This document shows positions 1 to 64,000 of a stretch of 64,000 bases of DNA, piece after piece. The position numbers and the translations under genes were made by a program. The notes under the pieces were generated by a model that was given only the letters and a program-made list of their open reading frames with translations, had not been told where the DNA came from and searched no databases. How positions within the stretch are numbered: the first letter of the stretch is position 1; every line of letters begins with the position of its first letter. The DNA is from Jannaschia sp. CCS1 (lineage in GTDB: Bacteria; Pseudomonadota; Alphaproteobacteria; Rhodobacterales; Rhodobacteraceae): the NCBI RefSeq assembly GCF_000013565.1, contig NC_007802.1, forward strand, positions 3,224,001 through 3,288,000, given 5' to 3'.

Positions 1-2
1 CA

Positions 3-338
3 TTCCAGACCACGTTGGGCGCGAACGATTTCGAATTTGAGCGGGTGCTGAACGCCCGTGTCCGGGGCGGCTATGCGATGGGCAATGCCTTGGTTTACGG
101 CACGCTAGGCTATCAGACCGTCGAATACGGGGCGTCCGCTGGCGTATCCACTGAAGGTGCGGCAGACGGCCTGGTCTACGGGATCGGCCTGGAGATGTTG
201 CTGAATGATCAGGTTTCGGTGCGGTTGGACTACACGTCCACGCATATGACGCCCGATGCGGGCACAATCATTGGCGGGTCGGCTGGTGAGCAGATTGACG
301 CCAACGCCGTGGGCCTTGGGGTTGCACTGCACTTCTAG
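3..338 (+). CDS. outer-membrane beta-barrel protein, C-terminal part (5' end outside window)
   Basis: The open frame enters from the left edge, so only about 111 C-terminal residues are seen. They alternate short amphipathic strands with turns (GGYAMGNALVYGTLGYQ, DGLVYGIGLEMLL, QVSVRLDYTS) and end with VALHF, a terminal phenylalanine typical of proteins assembled by the BAM machinery. This is the pattern of the small OmpA-like/Opa-like eight-stranded barrel family (OMP_b-brl). The protein would sit in the outer membrane; a specific role cannot be read from this fragment. A good intrinsic terminator follows the stop codon, so the gene ends its transcript here. Confidence 0.8.
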   Translation, partial: FQTTLGANDFEFERVLNARVRGGYAMGNALVYGTLGYQTVEYGASAGVSTEGAADGLVYGIGLEMLLNDQVSVRLDYTSTHMTPDAGTIIGGSAGEQIDANAVGLGVALHF

Positions 339-359
339 GTTTGTGTCATCGGACGAATG

Positions 360-390
360 AAAGCCCGCATCGCAAGACGCGGGCTTTTTG
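360..390. terminator. intrinsic terminator between convergent genes
   Basis: A perfect 8-bp GC-rich stem (AAGCCCGC at 361-368 with GCGGGCTT at 379-386), a 10-nt loop, and a run of Ts at 385-389. An A at 360 and T at 387 extend the stem by one pair. It lies between the barrel gene (plus strand) and the aminotransferase (minus strand) and has A/T on both sides, so it may serve both. Confidence 0.85.
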
Positions 391-413
391 TTGTCCAGCT
401 GTCAGATGGTTGG

Positions 414-1616
414 TCAGGCCTCCACGTGGGCGGACATGACCTCATCCCGGATAATCTCTGTGATCACCCGGGCATCATCGACAGAAAACGTCAGCGGCAG
501 GCGCATGTCCAACAATCCCGCGAGAATGCGGTCGGTTTGTGGCAGGGATTGCACCGGCGCATACCGCCAGCTGTCGTAGCGAGAGGTGAACGCCGCAGGT
601 TCCGGCGCGCCAAACCATTTCAGTTCCACCCCCCGGGCCTGGCAACCCGCAACGACCGCCTCAATCGCGTCTGGGGAAATACCGGGTAGCAGAACCTGAA
701 TGGAGGAGCCGACGATGCTTTCCTCCGCCGGGCGCTCGATCACTTGCAGACCTGGGGTGTTACGCAACCCTTCTTCAACGGCGCGATAAAGCGCGTTCCA
801 CCGCGCCACCTGTGCGGGCAGATCCGCCAGTTGCGGGCGCAGGATCGCCGCCCGCAGATTGTCCATCCGGCCAGAAACGTTGGGGGTCAGGTATTTCACC
901 TCGGCAAACGCTTCGGTTGGCGGGGCGGCGGTGTGCCGCTCAAACAACATGTAAGAGCCTGATAACATGATCGCTTTCGCCATCATCGCGGCGTCGTCAG
1001 TGACCAGAAGCCCGCCCTCGCCGGAGTTGATATGTTTGTAGGTCTGCGTCGAGTAGCACCCGAACAGCCCATGCCGACCCGACGGGACACCACGCCAGGC
1101 CCCGCCCATGGTGTGGGCGCAATCCTCGATCACAACGATGCCGTCGCGATCACAAATCTCTATCAGCCGGTCCATGTCGCAAAGGTGCCCGCGCATGTGG
1201 CTCAGCATCAGGACCTTTGAGCCAGACGCCGCTGCTTTTGCGGACAAATCGTCCAGGTCGATGGTCAGCGCCTCGGTCACTTCGACGAACACGGGCTCTG
1301 CGTTAACGGCTGCAATCGCGCCCGGAACTGGGGCCAGCGTGAAGCCGTTAGTCAGTACCTTATCGCTTGGTCCCACGCCCACCGCACGCAGGGCCGCGCC
1401 CATCGCGTAGCCGCCTGAGGCCACGGCAAGGCAGTATTTCGCGCCCAAGCTGGCGGCAAATTCCTGCTCCAGTTGAGCGACTTCGCCCACATCCCCCGGC
1501 GCAGTATTGTAGCGGTGCAACCGGCCCGAGCGCATGACCGCCACGGCGGCGTCAATCGCGGCCTCGGGGATCGGTTCCTGTTGGGTGAAGTTCCCGGTAA
1601 AAACTGTCTGTGTCAT
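414..1616 (-). CDS. DegT/DnrJ/EryC1-family PLP aminotransferase
   Basis: About 400 residues with the fold-type I sugar-aminotransferase pattern: a serine/glycine-rich cofactor segment near residue 70 (LAVASGGYAMG), the aspartate/histidine of IEDCAHTMGG that contacts the pyridine ring, and the Schiff-base lysine in STQTYKHINSGEGG. Family members usually transaminate keto-sugars or related polyols for surface polysaccharides or antibiotics. No sugar-biosynthesis genes lie next to it, so the substrate is open. The ATG at 1616 (MTQTVF) is preferred; a GTG eight codons upstream is possible and neither has a strong ribosome site. The HAD phosphatase gene lies 57 nt upstream on the same strand. Confidence 0.82.
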   Translation of the reverse strand: MTQTVFTGNFTQQEPIPEAAIDAAVAVMRSGRLHRYNTAPGDVGEVAQLEQEFAASLGAKYCLAVASGGYAMGAALRAVGVGPSDKVLTNGFTLAPVPGAIAAVNAEPVFVEVTEALTIDLDDLSAKAAASGSKVLMLSHMRGHLCDMDRLIEICDRDGIVVIEDCAHTMGGAWRGVPSGRHGLFGCYSTQTYKHINSGEGGLLVTDDAAMMAKAIMLSGSYMLFERHTAAPPTEAFAEVKYLTPNVSGRMDNLRAAILRPQLADLPAQVARWNALYRAVEEGLRNTPGLQVIERPAEESIVGSSIQVLLPGISPDAIEAVVAGCQARGVELKWFGAPEPAAFTSRYDSWRYAPVQSLPQTDRILAGLLDMRLPLTFSVDDARVITEIIRDEVMSAHVEA

Positions 1617-1673
1617 GGCGCCAAGATTGGCCGCGAACACGCCCGCGTCAATGGGCCAGAGGCGCGCAATCCA

Positions 1674-2345
1674 TCAGGCCAGAACGGCGTCGATCACCCG
1701 CTCCAGATCATTGTAGTGGTCCAGCAGCCCCTCCGGGTTCAGGTCCTCCACGGCGCGGCCCGTGGGACCGAAGGTCACCAGAATACAGGGAATGCCTGCG
1801 GCCTGGGCGGTCTTGCGGTCGGTGATGGTATCGCCGATCAGGACGGCGTTGTCCGGCGTGCCGCCAAGGCGGGCAATCGTCTCCAACAGCGGCGCGGGCG
1901 AGGGTTTGCGGGTGGGCAGCGTATCGGCCCCGATCAGAGCCGGGAACCGGTCTGTCAGGGACAGGCGCGCGATCAGCTCAATCGCCAGGCCCTCGGGTTT
2001 ATTGGTGCAAATGCCTGTTGCGTCGCCGCGAATGCGCAGACGATCCACTGCCGCGACGGCCCCGTCATAGAGGGTCGTGTGCACGTCGATGTCGCGCCCA
2101 TAGGCATCGAGCAGTGGCTGATACCCGGCGTCCGCCAGGCCTTCGACATCTGCAAACCCCATGCGATCTGCGCCCAACCGCAACATCGCGCGTCCCCCCG
2201 CGAAGGCCGTCGCATCGTCTTGCCCCATGACCAACTGCGGTGAATGCCCCAGCAACGTCAAAGCCGCGTTCGCCGCCGCAATCAAGTCGCCCGCCGTGTC
2301 GGCCAAAGTGCCGTCGAGATCAAAAACAATCGTCCGCATCGCCAT
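1674..2345 (-). CDS. HAD-family hydrolase, phosphoglycolate-phosphatase-like
   Basis: 223 residues. HAD motif I is FDLDGTLADT at residues 8-17 (nucleophile Asp and acid/base Asp), motif II is in GICTNKPEG, and motifs III/IV are seen as TRKPSPAPL and IGDTITDRKTA. A helical cap lies between motif I and II, as in Gph and its relatives. The family dephosphorylates small phosphate esters such as 2-phosphoglycolate. It is divergent from glmU and on the same strand as the aminotransferase, which it may be co-transcribed with. The exact substrate is inferred from overall resemblance only. Confidence 0.78.
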   Translation of the reverse strand: MAMRTIVFDLDGTLADTAGDLIAAANAALTLLGHSPQLVMGQDDATAFAGGRAMLRLGADRMGFADVEGLADAGYQPLLDAYGRDIDVHTTLYDGAVAAVDRLRIRGDATGICTNKPEGLAIELIARLSLTDRFPALIGADTLPTRKPSPAPLLETIARLGGTPDNAVLIGDTITDRKTAQAAGIPCILVTFGPTGRAVEDLNPEGLLDHYNDLERVIDAVLA

Positions 2346-2421
2346 TCCCGCGCCTCAATCCAAGTCAATCGGCATCTTTTCGCCCACCGCTATTACAGCT
2401 TGTCGGCCAAATTGAACGTAT

Positions 2422-2437
2422 CCGGGGTTTGCCCCGG
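2422..2437. other. small GC hairpin in the gph/glmU divergent region
   Basis: CCGGGG (2422-2427), loop TTTG, CCCCGG (2432-2437). It lies about 50 nt before the glmU start and has no T run, so it looks like a leader hairpin rather than a terminator. Function unknown. Confidence 0.4.
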
Positions 2438-2483
2438 CCCCGTGCAGCGTTAATAGGCAACAAACGCGAAGGAAAGACGTTTC

Positions 2484-3848
2484 ATGCAGGCCACTCCACG
2501 CCCCCTTGCCCTGATTGTTCTGGCGGCAGGTGCCGGCACTCGGATGAACTCCGATTTGCCCAAGCCGTTGCACACCTTGGGATCTGCGCCGCTTGTCGCC
2601 CATACGATTGCGGCGGGCGCATCGCTGGAGCCCGCGCGTCTGGTGGTGATCACCGGCCACGGCGCGGATGAGGTCGAGGCCGTCTTGCAGGATATCGCGC
2701 CCGAGGCCGTCACCGCGCGGCAAACTCCACAACTGGGCACCGGCCATGCGGTTTTGCAGGCGGCGGCGGCGCTGGAGGGGTTCGAGGGCGACGCGATGGT
2801 CCTCTACGGGGACAGTCCTTTCTTCACATCTGAGACGTTGCAAGCCATGCGCATTGCCCGCGCCGCCCATGATGTGGTGATGTTGGGGTTCCGCCCGGCA
2901 GATCCCGGTCGCTACGGGCGGCTGGTGATGGACGGCGACACGTTGCGCAAGATCGTTGAGTTCAAGGATGCGACGCCCGAGGAACGAGAGATCACGTTCT
3001 GCAATTCCGGCGTTCTGTGTGCAGACGCGGCGACCCTGATGACGCTTCTGGCGCAACTCACCAACGACAATGCGGCGGGCGAGTATTATCTGACGGACGT
3101 GCCGGAACTGGCAGGCAACGCCGGTTTGACAGCCACCGCCATTGCCTGTGATGAGGCCGAGACGATTGGCATCAACTCGCGCGCAGAGCTTGTCCGCGCG
3201 GAGGCGCAGTTTCAGTCCCAGCGCCGGGCCGCGTTGATTGAAGCGGGCGTCACCATGCAGGCCCCGGATAGCGTGCACTTTGCGCTCGACACCCATATCG
3301 GGCGCGATGCGGTGATCGAGCCTTATGTGGTGTTTGGCGCGGACGTGACCGTTGAATCCGGTGCGCAGATCCGCGCCTTCAGCCATCTGGAGGGTTGCCA
3401 TATCAGCGCGGGGGCCATCGTCGGTCCCTACGCGCGCCTGCGGCCCGGGGCGGAGATTGGCAACAATGCCAAGGTCGGCAATTTCGTCGAGGTCAAAGCC
3501 GCGGACATCGCCGAGGGCGCGAAGGTCAATCACCTCAGCTACATCGGGGACGCCACCGTGGGCGAGCGGGCCAATATCGGGGCGGGCACGGTGACCTGCA
3601 ACTACGATGGCGTCATGAAGCACCGCACGGATATCGGGGCAGATGCCTTCATCGGGTCGGACACCATGTTGGTGGCCCCGGTCACGGTCGGCGCAGGGGC
3701 CATGACGGCCAGCGGATCGACGATCACCGAAGACGTCCCCGACGGCGCACTGGCCCTGGGCCGTGCCAAGCAAGTCAACAAGCCCGGTCTTGCCACGAAG
3801 TTACGTGCGCGCCTGAAGGCGATTAAAGATGCAAAATCAAAGGACTAG
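2484..3848 (+). CDS. glmU: bifunctional GlmU: GlcN-1-P acetyltransferase / GlcNAc-1-P uridyltransferase
   Basis: 454 residues, the usual GlmU length. The N-terminal pyrophosphorylase half has the nucleotide-binding signature AAGAGTRMNSDLPKPLH at residues 14-30; the C-terminal half (from about residue 250) is a left-handed beta-helix of hexapeptide repeats ending near NIGAGTVTCNYDG, with the acetyltransferase histidine in VNHLSYIGDA. It makes UDP-GlcNAc for peptidoglycan and lipid A in the cytoplasm. AAGGAAA sits before the ATG. glmS follows after 3 nt, so the two steps from fructose-6-phosphate are encoded together. Confidence 0.96.
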   Translation: MQATPRPLALIVLAAGAGTRMNSDLPKPLHTLGSAPLVAHTIAAGASLEPARLVVITGHGADEVEAVLQDIAPEAVTARQTPQLGTGHAVLQAAAALEGFEGDAMVLYGDSPFFTSETLQAMRIARAAHDVVMLGFRPADPGRYGRLVMDGDTLRKIVEFKDATPEEREITFCNSGVLCADAATLMTLLAQLTNDNAAGEYYLTDVPELAGNAGLTATAIACDEAETIGINSRAELVRAEAQFQSQRRAALIEAGVTMQAPDSVHFALDTHIGRDAVIEPYVVFGADVTVESGAQIRAFSHLEGCHISAGAIVGPYARLRPGAEIGNNAKVGNFVEVKAADIAEGAKVNHLSYIGDATVGERANIGAGTVTCNYDGVMKHRTDIGADAFIGSDTMLVAPVTVGAGAMTASGSTITEDVPDGALALGRAKQVNKPGLATKLRARLKAIKDAKSKD

Positions 3849-3851
3849 ACC

Positions 3852-5660
3852 ATGTGTGGAATCATCGGCGTTCTGGGCGATCACGAGGTTGCGCCGATCC
3901 TGGTCGAAGCGCTGAAGCGGCTGGAATATCGTGGCTATGACAGCGCCGGGATCGCCACGGTGCAGAACGGTGTGCTGGATCGCAGGCGCGCGGTGGGCAA
4001 GTTGGTGAACCTGTCTGACACGCTGGTCCATGATCCGCTGGCTGGCAAATCCGGCATCGGCCACACCCGGTGGGCGACCCATGGGGGGCCGACGGTCACC
4101 AACGCCCATCCCCATCAAGCAGGCCGCGTCGCGGTGGTGCACAACGGTATTATCGAGAATTACAAAGAGTTGCGCGACCGGCTGAGCCACCGGACCTTCG
4201 TGACCGACACGGATACAGAGACCGTCGCACAATTATGCGAGGACTTCCTTGATCAGGGCCTGCCCCCACGCGAGGCCGCGGTTGAAACGCTGAAGCATCT
4301 GGACGGGGCCTATGCGTTGGCCTTCCTGTTCCACGGTGAGGAAGACCTGATCGTCGCCGCGCGCATGGGGTCGCCTTTAGCCATCGGGCACGGCGACGGA
4401 GAGATGTTCGTGGGCTCAGACGCCATCGCGCTCGGCCCCATGACAGACCGGATCACCTACCTAGAAGAGGGCGATTATGCCTTCGTCACCCGCGCAGGCG
4501 CCGAGATCCGAGAGGCCCATGGCGCGCTGGCCAACCGGGAAACGTTACACGTCCCCGCCCAGGCCATTCAGCTGGACAAGGGCGGCCATAAACACTTCAT
4601 GGCGAAGGAAATCTTCGAACAGCCCGTGGTGCTGGCCGATTGCCTGAAATCCTATTCCGGGGACGGTCGCGTCGCGCTGCCCGAACCGCTTGATTTCACG
4701 CAAACCGACCGATTGATTTTCGTCGCCTGTGGCACCGCCTTTTACGCCTGCGCCGTGGCGAAATATTGGTTCGAGCAATTGGCAGGCATCCCCTGCGACG
4801 TCGATATCGCGTCTGAATTCCGCTACCGTGAACCGCCCGTGTCCTCGGACGCGACTGCGCTTTTCGTCAGCCAATCCGGCGAAACCGCGGACACGCTCGC
4901 CGCCCTGCGTTACGTGCAGGAGAAGGCCGCGCGTGTCGTGTCGGTCGTCAACGTCCCCGGATCGTCGATCGCGCGCGAATCAGATCTGGCCTTGCCGATC
5001 CTGGCGGGGGTTGAGGTCGGCGTGGCCTCCACCAAGGCATTCATGAACCAATTGGGGGTGCTGGCCAACCTCGCCATTCTCGCCGCGCGCCAAAGGGGCC
5101 GGATCGACGCGGACCGGGAGGCCGAGCTGCTGGAAACCCTGCGCGGGATGCCGGGCCTGATCAATCAGGCGCTGGCGCTGGAAGGCAAGATCGCCAAACG
5201 CACCGCCAAGCTGGCCGAGGCGAAATCCGTCCTTTTCCTAGGGCGCGGCGCGATGTACCCGCTGGCCATGGAAGGTGCGCTGAAGCTCAAGGAAATCAGC
5301 TATATCCACGCTGAAGGGTATGCGTCTGGCGAGTTGAAGCACGGCCCCATCGCCTTGATCGACAAATCCGTCCCGGTGATCGTCTTCGCCCCCCGCGATG
5401 CGCTCTTCGACAAGACGGTCTCCAACATGCAGGAGGTCATGGCCCGCGATGGAAAGGTCTGGCTGATCACCGATGCCGATGGCGCGGCGCAGGCAGGCGA
5501 CGGCACATGGGATACGCTGGTCATGCCAAAGGTGGACCCGATCCTGGCCCCGATGCTCTACGCGGTCGCGGCGCAGCTGATCGCCTACCATACGGCGATC
5601 CATAAGGGCACGGATGTGGACCAACCCCGCAACCTGGCAAAATCGGTGACCGTTGAATGA
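3852..5660 (+). CDS. glmS: glutamine-fructose-6-phosphate aminotransferase (isomerizing)
   Basis: 602 residues. It starts MCGIIGV, giving the N-terminal catalytic Cys after Met removal (class II glutamine amidotransferase), followed by GHTRWATHG. Two SIS sugar-isomerase domains follow (FVSQSGETADT near residue 340 and EGYASGELKHGPIALI near residue 490), and the protein ends in PRNLAKSVTVE, the highly conserved GlmS C-terminus. It makes glucosamine-6-phosphate from fructose-6-phosphate and glutamine. It is the second gene of glmU-glmS. I saw no glmS ribozyme, as expected outside Gram-positives. Confidence 0.97.
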   Translation: MCGIIGVLGDHEVAPILVEALKRLEYRGYDSAGIATVQNGVLDRRRAVGKLVNLSDTLVHDPLAGKSGIGHTRWATHGGPTVTNAHPHQAGRVAVVHNGIIENYKELRDRLSHRTFVTDTDTETVAQLCEDFLDQGLPPREAAVETLKHLDGAYALAFLFHGEEDLIVAARMGSPLAIGHGDGEMFVGSDAIALGPMTDRITYLEEGDYAFVTRAGAEIREAHGALANRETLHVPAQAIQLDKGGHKHFMAKEIFEQPVVLADCLKSYSGDGRVALPEPLDFTQTDRLIFVACGTAFYACAVAKYWFEQLAGIPCDVDIASEFRYREPPVSSDATALFVSQSGETADTLAALRYVQEKAARVVSVVNVPGSSIARESDLALPILAGVEVGVASTKAFMNQLGVLANLAILAARQRGRIDADREAELLETLRGMPGLINQALALEGKIAKRTAKLAEAKSVLFLGRGAMYPLAMEGALKLKEISYIHAEGYASGELKHGPIALIDKSVPVIVFAPRDALFDKTVSNMQEVMARDGKVWLITDADGAAQAGDGTWDTLVMPKVDPILAPMLYAVAAQLIAYHTAIHKGTDVDQPRNLAKSVTVE

Positions 5661-6250
5661 CCCTGGACCTGCATGATCTGACCCTGACCGGCACCCATGT
5701 CAGCCTGGTCCCGCTGAGCCAGGCCCACCACGATGCCTTGGCCGCTGCCAGCGATGCGGGCCAGTTGCACAATCTGTGGTACACGAGCGTTCCGTCGGCG
5801 GACGGCATGGCCGCAGAAATCGACCGCCGCCGCGCCTTGCTGGATGCGGGCAGCATGGTGCCCTTCGCCGTGCTGGATGCAACCCGAACGCCGGTGGGTA
5901 TGACCACCTACATGCACATCGACCACACCACGCCGCGGGTTGAGATCGGCTCGACCTGGATCGGACCGAATGCGCAGCGTGGTCCCCTGAACACCGAAGC
6001 CAAGCGCCTGCTGCTTGGCCATGCGTTCGACGTGTGGGGTTGCCTCGCGGTGGAATTCCGTACCCACCGCCTGAACCAGCAGTCACGGCGCGCGATTGAA
6101 CGGTTGGGGGCGCAGTTGGACGGGATTTTGCGTGCCCATATGCGGTCCGAGAACGGGACCATCCGCGACACGGCGGTCTATTCCGTCACTGCGCCGGACT
6201 GGCCGGTTGTGCGCAGTCACCTCGACTGGCTGATCGCAAAACCGCGATGA
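5657..6250 (+). CDS. GNAT-family N-acetyltransferase (RimJ/RimL-like)
   Basis: 197 residues. Its ATG overlaps the glmS stop (ATGA), so translation is probably coupled. The sequence follows the RimJ/RimL acetyltransferase-3 layout: an N-terminal strand TGTHVSLVPLSQAH, a central strand VEIGSTWIGPNAQ, the acetyl-CoA-binding helix region NTEAKRLLLGHAFD, then VEFRTHRLNQQSRRAIERLGAQLDGILR, which is typical of this subfamily. It would move an acetyl group from acetyl-CoA to an amine; the acceptor (protein N-terminus, amino sugar or drug) is unknown. Confidence 0.8.
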   Translation: MTLDLHDLTLTGTHVSLVPLSQAHHDALAAASDAGQLHNLWYTSVPSADGMAAEIDRRRALLDAGSMVPFAVLDATRTPVGMTTYMHIDHTTPRVEIGSTWIGPNAQRGPLNTEAKRLLLGHAFDVWGCLAVEFRTHRLNQQSRRAIERLGAQLDGILRAHMRSENGTIRDTAVYSVTAPDWPVVRSHLDWLIAKPR

Positions 6251-6930
6251 CCCTTGATGACGCCCTCACCGCGCTCCGCGCCCATGCAGACCCGGAGAAA
6301 GCCTCCGGCATCGCCACCTATCACAAGGCGGATCGCGCGTATCTGGGCCTGTCCAACGCGATTACCGGAGAGCTGGCCACACAGTGGCGCAAGGCCACCC
6401 CCGATCCTGAACGCCTCACAGCGCTGGCCCAGGGCCTGTGGGAAACCGATATCTTTGAGGCCCGCATAGCCGCGGGAAAACTGTTTCTGCAAGCGCGCAT
6501 GCGTCCCGATGACACGCTTGCGTGGCAATGGATCACGTCGGTCGTGCCGCAGTTCGACAGTTGGGCCATCGCCGATGCCGTGGCGCAGGGCGGCCAGAAG
6601 CGTCTGGTCCAGGATCCAACCCGCCTGGACCTTCTGGAGGAATGGACCACATCCGATCACCTCTGGACCCGCCGCGCGGCGTTTGTCTTCACGCTGCCAT
6701 TCGTCAAATCCCGGCACCCGTCCGAGATTGAGAAAACCGCGCGCACCCGCGTTTTGGGATGGGCCGAAACGCTCGCGGACGATCCTGAGTGGTTCATCCA
6801 GAAGGCCATCGCATGGTGGCTGCGCGACCTGTCCAAACGGGATCAGGACGCCGCGCGCATCTGGTTGGAAACCCACGGCCACCGCCTCAAACCCTTCGCG
6901 GCCAAAGAGGCTGCGCGCTACCTGCCCTAA
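6247..6930 (+). CDS. AlkD-like DNA alkylation repair protein (HEAT repeats)
   Basis: 227 residues, almost entirely helical with HEAT-like repeats (for example LAQGLWETDIFEARIAAGKLF and WFIQKAIAWWLRDLSKRDQDAARIWLETH). This matches the AlkC/AlkD superfamily of glycosylases that remove alkylated bases without base flipping. In the AlkD family a catalytic aspartate and aromatic residues line the DNA groove; here WTTSDHLWTRRAAFVF, with W, D and R, lies in the right part of the protein. The start overlaps the preceding gene by 4 nt, making it the fourth gene of the glmU-glmS-GNAT run. Confidence 0.75.
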   Translation: MTLDDALTALRAHADPEKASGIATYHKADRAYLGLSNAITGELATQWRKATPDPERLTALAQGLWETDIFEARIAAGKLFLQARMRPDDTLAWQWITSVVPQFDSWAIADAVAQGGQKRLVQDPTRLDLLEEWTTSDHLWTRRAAFVFTLPFVKSRHPSEIEKTARTRVLGWAETLADDPEWFIQKAIAWWLRDLSKRDQDAARIWLETHGHRLKPFAAKEAARYLP

Positions 6931-6992
6931 GGCGCGACGCTCGCTCTTTCATCTGGGCAAATACAACTCAAATCCGACCGCTCAGCCCAAGT

Positions 6993-7964
6993 TCACACCT
7001 CTGGGATGCCCCCTGACATCACCGTCACGAACCACTCCGTGTCGATGTTGCCTCCGCACAGGATCACGCCGACCTTGCGGCCCTGCATCGCCTCTTTCTC
7101 CTGCATCAGCGCAGCCAGAGGGGCGGCCCCTGCCCCTTCGGCCAGGTTGTGGATGTCGCGGTAGTAGACGCGGATCGCCTCGGCGACCTCTGCATCGGAA
7201 ACAGTCAGAATCCGCGCCGCGCCCCTGGAATAGATATCGAAGGCTTCGCGCACGGGCATACGCACCGCCATGCCGTCCGCAAACGTTTGCGCGCTGTCGG
7301 TCTCGATCAACTCTCCTGCCTCGACGGACAGTTTTGCCGTCGGCGCGTTCTCACTGACGACGCCAACGATCTTGCACCGCAAACCCAACGCATCGCGCGC
7401 CAGGATCGTGCCGCAGATGCCCGAGCCGCAACCGATGGGCACATAGATCGTGTCGAGGTCCGGCACGGCACTAAGCAATTCCCACGCGTAGGTCGCCACG
7501 CCGCGCACGATTGCCTCGTTGAACGGCGGCACCAGAAACAAGCCCTCGGCCTCCGCCACACGGATCGCTTCCATGCGCGCCTCATCGAAATCATCGCCGA
7601 ATTCGATCACCTCCGCCCCGAAGGCCCGCATCGACGCGTTCTTCTCAACCGAATTGCCGCGGGGCACATAGACCTTCGCCGTCAGCCCCGCCGCCACCGC
7701 CGCGCGGGCCTGACCCTGGCCATGGTTGCCGCGCGTGGCCGTACAAATTCCGGGCACATCGGGATGCGTGCGCACCAGCCAATCCATGAAGGTGATCGCG
7801 CCGCGCAGTTTGAACGCGCCGGTCGCCGTGTGGTTCTCGTGCTTCACCCAAACCTCGCAGCCCAACCGGTCCGCGAGCTGCGGCCAGGCATATTGCGGCG
7901 TGGGTGCCATTTGCGTGTAGACGACATCCGCCGCCGCGCGCAGATCCTCTTGGGTAAACTTCAT
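6993..7964 (-). CDS. threonine dehydratase-like PLP enzyme (fold type II)
   Basis: 323 residues. The PLP-binding lysine is K52 in TGAFKLRGA; the phosphate-binding glycine loop is GCGSGICG; a second asparagine/glycine loop TRGNHGQGQA is present; VILCGGNIDTEWF closes the domain. It lacks the C-terminal ACT-type regulatory domain of biosynthetic IlvA, so it resembles catabolic serine/threonine dehydratases of the TdcB class, which turn threonine into 2-oxobutyrate and ammonia. Related enzymes work on hydroxyectoine or 3-hydroxyaspartate, so substrate assignment stays provisional. It stands alone, convergent to the alkD-like gene. Confidence 0.78.
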   Translation of the reverse strand: MKFTQEDLRAAADVVYTQMAPTPQYAWPQLADRLGCEVWVKHENHTATGAFKLRGAITFMDWLVRTHPDVPGICTATRGNHGQGQARAAVAAGLTAKVYVPRGNSVEKNASMRAFGAEVIEFGDDFDEARMEAIRVAEAEGLFLVPPFNEAIVRGVATYAWELLSAVPDLDTIYVPIGCGSGICGTILARDALGLRCKIVGVVSENAPTAKLSVEAGELIETDSAQTFADGMAVRMPVREAFDIYSRGAARILTVSDAEVAEAIRVYYRDIHNLAEGAGAAPLAALMQEKEAMQGRKVGVILCGGNIDTEWFVTVMSGGIPEV

Positions 7965-8069
7965 AAGTGCCTCCTGATGTGCGGCACCCTAGACCAGCGC
8001 AAAGCGCTTGCAAACGGCCCTGTCCATGGCACTATTTGAACCGGACCAACAGGTGAGGGAGTGGCCCCA

Positions 8070-8723
8070 ATGACAACCCTGATCACGGGCGCGAACCGGG
8101 GACTCGGCCTGGGCCTGGCAGAGCATTATCGCACCGCAGGAGAGACGGTGATCGGCACGTCGCGCGATGGCGAGGCCGGTGTGCGGCTGGACGTGACGGA
8201 TACGACGTCACTTGCCAACCTGAGCGAAACACTGGGCGACGACCCCATAGACACGCTGATCTGTAACGCAGGCGTTTTTCTGGACCGCCACGAGAAAACT
8301 GAGACCGGGTATGCGGCAAAGCTGTGGAAGCGGACCTTCGCCACCAATGTCATGGGCGTCTTCCTGACAATTCAGACCGTGCTCCCCAACCTCAAGACCG
8401 CCAAGACCGCCAAGACCCCGAAGATCGTCATTATCTCAAGTCAAATGGGCTCTTCGGCAAAAGCGGGCGGCAATGCGCTGATCTACCGGGCGTCCAAGGC
8501 GGCAGCCCTGAACCTTGGCCGCAACCTGGCCGTGGATCTTGAACTGGACGGGATCGCCGTTGGCATCTACCACCCGGGCTGGGTGCGCACGGATATGGGC
8601 GGTGGTGGGGCAGCAATCTCGGTCTACACGTCGGTCAAGGGTCTCTCCCATCAAATTGAGGCGCTTAGCCTGGAGACAACAGGATGCTTCCTGAACTGGG
8701 ACGGCAATCCGCAGGATTACTAA
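8070..8723 (+). CDS. short-chain dehydrogenase/reductase
   Basis: 217 residues. The Rossmann motif TGANRGLGLG lies at the N-terminus, LICNAGVF corresponds to the NNAG motif, and the catalytic YxxxK is YRASK with an upstream serine in IISSQMGS. GGTGAGGGAG-like purines precede the ATG; an in-frame GTG three codons earlier is a weaker alternative. Length and layout fit the C-factor/sniffer-like SDRs. The substrate is unknown. A short triplet-phased tandem repeat (three copies of a nine-base unit around 8396-8420) encodes KTAKTAKTPK in the middle of the protein. Confidence 0.8.
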   Translation: MTTLITGANRGLGLGLAEHYRTAGETVIGTSRDGEAGVRLDVTDTTSLANLSETLGDDPIDTLICNAGVFLDRHEKTETGYAAKLWKRTFATNVMGVFLTIQTVLPNLKTAKTAKTPKIVIISSQMGSSAKAGGNALIYRASKAAALNLGRNLAVDLELDGIAVGIYHPGWVRTDMGGGGAAISVYTSVKGLSHQIEALSLETTGCFLNWDGNPQDY

Positions 8724-8787
8724 GCGTCCCTTGCCCCCGCGTCCGCCCCCGGGTAAGTCCGGGCGCGACTGAACAACGGGATCCTCC

Positions 8788-10026
8788 ATGCCCCTCCTGG
8801 TGATGAAATTCGGCGGCACATCCGTCGCCACGCTCGACCGCATCCGTCGCGCCGCCAAGCGCGTGGGGCGCGAGGTGGCCAATGGCTATGATGTGATCGT
8901 CATCGTCTCTGCCATGTCGGGAGAGACCAACAAACTTGTGGGCTTCGTGGAAGAGACTGGGCCCTTCTATGACGCCCGCGAATATGATGCGGTGGTGTCG
9001 TCGGGAGAGAATGTCACCGCAGGCCTGATGGCCCTGACATTGCAAGAAATGGACGTGCCCGCGCGGTCCTGGCAGGGCTGGCAGGTGCCGCTTCTGACCA
9101 CCGATGCCCACGCCAGCGCCCGGATCGAAGAGATCCCGACGGACAACCTGAACGCCAAATTCGGCGAAGGCATGAAAGTGGCCGTTGTCGCGGGTTTCCA
9201 GGGCATCTCGCCCGAGGGCCGCATTACCACGCTTGGCCGGGGTGGGTCGGACACCACGGCCGTGGCCTTCGCCGCGTCGTTCGGGGCGGAGAGGTGCGAT
9301 ATCTACACGGACGTCGACGGCGTCTACACCACGGACCCGCGCATCACCACGAAGGCCCGCAAGCTCGACAAGATTTCGTTCGAGGAGATGTTGGAGTTGG
9401 CCTCGCTTGGCGCGAAGGTCCTGCAAACCCGCTCCGTTGAACTGGCGATGCGCTACCGGGTGCGCCTGCGGGTGTTGTCGAGTTTTGAAGAAATGTCAGA
9501 TAATGCGGGCACCTTGGTCTGCGCGGAGGAAGATATCGTGGAAAAGAACGTTGTGGCCGGTGTCGCCTATTCCCGCGATGAGGCGAAAATGACCCTGCAA
9601 AGCGTGGAAGACCGCCCCGGCATCGCGGCGGCGATCTTCGGCCCCCTGGCCGAGGCCGGTGTGAATGTCGACATGATCGTTCAGAACATCTCGGACGGTG
9701 GCATCACGGATATGACCTTCTCCTGCCCCGTGGGCGAAGTGGCGCGCGCCGAGAAGGCCATGGGTGACGCAAAGGCATCGGGCGATATCGGTTTCGCCTC
9801 GCTGATTGCGGATACAGATGTGGCCAAGGTGTCCATCGTCGGCATCGGGATGCGGTCCCACGCCGGCGTGGCCGCGAAAATGTTCCAGACGCTGCGCGAC
9901 GAGGGGGTGAACATCAAAGTCATCACCACGTCAGAGATCAAGGTCAGCGTGCTGATCGACCGCAAATATATGGAGTTGGCCGTGCAGGCGCTCCACGATG
10001 CGTTCGGTCTGGAGAAAGCGGCCTGA
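8788..10026 (+). CDS. lysC: aspartate kinase
   Basis: 412 residues. It starts with MKFGGTSVA, the phosphate-binding motif of aspartokinases, carries SSGENVTAGLMA and GRGGSDTTAVA (substrate and nucleotide loops), and ends with two ACT-type regulatory domains (RPGIAAAIFGPLAEAGVNVDMI; VGIGMRSHAGVAAKMFQTL). This is the first step of lysine, threonine, methionine and diaminopimelate synthesis, probably feedback-controlled by lysine and/or threonine. It is a single-function kinase, with no homoserine dehydrogenase fused. In many alphaproteobacteria ptsP lies directly behind lysC; here it is 14 kb away. Confidence 0.95.
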   Translation: MPLLVMKFGGTSVATLDRIRRAAKRVGREVANGYDVIVIVSAMSGETNKLVGFVEETGPFYDAREYDAVVSSGENVTAGLMALTLQEMDVPARSWQGWQVPLLTTDAHASARIEEIPTDNLNAKFGEGMKVAVVAGFQGISPEGRITTLGRGGSDTTAVAFAASFGAERCDIYTDVDGVYTTDPRITTKARKLDKISFEEMLELASLGAKVLQTRSVELAMRYRVRLRVLSSFEEMSDNAGTLVCAEEDIVEKNVVAGVAYSRDEAKMTLQSVEDRPGIAAAIFGPLAEAGVNVDMIVQNISDGGITDMTFSCPVGEVARAEKAMGDAKASGDIGFASLIADTDVAKVSIVGIGMRSHAGVAAKMFQTLRDEGVNIKVITTSEIKVSVLIDRKYMELAVQALHDAFGLEKAA

Positions 10027-10076
10027 ACGCCGCTGAGCCAGGCAAAAGCTCTGACTGGCGACGGGTCAACAGGCAG

Positions 10077-10346
10077 CTACAGCACCAGGTTGATCAGGAA
10101 CAGGACAACCGCCCCAACAAACAGCGCGGTGAGATACCCGTTGACGCCAAACCACTCGCGCAACTTAAACAATATGACGACCAGCCCAAACATGGCCAGG
10201 CCGCCGAGAAACGCGTAAAAGTCCGTTGAACCCAGAACCTTGAACGCTGCAAACGTGCCCGCCATTGCTGCCGCTGCAAGCACTGGCAAGTTGGCGCGCA
10301 GGCGATCAAGGGCTGCGCGTTCTTTTTCATCTTTGAGGTCATTCAT
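10077..10346 (-). CDS. small two-helix membrane protein, unknown
   Basis: 89 residues from MNDLKDEKER. The ATG at 10346 is chosen over an upstream frame extension because a strong GGAGGAGG site lies directly before it and it overlaps the end of the upstream gene by 8 nt (ATGAATGA). After a charged N-terminus there are three hydrophobic stretches (LPVLAAAAMAGTFAAF, FYAFLGGLAMFGLVVILF, YLTALFVGAVVLFLINLVL), so it is an integral inner-membrane protein. No family is recognised. It is translationally coupled to the larger membrane protein upstream. Confidence 0.7.
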   Translation of the reverse strand: MNDLKDEKERAALDRLRANLPVLAAAAMAGTFAAFKVLGSTDFYAFLGGLAMFGLVVILFKLREWFGVNGYLTALFVGAVVLFLINLVL

Positions 10347-10929
10347 GGCGGCCTCCTCCGTCATCTGCTGGCCTCGGCGGTGCCGACGGCCCGGGTGAGC
10401 CCGGTGCAGCTGCAGCATCTTGTCCGAGGAGCCATTCATTGATTTTCACGGCAACGCGCGAGGCGGCGCCGCCGGATTGGTAATAGGGCCGCAGGGGCAC
10501 GGCACCGTGACCATCGGTGAATTCAAGCACGGCCCGGCTGGTGCGGCCGCTGGAGGAATCGTAGCTGTATTGCAATCCCGCGCCGGTGAAGCTCGCGAAC
10601 GGATACTCCGTGATCCCGCGGCCCAAAACGCCCACCCGCTCCAGCGTCACAAGATTTGTGGATCTGTCAAAACGGACACGGCGCGTTTTCAGCACGAACA
10701 TGAAAACGCCCAACGGTATGACAGCCGCGCTGCCGATTGCGATCCGGGCGATCCACGATCCGTCGGCCTCGGAACCGGCGACAGGCTCCGTCGATATCAG
10801 GGCGAAGATCGGCTGAAAGAAAGCGGCAATCCCGATGAGGCATAGCCCGAGAGCCAGGCACAGGACGCGCAGCACGACGGGCCTTTCCTCGATCACCAGT
10901 CGGTTTTGGGTCTCTTCCAATATGGTCAC
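10339..10929 (-). CDS. membrane protein with two TM helices and a C-terminal globular part, unknown
   Basis: About 196 residues if the GTG at 10929 (TILEETQNRL) is the start; an ATG at 11028 in the same frame is possible. Two membrane helices (VLRVLCLALGLCLIGIAAFF and ARIAIGSAAVIPLGVFMFVL) are followed by a domain rich in beta strands (RRVRFDRSTNLVTLERVGVLG, YPFASFTGAGLQY), which resembles the PH-like membrane-anchored domains seen in many small bacterial proteins, and a proline-rich tail. It is divergent from the luxR gene and coupled to the small membrane protein downstream. Function unknown. Confidence 0.6.
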   Translation of the reverse strand: MTILEETQNRLVIEERPVVLRVLCLALGLCLIGIAAFFQPIFALISTEPVAGSEADGSWIARIAIGSAAVIPLGVFMFVLKTRRVRFDRSTNLVTLERVGVLGRGITEYPFASFTGAGLQYSYDSSSGRTSRAVLEFTDGHGAVPLRPYYQSGGAASRVAVKINEWLLGQDAAAAPGSPGPSAPPRPADDGGGRHE

Positions 10930-11048
10930 GCAACGCTTCTCTTGCGACAGGACGAACGGTGTCTTCTGTCCATGCCGCTTGCCGCGATTATTGTGAATAT
11001 GGCGATTTTCATATAGTGTCAGCGGCAAGATGCGGAGGCTGACGGGCC

Positions 11049-11780
11049 ATGATCCAAAGGCTGCAAGACTTCTCGGAAGACATCATTGGCATGACCGGAC
11101 CCCGCGCGGTGTGGGCCGGAATGGCGCATCTGGCCGATGATCTGGGGATGCCGTTTTGCACGCTGACCATGGCCCGGCGCGCGCCTGATCTGCGATCATC
11201 GCAATTCATCACCAACCTGCCCGCGCCGTTTCAAGACACGTATTGCGAAGGGGGGTTCATTAACGACGACCCGTTCTTGTCCCTCATCTGCCGCGACATG
11301 ACCGCCGCTGGATTCATGACGGACCCCGACGATTTGCCAGAAGCGGATCAACGACAGGGTGCCTTTCTGGATCTCACCCGCTCCTTTGGTGTTGGCACGG
11401 CGCTGTGCATCCCCGTCCGCACCACCCGACAATCGGAGTTTGGAGGTTGGGTGATCGGCGGCGACCTGCGGGCACGCGATGTCGCGGATGGGCGAGAGAT
11501 CGCGGCCATGCAATTGCAGCTGGCAGGCTTGATCGCGTTTGAACGGTTGAGCGTCCTGACCCGGCAAGCCAACCACGCCCATAGACGGCTCAGCCCGAGA
11601 GAGAGGGAATGCCTCCAATGGCTCAGCGCCGGATTGCGGGTCACGCAAATTGCGCACCGCCTGGATATTTCGGAATCCGCCGTTCATCTCTACATCAAGA
11701 ATGCACGTCGCAAATTTGGCGCAAGGACGCGCGAACAGGCCGTCGCCCATGCGATTGTGAGCGGAGAGATTGAACTCTGA
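11049..11780 (+). CDS. LuxR-family regulator with autoinducer-binding-like domain
   Basis: 243 residues. The N-terminal ~165 residues match the acyl-homoserine-lactone-binding domain layout, with conserved Trp/Asp/Gly positions (for example WVIGGDLRAR). The C-terminal HTH is LSPRERECLQWLSAGLRVTQIAHRLDISESAVHLYIKNARRKF, a complete LuxR/FixJ DNA-binding domain. No luxI synthase lies near, so it would be an orphan receptor, common in roseobacters. It is divergent from two membrane-protein genes that it may control; I found no convincing dyad lux box in the 120-nt intergenic region. Confidence 0.82.
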   Translation: MIQRLQDFSEDIIGMTGPRAVWAGMAHLADDLGMPFCTLTMARRAPDLRSSQFITNLPAPFQDTYCEGGFINDDPFLSLICRDMTAAGFMTDPDDLPEADQRQGAFLDLTRSFGVGTALCIPVRTTRQSEFGGWVIGGDLRARDVADGREIAAMQLQLAGLIAFERLSVLTRQANHAHRRLSPRERECLQWLSAGLRVTQIAHRLDISESAVHLYIKNARRKFGARTREQAVAHAIVSGEIEL

Positions 11781-11918
11781 ACACGCGGCAGGTCACAAAG
11801 CAGCACCGGGTCAGGACCCTGCGCGCCAAAGAATACCTGTCCGCTCAATAATGTGATGCGGTGTTTTCGCCGTCACCTGCTACGCTTTCCGCCAAGGGAC
11901 AACATGGGAGGCTTCTCA

Positions 11919-12362
11919 ATGAAACACGCACTTGCAGCCGCGCTAATGCTAGCGGCGTCGCCAGTGCTGGCCGACGGCCACGCGACGACGATCCGGGGAG
12001 AGGTGATCGACACCTGGTGTTACTTCTCAGGCGTCATGGGCGGGCCGGATGCCGTGCAGGGCACAGCACACCATACCTGCGCGATCTGGTGCAGCGCCGG
12101 CGGTATCCCCGTCGGACTTCTGGGTGAAGATGGCACGGTCTACATGATCCTGGCGATCGGCGGCGATGATCAAAGCGCCTCTGGCCAGACGCAGCTGGAA
12201 TTGGCGTCCCACGACATCACCGTCACCGGGCAGGTCTTTGCGCGGGATGGGTTGAACTACCTGGTGGTGGAGGAAGTGGTCGAGGATCACGGCATCACCA
12301 ACATCAATCACACCGATTTCGGGGTCGTTCCCGGTTTCGCAATCCCGAACCCGGAGGGCTGA
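11919..12362 (+). CDS. secreted Cys/His-rich protein of unknown function
   Basis: 147 residues. The ATG at 11919 has GGGAGG seven bases upstream and gives a clean signal peptide (KHALAAALMLAASPVLADGH). The mature protein has the motif DTWCYFSGVMGG followed about 20 residues later by AHHTCAIWCSAGG: three Cys and two His that could bind a metal or form disulfides. The rest looks like a small beta domain. It heads a run of four close genes ending in Sco and rhodanese, suggesting a role in periplasmic copper or thiol chemistry. The role is inferred from context only. Confidence 0.72.
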   Translation: MKHALAAALMLAASPVLADGHATTIRGEVIDTWCYFSGVMGGPDAVQGTAHHTCAIWCSAGGIPVGLLGEDGTVYMILAIGGDDQSASGQTQLELASHDITVTGQVFARDGLNYLVVEEVVEDHGITNINHTDFGVVPGFAIPNPEG

Positions 12363-12366
12363 GACC

Positions 12367-12933
12367 ATGTGGAGATATCTGATCCCGCTTGCCATTCTGG
12401 CATCCCCTGCAGCCGCACAGGAAGGTCCTTTCTCCGAAGGGTCCGAGGCGCGGTCCTGGAACCTGGCCTGGGAAGAACCCGCGCGGTTTGAGGCCACGGT
12501 CGTCGATATGTTGTGCGAGGTGGCGGGCGATTGCGACAATGCCTGCGCCGCCGGTCGGCAGTTGGGCCTGTTGCGCGCGGCAGATGGCGTGCTGACCTAC
12601 CCCAACAAGAACAACCAGGGCATTTTCACCGGAGCCGCCGTGGATTTGGCCCCGTTCTGTCAGATGGAGGTCGAAGTCGACGGGCTGATGATCGAGGATG
12701 AGTATGTTGGCGCAACCAACGTCTACCAGATCCAGCGCGTGCGCCTGTTGACCGATGAGGAATGGACAACCGCAAACGGCTGGACTGATGCCTGGGCCGC
12801 AGAGTTCCCCGACGCCGCAGCCCAGGACGGACGCTGGTATCGCAATGACCCGCGCGTCATGGGCCTGATCGAGGCCGACGGCTACCTTGGGACAGGCGAG
12901 ACCTGGGAAGACGCGTGGGAGATCACACGGTGA
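12367..12933 (+). CDS. secreted protein of unknown function
   Basis: 188 residues with a short signal peptide (MWRYLIPLAILASPAAAQE). Four cysteines are present: MLCEVAGDCDNACAAG and LAPFCQMEVEVDG. The segment VDMLCEVAGDCDNACAAGRQLGLLRAADG echoes the first protein of the cluster (VIDTWCYF...CAIWCSAGGIPVGLLGEDG), so the two genes look like diverged relatives. It lies 4 nt after the previous stop and overlaps the Sco start (GTGA). The same gene order suggests they act together in the periplasm. Confidence 0.7.
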   Translation: MWRYLIPLAILASPAAAQEGPFSEGSEARSWNLAWEEPARFEATVVDMLCEVAGDCDNACAAGRQLGLLRAADGVLTYPNKNNQGIFTGAAVDLAPFCQMEVEVDGLMIEDEYVGATNVYQIQRVRLLTDEEWTTANGWTDAWAAEFPDAAAQDGRWYRNDPRVMGLIEADGYLGTGETWEDAWEITR

Positions 12934-13496
12934 TCTTGCGAGCCCTCCTTCTGGCTTGTGCGGGGGTCCTCTCCGCGCAGGCCGCCTCAGCCCAGACCCT
13001 GACCGAAGACCTGGGTGGGGCCTTCGCGCTGACCGATCACACCGGAGCGATCCGCACGGAAGTGGACCCCAACGGCCAGCCGCAATTGCTGTTTTTCGGG
13101 TATGCCAATTGTCAGGAAATCTGCTCTGCCGTGTTCCCGACAATGGCGTCCATCGTGGACATCATGGACGCCGATGGCATTGCGATACGGCCCGTCCTGA
13201 TCACTGTCGACCCGGAGCGTGACACGGTAGACACCATGGCCGATGCCCTGCATATCCATCACCCGGATTTCATCGGGCTGACCGGGTCGGAGGCTGACCT
13301 GCAAGTGGCCTACGATGCCTATTCCGTCGAGTTCGAAGAGCTTTTCGTCGACCCGTTCTACGGTACGGTATTCTCCCACGGATCGTTCATCTACCTGCTG
13401 GATGGGGACGGTACCGTTCTGACCCTGCTTCCCCCGGTGCTGGGGTCGCAGATGATGGCCGACATCGTCGCAGGCTATCTGGACGAGACAAGTTAA
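12930..13496 (+). CDS. SCO1/SenC-family copper chaperone/thiol protein
   Basis: 188 residues with an N-terminal signal sequence (LRALLLACAGVLSAQAASA). The thioredoxin-like fold carries the Sco metal site: CxxxC in NCQEICSAVFP and the distant His in FSHGSFIYLLD. Family members deliver copper to the CuA site of cytochrome c oxidase or keep its thiols reduced. The GTG at 12930 overlaps the previous stop; another GTG at 12915 is possible. The usual CPxxCP is changed (CQEIC), so it belongs to a divergent branch, and no oxidase genes lie nearby. Confidence 0.85.
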   Translation: MILRALLLACAGVLSAQAASAQTLTEDLGGAFALTDHTGAIRTEVDPNGQPQLLFFGYANCQEICSAVFPTMASIVDIMDADGIAIRPVLITVDPERDTVDTMADALHIHHPDFIGLTGSEADLQVAYDAYSVEFEELFVDPFYGTVFSHGSFIYLLDGDGTVLTLLPPVLGSQMMADIVAGYLDETS

Positions 13497-13497
13497 C

Positions 13498-13956
13498 ATG
13501 AACCGCAGACGTGTTTTGATCGGCGTGGGTGCGCTGGCGCTGGTCGCAGGCACCTTTGCTGCCACCGAGGGCCGCAACCTATTCTACGCCGCCCTGTCTG
13601 AGGGTGTGGAGCGTCAGATTGACGTGTCCACGGCCCATGATCTGGCGCGCGAGGGGGAGATCGTATTGATCGACATTCGCCGACCCGATGAATGGGAGGC
13701 AACAGGCAGCCCCGCCTCCGGCCACCGCCTCGACATGCGCCGCGATGATTTCACCGACGCCCTGCTGGCACTGACGGGCGGCGATACCGATGTGCGCGTG
13801 GCGCTGATCTGCATGCGTGGCGTCCGGTCATCACGGATGACCAACCGCCTGACCGAGGCGGGCTTCACCCAGATCATTGATGTGCCCGAAGGCATGCTTG
13901 GCTCTGGGGCGGGGCCCGGCTGGATCAGCGAAGGGTTGCCCCTTGACCGCACGTAG
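13498..13956 (+). CDS. membrane-anchored rhodanese-like protein
   Basis: 152 residues. A short N-terminal hydrophobic segment (RRVLIGVGALALVAGTFAA) could be a signal anchor. The single rhodanese domain has the CDC25-like start VLIDIRRPDEW and the active-site Cys in ALICMRGVRSSRM. Such proteins pass sulfur or act as persulfide carriers. It begins 1 nt after the Sco stop, so a periplasmic partnership with Sco and the two Cys-rich proteins is likely. The 3' end overlaps the likely TTG start of the esterase gene by 14 nt. Confidence 0.8.
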   Translation: MNRRRVLIGVGALALVAGTFAATEGRNLFYAALSEGVERQIDVSTAHDLAREGEIVLIDIRRPDEWEATGSPASGHRLDMRRDDFTDALLALTGGDTDVRVALICMRGVRSSRMTNRLTEAGFTQIIDVPEGMLGSGAGPGWISEGLPLDRT

Positions 13957-14854
13957 ACCGCACCGCGCCCCGCGTGACGCTGGCGAAATCCCTTGCAAGG
14001 GATTTGTCAGAGCCTTGCAAGGCTCTGGCCAGGCTTTTGCAAAAGCCTGGCTTGCGCTTGTGGCAACGTCCAACACAGCCTTTGCCGATTGCGCTGGAAC
14101 ACCCGGCCCGTGCGAACTTGCATCCGGCGAATATCACATCACCTTACCGGAGGGCGAAGGCCCCTTCCCCGCGATCATGATGTTGCACGGCTCGGGCGGG
14201 CGTGGCGACGGCATGGTGAACATGCTGGCTGAGGCGGTCACGGCGCGCGGCTACGCCCTTATCGGCCCCCAGGGTCTGCAACGGGAAGGCTCCCGCTTCG
14301 GGTCCACCTGGTCGTTCCACCCCGACTTCACGCCGGTCCGCGATGAACCCACTTTTCTGGCTGATGTCCTCTCTGACGCCGCCGACGTTCACAATATCGA
14401 CCGCGATACGGTAATGGTTGCGGGCTTCTCAATCGGAGGGTCGATGACCTCCTACCTGGCCTGCTCCACCCCCGACATCGCCAGCGCCTACGCGCCCGTC
14501 GCCGGGGCTTTCTGGCGGCCGCACCCGGCGCTTGACGCCTGTGCCGCACCCGTTGACGTCCTGCACACCCACGGCTGGTCAGACGGTACGGTCCCCATTG
14601 AAGGGCGCGTGTTCCGCGACGGCGCTGTCCGCCAAGGCGATGTCTTCGCGTCCATGGAGATCTGGCGCGAGACGAATTCCTGCGACCGATCCGCCCCGGA
14701 CCAGATCACAAACGAGGGGGAGTACTGGCACCGCATCTGGTCATCGTGCGCGGGGGGATCGCTGCAATTTGCCCTCCACCCGGGCGGCCATGCGGTGCCG
14801 CGCGGATGGGTGGATATGGCGCTGGACTGGTTTGAGGCATTGCCGGACCACTAG
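13943..14854 (+). CDS. secreted alpha/beta-hydrolase, PHB-depolymerase/LpqC-like esterase
   Basis: About 303 residues. The Ser nucleophile is in GFSIGGSM, the oxyanion loop is MLHGSGGRGDG, the Asp is in HGWSDGTVP and the His is in HPGGHAVPRGW, so the triad is complete; the pattern fits the LpqC/feruloyl-esterase branch of PHB-depolymerase-like enzymes. No ATG is available near the conserved part. The TTG at 13943 is preferred because GAAGGG lies seven bases before it; a hydrophobic stretch (AKAWLALVATSNTAFA) then gives a plausible signal peptide. Codons for much of that signal region come from the three palindromes at 13986-14051. Confidence 0.75.
   Translation: MTARRPHRAPRDAGEIPCKGFVRALQGSGQAFAKAWLALVATSNTAFADCAGTPGPCELASGEYHITLPEGEGPFPAIMMLHGSGGRGDGMVNMLAEAVTARGYALIGPQGLQREGSRFGSTWSFHPDFTPVRDEPTFLADVLSDAADVHNIDRDTVMVAGFSIGGSMTSYLACSTPDIASAYAPVAGAFWRPHPALDACAAPVDVLHTHGWSDGTVPIEGRVFRDGAVRQGDVFASMEIWRETNSCDRSAPDQITNEGEYWHRIWSSCAGGSLQFALHPGGHAVPRGWVDMALDWFEALPDH
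13986..14051. repeat. three phased perfect palindromes sharing a TTGCAA core
   Basis: 13986-14005 is AAATCCCTTGCAAGGGATTT; 14008-14027 is CAGAGCCTTGCAAGGCTCTG; 14028-14051 is a 24-bp palindrome whose inner part is CAGGCTTTTGCAAAAGCCTG. All are perfect. Their centres (13995.5, 14017.5, 14039.5) are exactly 22 bp apart, about two DNA turns. They lie between the rhodanese stop and the conserved part of the esterase. They could be binding sites on one face of DNA, a REP-like element, or RNA hairpins. Confidence 0.9.
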
Positions 14855-14881
14855 CGTCGATGCGCCGTCAGACCGGCCATA

Positions 14882-16759
14882 TTATTCCGCAGCGCGTGGC
14901 AGGTCTTGCAACGATGCGCGCAACTCCGCCCGATGCGCTTTGGCCGCCTTGATGATTGGCGGGGCGGCATAGACCTCTGGCGTGCCCAAAGCCCGTGTCG
15001 TCGCCCGAAACCGCGTCAGGCGCAGGCCCGACAGCGCCGACAGGGGCACCGCAAACGCCAGGGAAATCGCAATCGGCAACAGCCACAGCGACACGATGCC
15101 CGCGACCATGCCGGTGATCATCGCTATCCCGGCAAGGGTCTCCAACACATGAAACTGCATCAAGGCCCAGAGCGAGTATCGCCCACCCGCACGGGCCTGC
15201 GGGGTCCAGTCGATCCTGAGGCCAAGCACCGTCTTCCCAACGGCGAGTGTCTGCTGCACCATCAGGATCGGGGCAAAGAGGATCGACAGGATCAGCTCGG
15301 TCACAAAGGACGCCGCGAAGCGAACAACGCCGCCGAGTTCCGCAATCCGGAGGCCTACACCGCCCACAGCCGCCGCGCCTAGCGCCTTGGGAGCCAACAA
15401 CATTCCGTACATGAAGACCAGGAGGGCCGTGGAATGAACGGCCGTCATCTCCGGCCATTGCACCTGCGGGTTCCGGCCCGAGAAGTAGCGGATAACGTTT
15501 TGTTCCTCGCCCGTTCCGATCAACGCCCAGACCATCAGCAATGCGAACCAGGCGGGGCTCAACAGATAGCTGATCGCCCCATGGAACATGTGGAAGCGAC
15601 TGACGCCGTGAAACCCCTTGGCGGCCAGTAATTTGAGGTGTTGCAGGTTGCCCTGGCACCAGCGCTGGTCGCGGATCACATAGTCGATCAGTGTCGCGGG
15701 GACCTCCTCATAGCTGCCCTTGATGCGCGGCGAGAAGCGCACGCCCCAGCCCGCGCGCCGCAAGAGCCCCGCCTCCACGAAGTCATGGGACAGGATCAAT
15801 GCGCCGTCCTTGCCCGACAGCGTCCGGATTTTTGGTAGCCCTGCGCAGGCGGCAAAGGCCGCGGTGCGGATGATCGCATTGTGGCCCCAGTAATTGCCCT
15901 CCCGGTCGCTCCAGGTTGCCAGACCTTCCGCCAGCACCGAGCCATATATGGTGGACGCAAACTGCTGCACACGGGCGAAGACGGTCTCGGCACCATAAAG
16001 TTGCGGGAAGCTCTGGATCAGGCCTGCTGTGGTGTCGGTCGACAGCTCATCGGTCAGCGCCACAATCGCGTCGCCAGACATAAGGCTATCGGCGTCGAGG
16101 ACCAGCATCGCCTTGAACCCACCGCCCCAACGCTCCACCCAATCGGCGAGATTGCCGACCTTGCGGTCAATATTCTCGGCCCGCCTGCGATAATGGATGC
16201 GGATGCTGTCGGGCAGCCGGGCGCGCAGGGTCGCGAAGGCGCGCAGCTCCTGCTCGGCCGTCGTTGCGTCGCGGGTGTCAGACAGGATGAACAGCGTGTA
16301 GCGGTGCTGCGTCGGACGCGCGTCGAGCGCTTCCAGCATCGCGCAGGCATTGCCGAACACGTCCCAGGGCACCTCATTGTAGCAGGGCACCAGAAGCGCC
16401 ACGTCCATCGCGGGGCCGGTTTCGGGCGCGGCGCGTTTGCGGGTCAGGATCAGCCGCAGGATCCCCACCGTCACGGTCGACACCGACAGCGAAATCCAGA
16501 AAAACGTGATCGCGATCAGGGCGATAAGAACCATCTCAAAGCCAGTCAGGCCGCCCATCACGAACCAGTTGGTGAAGGCCGCCACGAGGCCAAAGGTCGT
16601 CACGAACGCGGGCAGAAATGTCGCCAGCCGCCAAAGGCCCGCGCGGCCCCGGCCCAATCCCGGCGCGCGCACATCCTGGTAGGGCGCACGCAGGTTCTGG
16701 ATCGGGCGCGGCAACCGCGCCTCAGACGGCATATAGGGCTCGTGCAGCGGCGCGCTCAT
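14882..16759 (-). CDS. opgH: OpgH/MdoH glucans biosynthesis glucosyltransferase
   Basis: 625 residues. A GT2-type cytoplasmic domain carries DADSLMSGD, an ED-like base region, and the QRW motif in VIRDQRWCQGNLQHL. Membrane helices flank it on both sides (for example LATFLPAFVTTFGLVAAFTNWFV near the N-terminus and several after residue 400). OpgH polymerises UDP-glucose into the beta-1,2 backbone of osmoregulated periplasmic glucans and moves it across the inner membrane. The start at 16759 overlaps the opgG/D stop by 4 nt (ATGA); a longer frame exists but is not needed. Confidence 0.93.
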   Translation of the reverse strand: MSAPLHEPYMPSEARLPRPIQNLRAPYQDVRAPGLGRGRAGLWRLATFLPAFVTTFGLVAAFTNWFVMGGLTGFEMVLIALIAITFFWISLSVSTVTVGILRLILTRKRAAPETGPAMDVALLVPCYNEVPWDVFGNACAMLEALDARPTQHRYTLFILSDTRDATTAEQELRAFATLRARLPDSIRIHYRRRAENIDRKVGNLADWVERWGGGFKAMLVLDADSLMSGDAIVALTDELSTDTTAGLIQSFPQLYGAETVFARVQQFASTIYGSVLAEGLATWSDREGNYWGHNAIIRTAAFAACAGLPKIRTLSGKDGALILSHDFVEAGLLRRAGWGVRFSPRIKGSYEEVPATLIDYVIRDQRWCQGNLQHLKLLAAKGFHGVSRFHMFHGAISYLLSPAWFALLMVWALIGTGEEQNVIRYFSGRNPQVQWPEMTAVHSTALLVFMYGMLLAPKALGAAAVGGVGLRIAELGGVVRFAASFVTELILSILFAPILMVQQTLAVGKTVLGLRIDWTPQARAGGRYSLWALMQFHVLETLAGIAMITGMVAGIVSLWLLPIAISLAFAVPLSALSGLRLTRFRATTRALGTPEVYAAPPIIKAAKAHRAELRASLQDLPRAAE

Positions 16760-18270
16760 GGGGACCACCGGTACAGCCACACCTCGGTGGCCGTCTCCTC
16801 GCCGTCGAGCAGTTGCGCGCGCAGTTCCATTGACGGATGGTCGCCCGGCTCCACGGCGAAGGTCAACCGCAGCCCGCCGGTGCGCGGATTGCGTTCCAAC
16901 ACGCCGTCCGTGACCTCACCGCGATTGGTGCGGACGATCCTGGTGTAATCCTCCGGATTGCCCGCCAGCGCCGGATGATCGGCAAAATCGATGGACACCA
17001 GCGTGCGCGAGCGGTCCCAGTTGCCCCCAATCGCAGTGTTCAGGACGGGGGCAACGTCGCGCGGGCGCGGCGGCTCCGCACTCCATTCCATGTTGTAGCT
17101 GAAACGCACCTCTTGCCCCGCGATCAGGCCGTTGCGCGGACGCCAATAGGCGACGATATTGTCGTAGACCTCTAATTCCGACGGGATCTCCACCAGCTGG
17201 ACGGAGCCTTCTCCCCAGCTTTCCCCCGGCGTTATCCACAGGGACGGGCGGTCCTGATAATGGGCCTCGAAATCTTCAAAATCCGCGAGGCTGCGGGCCC
17301 GCTGCAGAAGGCCGAAGCCCCGCGGCCCCGCATCCACGAAGGACGAAACCTCCAGTTGACCGGGGTTCTTCAACGGCCGAAAGAGCAGCTCACCCGCGCC
17401 GTTGTGGACCAGCAACCCGTCACTGTCGTGGACGGCGGGTCGGAAATCATCGTGGCCCGCGCGGTTTGTCTGGTCGAACAGGAACATCGACGTCAGCGGA
17501 GCGAAGCCCACATGGGGCAGGTCCACACGCGGATAAAGCGTGACCTCCACGGACATGCGCGTGGCTTCACCGGGATCGATGCGGAACGTGTAGGCCCCGG
17601 TGCAGCTGTCGCCGTCCAGAAGCGCGTGGATGATTTGCGTCGCATCACCCGGCTGCGGGGCCTCCAGCCAGAAGCGCGTGAATTCGGGGAATTCTTCCCC
17701 CTCCGGCCCGGCCGTGTTTATCGCAAGACCCCGGGCGGAGAGACCATAGTTCATACCGGTGCCGATGGCGCGGAAGTAGCTGGCCCCTTGGAATACGGCG
17801 AATTCGGTGAAAATATCCTCCCGCTCCAAAGCCGCGCGCAGACGCAGGCCGGAATAGCCCATGGTTTCATCCACAGGCAGCTCAGGAAACTGGTCGGTCA
17901 TGTCGAACAGTGACATGTCAAAGGCCAGTGTTTGCGCCGTGCCATCCTCGACCACATTCACCTCCACCGGGCGGGGGAAGTAGAGGCCGGGATGGAAGAA
18001 ATCCACCTTGAAGGGGCGGTCTTCGTCGGTCCAGAGCCCGCGCTGGGGGTTGAACCACATCATGCGGTATTCGTCGTAAGTGAGGTTGCGCCACCCCTCG
18101 GGTACCTGCGGCATCGGGGCGTAAGGCGCCTGCGACAGGCGCAGGGCCTCTGCCTCTAACCACGCGCGGTCAAAGGGATGGGCGGAGCCCTCCCGGAACA
18201 TGGGCAGGCCGAGCGCAGGCGAGGCCATGGCCGCGGCGAGGAGCGCCAGCGAGGAGCGGCGCGACATCAT
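16756..18270 (-). CDS. opgG: periplasmic glucan biosynthesis protein OpgG/OpgD with Tat-like signal
   Basis: 504 residues. The N-terminus MMSRRSSLALLAAAMASPALG has a twin-arginine-like signal, as OpgD proteins do, although the overall match is to the shared OpgG/OpgD family (SGLRLRAALEREDIFTEFAVFQGASYFRAIG, WRPRNGLIAGQEVRFSYNMEW). These proteins shape or cleave the glucan backbone in the periplasm. The start at 18270 overlaps the opgC stop (ATGA). The symbol opgG is used for the family; opgD is equally possible because of the signal type. Confidence 0.88.
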   Translation of the reverse strand: MMSRRSSLALLAAAMASPALGLPMFREGSAHPFDRAWLEAEALRLSQAPYAPMPQVPEGWRNLTYDEYRMMWFNPQRGLWTDEDRPFKVDFFHPGLYFPRPVEVNVVEDGTAQTLAFDMSLFDMTDQFPELPVDETMGYSGLRLRAALEREDIFTEFAVFQGASYFRAIGTGMNYGLSARGLAINTAGPEGEEFPEFTRFWLEAPQPGDATQIIHALLDGDSCTGAYTFRIDPGEATRMSVEVTLYPRVDLPHVGFAPLTSMFLFDQTNRAGHDDFRPAVHDSDGLLVHNGAGELLFRPLKNPGQLEVSSFVDAGPRGFGLLQRARSLADFEDFEAHYQDRPSLWITPGESWGEGSVQLVEIPSELEVYDNIVAYWRPRNGLIAGQEVRFSYNMEWSAEPPRPRDVAPVLNTAIGGNWDRSRTLVSIDFADHPALAGNPEDYTRIVRTNRGEVTDGVLERNPRTGGLRLTFAVEPGDHPSMELRAQLLDGEETATEVWLYRWSP

Positions 18271-19562
18271 CGCTTCACCCGCCAGGGTTGCGATTTCACC
18301 CACCCCACGCTGTAGGCCACCACCACCAGCAGGGCGACGCCGACAAGGTTCACGAAGACCGTGTGCCACGTCACATCCCGGCCCCATTGATCCAGCCAGA
18401 ACCCGTTGAGCCGCGCGAGGATCATCGAAAAGACAAAGATCGCAAGGCTCTGCTGCCCGATCTTCATGAGCAGAGCGACAATCCGCGCCCAGACCCGGGC
18501 GCCTATTCCCGATCCCGTTGCGATCAACCGGCTGCCCCCTTCGCCAACCAGAACCCACGCCAGATAGGCCAGCGACAGGAACTGCGCGAAGCGGAACAGG
18601 CCAAAGTCGGATTTGGTGATCCACATCCGGTTGGCCACGCGCCAGTCAATGACGGGGTTGTTGTCGAACGCCAGGCCGAACCACTCGCGGTTCACGGCGC
18701 GCACGCCAATGTTGGACAGCGGGATGTTGGCCAGCACGATCACTAGTGCCACAGCGATCAACCACCATTTCACGGGCGGTTTCGGGATCCAGCCGATCAT
18801 GAAGGCAAAGCCGGTGAAAAAGATCAGTTGCCAGCCGAAGGGGTTGAAGAACCACTGCCGGTCACTCCACGGCTCTGCTGGCAACGATAGAACCAAATGG
18901 CCGACGCCAAGCGCGTCCAGAATACGGCTCTGCGCGAACAGCCAGACGGTCAGGACGACGGCTCCGGTCAGCCACAGGTTGACGCGGGCCAGAGCCATCA
19001 CGACAGGCATCATCACCAGGATCACCAGGTACATCGGCAGAATGTCGAAGTAGTTCGGCACATAGGTCAGCGTCACGAGACCCAACATTTGGTCCATCGT
19101 GTCCGACACCAAGACGCCGTCACGGGTGATACCATCGAAAAACGGAAAGAGGTTCAACTGCCCCACATAGTTCCGCTCGAACGGGCCCAGCGCGTTCAGC
19201 CCGACCATCAAGGCGGCGATGGCGAAGAACATGCCAATATGGGCCCAGTAGACCTGCCAGCAGCGGAAGGCCACGCGCGTGGTGCCGAGGCCCCAGCCCG
19301 CCCGGTCGAATGTGCGTCCAAACGCAATGGCCGAGGCCATACCGGAGCAAAACACAAACATCTCCGTCGCGTCTGAAAACCCCCAGCGCGCCGGAATCCA
19401 GGAAGTGAAGAAGTTGCCCGGCGTGTGGGCGAAAAGGATGATGATCATCGCAATGCCCCGGAAGAAATCCAAGCGCGGATCGCGCACGGTTGCTGGCGCT
19501 GCGGCTTGAGTTGCGGCGCGCGGGGTAGGTGCAAAATCTGGTGTTGTGCTGACCATGGCCAA
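18267..19562 (-). CDS. opgC: OpgC-family membrane acyltransferase
   Basis: 431 residues with about ten hydrophobic helices. The N-terminal pattern DPRLDFFRGIAMIIILFAHTPGNFF is the acyltransferase-3/OpgC start with a conserved His. OpgC adds succinyl or similar groups to periplasmic glucans. In this genome it leads opgG/D and opgH in one minus-strand run with 4-nt overlaps, unlike E. coli where opgC is divergent. A second ATG two codons in (19556) could be the real start. It lies 13 nt behind a TPR protein gene, which therefore probably belongs to the same transcript. Confidence 0.88.
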   Translation of the reverse strand: MAMVSTTPDFAPTPRAATQAAAPATVRDPRLDFFRGIAMIIILFAHTPGNFFTSWIPARWGFSDATEMFVFCSGMASAIAFGRTFDRAGWGLGTTRVAFRCWQVYWAHIGMFFAIAALMVGLNALGPFERNYVGQLNLFPFFDGITRDGVLVSDTMDQMLGLVTLTYVPNYFDILPMYLVILVMMPVVMALARVNLWLTGAVVLTVWLFAQSRILDALGVGHLVLSLPAEPWSDRQWFFNPFGWQLIFFTGFAFMIGWIPKPPVKWWLIAVALVIVLANIPLSNIGVRAVNREWFGLAFDNNPVIDWRVANRMWITKSDFGLFRFAQFLSLAYLAWVLVGEGGSRLIATGSGIGARVWARIVALLMKIGQQSLAIFVFSMILARLNGFWLDQWGRDVTWHTVFVNLVGVALLVVVAYSVGWVKSQPWRVKR

Positions 19563-19575
19563 GGGCCCGTGTCCC

Positions 19576-20943
19576 CTATTCCGCCGGAACGCGCAAGGGG
19601 GCGGCGGGGCTGGCGGCGATCATCTCACGCCGCGTGGCGGCGAAACGGTCGTCACGGCCCGCACGGCGCGCGGTTCGGGCGTCCAGAATGCCAAGGGCGT
19701 CCTGCATCGCACCCGCCCTGATGCCCGCGTCAATCGTCAACCGCTCGAACACGTCGCGTTGCGCGTGGGAGCCGCCGGCCAGTTGCATATGTCGCCGCGC
19801 TTTGCTGAGGCCACGGAAGGCGCTCGCATAATCGCCCTCGCCAAACGCCTCCAGACCCTGGGCCGCCGCGGTGCCGGGGCTTGCCATGCGCATCTCCATC
19901 TCTGTGCCGGACCGCGCCCCATCGGTTTTGATCCGGGCCACGAGGGTCGCGGCTGCATCTTCGCGGCGTCCCCCTATCAGGGCCAACAGGTAGTGCAGAT
20001 CGGCGAAGATCAACTGGCCGTCATCGGTCCGCGCGGCCGAGGTTTCGGCCAATTCGTCCCAGCGATTGCCCACATCGATCCCCTCCAGCTCCAGCCGCAT
20101 CAAAAGAGATGTGGCGTTGGAGATATCGCGGTAATCGTCGGTGTGATCGGCACGGATCAGCGTATCATAGAGGTCGAGCACAATGTCCGTCTGACCTAGA
20201 TCCAGATGCATCAGCGCCTTGTGCCACCACACATGATAGCGGAAATTGTTGCAGTGGGCCCAGGCCACTTCCCGCCCACTGAGCCAACGCAACCCCTTCT
20301 CGGGCGAGCCGATCATGTCGTAGACATGAGCCACCGCGTGCAGGCCCCAGGCGTCGTCGGGGCACATCTCCAGCGCCGCAGATCCGGCCGCGGCAGCCCG
20401 CCCATATTCCCCTGTCTCTTCAAGCGCAAAAGCGTGGCACCCCATCAGGTAGCCGCGCCCGGGGTGGTCCTGACCGTAGGCTGGCATCACCGTCTCAATA
20501 GACCGGCGCATGCCTTGCGCATCGCCCAGAACAAAGCGGATCGCGTGGGATATCTTCATGGCCAGCGTGTCGTCCGGCGCGACCTCAAGGATGCCGTCCA
20601 GAAGGGCCACGGCCTTCGTCGGCTGCCCGCCGAGCCAGACTTCAAGAGCGCTCACAAACGCCCGCTCCCGCGCGGAGACGGGGCGGTGCGCGACAGAGGT
20701 CTTTGCGCTGACGCAGGCCTCTCGTGCGGTTTGCACCAACTCGCCCCGGCCCAGAAGTAACAGGAATATCCCCTTGACCGCATGGGCCAGCGCAAAATCG
20801 GGATCAGCCGCCAGCGTTGCACCAAGGTGATCGGGAGTCGCGGCACCGTGGGCCATAAAGGCCATTTGCGTTGCATTCCACGCCTCAACCCCGGCCGTTG
20901 TCGCGACGGTGGTGGGTTGCCCGAAACAGTCGATCTGCACCAT
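19576..20943 (-). CDS. TPR protein of the TTC38-like family
   Basis: 455 residues starting MVQIDCFGQPTTV. Helical repeats run through the protein: FALAHAVKGIFLLLLGRGEL, HPGRGYLMGCHAFALEETGEYGRA, DAWGLHAVAHVYDMIGSPEKGL and HVWWHKALMHLDLGQTDIVLDLYD. The order and the HAVAHV/WHxAL signatures match the family related to human TTC38, whose function is unknown. A long upstream frame extension has no coding character and is left out. It sits only 13 nt before opgC, so a role in glucan synthesis or its control is a reasonable guess. Confidence 0.78.
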   Translation of the reverse strand: MVQIDCFGQPTTVATTAGVEAWNATQMAFMAHGAATPDHLGATLAADPDFALAHAVKGIFLLLLGRGELVQTAREACVSAKTSVAHRPVSARERAFVSALEVWLGGQPTKAVALLDGILEVAPDDTLAMKISHAIRFVLGDAQGMRRSIETVMPAYGQDHPGRGYLMGCHAFALEETGEYGRAAAAGSAALEMCPDDAWGLHAVAHVYDMIGSPEKGLRWLSGREVAWAHCNNFRYHVWWHKALMHLDLGQTDIVLDLYDTLIRADHTDDYRDISNATSLLMRLELEGIDVGNRWDELAETSAARTDDGQLIFADLHYLLALIGGRREDAAATLVARIKTDGARSGTEMEMRMASPGTAAAQGLEAFGEGDYASAFRGLSKARRHMQLAGGSHAQRDVFERLTIDAGIRAGAMQDALGILDARTARRAGRDDRFAATRREMIAASPAAPLRVPAE

Positions 20944-21150
20944 GCCGTATCCGATTCTAACAGTGTCCCTAGCATCCGGAGTAGACCAAGCTTTGGTCTG
21001 AGCGAAGGGCTGAACAGTCGATATGACAGACATGTGAGCCGTCGGGACGACCGCGTGAACACTTTCCTGCCGAAACGGCGCAAATTGGCAGGAAACCGCT
21101 GTAACCGCTTGGGTTTGCTTCACACATTGCCCGATTATCGGGCCGCGCGC

Positions 21151-22371
21151 CTACGCGTCTGGCGCGGGGCGGGCACCCGATAACCACTCCAATACCGCAG
21201 CCGTGTCTTCGCCCAGATGCGGCGGAGGACGGCGGTACGTGACGGGGGTGGCCGAGAACTTCAGCGGATTGCCGATCAGCTCCACACCGTCGCGGTCGAT
21301 GCCATCCTTTGCCATGTCGATGCGCATGTCGCGCGCGCGCGCCTGATCCGAGGAAAACGCCTGCTCCACCGTGTTCACGGGACCAACGGGCACCTTGCGC
21401 GCCTCCAGCCCGGCGACGATGTCGGCTTGGCTATGCTCTTTCATCAGCACCTCCAGCATCGGGATCAGCGTCTCCCGGTTCACGACGCGGGCGGAGTTGG
21501 TGGCAAAGCGCGGGTCATCGGCTAGATCGGGCCGCCCCAGAAAATCACAGAACCGCGTGTATTGGAGGTCATTGCCCACGGCGACCAAAACGAACCCATC
21601 GGCACAGGCGAAGGTCTGATAGGGCACGATTGTTGCATGTTCATTCCCCCGACGGGGGCGCGGTTGTCCGGTCGTCAGATGGGCCACGCCTTCATTGATC
21701 ATCCACGCAAGCGACGCATCCACCAGCGACAGGTCGATATGCTGCCCCTGCCCCGTCCGATCCCGATGGCGTAGCGCGGCGAGGATCCCGACGCTGGCAT
21801 ACATCCCGGTCATCACATCAGCGATGCCAACGGCCACCTTGGTGGGCATGCCATCTGTATCTCCGGTCAGGGACATGATCCCAGAATAGCCCTGCGCCAT
21901 CAGGTCATAGCCGGGTTTGTCGCTATTGGGGCCCGTGTGCCCGAAGCCCGAGATGGAGCAGTGGATCAGCTTTGGAAAGGTGGTCAGCATCGTCTCGTGA
22001 TCCAGACCGTATTTCACCAGCCCACCAGGTTTGAAGTTCTCAATCAGGATATCGGACCGGGCAGCGATCTGGCGGATCGTTTCTTGGCCCTCCGCACTGG
22101 AGATATCGACGGCGACCGACAGTTTGTTGCGGTTGGTGCACATGAAATAGCTGGAGAGGTCGGTGGGCGCGCCATCCGTGCCCGTCGCGAAGGGAGGGCC
22201 CCAGGTGCGCGTGTCGTCGCCCCGCTCGGGGTGTTCGATCTTGATGATGGTCGCGCCAAGATCGCCGAGCGCCTGGGTGCAGGTGGGTCCTGCCAGGATG
22301 CGGCTGAGGTCCAGGACGATCAGACCATCCAGCGGGCCCTTGGATGATGTCGGCGTGTCAGATGCGGCCAT
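21151..22371 (-). CDS. CaiB/BaiF-type (family III) CoA-transferase
   Basis: 406 residues from MAASDTPTSS. The family start LDGLIVLDLSRILAGPTCTQALGDLGATIIKIEHPERGDDTR contains the conserved N-terminal fold, and the catalytic aspartate fits SGIMSLTGDTDG/DLSLVDASLAWM. These enzymes move CoA between acids via an enzyme-bound mixed anhydride. Its start overlaps the end of the thiamine-diphosphate enzyme gene by 14 nt, so the two probably act on one pathway. Oxalate breakdown pairs such families, but the partner here does not look like oxalyl-CoA decarboxylase, so the substrate is open. Confidence 0.85.
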   Translation of the reverse strand: MAASDTPTSSKGPLDGLIVLDLSRILAGPTCTQALGDLGATIIKIEHPERGDDTRTWGPPFATGTDGAPTDLSSYFMCTNRNKLSVAVDISSAEGQETIRQIAARSDILIENFKPGGLVKYGLDHETMLTTFPKLIHCSISGFGHTGPNSDKPGYDLMAQGYSGIMSLTGDTDGMPTKVAVGIADVMTGMYASVGILAALRHRDRTGQGQHIDLSLVDASLAWMINEGVAHLTTGQPRPRRGNEHATIVPYQTFACADGFVLVAVGNDLQYTRFCDFLGRPDLADDPRFATNSARVVNRETLIPMLEVLMKEHSQADIVAGLEARKVPVGPVNTVEQAFSSDQARARDMRIDMAKDGIDRDGVELIGNPLKFSATPVTYRRPPPHLGEDTAAVLEWLSGARPAPDA

Positions 22372-23971
22372 CGTAGCCCCCCCTCTCAATCTCTGCGGCG
22401 ATGACGGTGAAGGTATCAGCCTCCAGCGCGGTCTCAATGGCGGCGCGCAATTCGGCCCGGTTGTGCACGGTAACACCTGCGCCCCCCATCGCACGGCCAA
22501 TGCCCGCGATGTCGTGTCGGGCCGGGTAATCCACGGCGGCGTTCTTCAACTGCCGCTCACGCTGCTTTTTCTCGATCAACGCCAGCGAGGCGTCCACGAA
22601 AACGATAATAATCGGTCGCAGGTCCATCTCGGCCGCTGTCGTCAATTCTCCGGCGACCATCAGGAAGCCCCCGTCGCCCACGAACCCCACGGCGGGGCTG
22701 TCCGGGTCGGCAAGCGCCAGGCCCATGGCCATGGGAACAGCACAGCCCATGGTGCACAGCGCTGTGGATTGGATCAGCGCCCGCGGCATCGGGCAGGTCC
22801 ACATCTGGCTGAGCAGGATGCGGTGCGCACCGCTGTCGACGCTGGCCCGCGTGCTGGCGGGCAGCGCCGCGCGGGCTTCGGCGATCACACCTGCCGGGCC
22901 CCAATCGTCATCTTCAGGGAAGGACGCCGCGAGGGCGGTCTTCGTGGCAGCAACCTCGCGCTCCGGCCAGGTCTCCTGCGGCTCTACATCGAACAATGCC
23001 GTCAGCGCTCCTCCCACGTGGCAGGTGAAACTGAGGCCCGCCTGATGCATGTAGTGGCGGTTGGAGACGGCCTGTATATCAATGACGCGTTGCTTGTTCG
23101 GGTCCCAGACTTCCCGCCAGCCGGGTCGCATCTCGATTGGGTCATACCCGACCAACAGGATCAGATCCGCCTGTGCCACAAGCGGCAGCAGATGCGTGTC
23201 CGCCAAGGGTGACAGGCCCGCGCCGCCAAGCGCCAGGGCGTGATCTTCGGGCAGCACGCCCTTGGCCTTGTAGGTGGTGATGACCGGTGCACCGAAGCGT
23301 TCGGCGAAGGCCTCCAACGTGTCGTCGGCAGAATCGCGCAGCACGTCGAGGCCTGCGATGATGAGGGGGCGCCTGGCCTCTGCCAGCCATTGGCGGGCCG
23401 CGTGCAACCCGACGCCATAGGGCGCGATGCAGGCTTCTTCCACACGGCGACGGCCCTTGGGGGTGCAGGGGGCATCCGCCACGGCGATGGGCACGTCGAT
23501 CAGGACAGGACCTGCGCGCCGCTCCATCGCGATGGCCACGGCCTTGTCGGCAATCGTGTCTGCCTCCGCCGCCGAGAGCGTGAAGGTTGCCTTGGTGATC
23601 GGGTCCAGCACGGCCCGGTGATCCAGAACCTGATGGGTATAGGTCAGCGCTTCATCGGCATCGAGGCAGCCGGTCAGGACCACCATCGGCACGCGGTCCT
23701 GTTCGGCGTTGGCCACGACATTGACCGCGTTCATCAGCCCCGGCCCCACCGTCGCCACAAGGACCACCGGCGCGCCGTCCACATGGTGAACCCCTTCGCC
23801 GATGAACCCGCCCGCGTTCTCATGCTTGACCAGATGAAACGCGATCCCGGCCTTCTCCAGCGCGTCAACGATGGTCAGCACCTCACCGCCCGGCATCCCG
23901 AAGGCATGGCGGCACCCGGCCTCATAAAGCCGCTCCGCCACCGCATCTGCCGCGCGCATCTCACCCATCAT
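22358..23971 (-). CDS. thiamine-diphosphate-dependent enzyme, acetolactate-synthase-like
   Basis: 537 residues from MMGEMRAADAV, with AAAGG upstream of the ATG. The three-domain layout is clear: an N-terminal PYR domain with catalytic Glu in VKHENAGGFIGEG, a middle domain, and a PP domain with the ThDP motif GDGGFLMVAGELTTAAEM. Where most members have Asn at the end of the Mg motif this one has Asp (FVDASLALI). It would cleave or join 2-oxo acids. The 5' part overlaps nothing known, and the longer upstream frame has no family match. It is coupled to the CoA-transferase downstream. Confidence 0.78.
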   Translation of the reverse strand: MMGEMRAADAVAERLYEAGCRHAFGMPGGEVLTIVDALEKAGIAFHLVKHENAGGFIGEGVHHVDGAPVVLVATVGPGLMNAVNVVANAEQDRVPMVVLTGCLDADEALTYTHQVLDHRAVLDPITKATFTLSAAEADTIADKAVAIAMERRAGPVLIDVPIAVADAPCTPKGRRRVEEACIAPYGVGLHAARQWLAEARRPLIIAGLDVLRDSADDTLEAFAERFGAPVITTYKAKGVLPEDHALALGGAGLSPLADTHLLPLVAQADLILLVGYDPIEMRPGWREVWDPNKQRVIDIQAVSNRHYMHQAGLSFTCHVGGALTALFDVEPQETWPEREVAATKTALAASFPEDDDWGPAGVIAEARAALPASTRASVDSGAHRILLSQMWTCPMPRALIQSTALCTMGCAVPMAMGLALADPDSPAVGFVGDGGFLMVAGELTTAAEMDLRPIIIVFVDASLALIEKKQRERQLKNAAVDYPARHDIAGIGRAMGGAGVTVHNRAELRAAIETALEADTFTVIAAEIERGGYDGRI

Positions 23972-24201
23972 CCATCGGACCTTTCGCTTGCTGTCCCCGC
24001 CCCTACACTGAAACAGGCTGGCGCTCCAAGGCAATGCGCCCACACATCCGCGTGTGGCCGATTTCGCGCTTGTGACATTTTTGATCGCAATCCTTAGCCT
24101 GCAGGCAAAAGCCAGCGTTACTGCAACCATGCCGGTTCACAGCCATTGCAGGTCAAAGCCCCCCCGCGTTACATCTGGGCGATGGCGGCAGCACGCGGCC
24201 G

Positions 24202-26457
24202 GTGCGGGGACGGATGACCGAGAGTTTGGAAACAGAAAGCCGCAAGCTGCTCTCGCGCTTGCAGGCGGTCATGGCTGAGGCTGCGGCGGGTCAGGAACGG
24301 CTGGACCGCATCACCCATCTGATCGCGGATTCGATGGGAACGGAAGTGTGCTCCATCTACCTGCTCCGCGATGCCGAGACGTTGGAATTGTGTGCGACCC
24401 AGGGCCTGGCGCCCGAGGCTGTGCACGTCACGCGAATGCGGATCGGAGAGGGCCTTGTGGGCCGCGTTGCGCTGCGGGCGCGCCCGTTCAACACCGCCAA
24501 TGCCCCGGCCGAGAAGGGCTTCCGCTACATGGCCGAGACCGGGGAAGAGGCGTTTTCCTCCTTCCTGGGCGTGCCGATCCAGCGGCTGGGAGAACGTCTG
24601 GGCGTGCTGGTCGTTCAGTCCAAGGACGAGCGCGAGTATTCGGAGGACGAGGTCTACGCCCTTGAAGTCGTGGCCATGGTTCTGGCCGAGATGACAGAAC
24701 TTGGAGCCTTCGTGGGCGAAGGGGCCGCCCTTTCGGCACGCCACACCAACCAGTTCATGTTTCGCGGCGGCGTGGCCCAGGAAGGGGCCGCGATGGGGCA
24801 TGTCTGGCTCCATGAGCCGCGCGTCGTCGTCACCAACCCCGTCGCCGATGACCCGGCGGTCGAAAGGGTCCGTCTGACCGAGGCTATCGATCAGCTCCGC
24901 ACCGATATCGACCAGATGCTGACCAATGTGTCGCAGGGCGACAAGGATCAGGCCGAGGTGTTGGAGGCCTACCGCATGTTCGCCCGCTCTCGGGGCTGGA
25001 TGCGCCGGATGGAAGAGGACATCGAGCGGGGGCTGTCGGCAGAGGCGGCCGTGGAGAAAGAACAATCCTCGGCCCGCGCCCGGATGGAAACGGTGCCCGA
25101 CGCCTACCTGCGCGAACGCCTCCACGACCTTGATGATCTGTCCAACCGTCTGCTGCGTCTTCTGACTGGCCAAGGCCGGGACACGGGCGCTGAGATGCCG
25201 ATGGACCCGGTGCTTGTGGCCCGCAACATCGGCCCCGGAGAGCTGCTGGATTATGGTCGCAGTCTCAAAGGTGTCGTGTTGGAAGAAGGATCGGTGGGCT
25301 CGCACGCTGCGATTGTGGCCCGCGCGCTGGCGATCCCCTTGGTGATCCATGCCAAACGCATCAGCACGGAGGCGCTGAACGGCGACCCCATTCTGGTCGA
25401 TGGCGACCAGGGGATCGTGCACTTGCGGCCCGAGGATACCGTCGCCTCTGCCTTCCGGGACAAACTGGCGATGCAGGCCGAAGCGCAGGAGCGCTATGCC
25501 TCGATCCGCGACAAACCCGCGACATCGCTCTGCGGTACGACCGTGTCGCTGCAAATGAACGCGGGCCTGATGGCGGATCTGCCGTCGCTGCCCTCGTCGG
25601 GTGCGGAGGGGGTGGGTCTTTTCCGGACGGAGTTGCAATTCCTCACCCGCGCCCGCGTACCGCGCCGGGGCGAATTGGCGCGGCTCTACGCCAAGGTGAT
25701 GGATGCTGCTGGCGACAAGCGCGTGGTGTTCCGGACCCTCGACATCGGGTCGGACAAGGTGCTGCCCTACATGAAGCCCCAGGATGAGCCGAACCCGGCC
25801 CTTGGCTGGCGCGCAATCCGTGTGGGTCTGGACAAACCCGGCGTCATGCGGATGCAGCTGCAAGCGCTGATCCGCGCCGCGAACGGCAGGCCCTTGTCCG
25901 TGATGTTCCCCTTCATTGCCCAGTTCGATGAATTCACAGCCGCGCGCGATCACCTGATGCGCGAGATGGACCGCGAGGCCGCCTTGGGCCATGTCCTGCC
26001 GTCTGACTTGCAAATTGGCGCGATGCTGGAAACGCCATCGCTGGCATTTGCCCCGCATCAGTTTTTTGAACTGGCAGATTTCATCTCCATCGGGGGCAAT
26101 GATCTCAAGCAGTTCTTCTTTGCCGCTGACCGGGAAAATGAGCGCGTGCGCCGTCGCTATGACACGCTGAATGTCTCGTTCCTGACATTCATGGAGCAGA
26201 TCGTGCACCGCTGTGCGGAGACCGACACACCGCTGAGCTTCTGCGGAGAAGACGCAGGTCGTCCCGTGGAAGCAGTTTGTTTCGCTGCCATGGGATTGCG
26301 CAACCTGTCGATGCGGCCCGCGTCAATCGGGCCGGTGAAGTCGCTTCTGCGGCGGGTGGATCTGCGCGAGGCCCGGGGGGTGATCACCGAGGCACGCGGC
26401 GCGGGCGCGCAATCAGTCCGCGGGGCAGTGATGGATTGGCTGAAGCGCCAGGCCTGA
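24202..26457 (+). CDS. ptsP: PtsP (enzyme I-Ntr), GAF domain plus PEP phosphotransferase
   Basis: 751 residues. A GAF domain (about residues 25-165: RITHLIADSMGTEVCSIYLL through LEVVAMVLAEM) precedes the PTS enzyme I parts: the phosphohistidine domain with VGSHAAIVARALAIPLV and the PEP-binding barrel with LFRTELQFL, FRTLDIGSDK and SFCGEDAGRPVEA. It starts the nitrogen PTS cascade (EI-Ntr to NPr to EIIA-Ntr), sensing glutamine or 2-oxoglutarate through GAF and controlling potassium and carbon/nitrogen balance. An ATG at 24214 (MTESLE) is an alternative start. It is divergent from the ThDP enzyme. Confidence 0.94.
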   Translation: MRGRMTESLETESRKLLSRLQAVMAEAAAGQERLDRITHLIADSMGTEVCSIYLLRDAETLELCATQGLAPEAVHVTRMRIGEGLVGRVALRARPFNTANAPAEKGFRYMAETGEEAFSSFLGVPIQRLGERLGVLVVQSKDEREYSEDEVYALEVVAMVLAEMTELGAFVGEGAALSARHTNQFMFRGGVAQEGAAMGHVWLHEPRVVVTNPVADDPAVERVRLTEAIDQLRTDIDQMLTNVSQGDKDQAEVLEAYRMFARSRGWMRRMEEDIERGLSAEAAVEKEQSSARARMETVPDAYLRERLHDLDDLSNRLLRLLTGQGRDTGAEMPMDPVLVARNIGPGELLDYGRSLKGVVLEEGSVGSHAAIVARALAIPLVIHAKRISTEALNGDPILVDGDQGIVHLRPEDTVASAFRDKLAMQAEAQERYASIRDKPATSLCGTTVSLQMNAGLMADLPSLPSSGAEGVGLFRTELQFLTRARVPRRGELARLYAKVMDAAGDKRVVFRTLDIGSDKVLPYMKPQDEPNPALGWRAIRVGLDKPGVMRMQLQALIRAANGRPLSVMFPFIAQFDEFTAARDHLMREMDREAALGHVLPSDLQIGAMLETPSLAFAPHQFFELADFISIGGNDLKQFFFAADRENERVRRRYDTLNVSFLTFMEQIVHRCAETDTPLSFCGEDAGRPVEAVCFAAMGLRNLSMRPASIGPVKSLLRRVDLREARGVITEARGAGAQSVRGAVMDWLKRQA

Positions 26458-26515
26458 CGGATTGCGCGATGCGCGGCGACCGCATTCAGGATTGCGCTGC
26501 GCTTCACCAGCCGGG

Positions 26516-27142
26516 TCAGTTGCCCCGTCGCAAGGTGGCGGTCAGGATCCCCATACCAATCAACGTGGCGCCGCCGGCGCGGGTCAACCAGGCAATGATC
26601 CCCGGCTTTGCAAGGCGGTCGCGCAGGCTGCCTGCAAGAAGTGCGTAGATCAGGGCGTTGATCGTCGCCAAACTGACGAAGGTCGCTATCAGAATCGCGA
26701 ATTGCGGAAGCAGCGCCGCCTCGGGCGTGATGAATTGCGGCACGAAGGCGATGAAGAACGCGATGGATTTGGGGTTGAGCGCCGTGACGGCCGCGGCGTG
26801 GGTGAACGTGCGGCGAGCGGAGATCGCATCGGCCTCGGGCAGCGCGAAATCAGCGTGGCGAGCCGAGAGGATCATTTTCACACCCAGATAGACAAGATAG
26901 ACCGCGCCGACCCACTTCAGCGCCACGAACAGCGTGGCTGACGCCATGACCAAGGCGCCGAGCCCCGCCAACGACGCCGTCATCGCCACCAGATCGCCGA
27001 CCGCGACGCCCGCCGCCGTGGAGACGGCCACGCGGCGGCCCTGGCTGATTGCGTAACTCAAGACCAACAGGATTGTCGGACCCGGGATCAACAGAAGGAC
27101 GGTGGATGCGGCGACGAAGGTCAGCCAGGTTTCCAGGGGCAT
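26516..27142 (-). CDS. LysE/RhtB-family amino-acid exporter
   Basis: 208 residues from MPLETWLTFVAAST. The family start with the helix LLIPGPTILLVLSYAISQGRR (PGP motif) is present, with about six hydrophobic helices and the loop ALNPKSIAFFIAFVPQF typical of RhtB/LysE permeases. It exports amino acids or their analogues across the inner membrane; the substrate is not predictable. The longer frame upstream is not used because the family begins exactly here. It lies 64 nt behind mtnP on the same strand. Confidence 0.88.
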   Translation of the reverse strand: MPLETWLTFVAASTVLLLIPGPTILLVLSYAISQGRRVAVSTAAGVAVGDLVAMTASLAGLGALVMASATLFVALKWVGAVYLVYLGVKMILSARHADFALPEADAISARRTFTHAAAVTALNPKSIAFFIAFVPQFITPEAALLPQFAILIATFVSLATINALIYALLAGSLRDRLAKPGIIAWLTRAGGATLIGMGILTATLRRGN

Positions 27143-27206
27143 GTCAAATCTCCGGGTTGTACTCCGGCTGAGCCATCCCCAGGACCCGCGCCCTGTCAAG
27201 CGCCCT

Positions 27207-28076
27207 TTACCCAAGAACGCGCCCGGCCACCGCATCGAGGCGCGCCACAACCGCCGGGTCCCGCGCCTCGGGGGCTGTCATGATTGCATGTTCCAACACG
27301 CGATCGCAGCCTGCCGGACAGGGTGGTTTTTGCGGCGACAGCGCCTCGGCGATCCCCTTGACCATCGCGCGGGCGGCGTCGGCATTGCCCTGCAACGTGT
27401 TGATAATCTGTGTGATATCGACGGTTCCATGGTCCGGATGCCAGCTGTCGTAATCGGTGATCATGGCGACGGAGGCGTAACATAGCTCCGCCTCCCGGGC
27501 CAGTTTCGCCTCAGGCATATTGGTCATGCCGATGACGTCGCAGCCCCACGCGCGGTACAGCTTGCTCTCGGCCATGGAGGAGAACTGCGGGCCTTCCATC
27601 GCTAGATACGTGCCCCCATCATGGACCGTGACACCGGCAGCTTGCGCCGCATCACGCGCGGTGGCGGAAAGGTGTGGGCAGACGGGATGGGCGACCGAGA
27701 CATGGGCCACGCACCCTTCCCCAAAGAACGACTTGTCGCGGGCGAAGGTGCGGTCGATGAACTGGTCCACAATCACGAAATCGCCCGGAGCCATATCGTC
27801 CCGGAACGATCCGCACGCGGATACGGCGACGACATCTGTCACCCCGATGCGCTTGAGGGCGTCGATGTTGGCGCGGTAGGGCACCGATGTCGGCGTGTGA
27901 TAATGCCCACGACCATGACGCGGCAGAAACGACAGGCTCAGCTCACCGATGCGCCCCGTGAGAATATCATCCGATGGGGCACCGAAAGGCGTGTCCACTG
28001 CACGCCACGTCGCGTCCTCCAACCCGTCAATCTGATACAGGCCTGAGCCGCCGATGATCGCCAGATGTCGGTTCAT
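27207..28076 (-). CDS. mtnP: S-methyl-5'-thioadenosine phosphorylase
   Basis: 289 residues. It has the purine-nucleoside-phosphorylase type II pattern: IGGSGLYQIDGL at the N-terminus, LPRHGRGHYHTPTSVPYRANI, SACGSFRDDMAPGDFVIVDQFIDRTF, and YLAMEGPQFSSMAES followed by GMTNMPEAKLAREAELCYASVAMITDYD. This is the MTAP branch, which splits 5'-methylthioadenosine from polyamine and homoserine-lactone synthesis into adenine and methylthioribose-1-phosphate. The adenine would be reused by Apt, encoded 4 kb further on. It is divergent from the SulP gene. Confidence 0.93.
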   Translation of the reverse strand: MNRHLAIIGGSGLYQIDGLEDATWRAVDTPFGAPSDDILTGRIGELSLSFLPRHGRGHYHTPTSVPYRANIDALKRIGVTDVVAVSACGSFRDDMAPGDFVIVDQFIDRTFARDKSFFGEGCVAHVSVAHPVCPHLSATARDAAQAAGVTVHDGGTYLAMEGPQFSSMAESKLYRAWGCDVIGMTNMPEAKLAREAELCYASVAMITDYDSWHPDHGTVDITQIINTLQGNADAARAMVKGIAEALSPQKPPCPAGCDRVLEHAIMTAPEARDPAVVARLDAVAGRVLG

Positions 28077-28287
28077 TTACCCCTCCTTAACCATGCCGGA
28101 TGTAGCGTCGCACCCGAGGCGACGTGATGCAACGCGCCCCCAACCTGTCAGAAAGGGCGTGGGGTTTACGCAACGCCCCACACCGCCAGATCGCAACTAT
28201 CCCGTGACTTACCTGATCCATGGGCGTAGGGGAGCCACAACTCGCGCCCTGCTCCGCAGTGTCACCGCTACGAACTCCAACCCTGCA

Positions 28288-29922
28288 ATGAGGTCCCACA
28301 TGTCCCGCATTCTTCAAGCGGTCGCAAATAGCCGTCTGTCGCCCGAGTTGTCCAATATGGGCCACGGGTGGGGTCTGGGTCGTATGCGGATCGAAGTTCT
28401 GGCAGGGCTGACGGTGGCCCTTGCGTTGGTGCCCGAGGCCGTGGCGTTTGCCTTTGTGGCTGGTGTGCATCCGCTTGTGGGGCTTTATGCGGCCTTCATC
28501 GTCGGCCTGATCACCGCAGTGATCGGCGGGCGGCCCGGCATGATCTCAGGCGCGACGGGCGCGCTTGCGGTCGTCATGGTCAGCCTCGTGGCCGATCATG
28601 GGCTGGAATACCTTTTGGCCACGGTCGTCCTGATGGGCGCGATCCAGATCACCGTCGGCATCCTGAAATGGGGAAAGTTCATCCGCCTCGTGCCGCATCC
28701 GGTGATGCTTGGTTTCGTCAACGGGCTGGCCATCGTTATTTTCCTGGCGCAGCTAGGGCAGTTCCAGGTGCCGGGCACGGCTGAGGCGTCGGGCCATGGC
28801 ATGGCGTCAGGCGAGTGGCTGCAGGGGATGGAGATGGCGACGATGCTGGCGCTCGTGGTGCTGACCATGGCCATCATATGGGCGCTCCCCAAGCTCACCA
28901 CCGCCATCCCCGCGCCCCTTGCAGGCATCGCGATCACCGCCGCCATCGTGCTGATTTTCGGCCTACAGGTGCCGCGCGTCGGCGATCTGGCCTCCATCGA
29001 GGGGGGCTTGCCGCTGTTCCACATCCCCACGGTGCCGCTGACGTGGGAAACGTTCCAGATCATCCTGCCATACGCGCTGATCCTATCGGCCATCGGCTTG
29101 ATCGAGAGCCTTTTGACCCTGAACCTCGTGGGCGAGATCACCGGCAAAAAGGGCGGCGCGTCTCAGGAATGCGTGGCGCAAGGCGTGGCCAATACCGTCA
29201 CCGGCTTCTTCGGCGGCATGGGCGGTTGCGCGATGATCGGCCAGTCGATGATCAACGTGAAATCCGGCGCCCGCACGCGGGTGGCCGGTGTGGCCGCCGC
29301 GCTATTTTTGTTGTCCTTCATCCTCTTTGGGTCGAGCCTGATCGAGCAGATCCCGCTCGCGGCCCTCGTGGGCGTCATGTTCATGGTCGTGATCGGCACC
29401 TTCGCCTGGAACTCCCTGAAAATCCTGTTCAAGGTTCCTCTCACAGATGCTTTCGTCATCGTCCTCGTGACCGTCGTGACCGTTGCCACGGACCTTGCGA
29501 CCGCCGTGGTTGTGGGTGTCATCGTCTCCGCCCTGGCCTATGCTTGGCAAAACGCCACGCGCATCTCCGCCAGCACCTATGAGACGCCCGAGGGTGCGCG
29601 CGTCTACCAGGTCAAAGGCCCGCTTTTCTTTGGCTCCGCCGCGGGTTTCGGTGAACTTTTTTCGCCTGAGACCGATCCCTCCCTTGTGGTCGTGGACTTT
29701 GCCGACAGCCGTGTCGCCGACCAATCCGCCCTGCAAGCGATTGAGAAGCTGGCCGCCCAATACGAAGCTGCGGGCAAGAAAATCGAACTGCGCCACCTGA
29801 CCCGTGACTGCCACGCACTGCTGACCAAGGCGGGTCACCTCGTCGTCGATAGCGACGATGACCCGGATTATGAGATCGCGACAGATTATTCCGTCCGCAC
29901 CGGGATTTTGGGCGAGCACTAA
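28288..29922 (+). CDS. SulP-family anion transporter with STAS domain
   Basis: 544 residues. Eleven or more hydrophobic helices start at RIEVLAGLTVALALVPEAVAFAFVAG, the SulP signature region, and include ALILSAIGLIESLLTLNLVGEIT and FFGGMGGCAMIGQSMINVKSG. A C-terminal STAS domain (VYQVKGPLFFGSAAGFGELF to SALQAIEKLAAQY) is present. Such proteins take up sulfate, bicarbonate or other anions. Start choice: the ATG at 28288 or the one at 28300 (MSRILQ); the longer frame to 28054 is not supported. It is divergent from mtnP. Confidence 0.9.
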   Translation: MRSHMSRILQAVANSRLSPELSNMGHGWGLGRMRIEVLAGLTVALALVPEAVAFAFVAGVHPLVGLYAAFIVGLITAVIGGRPGMISGATGALAVVMVSLVADHGLEYLLATVVLMGAIQITVGILKWGKFIRLVPHPVMLGFVNGLAIVIFLAQLGQFQVPGTAEASGHGMASGEWLQGMEMATMLALVVLTMAIIWALPKLTTAIPAPLAGIAITAAIVLIFGLQVPRVGDLASIEGGLPLFHIPTVPLTWETFQIILPYALILSAIGLIESLLTLNLVGEITGKKGGASQECVAQGVANTVTGFFGGMGGCAMIGQSMINVKSGARTRVAGVAAALFLLSFILFGSSLIEQIPLAALVGVMFMVVIGTFAWNSLKILFKVPLTDAFVIVLVTVVTVATDLATAVVVGVIVSALAYAWQNATRISASTYETPEGARVYQVKGPLFFGSAAGFGELFSPETDPSLVVVDFADSRVADQSALQAIEKLAAQYEAAGKKIELRHLTRDCHALLTKAGHLVVDSDDDPDYEIATDYSVRTGILGEH

Positions 29923-30024
29923 CGCCCCTTGGAGAGGCGCACAGATCGCGCGTCACCTTTGCCAAGGCGAATACAACTCCCCGCAGGTGCCCGGTAGAAC
30001 GGCGACAGACGGGAAGTGCCGCCG

Positions 30025-30630
30025 TTATTCCCCGGGGCGCTTGAGGGAGAACACGTCGCGGATGACCGAATAATCGCGATACCCCATCCGGGTGAGCGGA
30101 TTGAACCGCGTCACGTCAAAGTGGCCGTCCACCAGAACGTCATCTCGGATATGCACCCCAACAACCTCGCCGAACACCGCGAAGTTGTGGGCGCCCTCTA
30201 ATTTAATGATCTGGGTGACGCGGCATTCCAGGTTCGCGGGCGCGCTTGCGACACGCGAGCAAGGGATCTCGGTACAGTCCGCCCGCTCGATACCGGCTCG
30301 CTGGAACTCATCCTCGGTTGCAGGCCAGGGCCCGGAGGTCTCATTCATGGCGTCGCGGGCGGCATATTCCACGATGTTGACGCAGAAGACGCCCGTTTCG
30401 CGAATATTGGCGACGGAATCCTTGGTATCTCCGCGATCCTCTTTGGCGGAGGTGGACGAGAACATCACCTGTGGCGGCTCATAGGCCACAGCGTTGAAGA
30501 AGGAATAAGGCGCGAGATTGTCCCCCCCGCCCTCTCCGCGCGTCGAGATCCAGCCGATTGGGCGAGGCGACACGATTGCATTGAACGGGTTGTGCGGCAG
30601 ACCGTGGCCATCTGCGGGGCGATAATACAT
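30025..30630 (-). CDS. flavin reductase-like FMN-binding protein
   Basis: 201 residues. The family core is IVSPRPIGWISTRGEGG, NLAPYSFFNAVAYEPPQVMFSS and SVANIRETGVFCVNIVEYAARDAMNETSG, the split-barrel flavin reductase fold (flavin_red domain). Members reduce FMN or serve as reductase partner of monooxygenases. Its neighbours do not include a monooxygenase, so its electron acceptor is unknown. It is convergent with the SulP gene, separated by about 100 nt without a good terminator. Confidence 0.85.
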   Translation of the reverse strand: MYYRPADGHGLPHNPFNAIVSPRPIGWISTRGEGGGDNLAPYSFFNAVAYEPPQVMFSSTSAKEDRGDTKDSVANIRETGVFCVNIVEYAARDAMNETSGPWPATEDEFQRAGIERADCTEIPCSRVASAPANLECRVTQIIKLEGAHNFAVFGEVVGVHIRDDVLVDGHFDVTRFNPLTRMGYRDYSVIRDVFSLKRPGE

Positions 30631-30726
30631 GGGTCGCGGGCCTTTGGGTTAATTCCTGTGGTTTGGCAAAGACCTAGCCCCATGCTACGCCGGACGCCAG
30701 AGGCAGAAGGAAGAACCGGGTCAGGC

Positions 30727-31203
30727 ATGTACAGGCTTTCCCAAGAAACGCGGGACGACGGCCCGGAAGTAGAGGCGCTTTACGACACGTGTTTCGCGCC
30801 CGGCCGCGAGGCGCTCAGCTCCTACCGCTTGCGCGATGGTGTCCCGCCAGTATCGGGCCTCTGCCTCGTGGCACGTGATGACCTGAACATCGTGGCCGGT
30901 GCCGTGCGCTTCTGGCCGGTGCGCGTGGGCCAGTCCGAGGCGCTCCTGCTCGGTCCGATCGCCGTCCACCCCACCCGTCAGGGTGAAGGCCTCGGCGGGC
31001 TGTTGATGGACGCCGGGCTGGAGGCCGCGCGCGCGCAGGGCTGGCGGCGTCTTCTGCTGGTCGGTGATGCGCCCTATTACGGGAAGTTCGGCTTCACCCG
31101 AATTGACGGCGTCACCATGCCGCCGCCCACAAACCCGGCCCGCGTCCTCGGCTACGGCAACTGGGTCGGTATCGCCGGGGCTGTCACCCGTTGGGGTGGG
31201 TAG
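30727..31203 (+). CDS. GNAT-family N-acetyltransferase
   Basis: 158 residues starting MYRLSQETRDDG. The acetyl-CoA-binding segment is LLGPIAVHPTRQGEGLGGLLMDAGLEAAR (Q/RxxGxG/A motif), followed by LLLVGDAPYYGKFGFTRIDG, typical of the YhbS-like subgroup. The acceptor is unknown. The ATG at 30727 is used; the frame continues upstream but the family begins here. It is divergent from the flavin reductase gene, with about 96 nt between starts that must hold both promoters. Confidence 0.83.
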   Translation: MYRLSQETRDDGPEVEALYDTCFAPGREALSSYRLRDGVPPVSGLCLVARDDLNIVAGAVRFWPVRVGQSEALLLGPIAVHPTRQGEGLGGLLMDAGLEAARAQGWRRLLLVGDAPYYGKFGFTRIDGVTMPPPTNPARVLGYGNWVGIAGAVTRWGG

Positions 31204-31308
31204 CCTTGCGCCCCGAAGCCCCTGCGGCATCATGCGCCCGCGCAACAGGTCCACGTCAAAGCGCATCACCGTCTTGATCCGCCAAGCAGCCCTTGCCATC
31301 AAGATGCC

Positions 31309-32004
31309 ATGTGGCGCCTTCTGGTTATTTCCTTGCTTCTCACCCTGCCCGTTCCACGCGGAACCTCGGCGCAGGAGTTTATTGCAGTGCCTGACGTGAT
31401 CTCGGACGATGCGTTCTATCGCCTGGTCTCTTGCGCGGCACCCCCCGGCGGGGACTGCGCAAAGCCGCTGATCTACTGGCCCGAGGACCGTCGCCTTGCC
31501 CTGCGGGTCGGCATTGCGGGAGCCGCCGACAGCTTCCAGAACTACCGCTTCGATCTTGTGGATGCAGCCATCGACGCCGCCATCGCCGAGATCAACGGCG
31601 CGGGCGCAAACCTGTTTCTTGAGCGCGTCTACGAGGGCGATATCGACATCCCGTTCTACCTTGTCGACACGCCGCAGGGCGGGACGATAGACGGCACGGG
31701 GGTGGCTGAACTCGACGGCTCTTCCATCGCGATTGGTCGCGTCGCGATCCGCTCGCGGGGGGAAAATATCGTCGCGGCCACGATTGCCATCAGCCAGGAC
31801 ATCCGGCGCCGCGAGATCGCCTCGGTCGTGCTGGAGGAGCTCGTGCAATCCCTGGGGCTTGTGACCGACGTCGCCTCGCCCGCCTATGACCTGTCGATTT
31901 TTGCCGAGAACGGCAATTCCATGACCCGCCTGCGCGGCCAGGACGCCAGCGCCCTGCGCCGCCATTACCCCCGTCCCGGCGTGCCAGAGCGCGAGACCAA
32001 CTGA
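31309..32004 (+). CDS. DUF2927 secreted protein
   Basis: 231 residues with a signal peptide (RLLVISLLLTLPVPRGTSAQE). The body matches DUF2927, common in Rhodobacterales: LIYWPEDRRLALRVGIAG, VLEELVQSLGLVTDVASPAYDLSIFAENGN and MTRLRGQDASALRRHY. The last part resembles the end of archaemetzincin-type or other protease-like domains (EELVQSLGL stands where HExxH would be), but the zinc histidines are absent, so a non-catalytic role is likely. apt follows after 15 nt. Confidence 0.8.
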   Translation: MWRLLVISLLLTLPVPRGTSAQEFIAVPDVISDDAFYRLVSCAAPPGGDCAKPLIYWPEDRRLALRVGIAGAADSFQNYRFDLVDAAIDAAIAEINGAGANLFLERVYEGDIDIPFYLVDTPQGGTIDGTGVAELDGSSIAIGRVAIRSRGENIVAATIAISQDIRRREIASVVLEELVQSLGLVTDVASPAYDLSIFAENGNSMTRLRGQDASALRRHYPRPGVPERETN

Positions 32005-32019
32005 ACCGTGAGGCCCGCC

Positions 32020-32559
32020 ATGATCGCCCAGAAATCCGTGCGGGATTACATCCGCACCATCCCCGATTTTCCCCATGACGGGATCCTGTTTCGCGACGTC
32101 ACCACTCTGTTCCAGGACCCCCGCGGGTTCCGGCTTGCCGTCGACCAACTGCTGTCCCCCTTTGTGGGCGAAACAATTGACGCGGTCGCGGGCCTTGAAG
32201 CCCGCGGCTTTATCCTGGGCGGTGCGGTCGCGCATCAGTTGTCAAAGGGATTTGTGTCGGTACGCAAAAAGGGCAAGCTGCCCGCCGCGACGATTGAACA
32301 GGCCTACAAGCTGGAATACGGGGAGGCCGTCGTCGAAATCCATGATGATGCCGTGCAGCCGGGCGACAAGGTGCTGATCGTCGATGATCTGCTGGCCACG
32401 GGCGGCACTGCCGAGGCCGGGATCAAGTTGATTGAGCGTCTGGGCGCCGAGGTCATAGGCTGCGCTTTTGTGATCGACCTGCCTGATCTGGGTGGCCGCG
32501 CAAAGGTTGAGGCGATGGGCGTTCCCGTTCATGCCATCTGTGCCTATGATGGCCTCTGA
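32020..32559 (+). CDS. apt: adenine phosphoribosyltransferase
   Basis: 179 residues from [26 protein letters not shown], the classic Apt N-terminus. The PRPP-binding loop is [17 protein letters not shown] and the adenine-binding region is [29 protein letters not shown]. It converts adenine plus PRPP to AMP. The ATG at 32020 is preferred over a GTG four codons upstream. It is the last chromosomal gene before the tRNA-Leu where the island begins. Confidence 0.95.
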
Positions 32560-32609
32560 CATCGACCGCGTGGGATTTTTGCAAATGATATCTCATTCGC
32601 GAAATTCGA

Positions 32610-32624
32610 TTAACTTTGTATTAA
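32610..32624. promoter_or_regulatory. CtrA-type box TTAA-N7-TTAA behind apt
   Basis: TTAACTTTGTATTAA exactly matches the full CtrA consensus. It lies in a 229-nt AT-rich gap between apt and tRNA-Leu, 179 nt before the tRNA. No obvious gene starts just downstream; the only frame is a 46-codon GTG frame from 32661 that runs into the tRNA. It may serve a gene lost at the island junction. Confidence 0.45.
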
Positions 32625-32692
32625 GTTTCTTTCAATAACACGGGCTTATTCACTGTGTACGTGGTGAATATCTGTGCTTGTGCTACCCAAAT

Positions 32693-32727
32693 GCTGCGCG
32701 CCTTGTCCCCAATCCAGGGCGCGCAGC
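32693..32727. other. 10-bp stem hairpin upstream of tRNA-Leu
   Basis: GCTGCGCGCC (32693-32702) pairs perfectly with GGCGCGCAGC (32718-32727) across a 15-nt loop. There is no T run after it, so it is not a typical terminator. It may be an apt 3' structure or a processing signal for the tRNA transcript. Confidence 0.5.
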
Positions 32728-32788
32728 GTGACGGCGCATCTCTCCTCCATTGTCATCCCCGCGCCACCCCGCTAGGGCTTGAGGCGCT

Positions 32789-32876
32789 GCGGGCGTGATG
32801 GAATTGGTAGACATACCAGACTTAAAATCTGTTGGGCCTTGTGCCCGTGCGGGTTCGAGTCCCGCCGCCCGCACCA
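32789..32876 (+). tRNA. tRNA-Leu(UAA)
   Basis: An 88-nt class II tRNA with encoded CCA. The acceptor stem GCGGGCG (32789-32795) pairs with CGCCCGC (32866-32872), the anticodon loop CTTAAAA gives anticodon UAA, the long variable arm has stem GGGC/GCCC, and the T loop is GGTTCGAGTCC. The 3' end is the likely attachment site of the foreign region that follows; an integrase lies at the far end. Confidence 0.95.
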
Positions 32877-33163
32877 TTGACCCAGATAAGATATTATATT
32901 TAAAATGAAACTCTGGCTACGTACAGAGTAACCCCCCAAATGATCCCCCATCTCTCCAGCGGTAACGCCCCGATAGAGCGCGATTTCGGTCTCTGAGGCA
33001 GAATACTCCCACCTGTGAAACCCAGCTTGCGCAGAGCCTGTTCGCATTCCGCAGTCCACAACTGCCTGACCGGCTGTGAGCGAACGGATTTGACGCACGA
33101 CCTTATTGCTAGGAGTGGGGTTATCGTCAGAAACGGGCGACATTTTATTAGCCGAGTTGGCAA
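32877..33163. other. junction segment without a recognisable gene
   Basis: 287 bases between the tRNA and the ardC remnant. Open frames on the minus strand have no family features. It probably holds the left end of the island. Confidence 0.5.
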
Positions 33164-34047
33164 CTACTCAGCGGCCATCTGGTCGGCTTGCGCGGTGCGA
33201 GCCATGATGTAATCCACGGCCTTCTGTGCCTCGGATGCAGCACGGAAAATCGCGCGGCTGTCTTCCTTCATCGCCTTAAGCCACCCTTCAACATAGGCCG
33301 CGCTCTGATCGAATTCAGGCTTCACCCCGATCTGAGCGCAAAGCATGCAGTTTCCGATTTCTGCGACCAGTTCTTCGAAGGCATAAGCCTTGCGATCGTT
33401 GAGCCGGCCCAGACGGTCCAGCCGCTTTGTTGCGCCTGTCCAGTGGGTCAGCTTGTGCGCCAAGGTGCCGTAGTATCCTGCGGCCCGATGAAAGGTTCCG
33501 ATTAACGGCATATGAATGCGGTCTGGCTTGATGTTGTAATAAGCGCGCGGCTCCTCGGTTACGTCGATCTGCGCGCCCGTCGCCGCAAAGAAACCCTCCA
33601 ACGCGGGGTCGGCCTCGGTGCCAAGATCACGGGGCGGATCGGGCAGGATGTAGAATTCAGCGGGTAGGTCGTCGATTTGATCTGCGTTGAACACGCGGTA
33701 GGCCTTGGCATAGGGAATCTGGCGTTCGTCGCCGTTCTCGTCCTCACGCGCGACGGTGCCGTATTTCACAACGGTAGCGGATTTCTCACCCTTGCGGACA
33801 TGACCACCTAACTGCTTAGCCTGATTGAACGTCATCCAACGGGCTGAGTGTAGTCCTTGGTCGTGGCCGCGGCCCACAGCATCAGGATGTTGATGCCCCG
33901 ATAGGCCTCGCCGTTGAACCGTTCGGGCAGGCTGGCCGATACACCGCCACCGGTCCACGGCTTGCGCCAGGGCGGCGTTCCCGCCTCGATCTGCGCGACA
34001 ATCTGATTGGTGACATGGGTGTAAACGCCAAACGTCTCTGCGGTCAT
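33164..34047 (-). pseudogene. ardC-like antirestriction protein, frameshifted and active-site mutated
   Basis: The 5' part (34047 to about 33840) encodes MTAETFGVYTHVTNQI...IEAGTPPWRKPWTGG and the 3' part (to 33164) encodes RWMTFNQAKQLGGHVRKGEKSATVV through EELVAEIGNCMLCAQIG, together a full ArdC (DUF1738 plus zincin-like domain). One C is missing near 33840 in the run CAGCCCGTTGG, shifting frame. The zinc motif reads HKLTHW where the family has HELTHW, one base change from Glu to Lys. AAGGAG precedes the ATG. ArdC proteins shield incoming DNA from restriction during conjugation; this copy should be inactive. Confidence 0.85.
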
Positions 34048-34640
34048 TTGTGACTCTCCTTGCGTGATACGGTCGGGGTCTGTTTCCATTTCCGCCAATG
34101 GGCGGGCCTTCCTGCTTCTGTTGTTTGGAATGCCCATGCATTCCGAACGGCGGAGCAGGCAGGGGCAAAGCCGGTCCTGCGGCCTGGCGGGGCAGTGACA
34201 ACTGGGTGGAGGGCGTGAATTTGGAAAGGAACCGCGCGCCTACGCGTGGGAGGAACCGGAATTCTCGACCGCAACCGACGCCCTGGGGCGGCGCTTGCCG
34301 GTTTTCTCGGACCTGACAGGATGGCAGGCGGATCAACAAGATTTGGAAACTGTCAGGGTTGGGGTGAGCGGGCGTCAGCCCGTCGATCCCCGGCAATGTC
34401 TATCGCTCAAAGCGAGACCGGCATCGGTGCCGGGATCACGTGATTTCTATGGCTACTTTGGGTGTATGGGTCGGACCTGCGATCCTCCACCAAAACTTAG
34501 GCTTTGCGTCATCAGCAGGATCAATCGTTCTTGGGCGAGGCAACTGTCAGCATCATAGTCTGTTCGAGGGTCAACGACGAACTACCAGGGCCCGGTGAGA
34601 GTAACCGACGACCGATGCTGTTGCTTCCTATGCGACACTA
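34048..34640. other. intergenic region upstream of ardC, no gene seen
   Basis: 593 bases. Short frames on both strands lack any family features. It should contain the old ardC promoter on the minus strand and ends at the left repeat of an IS1182-type remnant. Confidence 0.45.
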
Positions 34641-35553
34641 AGGGCGAATTCTGTCGAAAAACTCCTCCATGATCGGATGCCCATTCGCTGATTCAATTTC
34701 CACATTGGGTGGGGGAATGTGTGATACTGGGACCCAGGCAGGAAGCGCAACCGGCGCTGTTCTACGAGTTCTCTTTGGACGATCATGTGCCGCAAGACCA
34801 TTTGCTGCGCTCGGTTGATCGGTTCGTCGATCTGAGCGACATCCGCCAATATTTTGCTGAGCTTTATAGTCACACAGGTCGTCCATCGATTGATCCCGAA
34901 CTGCTGATACGCATGCTGTTGGTGGGCTATTGCTTCGGCATCCGGTCTGAGCGCCGGTTGTGCGAAAGGGCCCGCGTTCTTCAGCTATTCCACCAATTAC
35001 CTGATCGACACCGATCACAGCGTGATCGTGGACGTTGAAGCAATTCCGACGCAACTACTCGGACCCAAACCGTGGCCCGACGGGCAAGGGCGTCGCCAAA
35101 TATCAGGCGTTGAAACACACCTGCCAAGTCTGTCCGTCAAAGATGAAATGCTGCCCCAAGGCGGACGCTCGCAAGATCACGCGTGAAGAACATGAAGATG
35201 CGCGCCAGGTCGCCCGTAAAATCGCGGAAACCAAACAATACGTCATCTCAATGCGGCTCAAAAAGAAGGTTGAGATGCTCTTCGCCCACCTCAAACGCAT
35301 CCTCGGGTTGGGACGGCTCCGGCTACGCGACCCCTCTCGGGATCATGGCTATGCCATGACCCTGCCGGGCACTGCATGCAGCGCTAGTGACGAATTCCTC
35401 CTCGCAGCCACCGCCCAAAACCTCCGTAAACTGGCCAAGACCTTTCCTGCGCCGCAGCAGACGCGCAAAGCCTGATGAGAGGGGCGCTTGCGCACCAATT
35501 TTAAGATCTCTTTCTGCGCCAGCAACACGTTGCTTTTCAACAGAATGGGCGGA
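34641..35553 (+). mobile_element. IS1182-family remnant
   Basis: Imperfect inverted ends share a 13-bp core: ATTCTGTCGAAAA at 34648-34660 on the left, and its complement with one change at 35534-35546 on the right. The transposase inside has lost its central part. At about 0.9 kb it is much shorter than a complete member. Confidence 0.7.
34709..35475 (+). pseudogene. IS1182-type transposase with internal deletions
   Basis: The N-terminal part (QPALFYEFSLDDHVPQDHLLR, HTGRPSIDPELLIRMLLVGYCFGIRSERRLCE) jumps at about 34970 into AFFSYSTNYLIDTDHSVIVDVEA in another frame, then at about 35040 into a C-terminal part with CQVCPSKMKCCPKADARK and KKKVEMLFAHLKRILGLGRLRLR. The whole central DDE region is missing. 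Near 35330-35390 an extra ~57 nt separates RLRLRDP from DEFLLAATAQNLRKLAK. Not functional. Confidence 0.85.
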
Positions 35554-35641
35554 AAGTGGATGAGGTGGATGGCTCCTGCGCCACCGGCATCAAACGTGCC
35601 AAAGTGCAGTTGTCATCGACTGCTAGGAAAGGAGCCACCCA

Positions 35642-36702
35642 ATGACAGTAAAGACTGTAGGCCTGGATCACTGACCGGCAGGGCATTGTTTAGCGATGTC
35701 CCGAGAGGGATGGCCAAGGACGTTTTTCAAGTGCACTGCGTTTCAGCCACGGGGCGCAGAGTCATTAACAAGAAGATCAAACGCGCCAAGTTGCTGGCGT
35801 TCCTTGAGACACTTCCGCGCTGTGTTGTGGGCATGGAGGCCTGCGGATCAGCGCATCACTGGGGCGGTGAGCTGCGTAAGCTAGGTCATGATGTTCGCCT
35901 CATGCCTGCCGCCTATGTCAAACTCTATGTGAAGCGTGGCAAGACCGATGCTGCTGATGCGGAAGCGATCTGTGAAGCTGTGCGCCGCCAGTCGATGCGG
36001 TTTGTCGAGATCGAGTCAGAGGATCAGCAGGCAGTGCTTGCCATCCACAGCGCCCGGGATCTGGTCGTGCGTCAGCGTACCCAAGTCGTAAACATGATCC
36101 GCAGCATCCTTCGGGAGTTTGGACACATCCTGCCGACGGGCATTGAGGCTGTATCCAAGTTTGCCCGAGAACACGGCACTGAAGACCAATTGGACATGCC
36201 CGAGATCGCGGACGGCATTCTCGGCGTGATGTGTCATCAGCTGAATGGCCTCAATGCGCGAGTTGATGGGCTGACAAAACTGATCGAACAACACGCATGG
36301 CTGGATGCCGATGCACGACGTCTGATGCGCATGCCCGGGATCGGACCGATCACGGCCTCAGCCATCGTCGCAACAATTGGTGATGCGAAACAGTTTGAGA
36401 CCGGGCGCGACTTAGCTACGTGGCTGGGTCTGACGCCGCTCAACAAATCCAGCGGCGGCAAGGAACGTCTCGGGCGCATCATAAAGAAGGGCGACAGATA
36501 CATTCGAAAGCTCTTGATCATCGGAATGACCTCACGTTCCCTCATGGCCAAGAACAAGCCCGAGAAGGCGGACACCTGGACCGCCAAGCTGCCCGACGAA
36601 CAGCCCTTCCGGCTGGCGACGGTCGCCATGGCGAACAAATCTGCCCGGATCATTTGGGCATTGTTGACGAAACGAGAGGAATACCGGCAGCCGATCGTTT
36701 GA
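35642..36702 (+). pseudogene. IS110-family transposase, 5' end disrupted
   Basis: The ATG at 35642 opens MTVKTVGLD, the normal IS110 start, but about 41 extra bases (35669-35709) bring a stop and a frame change before AKDVFQVHCVSATGRR resumes at 35710. From there the frame runs clean to 36702 with GMEACGSAHHW, KTDAADAEAI (DEDD residues) and the C-terminal Transposase_20 part RMPGIGPITASAIVATIGDA. If translated from 35710 it would lack the first catalytic Asp. An inverted repeat GGCTCC/GGAGCC brackets the leader just upstream (about 35573-35635). Confidence 0.85.
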
Positions 36703-37941
36703 TCCTGCCACGAGATGCAAGACGCTTGATGTGACGATGCGAAACGAAGTCAACCAAGAGTAAGGACACTCCGACCAATGTCGCGGCTCCAGAGGTCGTA
36801 TAGCCGATAGGAACCTTGCTCGCGGAACTCATCCACCGCCCGGCAGTCTCTGCTTGCAGCGATGAGAGGGAGGGCCAGTGGCAAATGCCACACAAACAGG
36901 CCGGACACACGACTGTACTGACAAACCATCGCAGTCACAGAAATCGCTTGCAATGCAGGAGCCATCCACACAGGACTTTGAGAGGCTCATCTAACGCTGC
37001 GGTGCAGCTCCTCCAAAGCAGGCATCGGTCGATCACGCAGCATTTTGGTGCGCGTCCTCGTTCCAAAACGTCGCCGAACTTGCGAAGCGGCGCCCGTCGT
37101 CTGGCCTAGGCAGCGGCGAGCGTGGCAAGTCTAGATGCCCGAAAAAACGCTTCGTCGTCGCAATTGGTTGGCGGTTGGGAGCTACAAACCTGTCTTCGGC
37201 CAGGTCCAACCTCATAGACACATGACACGAACGTTTTGTCAGCGATTGCGCAGACGCAGGGAATCCATCGTCCACCGGGACCTTCCACAGGTTTCCCGGT
37301 CCGCACGTTCACCGACCCAGGCGGTGGGCAGCAGACGGAGACAGCAATATTAAATAGTATTTCGACAGGCATAATTTAACCTTTTCGACGCCAAATGCAA
37401 GAAAGTTGGTAGATCACAATATGGTCCAATTTGCGTTACGACTATCTGTATTCCGTCCCTTCGCGGAGTGATGAGGTTTGACCGGTTCAGAAATGCCGGA
37501 CTTCCGCTCATCTGAATTTTCCTGGGCTCAGATAAGTCTACCATAAAGTCGCCTGAAAAGGTCGAAGATATGGCAGGGCGATGCTTCTACTCGCATACAC
37601 GAAGCCTATCTTTGCCGCATTTTTCTCAAAGTCTGTGGAAGCGGCATAGGTGCCATGGACCCAGGAGGCAGGGGGCCTGCTTGCTTGCGGCGCAGGCACA
37701 CATCTTTTGACGCTCAAACGCAAACATCTTCGTCAGAAATAATCCTCTGGATCGTTCAGACCTCAATGAAGACAATCTTTCTAGAGCTTGGGTTATGTGA
37801 CGACACGCGTGCCACAATTTCAGGGCAATGGACCAGCAAAGGTGCTGTTCAAGACCGCGAACGCTAACACCCGATATGGCGGATTGGATCGTGAAACACA
37901 CCCGGAAAGCCACTTGAAACCGTTAAGGTCACGGATTGTAG
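36703..37941. other. 1.2 kb without a convincing gene
   Basis: It includes the presumed right end of the IS110 element and repeat copy A (36995-37043). Frames up to about 95 codons on both strands lack family features or good ribosome sites. AT content rises towards 37,350-37,560. It looks like decayed DNA. Confidence 0.5.
36995..37043 (+). repeat. dispersed 49-bp repeat, copy A
   Basis: Same length as copy B at 42120-42168 with 40 of 49 bases identical by eye, including CGCTGCG, TGCAGCT and GGTCGATC..CGCAGCAT. All three copies lie in gene-free parts of the island. Confidence 0.7.
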
Positions 37942-37960
37942 CTAACGATATATTAACCAT
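37942..37960. promoter_or_regulatory. near-consensus CtrA-type box upstream of the 38010 gene
   Basis: CTAA, seven bases, then TTAACCAT (37953-37960). The right half is the extended CtrA half-site; the left half has one mismatch (C for T). It lies 50-68 nt before the start at 38010, a sensible promoter position. Confidence 0.5.
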
Positions 37961-38009
37961 ATTGCACTCAAAAATTCTTGGTAACCTGGGAATGAGGAGC
38001 AACTCAAGA

Positions 38010-38795
38010 ATGACGTCTCCAAGTAGACTTTTTGAACTGACAACACACTTGTTCGGTATTGTTCGAGATCTGGAAAAAGCGGGAATTCGCGTAGAGATTG
38101 GCGACGACTTCGCCAAATACCGTGCTTATCGAAGCAAGCTGTCTGATCGTGGTCCGATTTATCCTATGTTCAATGTGGCGAGTTCTTACATCGATCACAC
38201 GAACGGTTTTTGGATATGCGGGTTTAACGAAGACGGAGATTTGATCCATACGCAAGCCGTGCGCCTTCTCGACCTTAAGGGGGGGTCACTGAAGATGCAT
38301 CTGGACCGTCATCGTCACAAATACATCACTCCTGACTCTACACCTGATCCGGATCAGACCTTCTATTCGGGGCCCGACGCGCTTCAGTTTATAACCGGGA
38401 AAGTCTGTTACCAGGGTGAATTTTGGCTTCGTGCCCGGGGCCTTGGCGGACCACGCAGTCACGGGGTGACCACCTTGCTCTCGCGTCTGATGCTCGAGGT
38501 TGCGGTAGCGACATGGAATCCGTCGTATGTCTTTGCACTTGTGCCTCAGCGCGTGGCCGCCAAAGGCGCCCATCTGCGCTATTGCTTCAATCATTGTGAG
38601 CCCGGACAGTGGATCGGACCAGACCAGCAGGTGACCGAAGAAGACTATCTGATCTGGATGGAAGCCAGTGAATTGGTGCGGACGCTTTCAAAAACACGAC
38701 CAGCAGCCCAAGGCGCGGCCGGTGCCCCCAAGACAACGGTTGCCGCTTCACTCGCGCAAGCCGCTCTTGATGTGGGGGTACGAGTCAATGGCTGA
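38010..38795 (+). CDS. protein of unknown function, first gene of a CtrA-box module
   Basis: 261 residues from MTSPSRLFELTTHLF; GAGGAG lies about nine bases before this ATG, so it is preferred over the ATG at 37992. No signal peptide or membrane helix. Notable segments: IYPMFNVASSYIDHTNGFWICGFNEDGDLIHTQAVRLLDL, HRHKYITP and GGPRSHGVTTLLSRLMLEVAVATWNPSYVFALVP. The helix-strand pattern after GGPRSHGV could be an acetyltransferase-like core, but no family is recognised. The stop overlaps the MFS start by 8 nt. Codon use is mixed, with AT-richer stretches than the chromosome. Confidence 0.75.
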   Translation: MTSPSRLFELTTHLFGIVRDLEKAGIRVEIGDDFAKYRAYRSKLSDRGPIYPMFNVASSYIDHTNGFWICGFNEDGDLIHTQAVRLLDLKGGSLKMHLDRHRHKYITPDSTPDPDQTFYSGPDALQFITGKVCYQGEFWLRARGLGGPRSHGVTTLLSRLMLEVAVATWNPSYVFALVPQRVAAKGAHLRYCFNHCEPGQWIGPDQQVTEEDYLIWMEASELVRTLSKTRPAAQGAAGAPKTTVAASLAQAALDVGVRVNG

Positions 38796-39996
38796 GCAAC
38801 ACCTCTCGCAATTGGAGCCGAAAGCAACAGACATCCGCAGGATAACCGGAGGGCTGGCCGTGCCCCGTGCCGTGATTATCGGACCTATCGCGGCGTACAT
38901 CGCCTTTGTGATGGAGTTCACCCTCGTCCCGCTGTTGTTGCCTGCCATACAGTCGCAGTTCGGCTTGTCGGTCGGGGATCTTGCCTGGGTGTTCAACTCT
39001 TACGGTGCGGCGGTCGCCATTGGCGTGCTGTTTTGCGGATACTTCGGCGACACCCTCAACATCAGGCGGGTGTTTGGATTAGGGGTCGCCCTGTTTGCGA
39101 CGGGGGCGCTGGTATCAGCAATAGCGCAGAACTATGAAACCCTTGTTGCCGGGCGACTTTTGCAAGGTTTTGGGAGCGGTGTTTTCTCCCCACTTGTGCC
39201 GATATATTTGACGCGCGCCTCCCCAGACACGCCGGGACGCGCATTGATATTATGGGGAAGTATAGCAGGCTACATCGCTGCTTTCGCCCCCCTTCTATAC
39301 GGCAATCTCCTTGGGGATCACAGCTGGAGATTAGCATTCGTCTTCATCGCGATCATCGCCGCGTGCGCATGGGTTTTGCTGACCAGATCACAGCTATCGC
39401 AAGACCCGGAACCTGCCACATCATGCAAGCGGGACTACCGCGAAATCTTACGTAGCCGAGACCTTCTGATCACTTTTGCATACGTGTTCTGCACGTACGG
39501 CAGCATTACCTATTACATATTTCGCCTGCCGATTTGGCTGTCCGAGAATGAGATCGGTGCCTCCAGCATAGGCCTTTTCTTATCAGTGGCGTGGCTCACC
39601 TTTTCCTTTATCAGCACCCTGCTGAGGAACCTGGTCGATCGCCATCATATTCTAGGGATCATGCTTGCGGCCCCGCTCCTTATCGCCGTCGCGGTGCTAC
39701 TTTTGTTCAATCATCAAAGCTTCCTGCTCGTCGCGCTGTCGTCAATTCTGATCGGTGCAGGACTGGCGTGCAGCAATGCGCCGTCGACACAGTTGATCCT
39801 GAGATTTGCACCAGAGGGAATGACCGCGGTTTCGGCAAGCCTGGACATCACGTTTGCACGGATAGGTGGAATCGCAACAATATCCATTCTGGCATGGATG
39901 GAGGGAGGGTACGCTGATCTTACGATATGCGTCTTGTGCCTATTGGCACTGGTCTGTGCGCAAAGTGTAAGCCGCAGCCGCATCGGGACAGGTTAA
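38788..39996 (+). CDS. MFS transporter
   Basis: 402 residues from MAEQHLSQLEPKATD, with a start inside the 3' end of the preceding gene. About twelve hydrophobic helices; the loop between helices 2 and 3 is GYFGDTLNIRRVFGLG, an MFS motif A variant, and helix 4 has GRLLQGFGSGVFSPLVPIYL as in drug/proton antiporters. The substrate is unknown. Its coupling to an unknown cytoplasmic protein and a following c-di-GMP protein suggests export or uptake tied to a lifestyle switch. Confidence 0.83.
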   Translation: MAEQHLSQLEPKATDIRRITGGLAVPRAVIIGPIAAYIAFVMEFTLVPLLLPAIQSQFGLSVGDLAWVFNSYGAAVAIGVLFCGYFGDTLNIRRVFGLGVALFATGALVSAIAQNYETLVAGRLLQGFGSGVFSPLVPIYLTRASPDTPGRALILWGSIAGYIAAFAPLLYGNLLGDHSWRLAFVFIAIIAACAWVLLTRSQLSQDPEPATSCKRDYREILRSRDLLITFAYVFCTYGSITYYIFRLPIWLSENEIGASSIGLFLSVAWLTFSFISTLLRNLVDRHHILGIMLAAPLLIAVAVLLLFNHQSFLLVALSSILIGAGLACSNAPSTQLILRFAPEGMTAVSASLDITFARIGGIATISILAWMEGGYADLTICVLCLLALVCAQSVSRSRIGTG

Positions 39997-40074
39997 TCTC
40001 TCACAGGTGGCGGTTTAACGCGCCGATGGGAAGCAAAGCACACGCGCCTTCGACCGGTGGCGCGTCGTGTTTTG

Positions 40075-40089
40075 TTAACCACTCGTTAA
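40075..40089. promoter_or_regulatory. perfect CtrA-type box in front of the GGDEF/EAL gene
   Basis: TTAACCACTCGTTAA: two TTAA half-sites seven bases apart, the full CtrA consensus. It ends 29-41 nt before the start codon of the c-di-GMP gene, the usual place for a CtrA-activated promoter. Confidence 0.6.
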
Positions 40090-40117
40090 CTACTGGGAGA
40101 TACCGTTTGTTAGTCTG

Positions 40118-41983
40118 GTGAATGGTCTCATGATATCGTCTCGAATCCTCGAACAGGTGCCCTTCAAATGCGAAGAAGGTTTGGGGCTGGCACTCGCAAG
40201 TGACGACGATGGTGCAGTGATGGTGTTCCATTGGTGCAATAAGCCGTTTTTTCAGGTTATGGGCCTCGATGAAGCAGACGTCATAGGTCAACGGGCAACG
40301 ATCTTTGTGGGTCCAGAAATGGACCAAGGTGCCCACCTCCTCACCATCGACAAGTTGATGCGCTGGGAACACTTTTCAGTCAAAGTTCGGCTCACCAAAA
40401 AAACTGGTGAGCCTGTCTGGGTTACGATGACTTGGACGCCACTAACGGATCCAGAAAACGGCAATCGCTGGTGGCTATGCTCCTTGATCGAGCTTCAACC
40501 TCATCCAGCTCAAAGTAAGAACGTACTCGATTTTAGAAACCAGTCATCTGCCAACGACTTGGTGACGCAGTATACAGAACAAGTCGCGCATTTAGAGAGC
40601 GAGAATAGACGTCTGCGCTCCATCGCCAAGGCTGTCACACGAGATTCCAACGAAGATCCGCTGACTGGCCTATCGAACCGGAGGCACTTCGAGGCAAACG
40701 TAAGCGTTTGGATTGCCGCTTTGAGAAATCGGGGTGCCGCATTCGCGATACTTTTTATCGATTTGGATCGCTTCAAGACGATTAACGACACGCTTGGTCA
40801 TGAAGCGGGTGATGGTTTGCTTGTTGCCGTCGCATCCATGTTGAAACGGATTACCCATAGTTCGGATTTGGTCGCTCGGTTGGGGGGGGACGAGTTTGTC
40901 ATTCTAAGGCCTCTTGGCGAGAGCGCCCTCGAAATTAGCGGCTTAGCAGACGAAATCATACGTGAGATGTCCAAACCATTTGAATTTGACGGAAAATCGG
41001 TTTCGTGTGGTGCCAGCGTCGGGGTGGCAATTGCAGACAAGGACGCCAGGAACCCCGAAGAAGTCGTCGGAGATGCAGACACTGCGCTTTATCACGCCAA
41101 GTCGACTGGCCGTGCACGTTGGTCTTTTTTTACAGCAGAGATGCGTGCTCAGTCCGTTGCGACCAGACATCTGGCGACAGAGCTGTTAGCTGCTTGCGAA
41201 CGGAAAGAGTTCGTTCCCTATTTCCAACCGCTGGTTGATGCGTCGACAGGTCGGATTACGGGTGTTGAAGTCCTTGTCAGATGGTCACATCCGACGAGGG
41301 GCCTGGTGCCGCCAACAGATTTCTTAGATGTCGCAGCACAAATGGGAATCCTGGCTGAGATTGACACGATCTTGTTTAGCCGCCTTCGCGAGGCGGTGGC
41401 ATATCTTGATACAGCGCATATAGAGGTCCCCAGGTTTGCGATCAACGTTTCTGCTGGTCGACTGTCCGATTCGGCACTCTTACATGATATCAACGTTTCA
41501 GGGATCGATCCGAAACGACTGACTGTTGAGATACTTGAGTCAGTGTACCTGGAGCGGATCCATGATGCCACGAGTTGGACATTAGAGGAACTGCGCGAAC
41601 TCGGCGTCGAGGTTGCGGTAGATGATTTCGGAACCGGTCACGCTTCAGTCCAAGGACTTCTTCAGATCAAACCTGACGTGCTAAAGATTGATCGTCAGTT
41701 CGTTCAACCTGCCGCAGAAAGTGAACGTGCCCGAGCGTTGGTGAAGTCCCTCATAGGCATTGGGAAAAGTCTCGGATTGAAAGTGGTCGCTGAAGGGGTG
41801 GAAAATGAGGCCCAGGCACAGCTCGCTCGCGACTTGGGCTGTGACATTTTGCAGGGATTTTACTTTGGAAAGCCGATGGCGGAACCCGACCTATTCAAAG
41901 TGCTGAACGAAACGAACGGTTGCCTTTGGCGCCCGACCTCGACAGTCCAACAATCAGAACTATCAATAAACATACTGCCCTAG
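40118..41983 (+). CDS. PAS-GGDEF-EAL protein (c-di-GMP turnover)
   Basis: 621 residues (617 if the ATG at 40130 is used). A PAS domain (about residues 15-125: GLALASDDDGAVMVFHWCNKPFFQVMGLDEADVIG) is followed by a GGDEF domain with DPLTGLSNRRHFE, IDLDRFKTINDTLGHEAGD and the intact active-site loop LGGDEF near residue 255, then an EAL domain with GVEVLVRWSHPTRG (EVL variant), NVSAGRL, VDDFGTGHAS and LKIDRQFV. Both catalytic loops look usable, so it could make and break c-di-GMP. A perfect CtrA box stands before it. It is a cytoplasmic protein with a PAS sensor and no membrane helix. Confidence 0.93.
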   Translation: MNGLMISSRILEQVPFKCEEGLGLALASDDDGAVMVFHWCNKPFFQVMGLDEADVIGQRATIFVGPEMDQGAHLLTIDKLMRWEHFSVKVRLTKKTGEPVWVTMTWTPLTDPENGNRWWLCSLIELQPHPAQSKNVLDFRNQSSANDLVTQYTEQVAHLESENRRLRSIAKAVTRDSNEDPLTGLSNRRHFEANVSVWIAALRNRGAAFAILFIDLDRFKTINDTLGHEAGDGLLVAVASMLKRITHSSDLVARLGGDEFVILRPLGESALEISGLADEIIREMSKPFEFDGKSVSCGASVGVAIADKDARNPEEVVGDADTALYHAKSTGRARWSFFTAEMRAQSVATRHLATELLAACERKEFVPYFQPLVDASTGRITGVEVLVRWSHPTRGLVPPTDFLDVAAQMGILAEIDTILFSRLREAVAYLDTAHIEVPRFAINVSAGRLSDSALLHDINVSGIDPKRLTVEILESVYLERIHDATSWTLEELRELGVEVAVDDFGTGHASVQGLLQIKPDVLKIDRQFVQPAAESERARALVKSLIGIGKSLGLKVVAEGVENEAQAQLARDLGCDILQGFYFGKPMAEPDLFKVLNETNGCLWRPTSTVQQSELSINILP

Positions 41984-42430
41984 TGCTGCTCGTTGTCGTC
42001 ACCAACTAGTATTGGGGGCCTTGGGTCCGAGTTCGTTTTTTTTGACATAACACCTCAGTCTCCGCCTAGGTGACCAAGTCCGTTAGCGGCCCATAACTGC
42101 CGTTAGTCGGGTCTCAAGTCGCTGCGATGCAGCTTCCACGAACCAGACATTGGTCGATCGCGCAGCATGCTGACCTGCCGGATGACCGCAACGCGGGACT
42201 CTGTTGCCGTCCAACTTATTGCGCCTAGCGTCCGCTTATGGTCAATCGAGTTGGCGGCGAGGCGGCCAAGCCGCGCAGGAACAGGCCAGGTGCAGATGAA
42301 AGTATTAGGTACTTCTTGCGGCTTACCTTGAAACACGATGTCAGCTAGTATGAGATGGTCACTGCTTGGGTGACGCCGTATGCGGCAGTCCTTGATTAGA
42401 AAGAACGGGCTATGTTGGGATAACTACACT
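41984..42430. other. gap holding repeat copy B, no gene seen
   Basis: About 450 bases. It contains an eight-T run at 42033-42041 without a clear stem, repeat copy B, and the leader of the AT-rich gene that follows. A 77-codon minus-strand frame (42103-42336) overlaps the repeat and has no family features. Confidence 0.5.
42120..42168 (+). repeat. dispersed 49-bp repeat, copy B
   Basis: Same 49-bp length as copy A, 40 of 49 positions matching. Upstream bases from about 42086 (GCGGCCCATAACTGCCGTTA) also resemble those before copy C, so the true unit may be about 80 bp. Confidence 0.7.
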
Positions 42431-43171
42431 ATGGAAAATCCACTGATATCTAACATTGACAACATAGTATTTCGATTGAGAGAGTGCATCGCCCACTCCA
42501 GAAAAATAAATCAGCCAGATGTAAGCGTTGCAGATGAATATATTTCAATGCGGGCGCCGAGCTCATCCGAGATTTATGGAATTGATAGTGCGGTAGAAGA
42601 GATATTCATTGAGATCCGGGGAAGGTCGCCAGAGGATCGGGAATGGAGAAGTTGGCACGCTTGGGAAGAGCTTGATAGAAGGGATCGCCAAGCCAATCCA
42701 AATTATTTTCGACCTAAGAAGACGATAGAGGCTTGGACAAGAATGCTTGATCACTTTCTTGGGGCTCGCGTATTTCTAAGTAAGCTTCTTCACGAACAGG
42801 CACACATTCGCGAGAATGAGGCTGCTAGAACGCCTTCTCACCAATACAAGGAAATTATCATGGGCGATGTATTTAAAAATATTTCCAATAGCTCAATAAT
42901 AAACCGCTCGGCGTTTTTCGATACGATGAGCTCTCTAGAGGCTAAATCCGAACCCGAGCTTATGTCGGCGCTAGAGCACATAGCGGACGAAGTAGAGAAA
43001 TCTGGTAATAATGAGGCTGGAGAGCTACTGGAGCAGCTCATGGAAGAGATAAGCAGGGAGAAACCGAGGCAGTCGCTTATTAAGAGAACCTGGAGTGGAT
43101 TGACGGATATTCTTCCAAGTGTGGCGAAGATTGCAACCGCGACTGCTGCGCTTGGGAAGCTGATCTCCTAA
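42431..43171 (+). CDS. AT-rich gene of unknown function in the island
   Basis: 246 residues from MENPLISNIDNIVF. Much lower GC than its surroundings, pointing to recent transfer. The N-terminal half is helical (AVEEIFIEIRGRSPEDREWRSW, TIEAWTRMLDHFLGARVFLSKLLHEQ). The C-terminal part GDVFKNISNSSIINRS, then FFDTMSSLEAKSEPELMSALEHIADEVEKSGNNEAGELLEQL and SGLTDILPSVAKIATATAALGKL, resembles a tail I associate with bacterial proteins of unknown role, often near defence genes; this is memory, not a search result. No signal peptide. A toxin/defence role is a guess. Confidence 0.7.
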   Translation: MENPLISNIDNIVFRLRECIAHSRKINQPDVSVADEYISMRAPSSSEIYGIDSAVEEIFIEIRGRSPEDREWRSWHAWEELDRRDRQANPNYFRPKKTIEAWTRMLDHFLGARVFLSKLLHEQAHIRENEAARTPSHQYKEIIMGDVFKNISNSSIINRSAFFDTMSSLEAKSEPELMSALEHIADEVEKSGNNEAGELLEQLMEEISREKPRQSLIKRTWSGLTDILPSVAKIATATAALGKLIS

Positions 43172-43525
43172 CGCCATTTTGTATTCAGTACTTAAAGGAC
43201 AGCTTTTTGCGTCGATCATATAGAGATACTACTCTTTATCTGATCTGTGCGGTCTCTAGCGTACCCATGCGGAACGACCTACGGACACGGATCAGCCGTT
43301 GGAATATTGTCCTTGCTTGCTTACAAGGCATTCTGTCGAACAAGTCCGGTCCCATATGAAACTCAATGTTGGATCAGTTGCGCGATCCATTGGAGCCACC
43401 GTTCGCCCAGGCGAAGCATCGGTCACCCTAAGCTCAAACCCGACAATCGCTGCGTGGCGGCGGGCCGTCCCACCTTCGGCATACCGTCCCTCGCGGCCCG
43501 TAGCTGTCATTGAATTGCCAAGTCG

Positions 43526-43575
43526 CTGCTACAGTGCAGCTTCACCGAAGCAGTCATTCGTAAACACGTGCAGCA
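43526..43575 (+). repeat. dispersed repeat, copy C (more diverged)
   Basis: CGCTGC, a few extra bases, then GTGCAGCTTCACCGAAGCAG and CATTCG..ACACGTGCAGCA follow the order of copies A and B. The preceding GCGGCCCGTAGCTG (about 43490) also matches the sequence before copy B. Confidence 0.6.
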
Positions 43576-43796
43576 CTTGTGTTCGCGGATGACCTTGTCT
43601 CTGACAGCCTTGGAGTTCACAGCAACTGCGCGAACAAACGCTCCCAGAGAATTCTCTGGGCAACAATTTGACGAAAGCTCGATCATGGCCAGGGATCAAA
43701 CAACAGATTGTACCTGTACCTACGCTACAAGACGTGCGGCAAATCTGATAAACAAGTCCTGAATGTCTTCTGGCATTAGCCACAAAGGAAAAATCA

Positions 43797-43913
43797 ATGA
43801 GGTTGAAGGACTTGAGAGAGACTAGGGAACGTACGGAATTACAAACTACGTCGCTGGCCTTAAACGAACAATTATCCTTATTAGTGAGAATCGAACGAAA
43901 TATTGCAGAATAA
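43797..43913 (+). CDS. possible 38-residue peptide gene
   Basis: The ATG has AAGGA seven to eleven bases upstream. The peptide starts MRLKDLRETRERTEL and ends RIERNIAE: charged and probably one helix. The next small frame begins directly after its stop (TAAATG), which suggests coupling. Weak evidence; it may be chance in decayed DNA. Confidence 0.25.
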   Translation: MRLKDLRETRERTELQTTSLALNEQLSLLVRIERNIAE

Positions 43914-44102
43914 ATGAGGGAAAGTGCTTTGTCGGACCGTTCAAAGGAAAAGGTCGGATCGATCAACCCACTCACGGAGCCGGCAAAAGGCACGCTCATC
44001 ACGATGATAAGCATGGCAACCGAAAATCTGTCGTTAACGACGATGGATCATCAAGCCATGGCTGGACAGGCAAGCTCGACAAAGGATTTGCTGACACATT
44101 GA
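43914..44102 (+). CDS. possible 62-residue protein gene
   Basis: Begins MRESALSDRSKEKV right after the stop of the 38-codon frame. Ser/Thr/Met-rich, no family seen. The only support is its adjacency to the upstream frame and the absence of alternatives on the strand. Confidence 0.2.
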   Translation: MRESALSDRSKEKVGSINPLTEPAKGTLITMISMATENLSLTTMDHQAMAGQASSTKDLLTH

Positions 44103-44522
44103 GAAGCAAGCACGGGTTCAAGATAGCAAAAACAACATTGTTGAATGGTTTGAACTGAACGATCAGACTCAATTGTTGTTGGGATAGTAAACACGCCAAA
44201 GTCAGCCGTTCGATCTGCAATCCTAGATATAGATATCAAGTTCGGAATGAGCTTAGGTCGGTCGTGCGGGAGCTATGTAACGGCCCAAATGTATGTACCG
44301 GCTGCTGTTCGCAAATGATTTCTGGCATGTTCTCGGAAGTCGCTCATATGTATCCGGCCTGTTGGTCGGCACGCGGGCCGTGGCCTTGTTGGGGTTACGC
44401 ACGCGCCGTGATCTAATTACCGGCAAGATCTATGATGACCGTTTGGGCCGTCAGACTCCGGGGGCGTAATTGTTCCGTTCCATGCTTTCTATCTATCGCG
44501 AACTCCTTTGGGTCGATCCGGC

Positions 44523-44787
44523 TTAGACGCCGATGGCGACCTCATCCCTTGGCGCATCAAACGCCGTTCTGTGTCTCAAAATACTCTAGGCCAGGCGCGC
44601 CAATTTGTTGGCCAAGGCAACGGCGAGCTTGTTTCGGTTCATCCGCTCTGCGGCCTTGATCAACCAATCGCCAAAGCTGAAGTCCGGCCATCGATTGGTC
44701 CGCATCAAGATAACCTTGGCAGCTTGGACAAAGAGCATTCGCAAATATCGACTGCCACGTTTGGTGATGCGTCCTGACCTGCTCCCC
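44523..44787 (-). pseudogene. IS110-family transposase 3' remnant
   Basis: On the minus strand from the IS3 edge: GRITKRGSRYLRMLFVQAAK, then VILMRTNRWPDFSFGDWL and MNRNKLAVALANKLARLA, the conserved C-terminal part of IS110/IS116 transposases. The codon after LARLA is TAG where Trp is usual, after which SILRHRTAFDAPRDEVAIGV and a stop at 44523-44525 continue the frame. The 5' portion is missing: the copy stops at the IS3 left end and does not continue beyond the IS3 right end. The 250 bases further left (44275-44522) are probably its 3' flank. Confidence 0.85.
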
Positions 44788-44839
44788 TGAAATGTCCGGC
44801 ATTTAGAGTTAGCCTGTTCTCCAACTGAGGAGACAGACG

Positions 44840-45106
44840 ATGAAGAGAAGCCGTTTCAGCGAAGAACAGATCATTGGCGTTTTGAAAGAGCACCAGGCTG
44901 GCCTGGGTGCGAAGGATCTGTGCCGCAAGCATGGGATCAGTGACGCGACCTTCTACAAGTGGCGATCCAAGTATGGCGGCATGGAGGTGTCCGGCGCTCG
45001 GCGGCTGAAGACGCTGGAATCTGAGAACGCCTAACTGAAGAAGATGCTGGCCGAGCAGATGATGGATGTGGCGACGCTGAAAGAGATGCTCGGAAAAAAC
45101 TTCTGA
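44840..45106 (+). pseudogene. IS3 orfA with internal stop codon
   Basis: Encodes MKRSRFSEEQIIGVLKEHQ and LCRKHGISDATFYKWRSKYGG, the IS3 orfA helix-turn-helix. A TAA at 45032-45034 interrupts LESENA just before [23 protein letters not shown], which continues in the same frame to a TGA at 45104-45106. One base change from a Lys codon explains it. The leucine-zipper half cannot be made without readthrough. Confidence 0.85.
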
Positions 45107-45129
45107 GGCCCGGTTCGAGGAGGAATGCT

Positions 45130-45990
45130 GTGAACTGGGCCATGAAGACCAAGAGTTACAATCAGAAACGGGCCTGTTCCTTGGCCGGGATCGATCCGCG
45201 TGTGTATCGGCGAAGGTCGAACCGCCCCGCCGACACGGAATTGCGGGCCCGGATGAAGGAGCTGGCATCCGAGCGGCGACGGTTCGGATATCGCCGTCTG
45301 CATATCCTACTGAAGCGAGAAGGCTGGGAGGTGAACTGGAAGAAGCTGTATCGGCTCTACCGCGAAGAAGGGTTAACCGTCCATAAACGGGGCGGGCGCA
45401 AGCGTGCTGTGGGCACGAGGACGCCCATGGCGATCCCGCAGGGGCCGAACCAGCGATGGTCGCTCGACTTCATGTCTGACGCGCTGGAGGATGGCCGCAG
45501 GTTCCGCGTGCTGAATGTCATCGACGACTTCAGGCGGGAATGTCTGGCCGCCGTGGTGGACACATCCATAGGTGGGGCACGCGTCGCCCGCGAACTGGAT
45601 CGTATCGCTGAACTGCGCGGCTACCCCTGCATGGTGGTAAGCGACAACGGCACCGAATTGACCAGCAATGCGATGCTGAAATGGCAGGAGGACCGCAAGG
45701 TCGGTTGGCACTACATCGCGCCTGGAAAGCCCATGCAGAACGGCCTGGTCGAAAGCTTCAATGGAAGGATGCGCGAGGAATGCCTCAACGAACACCTGTT
45801 CCCGTCTCTGCGCCATGCCGTCGTCCATCGTCCTCGGACCAATGGCGGAAAATGAACGACCATGATCGCGGCATGGCGCGCCGACTACAATCAAAACCGG
45901 CCTCACTCCAGCCTCGCTGGCCTGACGCCACACGAATATGCTAACCGGTCAAAGGAAGACCAGAACCTGAACAGTGCTAACCTAAATTAG
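45130..45990 (+). pseudogene. IS3 orfB transposase with small insertion and stop near the end
   Basis: The DDE integrase core is complete: [25 protein letters not shown] and [20 protein letters not shown]. After LFPSLRHA about 36 extra bases bring [11 protein letters not shown] and an in-frame TGA at 45853-45855; the normal end MIAAWRADYNQNRPHSSLAG through NRSKEDQNLN then continues in the same frame to 45990. All three acidic residues lie before the stop, so a shortened product might keep some activity, but with orfA broken the element is probably dead. Confidence 0.85.
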
Positions 45991-46136
45991 CGGACTCCAA
46001 GGGGAGCAGGTCAGGATGACAATTCATTTTTTCTACTGCAATGGCGGGCAAGCCTTGTCTTCCCTCACCAGAGTGAACACATGTAAATTGATCTCCAGAG
46101 AACGTACCGATTCACACCAAGAAAAAGGCAAACCAG

Positions 46137-46427
46137 ATGAGCAGCGAACTTCCACTTCCTGAACAGCTTGGTAGAACCCGGGACCACGATGAACAACATC
46201 CTTGGGTAGGGCTTGTGGGGCGCGGCAGAAGCGGATCGAGTTACGCTACCTGGCGAAAAGGTGGTTTTAGTACAACTGGAAGTCCGGACTTGGCCTACAC
46301 CTTTCCCACACAAGCGGCTGCCTTGGAATTTTCGAACAGCTTTCCGTTCGGAGGAAAGAAGTCCGCCAAGCGACTAACAGTTCTAGGCAATCCAACGTCT
46401 CAGGGCGACCGATATTGGCAGCGGTGA
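46137..46427 (+). CDS. possible small protein, unknown
   Basis: 96 codons starting MSSELPLPEQLGRTRDHDEQ, with AAAAAGG about eight bases upstream. Composition is ordinary but no family is recognised, and it sits in the gap between the IS3 element and the R-M gene. It could be a leftover of whatever the IS replaced. Start and reality are both uncertain. Confidence 0.35.
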   Translation: MSSELPLPEQLGRTRDHDEQHPWVGLVGRGRSGSSYATWRKGGFSTTGSPDLAYTFPTQAAALEFSNSFPFGGKKSAKRLTVLGNPTSQGDRYWQR

Positions 46428-46634
46428 ATTCGAACAGTACCATATGATGGGTGTTGTTTAGCGGGTTCGGCCCTTTGCGGACCTTGATCCCACCTTCAAG
46501 ATGCTGCGCCGCGGTCCGCCATAGCGGACATTCAATCTGTCTCACTAGGGCGCAGCACTCGTGTAATGCTTCGAAGCTGTCTTTTTGCTGACGAGGCCTT
46601 CAGTTCTGTGCTTTTTTCAAGCAATCCTATTGCT

Positions 46635-49600
46635 ATGGATAAAAAAGTAATTTCGTTTGAGGAATTTCTAGCCCAAGCCAAGGCGTCGGGCGGCGCAGAG
46701 TTGGCCAACTGCCACCTCTTCATTGAGCGGTTGTGCCGACACCTCGAATTGCCGGAACCGGCGCTGTCGACAGAAGAGAACCGTCACAACGATTACGTCT
46801 TTGAACGACGGGTTGATTTTAAGCATCCGGACGGTAGCCGGACGCCCGGACGGATTGACCTCTACAAGCGCGATTGCTTCATCTTGGAGGCTAAGCAATC
46901 CTCGAAGCGTCCTGCCACGCAAGCATCATTGCCTAGACTGCCGGAAGATCATGCACAAATCAAACGCGGGCAGGCAGCGCGGGGATCGCGAAGGTGGGAC
47001 AAGGTAATGGACGCGGCGCGGCGTCAGGCCGAAAACTACGCGCGAGCGCTCCCGGTGGAACACGGTTACCCGCCATTTCTCCTGGTTCTCGATATCGGCA
47101 ACGAGCTGCAGGTCTTTGCCGACTTTTCGGGCCAAGGCAAAAACTACACGCATTTTCCGGACCGGTCGTCTTTCCGGCTTTCGATGGACGATCTGTTGGA
47201 ACCCGCCGTCCAAGAGCGGCTGCGGCTCATCTGGACTGATCCTCAAGCCCTCGATCCCGCGCGCTACAGCGCTCAGATCACCCAAGACATTGCCGAACGG
47301 TTGGCGCGGATTGCACTGCGCCTTGAACGCAAGCACGACCCCCACGACGTCGCCTCGTTCTTGATGCGGTGCCTTTTCACGATGTTTGCCGAAGATGTGG
47401 AACTGATCCCAGACCACGCCTTTGAAAACCTGCTCGGAAAGATGGTGACCGATCCAAAACCACTTCGTCCCCGCGCTCGAAGACCTCTGGGGCAAGATGG
47501 ACAAAGGCGGGTACGCAGCGGGCATCAACAAGACCCTCAAACGGTTCAATGGCTCGCTGTTTAACGACGCCCGCGCCCTCCCACTCGATGAAGACGACAT
47601 TCGGGAGCTTTGGGTGGCGTCGCAGCGCTCTTGGCAAGATGTGGAACCCGCCATCTTTGGCACTCTTTTGGAACGCGCCCTCAATCCTCGCGAGCGCGGC
47701 AAGCTCGGCGCCCATTTCACCCCGCGTGTTTACGTCGAGAGACTGGTGATCCCGACGATCATTCAACCTCTGCGCGCAGATTGGGACGTCGCAAAACAAC
47801 GCGCAAAAGAGCTTGAAGAGGACGATCAGCCTTCGGAGGCGTTGAAGGTCATCCGTGATTTTCACAGAGCCCTCTGTTCTACGCGGGTTCTTGACCCGGC
47901 CTGTGGGACCGGCAACTTTCTCTACGTCTCACTCGAGATGATGAAGAGGCTCGAAGGTGAAGTCTTGGAAGTGCTTTTTCACCTTCAGCAGGAGGTTCAA
48001 GGAGGAGAGCAAGAGGGGTTGGACCTTGGCGGTGCAACCGTAAACCCTCAACAATTCTATGGGATCGAGCTCAACCCTCGCGCCGTGCCGATTGCGGACC
48101 TCGTGCTTTGGATCGGGTATCTGAAATGGCAACTCCGCACCTCGGGGCCTGCGTCGATTGCGGAGCCGATCCTGCACGCCTACGGCACAATCCGCGAAGG
48201 GGACGCCATCCTCGACAGCGAAGGCACCGAACCAGTGCTGGACGATGCAGGCCAACCCAAACGGGTCTGGGACCGGTTCTCGATGAAACCAAACCCGGTT
48301 GCGCCCGAACAATCCATTCCCGACCCGACCATAACCATCGAGATGGTGCGCTACATCAAGCCCAAACCGGCGCCATGGCCGGAGGTGGAGTTTATTGTCG
48401 GAAATCCTCCATTCATCGGGGGGAAAGACATGCGGGGAGAGCTGGGCGACGGATACACAGAAGCGGTCTGGAAAGCGCGCAAGGATGTGCCGGGTGGTGC
48501 TGATTTTGTGATGCATTTCTGGGATGCAGCGGCGGAGCGGCTGCAAGCGAAGGGCACCAAGGCCAAGCCCAACCCGCTGCGCCGCTTTGGCTTCATTACA
48601 ACCAACTCCATCACGCAAACCTTTTCGCGCCGGGTCATCGAACACCACCTCAAGGCGAAGGCCCCTTTGAGCCTCGTCTACGCCGTACCCGATCATCCAT
48701 GGATGAAGGCCAGCGACAAGGCGGCCGTGCGCATCGCCATGACGGTCGCAGAGCCAGGGGAAAGCGAGGGCGTTTTGGCCGAGGTGGTGGCCGAGGCCGA
48801 TCTAAACACCGACACGCCCAAAGTAGACCTCCGCAAGGCCGAAGGAAAAGTAACCGCAAAACTGACGTTGGGCGCCGATCTTTCCCGCATGCGCCCGCTG
48901 TGGTCCCAAAAAGCACTTGGGCACAAAGGCTTTATGCCATACGGAAAAGCATTCTGGGTTGACGCTCAAAGAGCGCGAGCGTTCGGTCTAGGCCGTACTG
49001 AAAATGCCGAAAATTACATAAAACCCTACATCAATGGTCGAGATCTGAACCAACATTCACGAGGGAAATTGGTATTGGATTTTCACGGTCTGAATGACAA
49101 GGAAGTCGCCGAGCGGTTCCCTGCCGCCTACCAGCACTTGGCCGAATTTTCTCGGCCAGTGCGGGCGACCGACAATATGGAATACCGACGTAAAAACTGG
49201 TGGCTTTTTGGTCAGCCATCCACGGAAATGCGCTCTGCGCTGCAGGGCATCGACCGCTTTATCGCGACCACTGAAACGGCACGTCATCGCTTGTTTTCGT
49301 TCTTGGATGGCGCAGCGATGCCGGATCAGAAAATTCGGGTCGTCGCGGTGCCTCAACCGGAATTCTTAACCATTTTGACTTCACGAGTTCACACTTGGTT
49401 TTCATTCGAGACTGGAGGTTGGCAAGGAGCAGGAAACGACCCGGTCTACCAACACACGCAGACCTTCGATCCCTTCCCATTCCCCGCGCTCACCGACGCA
49501 GCCCAATCCAAACTGGCGGATCTCGGCGAGCGGCTCGACGCATTCCGAAAATGGCGCATCGCAGACCATGACCATCTGACCATGACGGGGCTCTACAACG

Positions 49601-50223
49601 CCCTTGAACGCCTGCGAGAATTGGAAGCCGGGATCGGCGATGCAATGACCGATGCCGAACGCGACGTCTACGACGCGGCCCAAATTCGCATTCTGGCCGA
49701 GTTGCATGACGAGATCGACCGTGCGGTCCTTGACGCCTACGGCTGGTCCGACCTCGCGCACGCTCTGATTGGCAAGATCGGCGGCACGATCCCAAGCCTG
49801 CATAAGACACCCGAACAGGAAGAGGCCGAAGAAGAGCTTCTGACGCGCCTCGTCTCACTGAACGAAGAGCGCGCGGCGGAAGAGGCACGCGGCGAAATCA
49901 GTTGGCTGCGTCCCGACTTTCAAATCCCAAAACTGAGCAAGAAGGCGCCGCAACCGGCCATGGATGTGGCGACCAATGCCGCCATTGTCATACCGGCCGC
50001 AGAGAAGCCCAGTTGGCCCAAAGAGCCAATGGACCAAATCCGCATCTTGCGCACAGCGATGCAGGGCGCCACGACGCCGATGTCCCCCGGCGATCTTTCC
50101 GCGCGGTTCCGCGGCGGCAGGAAACGTGAAGAGCGCATTGGAGCGTTGTTGCGGGACATGGTCGAATTAGGCATCGCCCGCGCCGACACCGAGCGCGCGG
50201 GCCGATTCTTCTTGCCGGAGTAA
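46635..50223 (+). pseudogene. MmeI-like type II (IIG/IIL) restriction-modification protein with one-base frameshift
   Basis: The 5' frame (ATGGATAAAAAAG at 46635) encodes a PD-(D/E)xK nuclease: RIDLYKRDCFILEAKQSS. It continues through helical spacer sequence to FENLLGKMVTDPK, then one extra C at 47460-47461 shifts frame; HFVPALEDLWGKMDKGGY follows in the frame that runs to 50223. That part has MTase motif I DPACGTGNFLYVSLEMM, motif IV VGNPPFIGG, and a long target-recognition and C-terminal region. The repaired length is about 1,196 residues, in the MmeI family range. As it stands, a 908-residue methyltransferase could still start at 47497 (MDKGGYAAG), leaving the nuclease domain cut off. Confidence 0.85.
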
Positions 50224-50226
50224 CCC

Positions 50227-51210
50227 ATGGACGAAAAACCAAAGGTCAAACGGCGCCGGGGCAAAAAGTTGGAGCGGTGGGAAGTCGCAATTGTCAAAGC
50301 CATGATCGCGCGTGGTGGTCTGCAAGACCAAGACATTCAATCCTACTTCACTCGGCCAAGTCGGACCATAAACCATGCACGTATCAAAGAAATCCGTGAT
50401 GAAACCAAACATAAGGCGGTCAAACCCGCCGATGACGAAACCCTGGACGCCTTCCTCGGAACTTGGCCCGATGTTGACCCGGATACAGGGCTGAGCCTGC
50501 GCGGCGACGAACTCTTGATCAAAGCGCGTGAGGCCATGATCGCCGCCGTGCACGTTTTCAACAGCGCCGGTCTGACATTCCGTGCCGAACTGTTCATCGT
50601 GACATCAATCATCGCGTGGACGTATCTGCTGGATGCATGGTTCAAGCGCGAAGGCATTGATTACCACTACCCCGGACAAACAACCGCAGGCGGTGCAGAC
50701 AAATATTGGGAACTTGGCAAATGCCTCAAGCATGCAAAGTGCCCCGTGCAAGCGGGGGGCATCAAAAACCTCGAAATGCTCCTCGAACTCCGTCACGAGA
50801 TAGAGCACAGGTCGACAAATCGTATCGATGATGCTTTGGGGGCCAAGCTTCAAGCCTGTGCAATCAATTTCAATGCCGTCCTAAAGGCGGAGTTTGGCGC
50901 CCAGCACGGGCTAGAGAAGCGTCTTCCAATTGCGCTCCAATTCGTCGCCTTCGGCGCAGACCAGAGGACCATTCTCAAACGCGCCTCGGATTTGCCTGTG
51001 CATTTGGCTGGTGTGATCGATGCCTTTGAATACGGTTTGACTGAAGACCAACTCAAAGACCCTGCCTACCGGTTCAAAGTGGGATTTCTCCCCGTCGCCG
51101 CCAAGAAGCCCGGCGCCGCCGACGCCGCCGTCGAAATCGTTTCTCCGGGCTCCGAAGATGCGGCGGAGATTGAGCGGATCATCTTCAAAGACCGAGAACG
51201 CAACAGATAG
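50227..51210 (+). CDS. DUF3644-family protein directly behind the R-M gene
   Basis: 327 residues, 3 nt after the R-M stop. A basic N-terminus with a helix-turn-helix-like part (KVKRRRGKKLERWEVAIVKAMIARGG, DIQSYFTRPSRTINHARIKEI) is followed by the DUF3644 core: AELFIVTSIIAWTYLLDAWFKREGIDYHY and MLLELRHEIEHRSTNRID. The RHEIEH segment has the spacing of a HEPN-type Rx4-6H ribonuclease motif; whether DUF3644 truly belongs there I cannot confirm. Its position with an R-M gene suggests a defence partner. The stop codon overlaps the truncated 3' end of the relaxase gene. Confidence 0.78.
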   Translation: MDEKPKVKRRRGKKLERWEVAIVKAMIARGGLQDQDIQSYFTRPSRTINHARIKEIRDETKHKAVKPADDETLDAFLGTWPDVDPDTGLSLRGDELLIKAREAMIAAVHVFNSAGLTFRAELFIVTSIIAWTYLLDAWFKREGIDYHYPGQTTAGGADKYWELGKCLKHAKCPVQAGGIKNLEMLLELRHEIEHRSTNRIDDALGAKLQACAINFNAVLKAEFGAQHGLEKRLPIALQFVAFGADQRTILKRASDLPVHLAGVIDAFEYGLTEDQLKDPAYRFKVGFLPVAAKKPGAADAAVEIVSPGSEDAAEIERIIFKDRERNR

Positions 51211-53209
51211 CCGTGGTCAATTCGGTCATACGCCTTGAGGTCAAACGAGACATCGCGCCCATCGTCAGTCCGGACCGACATGCTCTGCGCGCTGACCTCA
51301 TGAATGGTTCCGAGCGTGCCGTTCTTCACACCAAGGCCCCGGTCGTTTTGCAGGAACATGACACGATCCCCGCTGGCGAAGTGGCGTACGCCGCGCTCGA
51401 CCGTCACATCCAACTCGCGGCCCAAGTCGTCTGCAGTCCGCATCCTATCCCGCGCTGCCTCGTTCAAGGCCTGCACCTCGGCATTGGTGTGGGTCAGGAT
51501 GATCCGGCTTTCACCTGGTGCCGCCTGTCGCTCCCGATCCCATCTGTCGATCAGATCCTCGCGCGCCTGCTCCCGCGTCTCGGCGGCATGCACCATGTCG
51601 TGGCTTTCATAGGCCAGGATCGCCATGCCAACATGCCCGGCTGCAAGATCGCGGGTGGCCTCGCGCTGCCAGTTTTCGCGTTGACGGCGGACCTCGTCGA
51701 TCCGCGCCCCGCCATACCGCTCGTGAAGCGCGCGGAAGGCCGCGCCGGCCTCGATTGATTGAAGCTGCTGCGGATCGCCCACCAGCACAACCTTTGCACC
51801 CGCATCGGCCGCATGGGACAGAACGCGCTCGAGCTGCCGCGTGCCGACCATTCCGGCCTCATCGATCACCAGGATATCACTCGAGATGAGCCGGTCGCGT
51901 TCCTGCGCCCAACTGTGCTCCAGGCTGGCGATGGTGCGCGACGCAATGCCAGATCCGCTCTCGAGACCCTCCGCCGCGATCCCTGACAGTGCCGCACCTC
52001 GGACCCGATACCCTGCCGCCTCCCAGGCCTCCCGCGCAACGCCCAACATCGCACTCTTGCCCGTCCCGGCCGGACCAATAACAAGGCCCAGGTCCCGGCC
52101 GGACCAATAACAAGGCCCAGGTCGCGGCCGCCGATCACATGGGCCAGCGCGTCGGCCTGCGCGCCAGACAACACCAGGCCACGCTCTTCGGCGCCGGCCA
52201 TCGCCGCCTTCCGGTAATCCTCTCGCACATTATGACGGTCCGTCTTGGCCATGCGGTGCGCCGCGCAGTGCAGGCGCCGCTCTGCTTCGATCATGGCCCG
52301 TGTCGTGAACCGGTCCTCACCCCGTCCGTCCGTGCCAAGCGGCACCAGATCGGGCGCATTCCGCATGGCACTTCTCACCGCGTTGAACTGATCCATCCCA
52401 TCGCTGTGGCGATGCGCAAACCGCGCCATGTCGCGGCTCGTGAAGGTCGATTGCTGATGGGTGATGGCCTCCAAGGCGAGCGCGGGATTGGCGATGATCC
52501 TCTCGCCATTGTTCCGGGCAATGTCGCGGTGCATCTCGGCGCAATCGGCTGGACTACCTTCGCCCGCGATCCGTTGCGCAGGCGCCCCGATCTGGGTCTG
52601 CGGCTCCAACGCGATCCCTTGGTCCTCTAGGCTCCGATGGTCGATCCGCGCATCGATGTCGAGTTCCGCCAACCGCGCATTGGCGAACCCGGCCCAACGC
52701 TCACGCCAGCGCTCGACCATTCCGGTCCGGTTCCAGTCCCGGACCTTTGGACCGAAGCCATCTCCCTCGACCTCGCGCATCGTCAGCATCACATGGGCAT
52801 GCGGCTTGAGTGTCCCGTCCTCGGCGCGATCCCAGTGCACATTGAGATCGGCAACCATGCCACAATCGACAAACTCGGCCTGCACGAAGTCGCGGGCCAG
52901 CCGGATACCCTCTGCCTCACTCATCTCGCGTGGCAGGGCAAACTCCACCTCGCGCGCCAACTGCGCATCCTTGCGGACCTCCATTGCTTCGACGTCGTTC
53001 CAAAACCGCTCCCGGTCGGACCACCGATCTGGCGCACCCTCCGGCAACATCACCTCCGAATGCACCACACCGCGCTTGGCCGTAAAGTCGTGCGGACGAT
53101 CCAACCGCTCGTCACGCAACCGCGACGCTGACCGGTAAGCAGCGGACGCAACCGCGCTTGAGCCAGCTGCGCGCCCGATGACCTTCACGTGGAGATGATA
53201 GATCGCCAT
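51207..53209 (-). pseudogene. MobA/TraA-type relaxase-helicase, broken twice
   Basis: The 5' part from 53209 is a MobA/MobL relaxase: MAIYHLHVKVIGRAAG, the candidate catalytic Tyr in ASAAYRSASRL, and the metal-binding KPHAHVMLTMRE. A TraA helicase half follows: GGRDLGLVIGPAGTGKS (Walker A), DILVIDEAGMVGT (Walker B) and VVLVGDPQQLQSIEAGAAF. A 29-bp tandem duplication (52063-52120) inside Walker A shifts the frame. The 3' end breaks off at DLKAYDRIDHGY, whose Tyr codon (51207-51209) overlaps the DUF3644 stop; the last helicase motifs are gone. It once nicked DNA at an oriT for conjugative transfer. Confidence 0.9.
52063..52120. repeat. 29-bp perfect tandem duplication inside traA
   Basis: Copy 1 is 52063-52091 and copy 2 is 52092-52120; the next three bases continue the match. 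Because 29 is not a multiple of three, it breaks the relaxase frame at the Walker A loop. Removal of one copy restores GPAGTGKSAMLG. Confidence 0.95.
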
Positions 53210-53381
53210 AGTGGGCCGATCATCTACACGGGAACAGCAACGTCGGAACGACGTATAAGCGCGCCCTCCCTCAATAAAATCTCGGGATGGACCGGGGCGT
53301 CCTCGGCTGTCTCGGTGACTCTACTGCCTTCTGTACGGTGCCCGCCTATCCTTGCATCATCGACAGAAAATGGAGGCGACA

Positions 53382-53708
53382 ATGCGCAAACCAAGAGACT
53401 TCGACGCGGAGCTAAAGGCGCTGGAAGACAGGGCGAAAGAGCTGAAGACCCGCAAAGTGCAGCAGCTCGGCGAGTTGGTCATTGCCACAGGCGCCGATAC
53501 GCTGGCGCCCGAGGAACTGGTCGGTGCGTTGATCGTGCTGGCCGAGACCAAAGACGCCGCAAAGCGGGAGGCCTGGGCCAAGCGCGGGGCGGGAATGTTT
53601 CGCGGCAAGTCACGGAACTCTCAGAGAGCGCCTGACCGCGACGCGAAAAGCGCTCCGGCGCAACCAAGCAGCGCGCCACCGCCATCAGGCAACACAGGCC
53701 AGACATGA
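53382..53708 (+). CDS. TraC-like conjugal transfer protein
   Basis: 108 residues from MRKPRDFDAELKALEDRAKE. A coiled-coil N-terminus, then LGELVIATGADTLAPEELVGALIVLAETKDAAKREAWAKRG, which matches the small TraC/TraD accessory proteins encoded divergently from traA in Ti-type transfer regions, and a proline-rich tail. GGAGGCGAC lies just before the ATG. It lies opposite the relaxase, with the traA-traC gap (53210-53381) as the place where an origin of transfer would be expected. Confidence 0.75.
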   Translation: MRKPRDFDAELKALEDRAKELKTRKVQQLGELVIATGADTLAPEELVGALIVLAETKDAAKREAWAKRGAGMFRGKSRNSQRAPDRDAKSAPAQPSSAPPPSGNTGQT

Positions 53709-53709
53709 C

Positions 53710-53955
53710 ATGCGCAGCTGGCAAGTTGAACGCCGCAAACGCACACGGCATCTGATCGAACTCGGAGGCCTCGTCGTCAAAGCCGGGATCGTGGAACTGA
53801 CCAACGACGATCGCGCCCTGATCTACGGCGCACTCCTCTGGATCGCCAAGAAGCATAAAAGCGACGAAGGGGACCGTGCGCGGGAGATATGGGCCAGGAT
53901 GGGGAAGAAGGGGTTCGACGCGGGCCGGGAAGGTGATGCACCGTCCGATCGGTAG
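53710..53955 (+). CDS. TraD-like conjugal transfer protein
   Basis: 81 residues. The motif IELGGLVVKAGIVELTNDDRALIYGALLWIA is the short TraD family of Ti-type plasmids (not the VirD4-like coupling ATPase of the same name). The ATG at 53710 comes one base after the traC-like stop. It is intact and in frame, unlike traA. Confidence 0.78.
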   Translation: MRSWQVERRKRTRHLIELGGLVVKAGIVELTNDDRALIYGALLWIAKKHKSDEGDRAREIWARMGKKGFDAGREGDAPSDR

Positions 53956-53994
53956 TGGTCCAGAGGTCAGCGGATCGCGCCGTTCTCGTAAGCC

Positions 53995-55062
53995 TCATCC
54001 GGTGCAGTGCTCTGCCCAGCTTTCCATCAACGGCCGCCGCTGATCCAGGAAATCAGTCCGCCTGTAGGTTCTCACAATTTTGCTGTCCGCTGCGTGTGCG
54101 AGAACCGCTTCCGCGACTTCATGCGGCGCGGTGGTTTCTTCCGCCAGCCAAGTCCGCAGGCTTGTTCTGAACCCATGCGGACGCGCCGCCAAACCTCTGC
54201 GCTCCATCATGCGAGACATGGTTGCGTCGCTGATGACGCCCTTACGAACGGACGGAAACAGATAGCCGTCGCGCTCGTAGGGGCGTGCAAGGTCAATCAC
54301 GCGCGTTGCCTCATTGCTAAGGGGCACACGGAAGTCCTCTGCAACACCAACACGGGCTTTCATGTTCTCGGCGGGAACCGTCCAGATATCGCCGTCGATC
54401 TCGTCCGGTCGCGCCAATCGCACGGGCGCAGATCGCAACCCTGTTAGGATAAGCAAACGAAGCGCCAGATGTGTCACTGTCGGCTCCTCAAGGGACGCGT
54501 AGAACGCCGGGACATCACGCCAGGACATGCTCGGGATCGACGTCGTTTCGTGCCGCTGCCGACCCAGGAGCTGTTTCGCCTTGGCAACCGCCTGCAAGTC
54601 AACATCGAGGCCGAGAGCGGCTGCATGATCCAACACGATTTTCAACCGGTCCGCAGCCTTCTTGGCCGTTGCGGCCTTCGCGTGCCAGATCGGTTCGAGC
54701 GCATCCCGGACATCGACTTGGGTGATCTCGGTCACCGGCATGCGCCCGAGCTTGGGCAAAACATGAAGTTGCAACGGGCTGAACCAGCGCCCAGCAATTC
54801 CGTCGCCCTTGAGGTCGGCCTTGCGGCTCTCAAGCGCATCCAGCGCGATGTCACACAAGAGATGACGGCCCCGTATCGCTGCTTTGCGCTCTTTCCGACG
54901 ATACTCGATTGGATCAACGCCTTTGGCCACCATGGTCCGATACAGGCGCGGCGCATTTTCGTTCCGAACGCGCCCTCTGACTTGGTCGCCTACCATTGCC
55001 CGCAGGCGTAGCGCAAAGCTGACGTCCTGATCCCGCTTACCGACGTCGGCGTAAGGCCCCAT
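53995..55062 (-). CDS. P4-type tyrosine integrase, N-terminally reduced
   Basis: 355 residues from the ATG at 55062 (MGPYADVG). The catalytic residues are all present: Arg in LILTGLRSAPVR, Lys in ENMKARVGVAEDFRVPLS, HGFR, and His and the nucleophile Tyr in AHAADSKIVRTYRRTDFLDQRR. The core-binding part (WFSPLQLHVLPKLGRMPVTEI) is also there. The family's ~90-residue N-terminal arm-binding domain (DUF4102) is reduced to GRRMGPYADVG-like scraps and a degenerate stretch before DPIEYRRKERKAA. Upstream the frame only runs antisense into the nucleoside hydrolase gene. Probably unable to bind arm sites properly. Confidence 0.82.
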   Translation of the reverse strand: MGPYADVGKRDQDVSFALRLRAMVGDQVRGRVRNENAPRLYRTMVAKGVDPIEYRRKERKAAIRGRHLLCDIALDALESRKADLKGDGIAGRWFSPLQLHVLPKLGRMPVTEITQVDVRDALEPIWHAKAATAKKAADRLKIVLDHAAALGLDVDLQAVAKAKQLLGRQRHETTSIPSMSWRDVPAFYASLEEPTVTHLALRLLILTGLRSAPVRLARPDEIDGDIWTVPAENMKARVGVAEDFRVPLSNEATRVIDLARPYERDGYLFPSVRKGVISDATMSRMMERRGLAARPHGFRTSLRTWLAEETTAPHEVAEAVLAHAADSKIVRTYRRTDFLDQRRPLMESWAEHCTG

Positions 55063-55183
55063 ACGACGACCTTGATGGTTCAATTCAAACCGCCGACGTC
55101 CGCCACCCGTGCGACCTATGGACTTATCAGTGGTCGTCCTATCTTTTGCGATCTGACATTCATCCTTTTGATCGGCCGCTTCC

Positions 55184-56140
55184 ATGAAACGAATGTGCAT
55201 TCTCGATACCGATGGGGGCGTCGACGATGCACAGGCCTTGCTGATGCTGATTGCGGCAGGCCGGGCACCGGATCTAATAACCACGGTGTTTGGCAATGTC
55301 GGATTGCCTGCTGCCACGCGCAATATCCTGACAGTGCTGGCCGTGGCCGACCGGGCCGACATCCCTGTCCATGCGGGTGCGGGCGAACCGCTGACGCAGC
55401 CGATCATGGATGCCACCCAGATCCACGGGGCCGACGGCCTCGGCGGCGCACCGCGGCCGTCCGTGATCCCGGACCCCACCGGACAGGACGCCGTGCAGAT
55501 CCTCGTGTCGCTATTGCAAAAGGCGGCGATGGACGGCGAAAAGGTCGACTTTCTGATGATCGGTCCGCTGACCAATCTGGCACTGGTGTTGCAACAAGCG
55601 CCCGACTGCAATGCCGGGATCGGGCGGGTGACGATCATGGGTGGCACACTTCACGGGCGGGGCAACGTGACCCCGGCGGCCGAGTTCAACATCTTCGCTG
55701 ATCCGGAGGCTGCCGCCATTGTCTTCGCTGCCGACATCGAAATCACCCTTGTCCCGTGGGAGGTTTGCACAGCCCACCGGATCACAGGGGCAGAGGTGGA
55801 CGCGCTGTTTGAAACATCCGGCGAGGGCAGACTGAAGAGATTCTCGCATGCATTGGTCGCCCACGCGCGATCTGTAAATATTGGGTTTGGTGGTGACGAC
55901 CATTTCCGGTTCGTGGACCCATTGGCCGCAGCGGTGATGATTGACCCGGGCATTGTCACCAGATCTCTGAACGCCAGCATCGATGTTGCCTTGGCCCCGG
56001 GTGTCACGCGCGGCATGACGGTGGTCGATCCCTCCGGTCGCCTTGGGACTCCCCCACGAACCTTGGTGGAGGCCGTCGACATGGGCCGGTTGGTCGAGCT
56101 CTACCGGGCATCCATTGCCGGTCCGGCGTCGACAAAATGA
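55184..56140 (+). CDS. nucleoside hydrolase (IU-NH family)
   Basis: 318 residues. The calcium and ribose site DTDGGVDDAQA is at residues 8-18, FGNVGLPAATRNI follows, and IGPLTNLALVLQQAP, VTIMGGTL and NIFADPEAAAIVF complete the family pattern. It splits purine or pyrimidine nucleosides into base and ribose in the cytoplasm. It is the first gene of the purine operon; the next start overlaps its stop (ATGA). An ATG three codons in is an alternative. The island's integrase ends about 120 nt upstream, so its native promoter may have been altered by the insertion. Confidence 0.9.
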   Translation: MKRMCILDTDGGVDDAQALLMLIAAGRAPDLITTVFGNVGLPAATRNILTVLAVADRADIPVHAGAGEPLTQPIMDATQIHGADGLGGAPRPSVIPDPTGQDAVQILVSLLQKAAMDGEKVDFLMIGPLTNLALVLQQAPDCNAGIGRVTIMGGTLHGRGNVTPAAEFNIFADPEAAAIVFAADIEITLVPWEVCTAHRITGAEVDALFETSGEGRLKRFSHALVAHARSVNIGFGGDDHFRFVDPLAAAVMIDPGIVTRSLNASIDVALAPGVTRGMTVVDPSGRLGTPPRTLVEAVDMGRLVELYRASIAGPASTK

Positions 56141-58008
56141 CCGACCAACCCGCCCCGACAGACCACCTGATCCGAGCCGCCGATGAGGTGAAGATCCGCC
56201 AGCGGCTGGTGCGCGTGGCGCTTGGCCATGTGGCAGGTGATACGCGGTTGCGGGTGGGCAAGCTGCTGGACGTCCATTCGCGGATGTGGCTGTCGGATCA
56301 GGAGATCATCCTGTCAGGCCGTCGCATCGCCTATGTCGGCCCGGCGGGGTCCTATCCGGGCGGTGTCGCGCATGAAGTTCATGAGCCTGACCTGATGGCC
56401 GTGCCCGGCTTTGGCGAAGTGCACAAGCACATCGAAAGCTCTCACGTCACGCCGGAGTGGGAGGCCGCGCTGGTCCTGCCCCACGGCAATACCTGGACCT
56501 GCGAGGCCAGCCACGAGTTCTCCAACGTCAACGGTCCGCACAACCTGGAATTCTGGCTGACCGCACGGCTGGCTGGCAGCCCGCAGAAGATCTTCCCCCT
56601 GCCCGGCTCTGCCGTGCCGCCCACAGCATACGAATGGGGCGGTGGGCATTTCGGCTATGACGAGCAGGCGGGATTTCTAAACGAAAGTCTGATGGTCGCG
56701 GGCCTGGACGAGGTGATGGACTGGCCCGCCGTCTGGAACCCCGAGAACCCGTCCTATGACCGGCTCTGGGGCATGATCGAGGCGACGTTCGAGAAACGCG
56801 GCGTGATCGAGGGTCATGCGGCAGGCATTCGCGATATGGCCACGATCAACGCCTTTGCCGCCGCCGGTCTGGCCTCCGATCACGAGGCATGGACCACGGA
56901 GGAGGTGCTCGACAAGCTCCGGCGCGGGTTGTTCATGGAGCTGCGCCCCCATTCCCTGTCCGAAATGGTCAAAGGCCTGCTGGAAGCGGGTTTGGAGGAT
57001 TGGGGCCAGTTCGCCCTGACCACCGATGACCGGTCCTGCTCGGACACTTTGAAGATGGGCGCGACGGACCACAACGTCCGCTTGGCCATATCGGCAGGCC
57101 TAAGCCCCGAGGTCGCGATCCAGATGGTGACGATCAACCCCGCGCGGCATATGCGCCTGACGCCTTGGGTCGGGTCCCTCGCGCCGGGCCGCTTCGCCGA
57201 TATCGTGCTGCTGGACGACCTGCCGTCCGTATCGATCCGCCAAGTTTGGGCCGATGGGGAGTTGGTCGCAGAGGATGGCACTTACCTGAAGCCCATCCCC
57301 AAGATCGACTGGCCGGACTGGGCAACACAAACGGTCAAGATTGACCGCGCGATGATGGCCGATGACTTCGCGATCCCCGCCAAGCGCGGGCGCGACACGA
57401 TGCATGCGGCGCTGCTGCGCCCATTCCATTGGGATGACGACTTCATCACCATGGATCTGCCCGTGAAAGACGGCCAAGTGCAGCGCGACCCGCGCCGCAA
57501 CGTTACCAAATTTGCCATCGTCGACAGGTTCTCGGGCGAGGGGAAAACATCCGCCATGTTCTGGCTGGGAACAGGGCCGCGGACGTCGGACACTGCGCTG
57601 GCCTGTTCGATGGGGCATGACAAGCATAACGTCTGGGCCGTCGGGTCATCGGATGCAGCGATGGCCATGGCAGTGAACGCCTTGCGCGATATCCAGGGCG
57701 GGTGGGCGCTGGTCCGGGAAGGCCAATTGGTCGCGACTGTCCGGTATGAGGTCGGCGGCTTGATGACCTGCCGCCCGCCCGCAGAACTCGACGCCGAGAT
57801 GCAGGCGCTCTACGCCGAAGGTGAAAAGATCGACTGGATGTATGAGCCGACAGTCAGCCCCCGCTGGTTTCCCGGCTTTCCGGAGCGTCTGGCCTTCGCC
57901 ACGCTGACCTGCGCGCCCTGGCGGTGGGTGCTTGTCGCCCCGTCGGACCGGGCGCCAGACGGCTTCGTGAACGTGGCGACAGGGCAGACGCATCCCGTCG
58001 TCTGGTAG
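56137..58008 (+). CDS. ade: adenine deaminase
   Basis: 623 residues, the length of bacterial adenine deaminases. The amidohydrolase barrel has VPGFGEVHKHIESSHVTPEW (metal HxH), HGNTWTCEASHEFSNVNG, VIEGHAAGIRDMATINAFAAAGLASDHEAWTTEE and TTDDRSCSDTL. The C-terminal family domain (TSDTALACSMGHDKHNVWAVGSSDAAMAMAVNAL) is also present. It converts adenine to hypoxanthine and ammonia. It is coupled to the nucleoside hydrolase that would produce its substrate. Confidence 0.9.
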   Translation: MTDQPAPTDHLIRAADEVKIRQRLVRVALGHVAGDTRLRVGKLLDVHSRMWLSDQEIILSGRRIAYVGPAGSYPGGVAHEVHEPDLMAVPGFGEVHKHIESSHVTPEWEAALVLPHGNTWTCEASHEFSNVNGPHNLEFWLTARLAGSPQKIFPLPGSAVPPTAYEWGGGHFGYDEQAGFLNESLMVAGLDEVMDWPAVWNPENPSYDRLWGMIEATFEKRGVIEGHAAGIRDMATINAFAAAGLASDHEAWTTEEVLDKLRRGLFMELRPHSLSEMVKGLLEAGLEDWGQFALTTDDRSCSDTLKMGATDHNVRLAISAGLSPEVAIQMVTINPARHMRLTPWVGSLAPGRFADIVLLDDLPSVSIRQVWADGELVAEDGTYLKPIPKIDWPDWATQTVKIDRAMMADDFAIPAKRGRDTMHAALLRPFHWDDDFITMDLPVKDGQVQRDPRRNVTKFAIVDRFSGEGKTSAMFWLGTGPRTSDTALACSMGHDKHNVWAVGSSDAAMAMAVNALRDIQGGWALVREGQLVATVRYEVGGLMTCRPPAELDAEMQALYAEGEKIDWMYEPTVSPRWFPGFPERLAFATLTCAPWRWVLVAPSDRAPDGFVNVATGQTHPVVW

Positions 58009-58152
58009 CTGCCCAATATTTCAACCTTTGCATCTTTGCGCGGCATTCGAGGCCGGTAGAACTTGCACCTCCGCAAATTGCTCCATACGCTTGAGTTATT
58101 ACAAGGGGTGCTCGCGTCGTCTGTAGAAGTGCCCGGAGAACAGGGGAAATCC

Positions 58153-59190
58153 ATGACACATCGACTGACTTTGAGCCTTGCGACCGTTTCCGCCGCTGCC
58201 ATTCTGGCCGCCACGCCCGCCTTGGCGCAGTCCCGCACCTTCACCGTTTCCTGGTGGGGGTTCAACGGCGACGCGTTGCAGGAAATCATTATCGATCCGT
58301 TCCAGGAGATGTGCGATTGCGAAGTCATCTTCGAGACGGGCAACAACTCCGACCGCCTCAGCCGCCTGCAATTGCGGGAGGGAGCGGGCGTGGACGTGAT
58401 CTACCTGACAGATCGCTTCTCACAATTGGGGATCGAGTTGGGTCTGTTCCAACCAATCGACCGCGCCCAGGTGCCCAATATCGACGAAATCTATGACCTG
58501 GCCCAAGCGCCACAGGGTGAATACGGCCCCGCCTATTCCATCGGGCGCGTTGGTATCGTCTACAATGCCGACGAAGTCGAAGCACCGATCACGTCCTGGG
58601 ATGATCTGTGGCGCGAAGATCTGGCAGGCTCCGTCTCACTGCCCGGCATCACGACGACGGCAGGGCCGATGGTCGTCCTTCGTGCCGGCGCGCGCGCGGG
58701 TGTCGACGCTTACGAGGACCCGGACGCCGCCTTTGCGGAAGTGGCCGAGATCGTGCCCAACGTGCTGACCAACTACAACACCGGATCCGAGATGATTAAC
58801 CTCTTCTCCACCGGGGAAATCACCGTTTCCATGGCGCAGGATTTCGCGTTGGGGCGTTTGCAGGCCGCCGTCCCGTCGGTCGTGTGGGCGGATCTGGAGG
58901 ATGGCGCGATTGCCACGCTTAACACGATAAACATCCCCACCGGGTCTGAGAATGTGGAGCTGGCGCACCAGTTCCTCAACTTCGTGCTGTCCGCTGAAAT
59001 CCAGCAAGAGCTGGCCGAGCGCGGCGTCGATGCGCCGGTCAACAACGGCGTTGATCTGACCGAGGAGCAGGCCGCGCCCTGGACCTATGGCGATGAGATG
59101 ATCGCAGGTCTGAACCGCATGGACTACGTGCCGATGAACGCCAATCTCGACGACTGGATCAATCGCTGGAACGAAGTCTTCGGCATGTAA
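58153..59190 (+). CDS. ABC transporter periplasmic binding protein (PotD-like)
   Basis: 345 residues with a signal peptide (HRLTLSLATVSAAAILAATPALAQS). The fold is that of polyamine/iron-type class II binding proteins: TFTVSWWGFNGDALQEIIIDPFQE, IYLTDRFSQLGIELGLFQPID, SIGRVGIVYNADEVEAPITSWDDLW and LFSTGEITVSMAQDFALGRLQAA. AGGGG precedes the ATG at 58153. By position in a purine operon it may bind a nucleobase, nucleoside or ureide rather than a polyamine; this is inference. A strong hairpin follows its stop. Confidence 0.85.
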   Translation: MTHRLTLSLATVSAAAILAATPALAQSRTFTVSWWGFNGDALQEIIIDPFQEMCDCEVIFETGNNSDRLSRLQLREGAGVDVIYLTDRFSQLGIELGLFQPIDRAQVPNIDEIYDLAQAPQGEYGPAYSIGRVGIVYNADEVEAPITSWDDLWREDLAGSVSLPGITTTAGPMVVLRAGARAGVDAYEDPDAAFAEVAEIVPNVLTNYNTGSEMINLFSTGEITVSMAQDFALGRLQAAVPSVVWADLEDGAIATLNTINIPTGSENVELAHQFLNFVLSAEIQQELAERGVDAPVNNGVDLTEEQAAPWTYGDEMIAGLNRMDYVPMNANLDDWINRWNEVFGM

Positions 59191-59199
59191 ACGCGTGTT

Positions 59200-59243
59200 G
59201 GCCAGGACATTCCGGGGCGGATCCCTGCCCCGGAGATCTGGCC
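59200..59243. other. intercistronic hairpin after the binding-protein gene
   Basis: Inner stem TCCGGGGC/GCCCCGGA (59211-59218 with 59227-59234), and outer stem GGCCAG/CTGGCC (59200-59205 with 59238-59243). No T run follows. Such structures protect the 3' end of binding-protein messages so that more binding protein than permease is made. Confidence 0.7.
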
Positions 59244-59265
59244 TCTGCCCAACGGAAGCGCCCCA

Positions 59266-60090
59266 ATGAAACGCCTTGCAGGCTGGATGTTGTCGTCACC
59301 TGCGACCCTTGCGGTGTCGCTGTTTCTGATCATTCCGGTGGCCGCGACGATCAGCGCAACGTTCACCTCGCCCGGCGGCACCTTCGCGCCTTACGGCGAG
59401 TTTTTCGCGTCGGGCTTCCAGCGCACCGTTCTGTGGCGCACGTTTGAAGTAGCCGCGATCACCACTGTGATCTCGCTGATCCTGGGGCTGCTTACCGCCT
59501 ATGTCGTCTCCCGCAGCCCGCCCTGGATGAAGTCGGTTCTGGTCATTCTGGCGGTCTTCCCGCTGCTGACCGGGGTGGTCGTGCGCTCCTTTGCCTGGCT
59601 GATCATTCTTGGACGCAACGGCGTGCTCAACAACACGCTGGAATGGTTGGGCGTGATCGAGCGGCCCATGGCGCTGCTCTACAGCCAGACCTCTGTGGTC
59701 ATCGCGCTGATCTACATCTTCATTCCCCTGATGATCCTGGTCCTGATCGGGGTGTTGGAGAACATACCCGACGATCTGCTCCAAGCCTCCTCCTCCCTCG
59801 GGGCGTCGCCCACGGCCACCTTTCTGCAGATCACCCTGCCTCTGGCCACGCCCGGCCTGATCGTGGGGGCGGTGCTGGTCTTCACGGCCAGTTTCACCTC
59901 CTACGCCACACCGCACCTTCTCGGCGGCACGCGGCAGATGATGATGGGCACGTTCCTGCACCAACGGGCCATGGTTTCCTTCGACTGGGTCAGTGCGTCG
60001 ACCGTGGCGGCGATCATGGTCGTGGTGATCGTCACAACCGTGCTGGTCATGACGCGCATCGCCAAGCGCCTGAACCCGATGGCATCGTGA
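59266..60090 (+). CDS. ABC transporter permease (PotB-like)
   Basis: 274 residues with six hydrophobic helices. The cytoplasmic EAA-like loop is DDLLQASSSLGASPTATFLQITLPLATPGLIVG, which docks onto the ATPase. The N-terminal helix ATLAVSLFLIIPVAATISATF and the order of loops match the first permease of spermidine/putrescine-type systems. It pairs with the next gene, whose ATG follows one base after this stop. Confidence 0.88.
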   Translation: MKRLAGWMLSSPATLAVSLFLIIPVAATISATFTSPGGTFAPYGEFFASGFQRTVLWRTFEVAAITTVISLILGLLTAYVVSRSPPWMKSVLVILAVFPLLTGVVVRSFAWLIILGRNGVLNNTLEWLGVIERPMALLYSQTSVVIALIYIFIPLMILVLIGVLENIPDDLLQASSSLGASPTATFLQITLPLATPGLIVGAVLVFTASFTSYATPHLLGGTRQMMMGTFLHQRAMVSFDWVSASTVAAIMVVVIVTTVLVMTRIAKRLNPMAS

Positions 60091-60091
60091 C

Positions 60092-60880
60092 ATGACCCAC
60101 CGCACCCACCCGCTTTTGATCGTGATGACCGTGCTGGTCTATTTCTTCCTGCTCGGGCCTTTGGTCATCATCTTCGGGGCGTCCGTCTCTGACACCACAT
60201 TTCTTGCCTTCCCGCCCCAGGGCCTGACGCTGCATTGGTTCGAGAACATCTGGGAGATCTCGGCCTTCCGGCGCACCATCGTGACGTCGTTCCAAGTGGC
60301 CATCATGGGCACGCTTCTGGCGCTTTTGATCGGAATCCCCGCCGCCTATGCCCTGAACCGCCACCGCATCCACTTGCCCGGATGGCTATCGACTTTGTTC
60401 ATCCTGCCCATTCTGGTGCCCGAGATTGTCATCGGCTTCTCGCTCCTGCGGTCTGTCAACGTTGGCCTTGGCGTCCCGGTCTTTGCGTCGCTTCTGATCG
60501 GGCACACGCTGTTGGTGCTGCCCTACGTCGTGCGCGTGATTTCCGCCGCGTTGGCGTCGTTCGACTTTTCCATCGAGGAGGCCGCGATTTCGCTCGGCAG
60601 CCATCCGGTTAAGACCTTCTTCACCATCGTTCTGCCCAATGTCCGCTCCGGCGTGATTGCGGCCTTCATCCTCGCGTTCATCACCTCAATCAACGACGTG
60701 TCGGTGTCGCTGTTCCTGACCGGCCCCGGCATCTCGACGCTGCCGATCCAGATCCTCGCCCATGTGGAGCAGTTCTTTGACCCGACCGTCGCGTCCGTCT
60801 CCGTCCTACTGATGATGCTGACCATCATCGTCATGATCATCGTCGAACGGACGCTGGGTCTGACGATCGTGGCCAAGTAA
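60092..60880 (+). CDS. ABC transporter permease (PotC-like)
   Basis: 262 residues, six hydrophobic helices, with the EAA-like loop IEEAAISLGSHPVKTFFTIVLPNVRSGVIAAF. It matches the second permease of Pot-type importers (LVYFFLLGPLVIIFGASVSDT at the start, FITSINDVSVSLFLTGPGISTLPIQIL near the end). It forms the membrane pore together with the preceding permease. Confidence 0.88.
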   Translation: MTHRTHPLLIVMTVLVYFFLLGPLVIIFGASVSDTTFLAFPPQGLTLHWFENIWEISAFRRTIVTSFQVAIMGTLLALLIGIPAAYALNRHRIHLPGWLSTLFILPILVPEIVIGFSLLRSVNVGLGVPVFASLLIGHTLLVLPYVVRVISAALASFDFSIEEAAISLGSHPVKTFFTIVLPNVRSGVIAAFILAFITSINDVSVSLFLTGPGISTLPIQILAHVEQFFDPTVASVSVLLMMLTIIVMIIVERTLGLTIVAK

Positions 60881-60895
60881 CGAAAGCCCCATTGA

Positions 60896-61957
60896 ATGAC
60901 CCTACCCCTATCCATCGATCAGATCACGGCCCACTACGGGACCACCAAGGTGCTGGAGGATCTGTCGCTGTCCGTGGCGGATGGAGAGTTGGTGTCGCTT
61001 CTGGGCGCGTCGGGCTGCGGCAAGACCACGACCCTGCGGCTGGTGGCGGGTTTCATGCAGCCCACCAGCGGCACGATCCGGTTGGGCGACACGGATCTAA
61101 CCCGCCTGCCCGCCCATGGCCGCGACATCGGGCTGGTGTTTCAAAGCTACGCTCTGTTTCCGCATATGTCGGTGCAGGACAACGTGGCCTTCGGGTTGAA
61201 ACAACGCCGCGTGCCGGGGGCGGAGAAGACGCGCCGCGCGACCGAGATGTTGGAGCGCGTGGGTCTGGAGCATCTGGCGACACGGCTCCCCGGAGAGTTG
61301 TCGGGCGGCCAAAAACAACGCGTGGCATTGGCCCGCGCCTTGGTGATCGAGCCGCCACTTCTGATGTTCGATGAACCGCTGTCGAACCTCGATGCAAAAC
61401 TGCGCGTCGATATGCGGGTAGAGATCCGTCAATTGCAGCGCGCCAACGGGACGACTGCGCTTTACGTGACCCACGACCAGGAAGAGGCGTTCTCCATCTC
61501 GGACCGTGTTGCGATCATGAACCAGGGTCGGATCATGCAGCTGGATACGCCCGAAACCCTGTATCAACGCCCCGCAAATGCCTTCGTGGCGCGGTTCGTG
61601 GGCTTCGATAACCTGATCGAGTTGACGGTCGTGAGCCGTGACGGCGCGACCGTGCGGGCGCAAACAGGGGACGGCGCACTGATAGACCTGTCTCAGGATC
61701 GGCTGGGAGACATCCCTGATGACTTCATCCTCGCCACGCGCGCCGATGGGCTGACCGTCACCGATGCGCCCGATGCCCAAGGTCTGCCTGCGACCCTTGG
61801 GCTGCGCACTTATCTGGGCCGCGCTTATCAGTATCGGTGCGAGGCGGGCGCCGCGCATCTGGTGGCCAACGGCTCCCTCGCGACCCCGTTTGAGCCCGGA
61901 ATGCGGGCCACGCTGGTCCCCAACCCGGACCAATGTGCGATCCTGGCTCCGGAATGA
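60896..61957 (+). CDS. ABC transporter ATP-binding protein (PotA-like)
   Basis: 353 residues. Walker A is LLGASGCGKTTTLRL, the signature is ELSGGQKQRVALARAL, Walker B is LLMFDEPLSNLDAKLR, and the switch His is in YVTHDQEEAFSISD. After residue 240 a TOBE-type domain follows. It energises the importer formed with the two permeases. The following deaminase start lies inside its stop (ATGA). Confidence 0.93.
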   Translation: MTLPLSIDQITAHYGTTKVLEDLSLSVADGELVSLLGASGCGKTTTLRLVAGFMQPTSGTIRLGDTDLTRLPAHGRDIGLVFQSYALFPHMSVQDNVAFGLKQRRVPGAEKTRRATEMLERVGLEHLATRLPGELSGGQKQRVALARALVIEPPLLMFDEPLSNLDAKLRVDMRVEIRQLQRANGTTALYVTHDQEEAFSISDRVAIMNQGRIMQLDTPETLYQRPANAFVARFVGFDNLIELTVVSRDGATVRAQTGDGALIDLSQDRLGDIPDDFILATRADGLTVTDAPDAQGLPATLGLRTYLGRAYQYRCEAGAAHLVANGSLATPFEPGMRATLVPNPDQCAILAPE

Positions 61958-63288
61958 AGACGCTCCTCACCAACGCCTGGATCCTCGCGGTCGATGACGC
62001 GATGTCTGAATATCGCGACGGCTGGTTGTTGATAGAAAACAGCAAGATCGCAGCCCTTGGCGACGGCCCGCCGCCGGATACAAAGGGCGCAGAATTCTGC
62101 AATATGGGCGGTGACATCGTTATGCCCGGGATGGTGAACACCCATTGCCACATGGCGATGTCGCTGTTCCGAGGCTTGGGTGAGGACGTGGATGATCGCC
62201 TTTACCGCTACATGCTGCCGCTGGAACGCAAATTCGTCTCGGCCGACATGGTTCGCGTCGGCTCCACCCTGTCGGCGCTGGAGATGATCATGGGCGGCGT
62301 CACCTGCGTCGCGGACATGTACTACCATGAAACGCAGGTCGCGGATGTCATCGCGACCTCAGGCATGCGCGGCGTCGTGGGGCAAACGCTCGCCAATTTT
62401 GACCCGCCCGACCACACCAGTTTCGATGAGGGGTTTGCGCTGTGCGACGCCTTGGTGGAGCATTGCGCGGGGATGCCGCGCGTGACTGCCTCCATCGCGC
62501 CGCACGCGCCCTATTCGACGGGCATGGACGTGATGGAGCGGGTGGCCGGCTGGCACGCCGATCACCCGGAAACCCGTATCCAGATTCATCTGGCCGAGAC
62601 GGAGGCCGAGGTCGCCTGGGCCCATGACACCCACGGCATGACCACCACGGCCGTCTGCGATGCAGCAGGCCTGTTGAAGCCCGGCACAATCGCCGCCCAT
62701 TGCCTGCTGATCAGTGACGCCGATATCGACATCCTCGCCCGAACCGATACCCGCGTCGCCCACAACGCGCGCTCCAACGGCAAGGCCGGGCGCGGCATGG
62801 CGCGGGTGGAGGATATGCGCCGCGCGGGCATCCCCGTGGGCCTCGCCACCGATGGCCCGATGAGCGGTAATACTCTTGATCTCTTCTCCCAGTTCGGCGT
62901 CGCCTCGATCTTCGCCAAGGTTCTTGGCGGGTCCCGCAAGCCGCTGCCCACCCGCGACGTGATCCGCATGGCCACGATTGAGGGCGCGCGCGTGCTGGGG
63001 CTGGAGGCGCAGACCGGCTCGCTAGAGGTCGGCAAGGCCGCCGATCTGATCCGCATCGACCTATCCGCGCCGCGTATGCAGCCGATCTATGATCCCTACT
63101 CGGTCCTCGTTTTTGCCACGATGCCCACAGATGTGCGCGATGTCATGGTCGATGGCATCTGGCTGATGCGCGACCGGACGATTGAAACGCTGGAACCCGC
63201 GCGCGTACTGGCCGATGCCAATCAGGTGGCCGGACAATTCCGCACTGAGATTGCCGCCATAGATGCCGCGATGGCTGTCAAAGGATGA
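61954..63288 (+). CDS. amidohydrolase, TrzN/8-oxoguanine or SAH deaminase type
   Basis: 444 residues from MKTLLTNAWILAVDD. The metal site is MVNTHCHMAMSLFRG, followed by HLAETEAEVAWA, the His of TIAAHCLLISDADID and ATDGPMSGNTLDLFSQ. This is the ATZ/TRZ branch that includes S-adenosylhomocysteine, methylthioadenosine, guanine-related and 8-oxoguanine deaminases. In this operon a purine substrate is likely; the exact one cannot be told. The frame extends seven codons upstream, but the ATG at 61954 overlaps the ATPase stop and is preferred. Confidence 0.85.
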   Translation: MKTLLTNAWILAVDDAMSEYRDGWLLIENSKIAALGDGPPPDTKGAEFCNMGGDIVMPGMVNTHCHMAMSLFRGLGEDVDDRLYRYMLPLERKFVSADMVRVGSTLSALEMIMGGVTCVADMYYHETQVADVIATSGMRGVVGQTLANFDPPDHTSFDEGFALCDALVEHCAGMPRVTASIAPHAPYSTGMDVMERVAGWHADHPETRIQIHLAETEAEVAWAHDTHGMTTTAVCDAAGLLKPGTIAAHCLLISDADIDILARTDTRVAHNARSNGKAGRGMARVEDMRRAGIPVGLATDGPMSGNTLDLFSQFGVASIFAKVLGGSRKPLPTRDVIRMATIEGARVLGLEAQTGSLEVGKAADLIRIDLSAPRMQPIYDPYSVLVFATMPTDVRDVMVDGIWLMRDRTIETLEPARVLADANQVAGQFRTEIAAIDAAMAVKG

Positions 63289-63292
63289 TGCC

Positions 63293-64000
63293 ATGACCCA
63301 ATCGCCCGATCTGCAAGCCGTCCTCGACTATGCGGACGCGCACATGAACGACAGCCTTGCGCGGCTATTTGACCTCGTGCGCATACCGTCCGTTTCGACA
63401 GTTCCGGCCCATGCGGGTGACTGTCGCGCTGCGGCCCAATGGTTGTCTGATCAGTTGAACGATCTGGGTTTTGATGCCTCGGTCCGCCCGACCGGCGGCC
63501 ACCCGATGGTCGTGGCGCATCAGACCGACGCGGATGGTCCCCACGTGTTATTTTACGGCCATTACGACGTTCAGCCCGTCGTTCCGCTGGAGCTGTGGAA
63601 GACCGATCCGTTTGAGCCAACGCTTGAACCGCAGCCAAACGGCGACACCCACATCACCGGGCGCGGGGCCTCCGACGACAAGGGCCAGCTGCTGACCTTC
63701 ATCGAGGCGTGCCGCGCGTGGAAAGCGGTCACCGGACGCCTGCCCATCAAGGTCTCCATGCTGTTTGAGGGGGAGGAGGAGTCCGGCTCCCAAAGCCTCG
63801 GGCCGTTTTTGGAGCAGACGGCAGAGGAGCTGCGCGCAGACGTCATGATGGTCTGTGACACCGATATGTGGGACCGTGACACGCCCGCGATCACGACAAT
63901 GCTACGCGGTTTGGTGGGGGAGGAATTCACCATCACAACCGCAGACCGGGACTTGCATTCGGGCATGTTTGGAAACGCCGCACGCAATGCGTTGCAGGTG
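63293..64000 (+). CDS. M20-family metallopeptidase/amidohydrolase, 3' end outside window
   Basis: 236 residues seen. Metal-site segments are VLFYGHYDVQPV (His, Asp), GRGASDDKGQL (bridging Asp), LFEGEEESGS (catalytic Glu, metal Glu) and MMVCDTD. The M20 dipeptidase subfamily fits best; members also hydrolyse N-carbamoyl or ureido groups. It begins 4 nt after the deaminase stop and belongs to the same transcript. Its substrate in a purine context could be a ureide such as allantoate, but the subfamily speaks more for dipeptides. Confidence 0.85.
   Translation, partial: MTQSPDLQAVLDYADAHMNDSLARLFDLVRIPSVSTVPAHAGDCRAAAQWLSDQLNDLGFDASVRPTGGHPMVVAHQTDADGPHVLFYGHYDVQPVVPLELWKTDPFEPTLEPQPNGDTHITGRGASDDKGQLLTFIEACRAWKAVTGRLPIKVSMLFEGEEESGSQSLGPFLEQTAEELRADVMMVCDTDMWDRDTPAITTMLRGLVGEEFTITTADRDLHSGMFGNAARNALQV

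What the first reader, a model, noticed from the sequence alone, without database searches (positions are those of the whole stretch)
13986..14051. Three perfect palindromes with a shared TTGCAA core, phased at 22 bp
Two 20-bp palindromes and one of 24 bp follow one another, with centres exactly 22 bp apart, about two DNA turns. The cores match while the arms differ, so they are not simple copies. They also supply codons for the signal-peptide region of the secreted esterase. Options: an operator for a regulator binding one DNA face three times, a REP/RPE-like selfish element, or a set of RNA hairpins between rhodanese and esterase cistrons.
Basis: seen in the sequence. Interest (0 to 1): 0.65.

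Follow-up and report, generated by a model that had tools for sequence, protein, structure and literature searches.

The report
Palindrome arrays behind stop codons
The three palindromes are one copy of a repeated DNA element that these marine bacteria keep right behind the ends of genes, where it can fold into a row of hairpins; it resembles known bacterial REP repeats but is built differently, and its function is still inferred.

Summary
They are not a local accident. The genome holds at least 14 similar arrays of 2-4 palindromes. 7 of 13 genus genomes carry them, and related arrays occur in other genera.

The unit is a 20-bp palindrome, roughly CA-NNN-YY-TTGCAA-RR-NNN-TG, with 2-3 bp spacers. 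Arrays sit at gene 3' ends: 55 of 56 lie beside a stop codon that points at them, median gap 8 bp. Orthologous arrays persist where flanking DNA is about 80% identical. Of 2205 stem-pair comparisons, 2072 were identical, 114 changed on both sides with pairing kept, and 19 changed on one side; 195 of 374 comparable spacer positions differed. G-U pairs are absent from co-directional arrays (0 of 990 cells).

Best reading: a REP-like 3'-end hairpin array, acting on mRNA and possibly on translation termination. No GTAG or CGTC tag is enriched and no RAYT was found in this genome. In the window it lies behind the rhodanese gene and is read in frame as the start of the esterase. An operator is not supported.

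The parts
13986..14005 (.). palindrome 1, AAATCC-CTTGCAAG-GGATTT (20 bp)
   Evidence: perfect self-complement; all stem pairs identical in G004 (L209)
14008..14027 (.). palindrome 2, CAGAGC-CTTGCAAG-GCTCTG (20 bp); the commonest unit of the family (25 of 186 units scored)
14028..14051 (.). palindrome 3, GCCAGGC-TTTTGCAAAA-GCCTGGC (24 bp; the 20-bp unit is 14030-14049), the terminal type
   Evidence: 53 of 58 TTTTGCAAAA-type units sit at array ends against 31.0 expected
13498..13956 (+). rhodanese-domain gene; its stop codon lies 29 bp before the array
   Evidence: PF00581; ORF
13943..14854 (+). secreted esterase (alpha/beta hydrolase) ORF from the TTG start shared with relatives; the array is in frame inside its N-terminal (signal-peptide) region
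   Evidence: PF02230; start and Shine-Dalgarno comparison; translation
14882..16780 (-). family 2 glycosyltransferase; in G004 the array lies directly between the rhodanese gene and the orthologue of this gene, with no esterase between them
   Evidence: PF13632; L209

Best explanation
A member of a dispersed family of 3'-end palindrome arrays of Roseicyclus-like Rhodobacteraceae, REP-like in kind. SHOWN: each array is 2-5 palindromes of about 20 bp, 22-23 bp apart, usually within 15 bp behind a stop codon; arrays stay at orthologous places and keep perfect pairing through double changes. INFERRED: the nascent mRNA folds into a row of 8-10 bp hairpins right behind the stop codon. This row blocks 3'-to-5' exonucleases and probably slows or marks the terminating ribosome, setting the stability and output of the upstream cistron. 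Because each unit is self-complementary, one array serves both genes of a convergent pair. At the window locus it would act on the rhodanese transcript; it is also translated as the first part of the esterase.
For: Position: 55 of 56 arrays have a stop codon pointing at them (22 convergent, 33 co-directional, 1 divergent), median gap 8 bp, 41 of 55 within 15 bp. In a named second set, 39 of the 41 arrays that could be classed (1 edge case among 42) point the same way, with 35 of 39 gaps at 11 bp or less. In the co-directional arrays the stop is near (median 9 bp) and the next start far and variable (median 49 bp). Both strands of the window array fold into three hairpins, z -5.17 each. Stem pairs are conserved (2072 of 2205 identical) with 114 two-sided and 19 one-sided changes while 195 of 374 spacer positions differ. 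Central non-complementary bases (TTGAAA, TTGGAA, TTTCAA) are tolerated, as in a loop. No T-run follows (mean 1.09 T in 8 nt), so it is not an ordinary intrinsic terminator. REPs within 15 nt of a stop codon are reported to stall ribosomes and lower translation (PMC12306157, passages), and known REPs lie near 3' ends (PMC3733652, passages).
Against: No transcript data. RNA structures normally tolerate G-U (recalled), yet 0 of 990 stem cells in co-directional arrays are G-U, and 21 of 33 distinct double changes are transversions with no G-U step, so selection or conversion acts on DNA or on both strands. Six of 13 genus genomes show no match to the strict pattern, so it is dispensable. Some orthologous 3' ends within array-bearing species lack it (dnaB in G004 and G008). 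The window gap is 29 bp, outside the 15-nt ribosome range. In the window a ribosome translating the esterase would unfold the hairpins.
Confidence: 0.5

Rival explanations
1. DNA-level element: the palindromes act as duplex or as extruded cruciforms between genes, for example as sites for gyrase or a nucleoid protein at the ends of transcription units (as BIMEs do in E. coli, recalled), with 22-bp phasing setting units on one face.
For: Strict Watson-Crick symmetry, 0 of 990 G-U cells in co-directional arrays; transversion-type double changes; fixed 22-23 bp spacing (116 of 130 spacings); conserved core and CA...TG ends.
Against: Variable arm bases need not be symmetric for a dimeric binder; non-palindromic centres occur in several arrays of other genera; the tight tie to stop codons is not predicted by DNA binding alone.
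Confidence: 0.25
2. Mobile or selfish palindromic repeat (REP/REPIN or RPE-like) spread by copying, with arm symmetry kept by hairpin-templated correction during replication and no host function.
For: Shared unit types among non-orthologous arrays (CAGAGC in 25 of 186 units); patchy distribution in genus and family; in-frame copy in the esterase; one-step correction would explain missing one-sided intermediates.
Against: No Y1 transposase in G000 and at most borderline hits in the 7 array-bearing genus genomes; arrays stay at orthologous places; pair changes are far rarer than spacer changes, which correction alone would not give; the one array-lacking site aligned (G012) is not a clean insertion with target duplication.
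Confidence: 0.15
3. Bidirectional transcription terminator or insulator without a U-tract, for example Rho-linked, between compact genes.
For: 11 of 22 convergent arrays fill a gap with 35 bp or less on each side; symmetric units work on both strands; gene ends on both sides.
Against: No T-run; in 17 of 33 co-directional cases the next start is within 50 bp, leaving little room for a new promoter.
Confidence: 0.08
4. Operator bound three times on one DNA face, regulating the esterase.
For: Phased identical cores upstream of the mature esterase sequence.
Against: Family lies at 3' ends of unrelated genes; G004 keeps all 27 stem pairs of this array where the esterase is absent.
Confidence: 0.02

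Closest known systems
REP elements and BIMEs (GTAG superfamily)
   Same: short dispersed hairpin-forming repeats close behind gene 3' ends, between convergent or co-directional genes (PMC3733652, passages)
   Different: no GTAG tag, no RAYT in this genome, fully symmetric units, fixed 22-23 bp arrays of 2-5 units, variable arms kept complementary
CGTC-tagged REPs of alphaproteobacteria
   Same: alphaproteobacterial, without a dedicated transposase, 3'-adjacent, sometimes intragenic (PMC3733652, passages)
   Different: no evident CGTC tag enrichment; the CCA tail was not tested; those are mostly head-head dimers
Rickettsia palindromic elements (RPE)
   Same: a palindromic repeat read in frame inside a protein gene, as in the window esterase
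   Different: in-frame location noted only at this locus; most copies are extragenic
Rho-independent terminators
   Same: GC-containing hairpins behind genes
   Different: no T-run after the array; two to five hairpins; often inside tight co-directional gene pairs

Membership tests
REP (GTAG superfamily) | unpaired GTAG at one end of the palindrome | tested here: not met
   GTAG 2 and CTAC 1 in the end flanks of 78 arrays
REP (GTAG superfamily) | associated RAYT (Y1 tyrosine transposase) in the genome | tested here: not met
   PF01797: 0 in G000; 4 of 15 array-bearing genomes at E<=0.001, 3 over the cut-off; in the genus only G008 (22.9 bits) and G003 (21.2 bits), borderline
REP (GTAG superfamily) | dispersed, extragenic, close to gene 3' ends | tested here: met
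CGTC REP | CGTC tag at one end | tested here: not met
   CGTC 10 and GACG 16 in the end flanks of 78 arrays; no shuffle control was run, and by a rough estimate from base composition this is near chance
Rickettsia palindromic element | in-frame insertion within protein genes | tested here: inconclusive
   in-frame at the esterase; not surveyed elsewhere
Rho-independent terminator | T-rich tail after the hairpin | tested here: not met
   mean 1.09 T in 8 nt on both sides of 78 arrays
Known Rfam family | score above a curated threshold | tested here: not met
   only a tRNA elsewhere, and a Plant_SRP match at 10.8 bits against a cut-off of 105
MITE / insertion element | target-site duplication at a filled versus empty site | tested here: inconclusive
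   one array-lacking site aligned (G012 against G006 L298), no clean junction

The most novel reading that the evidence does not exclude
A family-wide class of 3'-end elements in Rhodobacteraceae whose selected feature is perfect self-complementarity on both DNA strands: arrays that drift only by coordinated two-sided changes, with clade-specific cores (TTGCAA, TTCGAA, TTGGAA), and that act as symmetric punctuation between genes through DNA or two-strand hairpins.
Probability: 0.3. Interest if true: 0.75.

Novelty: new variant of a known kind. Interest (0 to 1): 0.55.

Why it matters
REP-like repeats are usually discussed as RAYT-driven repeats or as ad hoc mRNA hairpins. Here a RAYT-less genome keeps a 3'-end repeat in place across species, with stems better conserved than the spacers between them and with near-absolute Watson-Crick symmetry. 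That makes it a natural test of what selection acts on in bacterial 3'-end palindromes: RNA hairpin, DNA structure or replication-coupled correction. The literature searches made here showed no description of this family in the open library; subscription papers were not covered.

Tried and rejected
Operator reading: rejected on 3'-end location and on the array being kept in G004 without the esterase. Rfam family: none. RAYT: absent in G000. Pure correction without selection: disfavoured because stem pairs differ in about 6% of comparisons and spacer positions in about half. Convergent versus co-directional arrays were compared for mismatch types to separate RNA from DNA selection; too few mismatches to decide. 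An apparent G006-only array (L298) proved to be shared with G002, whose first unit has a TTTCAA centre that the strict pattern misses, so strict counts are lower bounds. The other G006-only array looked up, L304, matched G002 and G012 in its left flank but was not aligned further.

Rows left out: in the ortholog count I left out by hand L232, L235, L236 and the pairs L214/L243 and L013/L230. One search repeats the count where unit numbers match: G003 loci show more two-sided changes (6 to 12 per comparison) and 0 to 2 one-sided ones. One search has 56 arrays from 53 of 54 loci; L204 gave none by script. Of 20 stretches from other genera, the script found 19 arrays in 18; L291 has none and L275 was not picked up although its palindromes show. 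G104's ten matches, of which seven are listed, are nearly identical copies of one sequence and I did not count them as arrays.

Detection bias: genus arrays were found through a CTTGCAAG pair (or, in G000, through similarity to the window array), and units through at most one mismatch in nine pairs, so heavily decayed units are undercounted. At the two loci reached through flanking genes alone arrays were either well formed or not visible in the 330 bp shown; at the first of them the script picked a wrong stop for G003, whose array is seen as L229.

Full report
OBSERVATION. The three palindromes are exactly as described: 13986-14005, 14008-14027 and 14028-14051, with centres 22 bp apart. No other perfect palindrome with 10-bp arms lies in the 64-kb window; simulations gave a mean of 0.25.

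A GENOME-WIDE FAMILY. The window lies in a 4.40-Mb genome. The window array itself has 39 matched stretches there at E<=10, and the pair CTTGCAAG-N14-CTTGCAAG (up to 2 mismatches) has 21 forward places against 0 for the reversed control. I looked at 14 arrays in this genome; a few further places were not fetched. Over 56 arrays from six genomes (186 palindromes) the unit is a 20-bp palindrome with core TTGCAA in 167 of 186, outer CA...TG, variable middle bases, and centre spacing of 22 (85) or 23 (31) of 130 spacings. TTTTGCAAAA-type units sit at array ends in 53 of 58 cases, 31.0 expected.

DISTRIBUTION. The strict pair is in 7 of 13 genus genomes (9-22 places each), in 0 of 24 other genera of the family in that set, and in 1 of 24 genomes of other families as a single place. 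A named scan finds arrays in Roseicyclus sp., Roseibacterium persicicum KMU-115, Rhodobacterales HKCCSP123 and HKCCE4037 and UBA8790, so the genus is Roseicyclus-like. With a free centre (CTTNNAAG twice), 43 of 295 family genomes match; 13 have three or more matches, whereas the reversed control never exceeds two. One of the 13 (G104) is set aside, because its listed matches are nearly identical copies of one sequence. Twenty stretches from nine genomes of other genera show arrays of the same build with cores TTCGAA, TTGGAA, TTCCAA and TTGCAA in all but one. In a two-protein tree the array-bearing G003 groups with array-free genomes, yet shares array positions with the others, so loss is likely.

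POSITION. By codon-model gene calls, 22 of 56 arrays are between convergent genes, 33 between co-directional genes and 1 is divergent, against 19 divergent of 44 array-free gaps in the same loci (Fisher p 1.5e-7). These loci were chosen for arrays, so the control is not independent. In 42 named loci: 17 convergent, 22 co-directional, 2 divergent, 1 edge, against 41 divergent of 138 array-free gaps (p 7e-4). The gap to the nearest stop codon has median 8 bp, 41 of 55 within 15 bp. In the L206/L241/L299 group a TTGAAA centre appears in place of TTGCAA in the unit that overlaps the gene end by 12 bp; I infer that its TGA is the stop codon.

EVOLUTION. Sixteen orthologous groups (52 arrays, 70 comparisons) give 2205 stem-pair cells: 2072 same, 114 two-sided changes with pairing kept, 19 one-sided (about six distinct cases by my reading of the list). 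Distinct double changes number 33, 21 of them transversions. Spacer positions differ in 195 of 374; the central dinucleotide differs in 25 of 245. Flanks are 75-93% identical to the first member of each group. Arrays from G003, partly left out there, changed more but almost always on both sides. At the window locus all 27 stem pairs equal those of G004, while the spacers differ. G-U is absent from 990 co-directional stem cells; one A-C and six other mismatches occur. So both the sequence and the symmetry of the stems are conserved, and G-U is not used as a tolerated step.

THE WINDOW LOCUS. Order: rhodanese (PF00581), array, esterase (PF02230), convergent glycosyltransferase. In G001, G005, G007 and G009 the esterase starts at a TTG overlapping or next to the rhodanese stop behind AAGGR, with no array; G002, G008, G010 and G011 use an ATG with its own leader, also with no array. 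G000 keeps the TTG and AAGGG, and the array sits in frame inside the extended N-terminus. G004 has the array behind the rhodanese gene and next the glycosyltransferase, no esterase between. The array therefore follows the rhodanese 3' end rather than the esterase. A downstream start inside the array is also possible and cannot be excluded; the codon-model caller placed the esterase start 8 bp behind the array.

MECHANISM. Both strands fold into three hairpins (z -5.17 each). There is no T-run. The closest functional precedent is REP: an exonuclease barrier and, within 15 nt of a stop codon, ribosome stalling (PMC12306157, passages seen; PMC3733652, passages). I take this as the likeliest role (0.5). 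The missing G-U pairs are the main result against an RNA-only account and keep a DNA or two-strand role open (0.25). Papers were read as passages only, never whole.

NOVELTY. A new variant of the REP-like kind: it meets the dispersal and 3'-position features, fails the tag and RAYT features, and adds symmetric phased arrays. No description was found in the searches, which cover open papers only.

Noticed in passing
L181 (G007), behind the esterase orthologue: A cluster of GTTCANNTGAAC palindromes (3 in 19.6 kb of G007 stretches, 0 in stretches of six other genus genomes) lies between the esterase orthologue and the next convergent gene; perhaps another 3'-end palindrome family in an array-free genome.
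   Followed up: partly
L179 (G005), behind the esterase orthologue: Three near-copies of GACCATTTGGTC / GTCCATTTGGTC lie between the same two genes.
   Followed up: no
L059, L073, L085, L099, L105 (Bacteroidaceae Horse_feces99): Repeated CCTTGCAAGG cores exactly 22 bp apart on many contigs of one Bacteroidaceae genome, with only partly symmetric arms; the scan selected for this core and spacing, so relation to the present family is open.
   Followed up: partly
L246 (G008): At the orthologous 3' end of a radical SAM gene the core is TTCGAA in all four palindromes, where five other genus genomes have TTGCAA.
   Followed up: partly
L037, L240, L224 (between dnaB and the next gene, recalled as alr): The end of the array reads CCTTGACG, so its last bases may double as the -35 box of the downstream gene.
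   Followed up: no
G104 matches: Ten CTTCGAAG pairs, those listed being nearly identical copies of one sequence on different contigs; probably an unrelated repeat.
   Followed up: no
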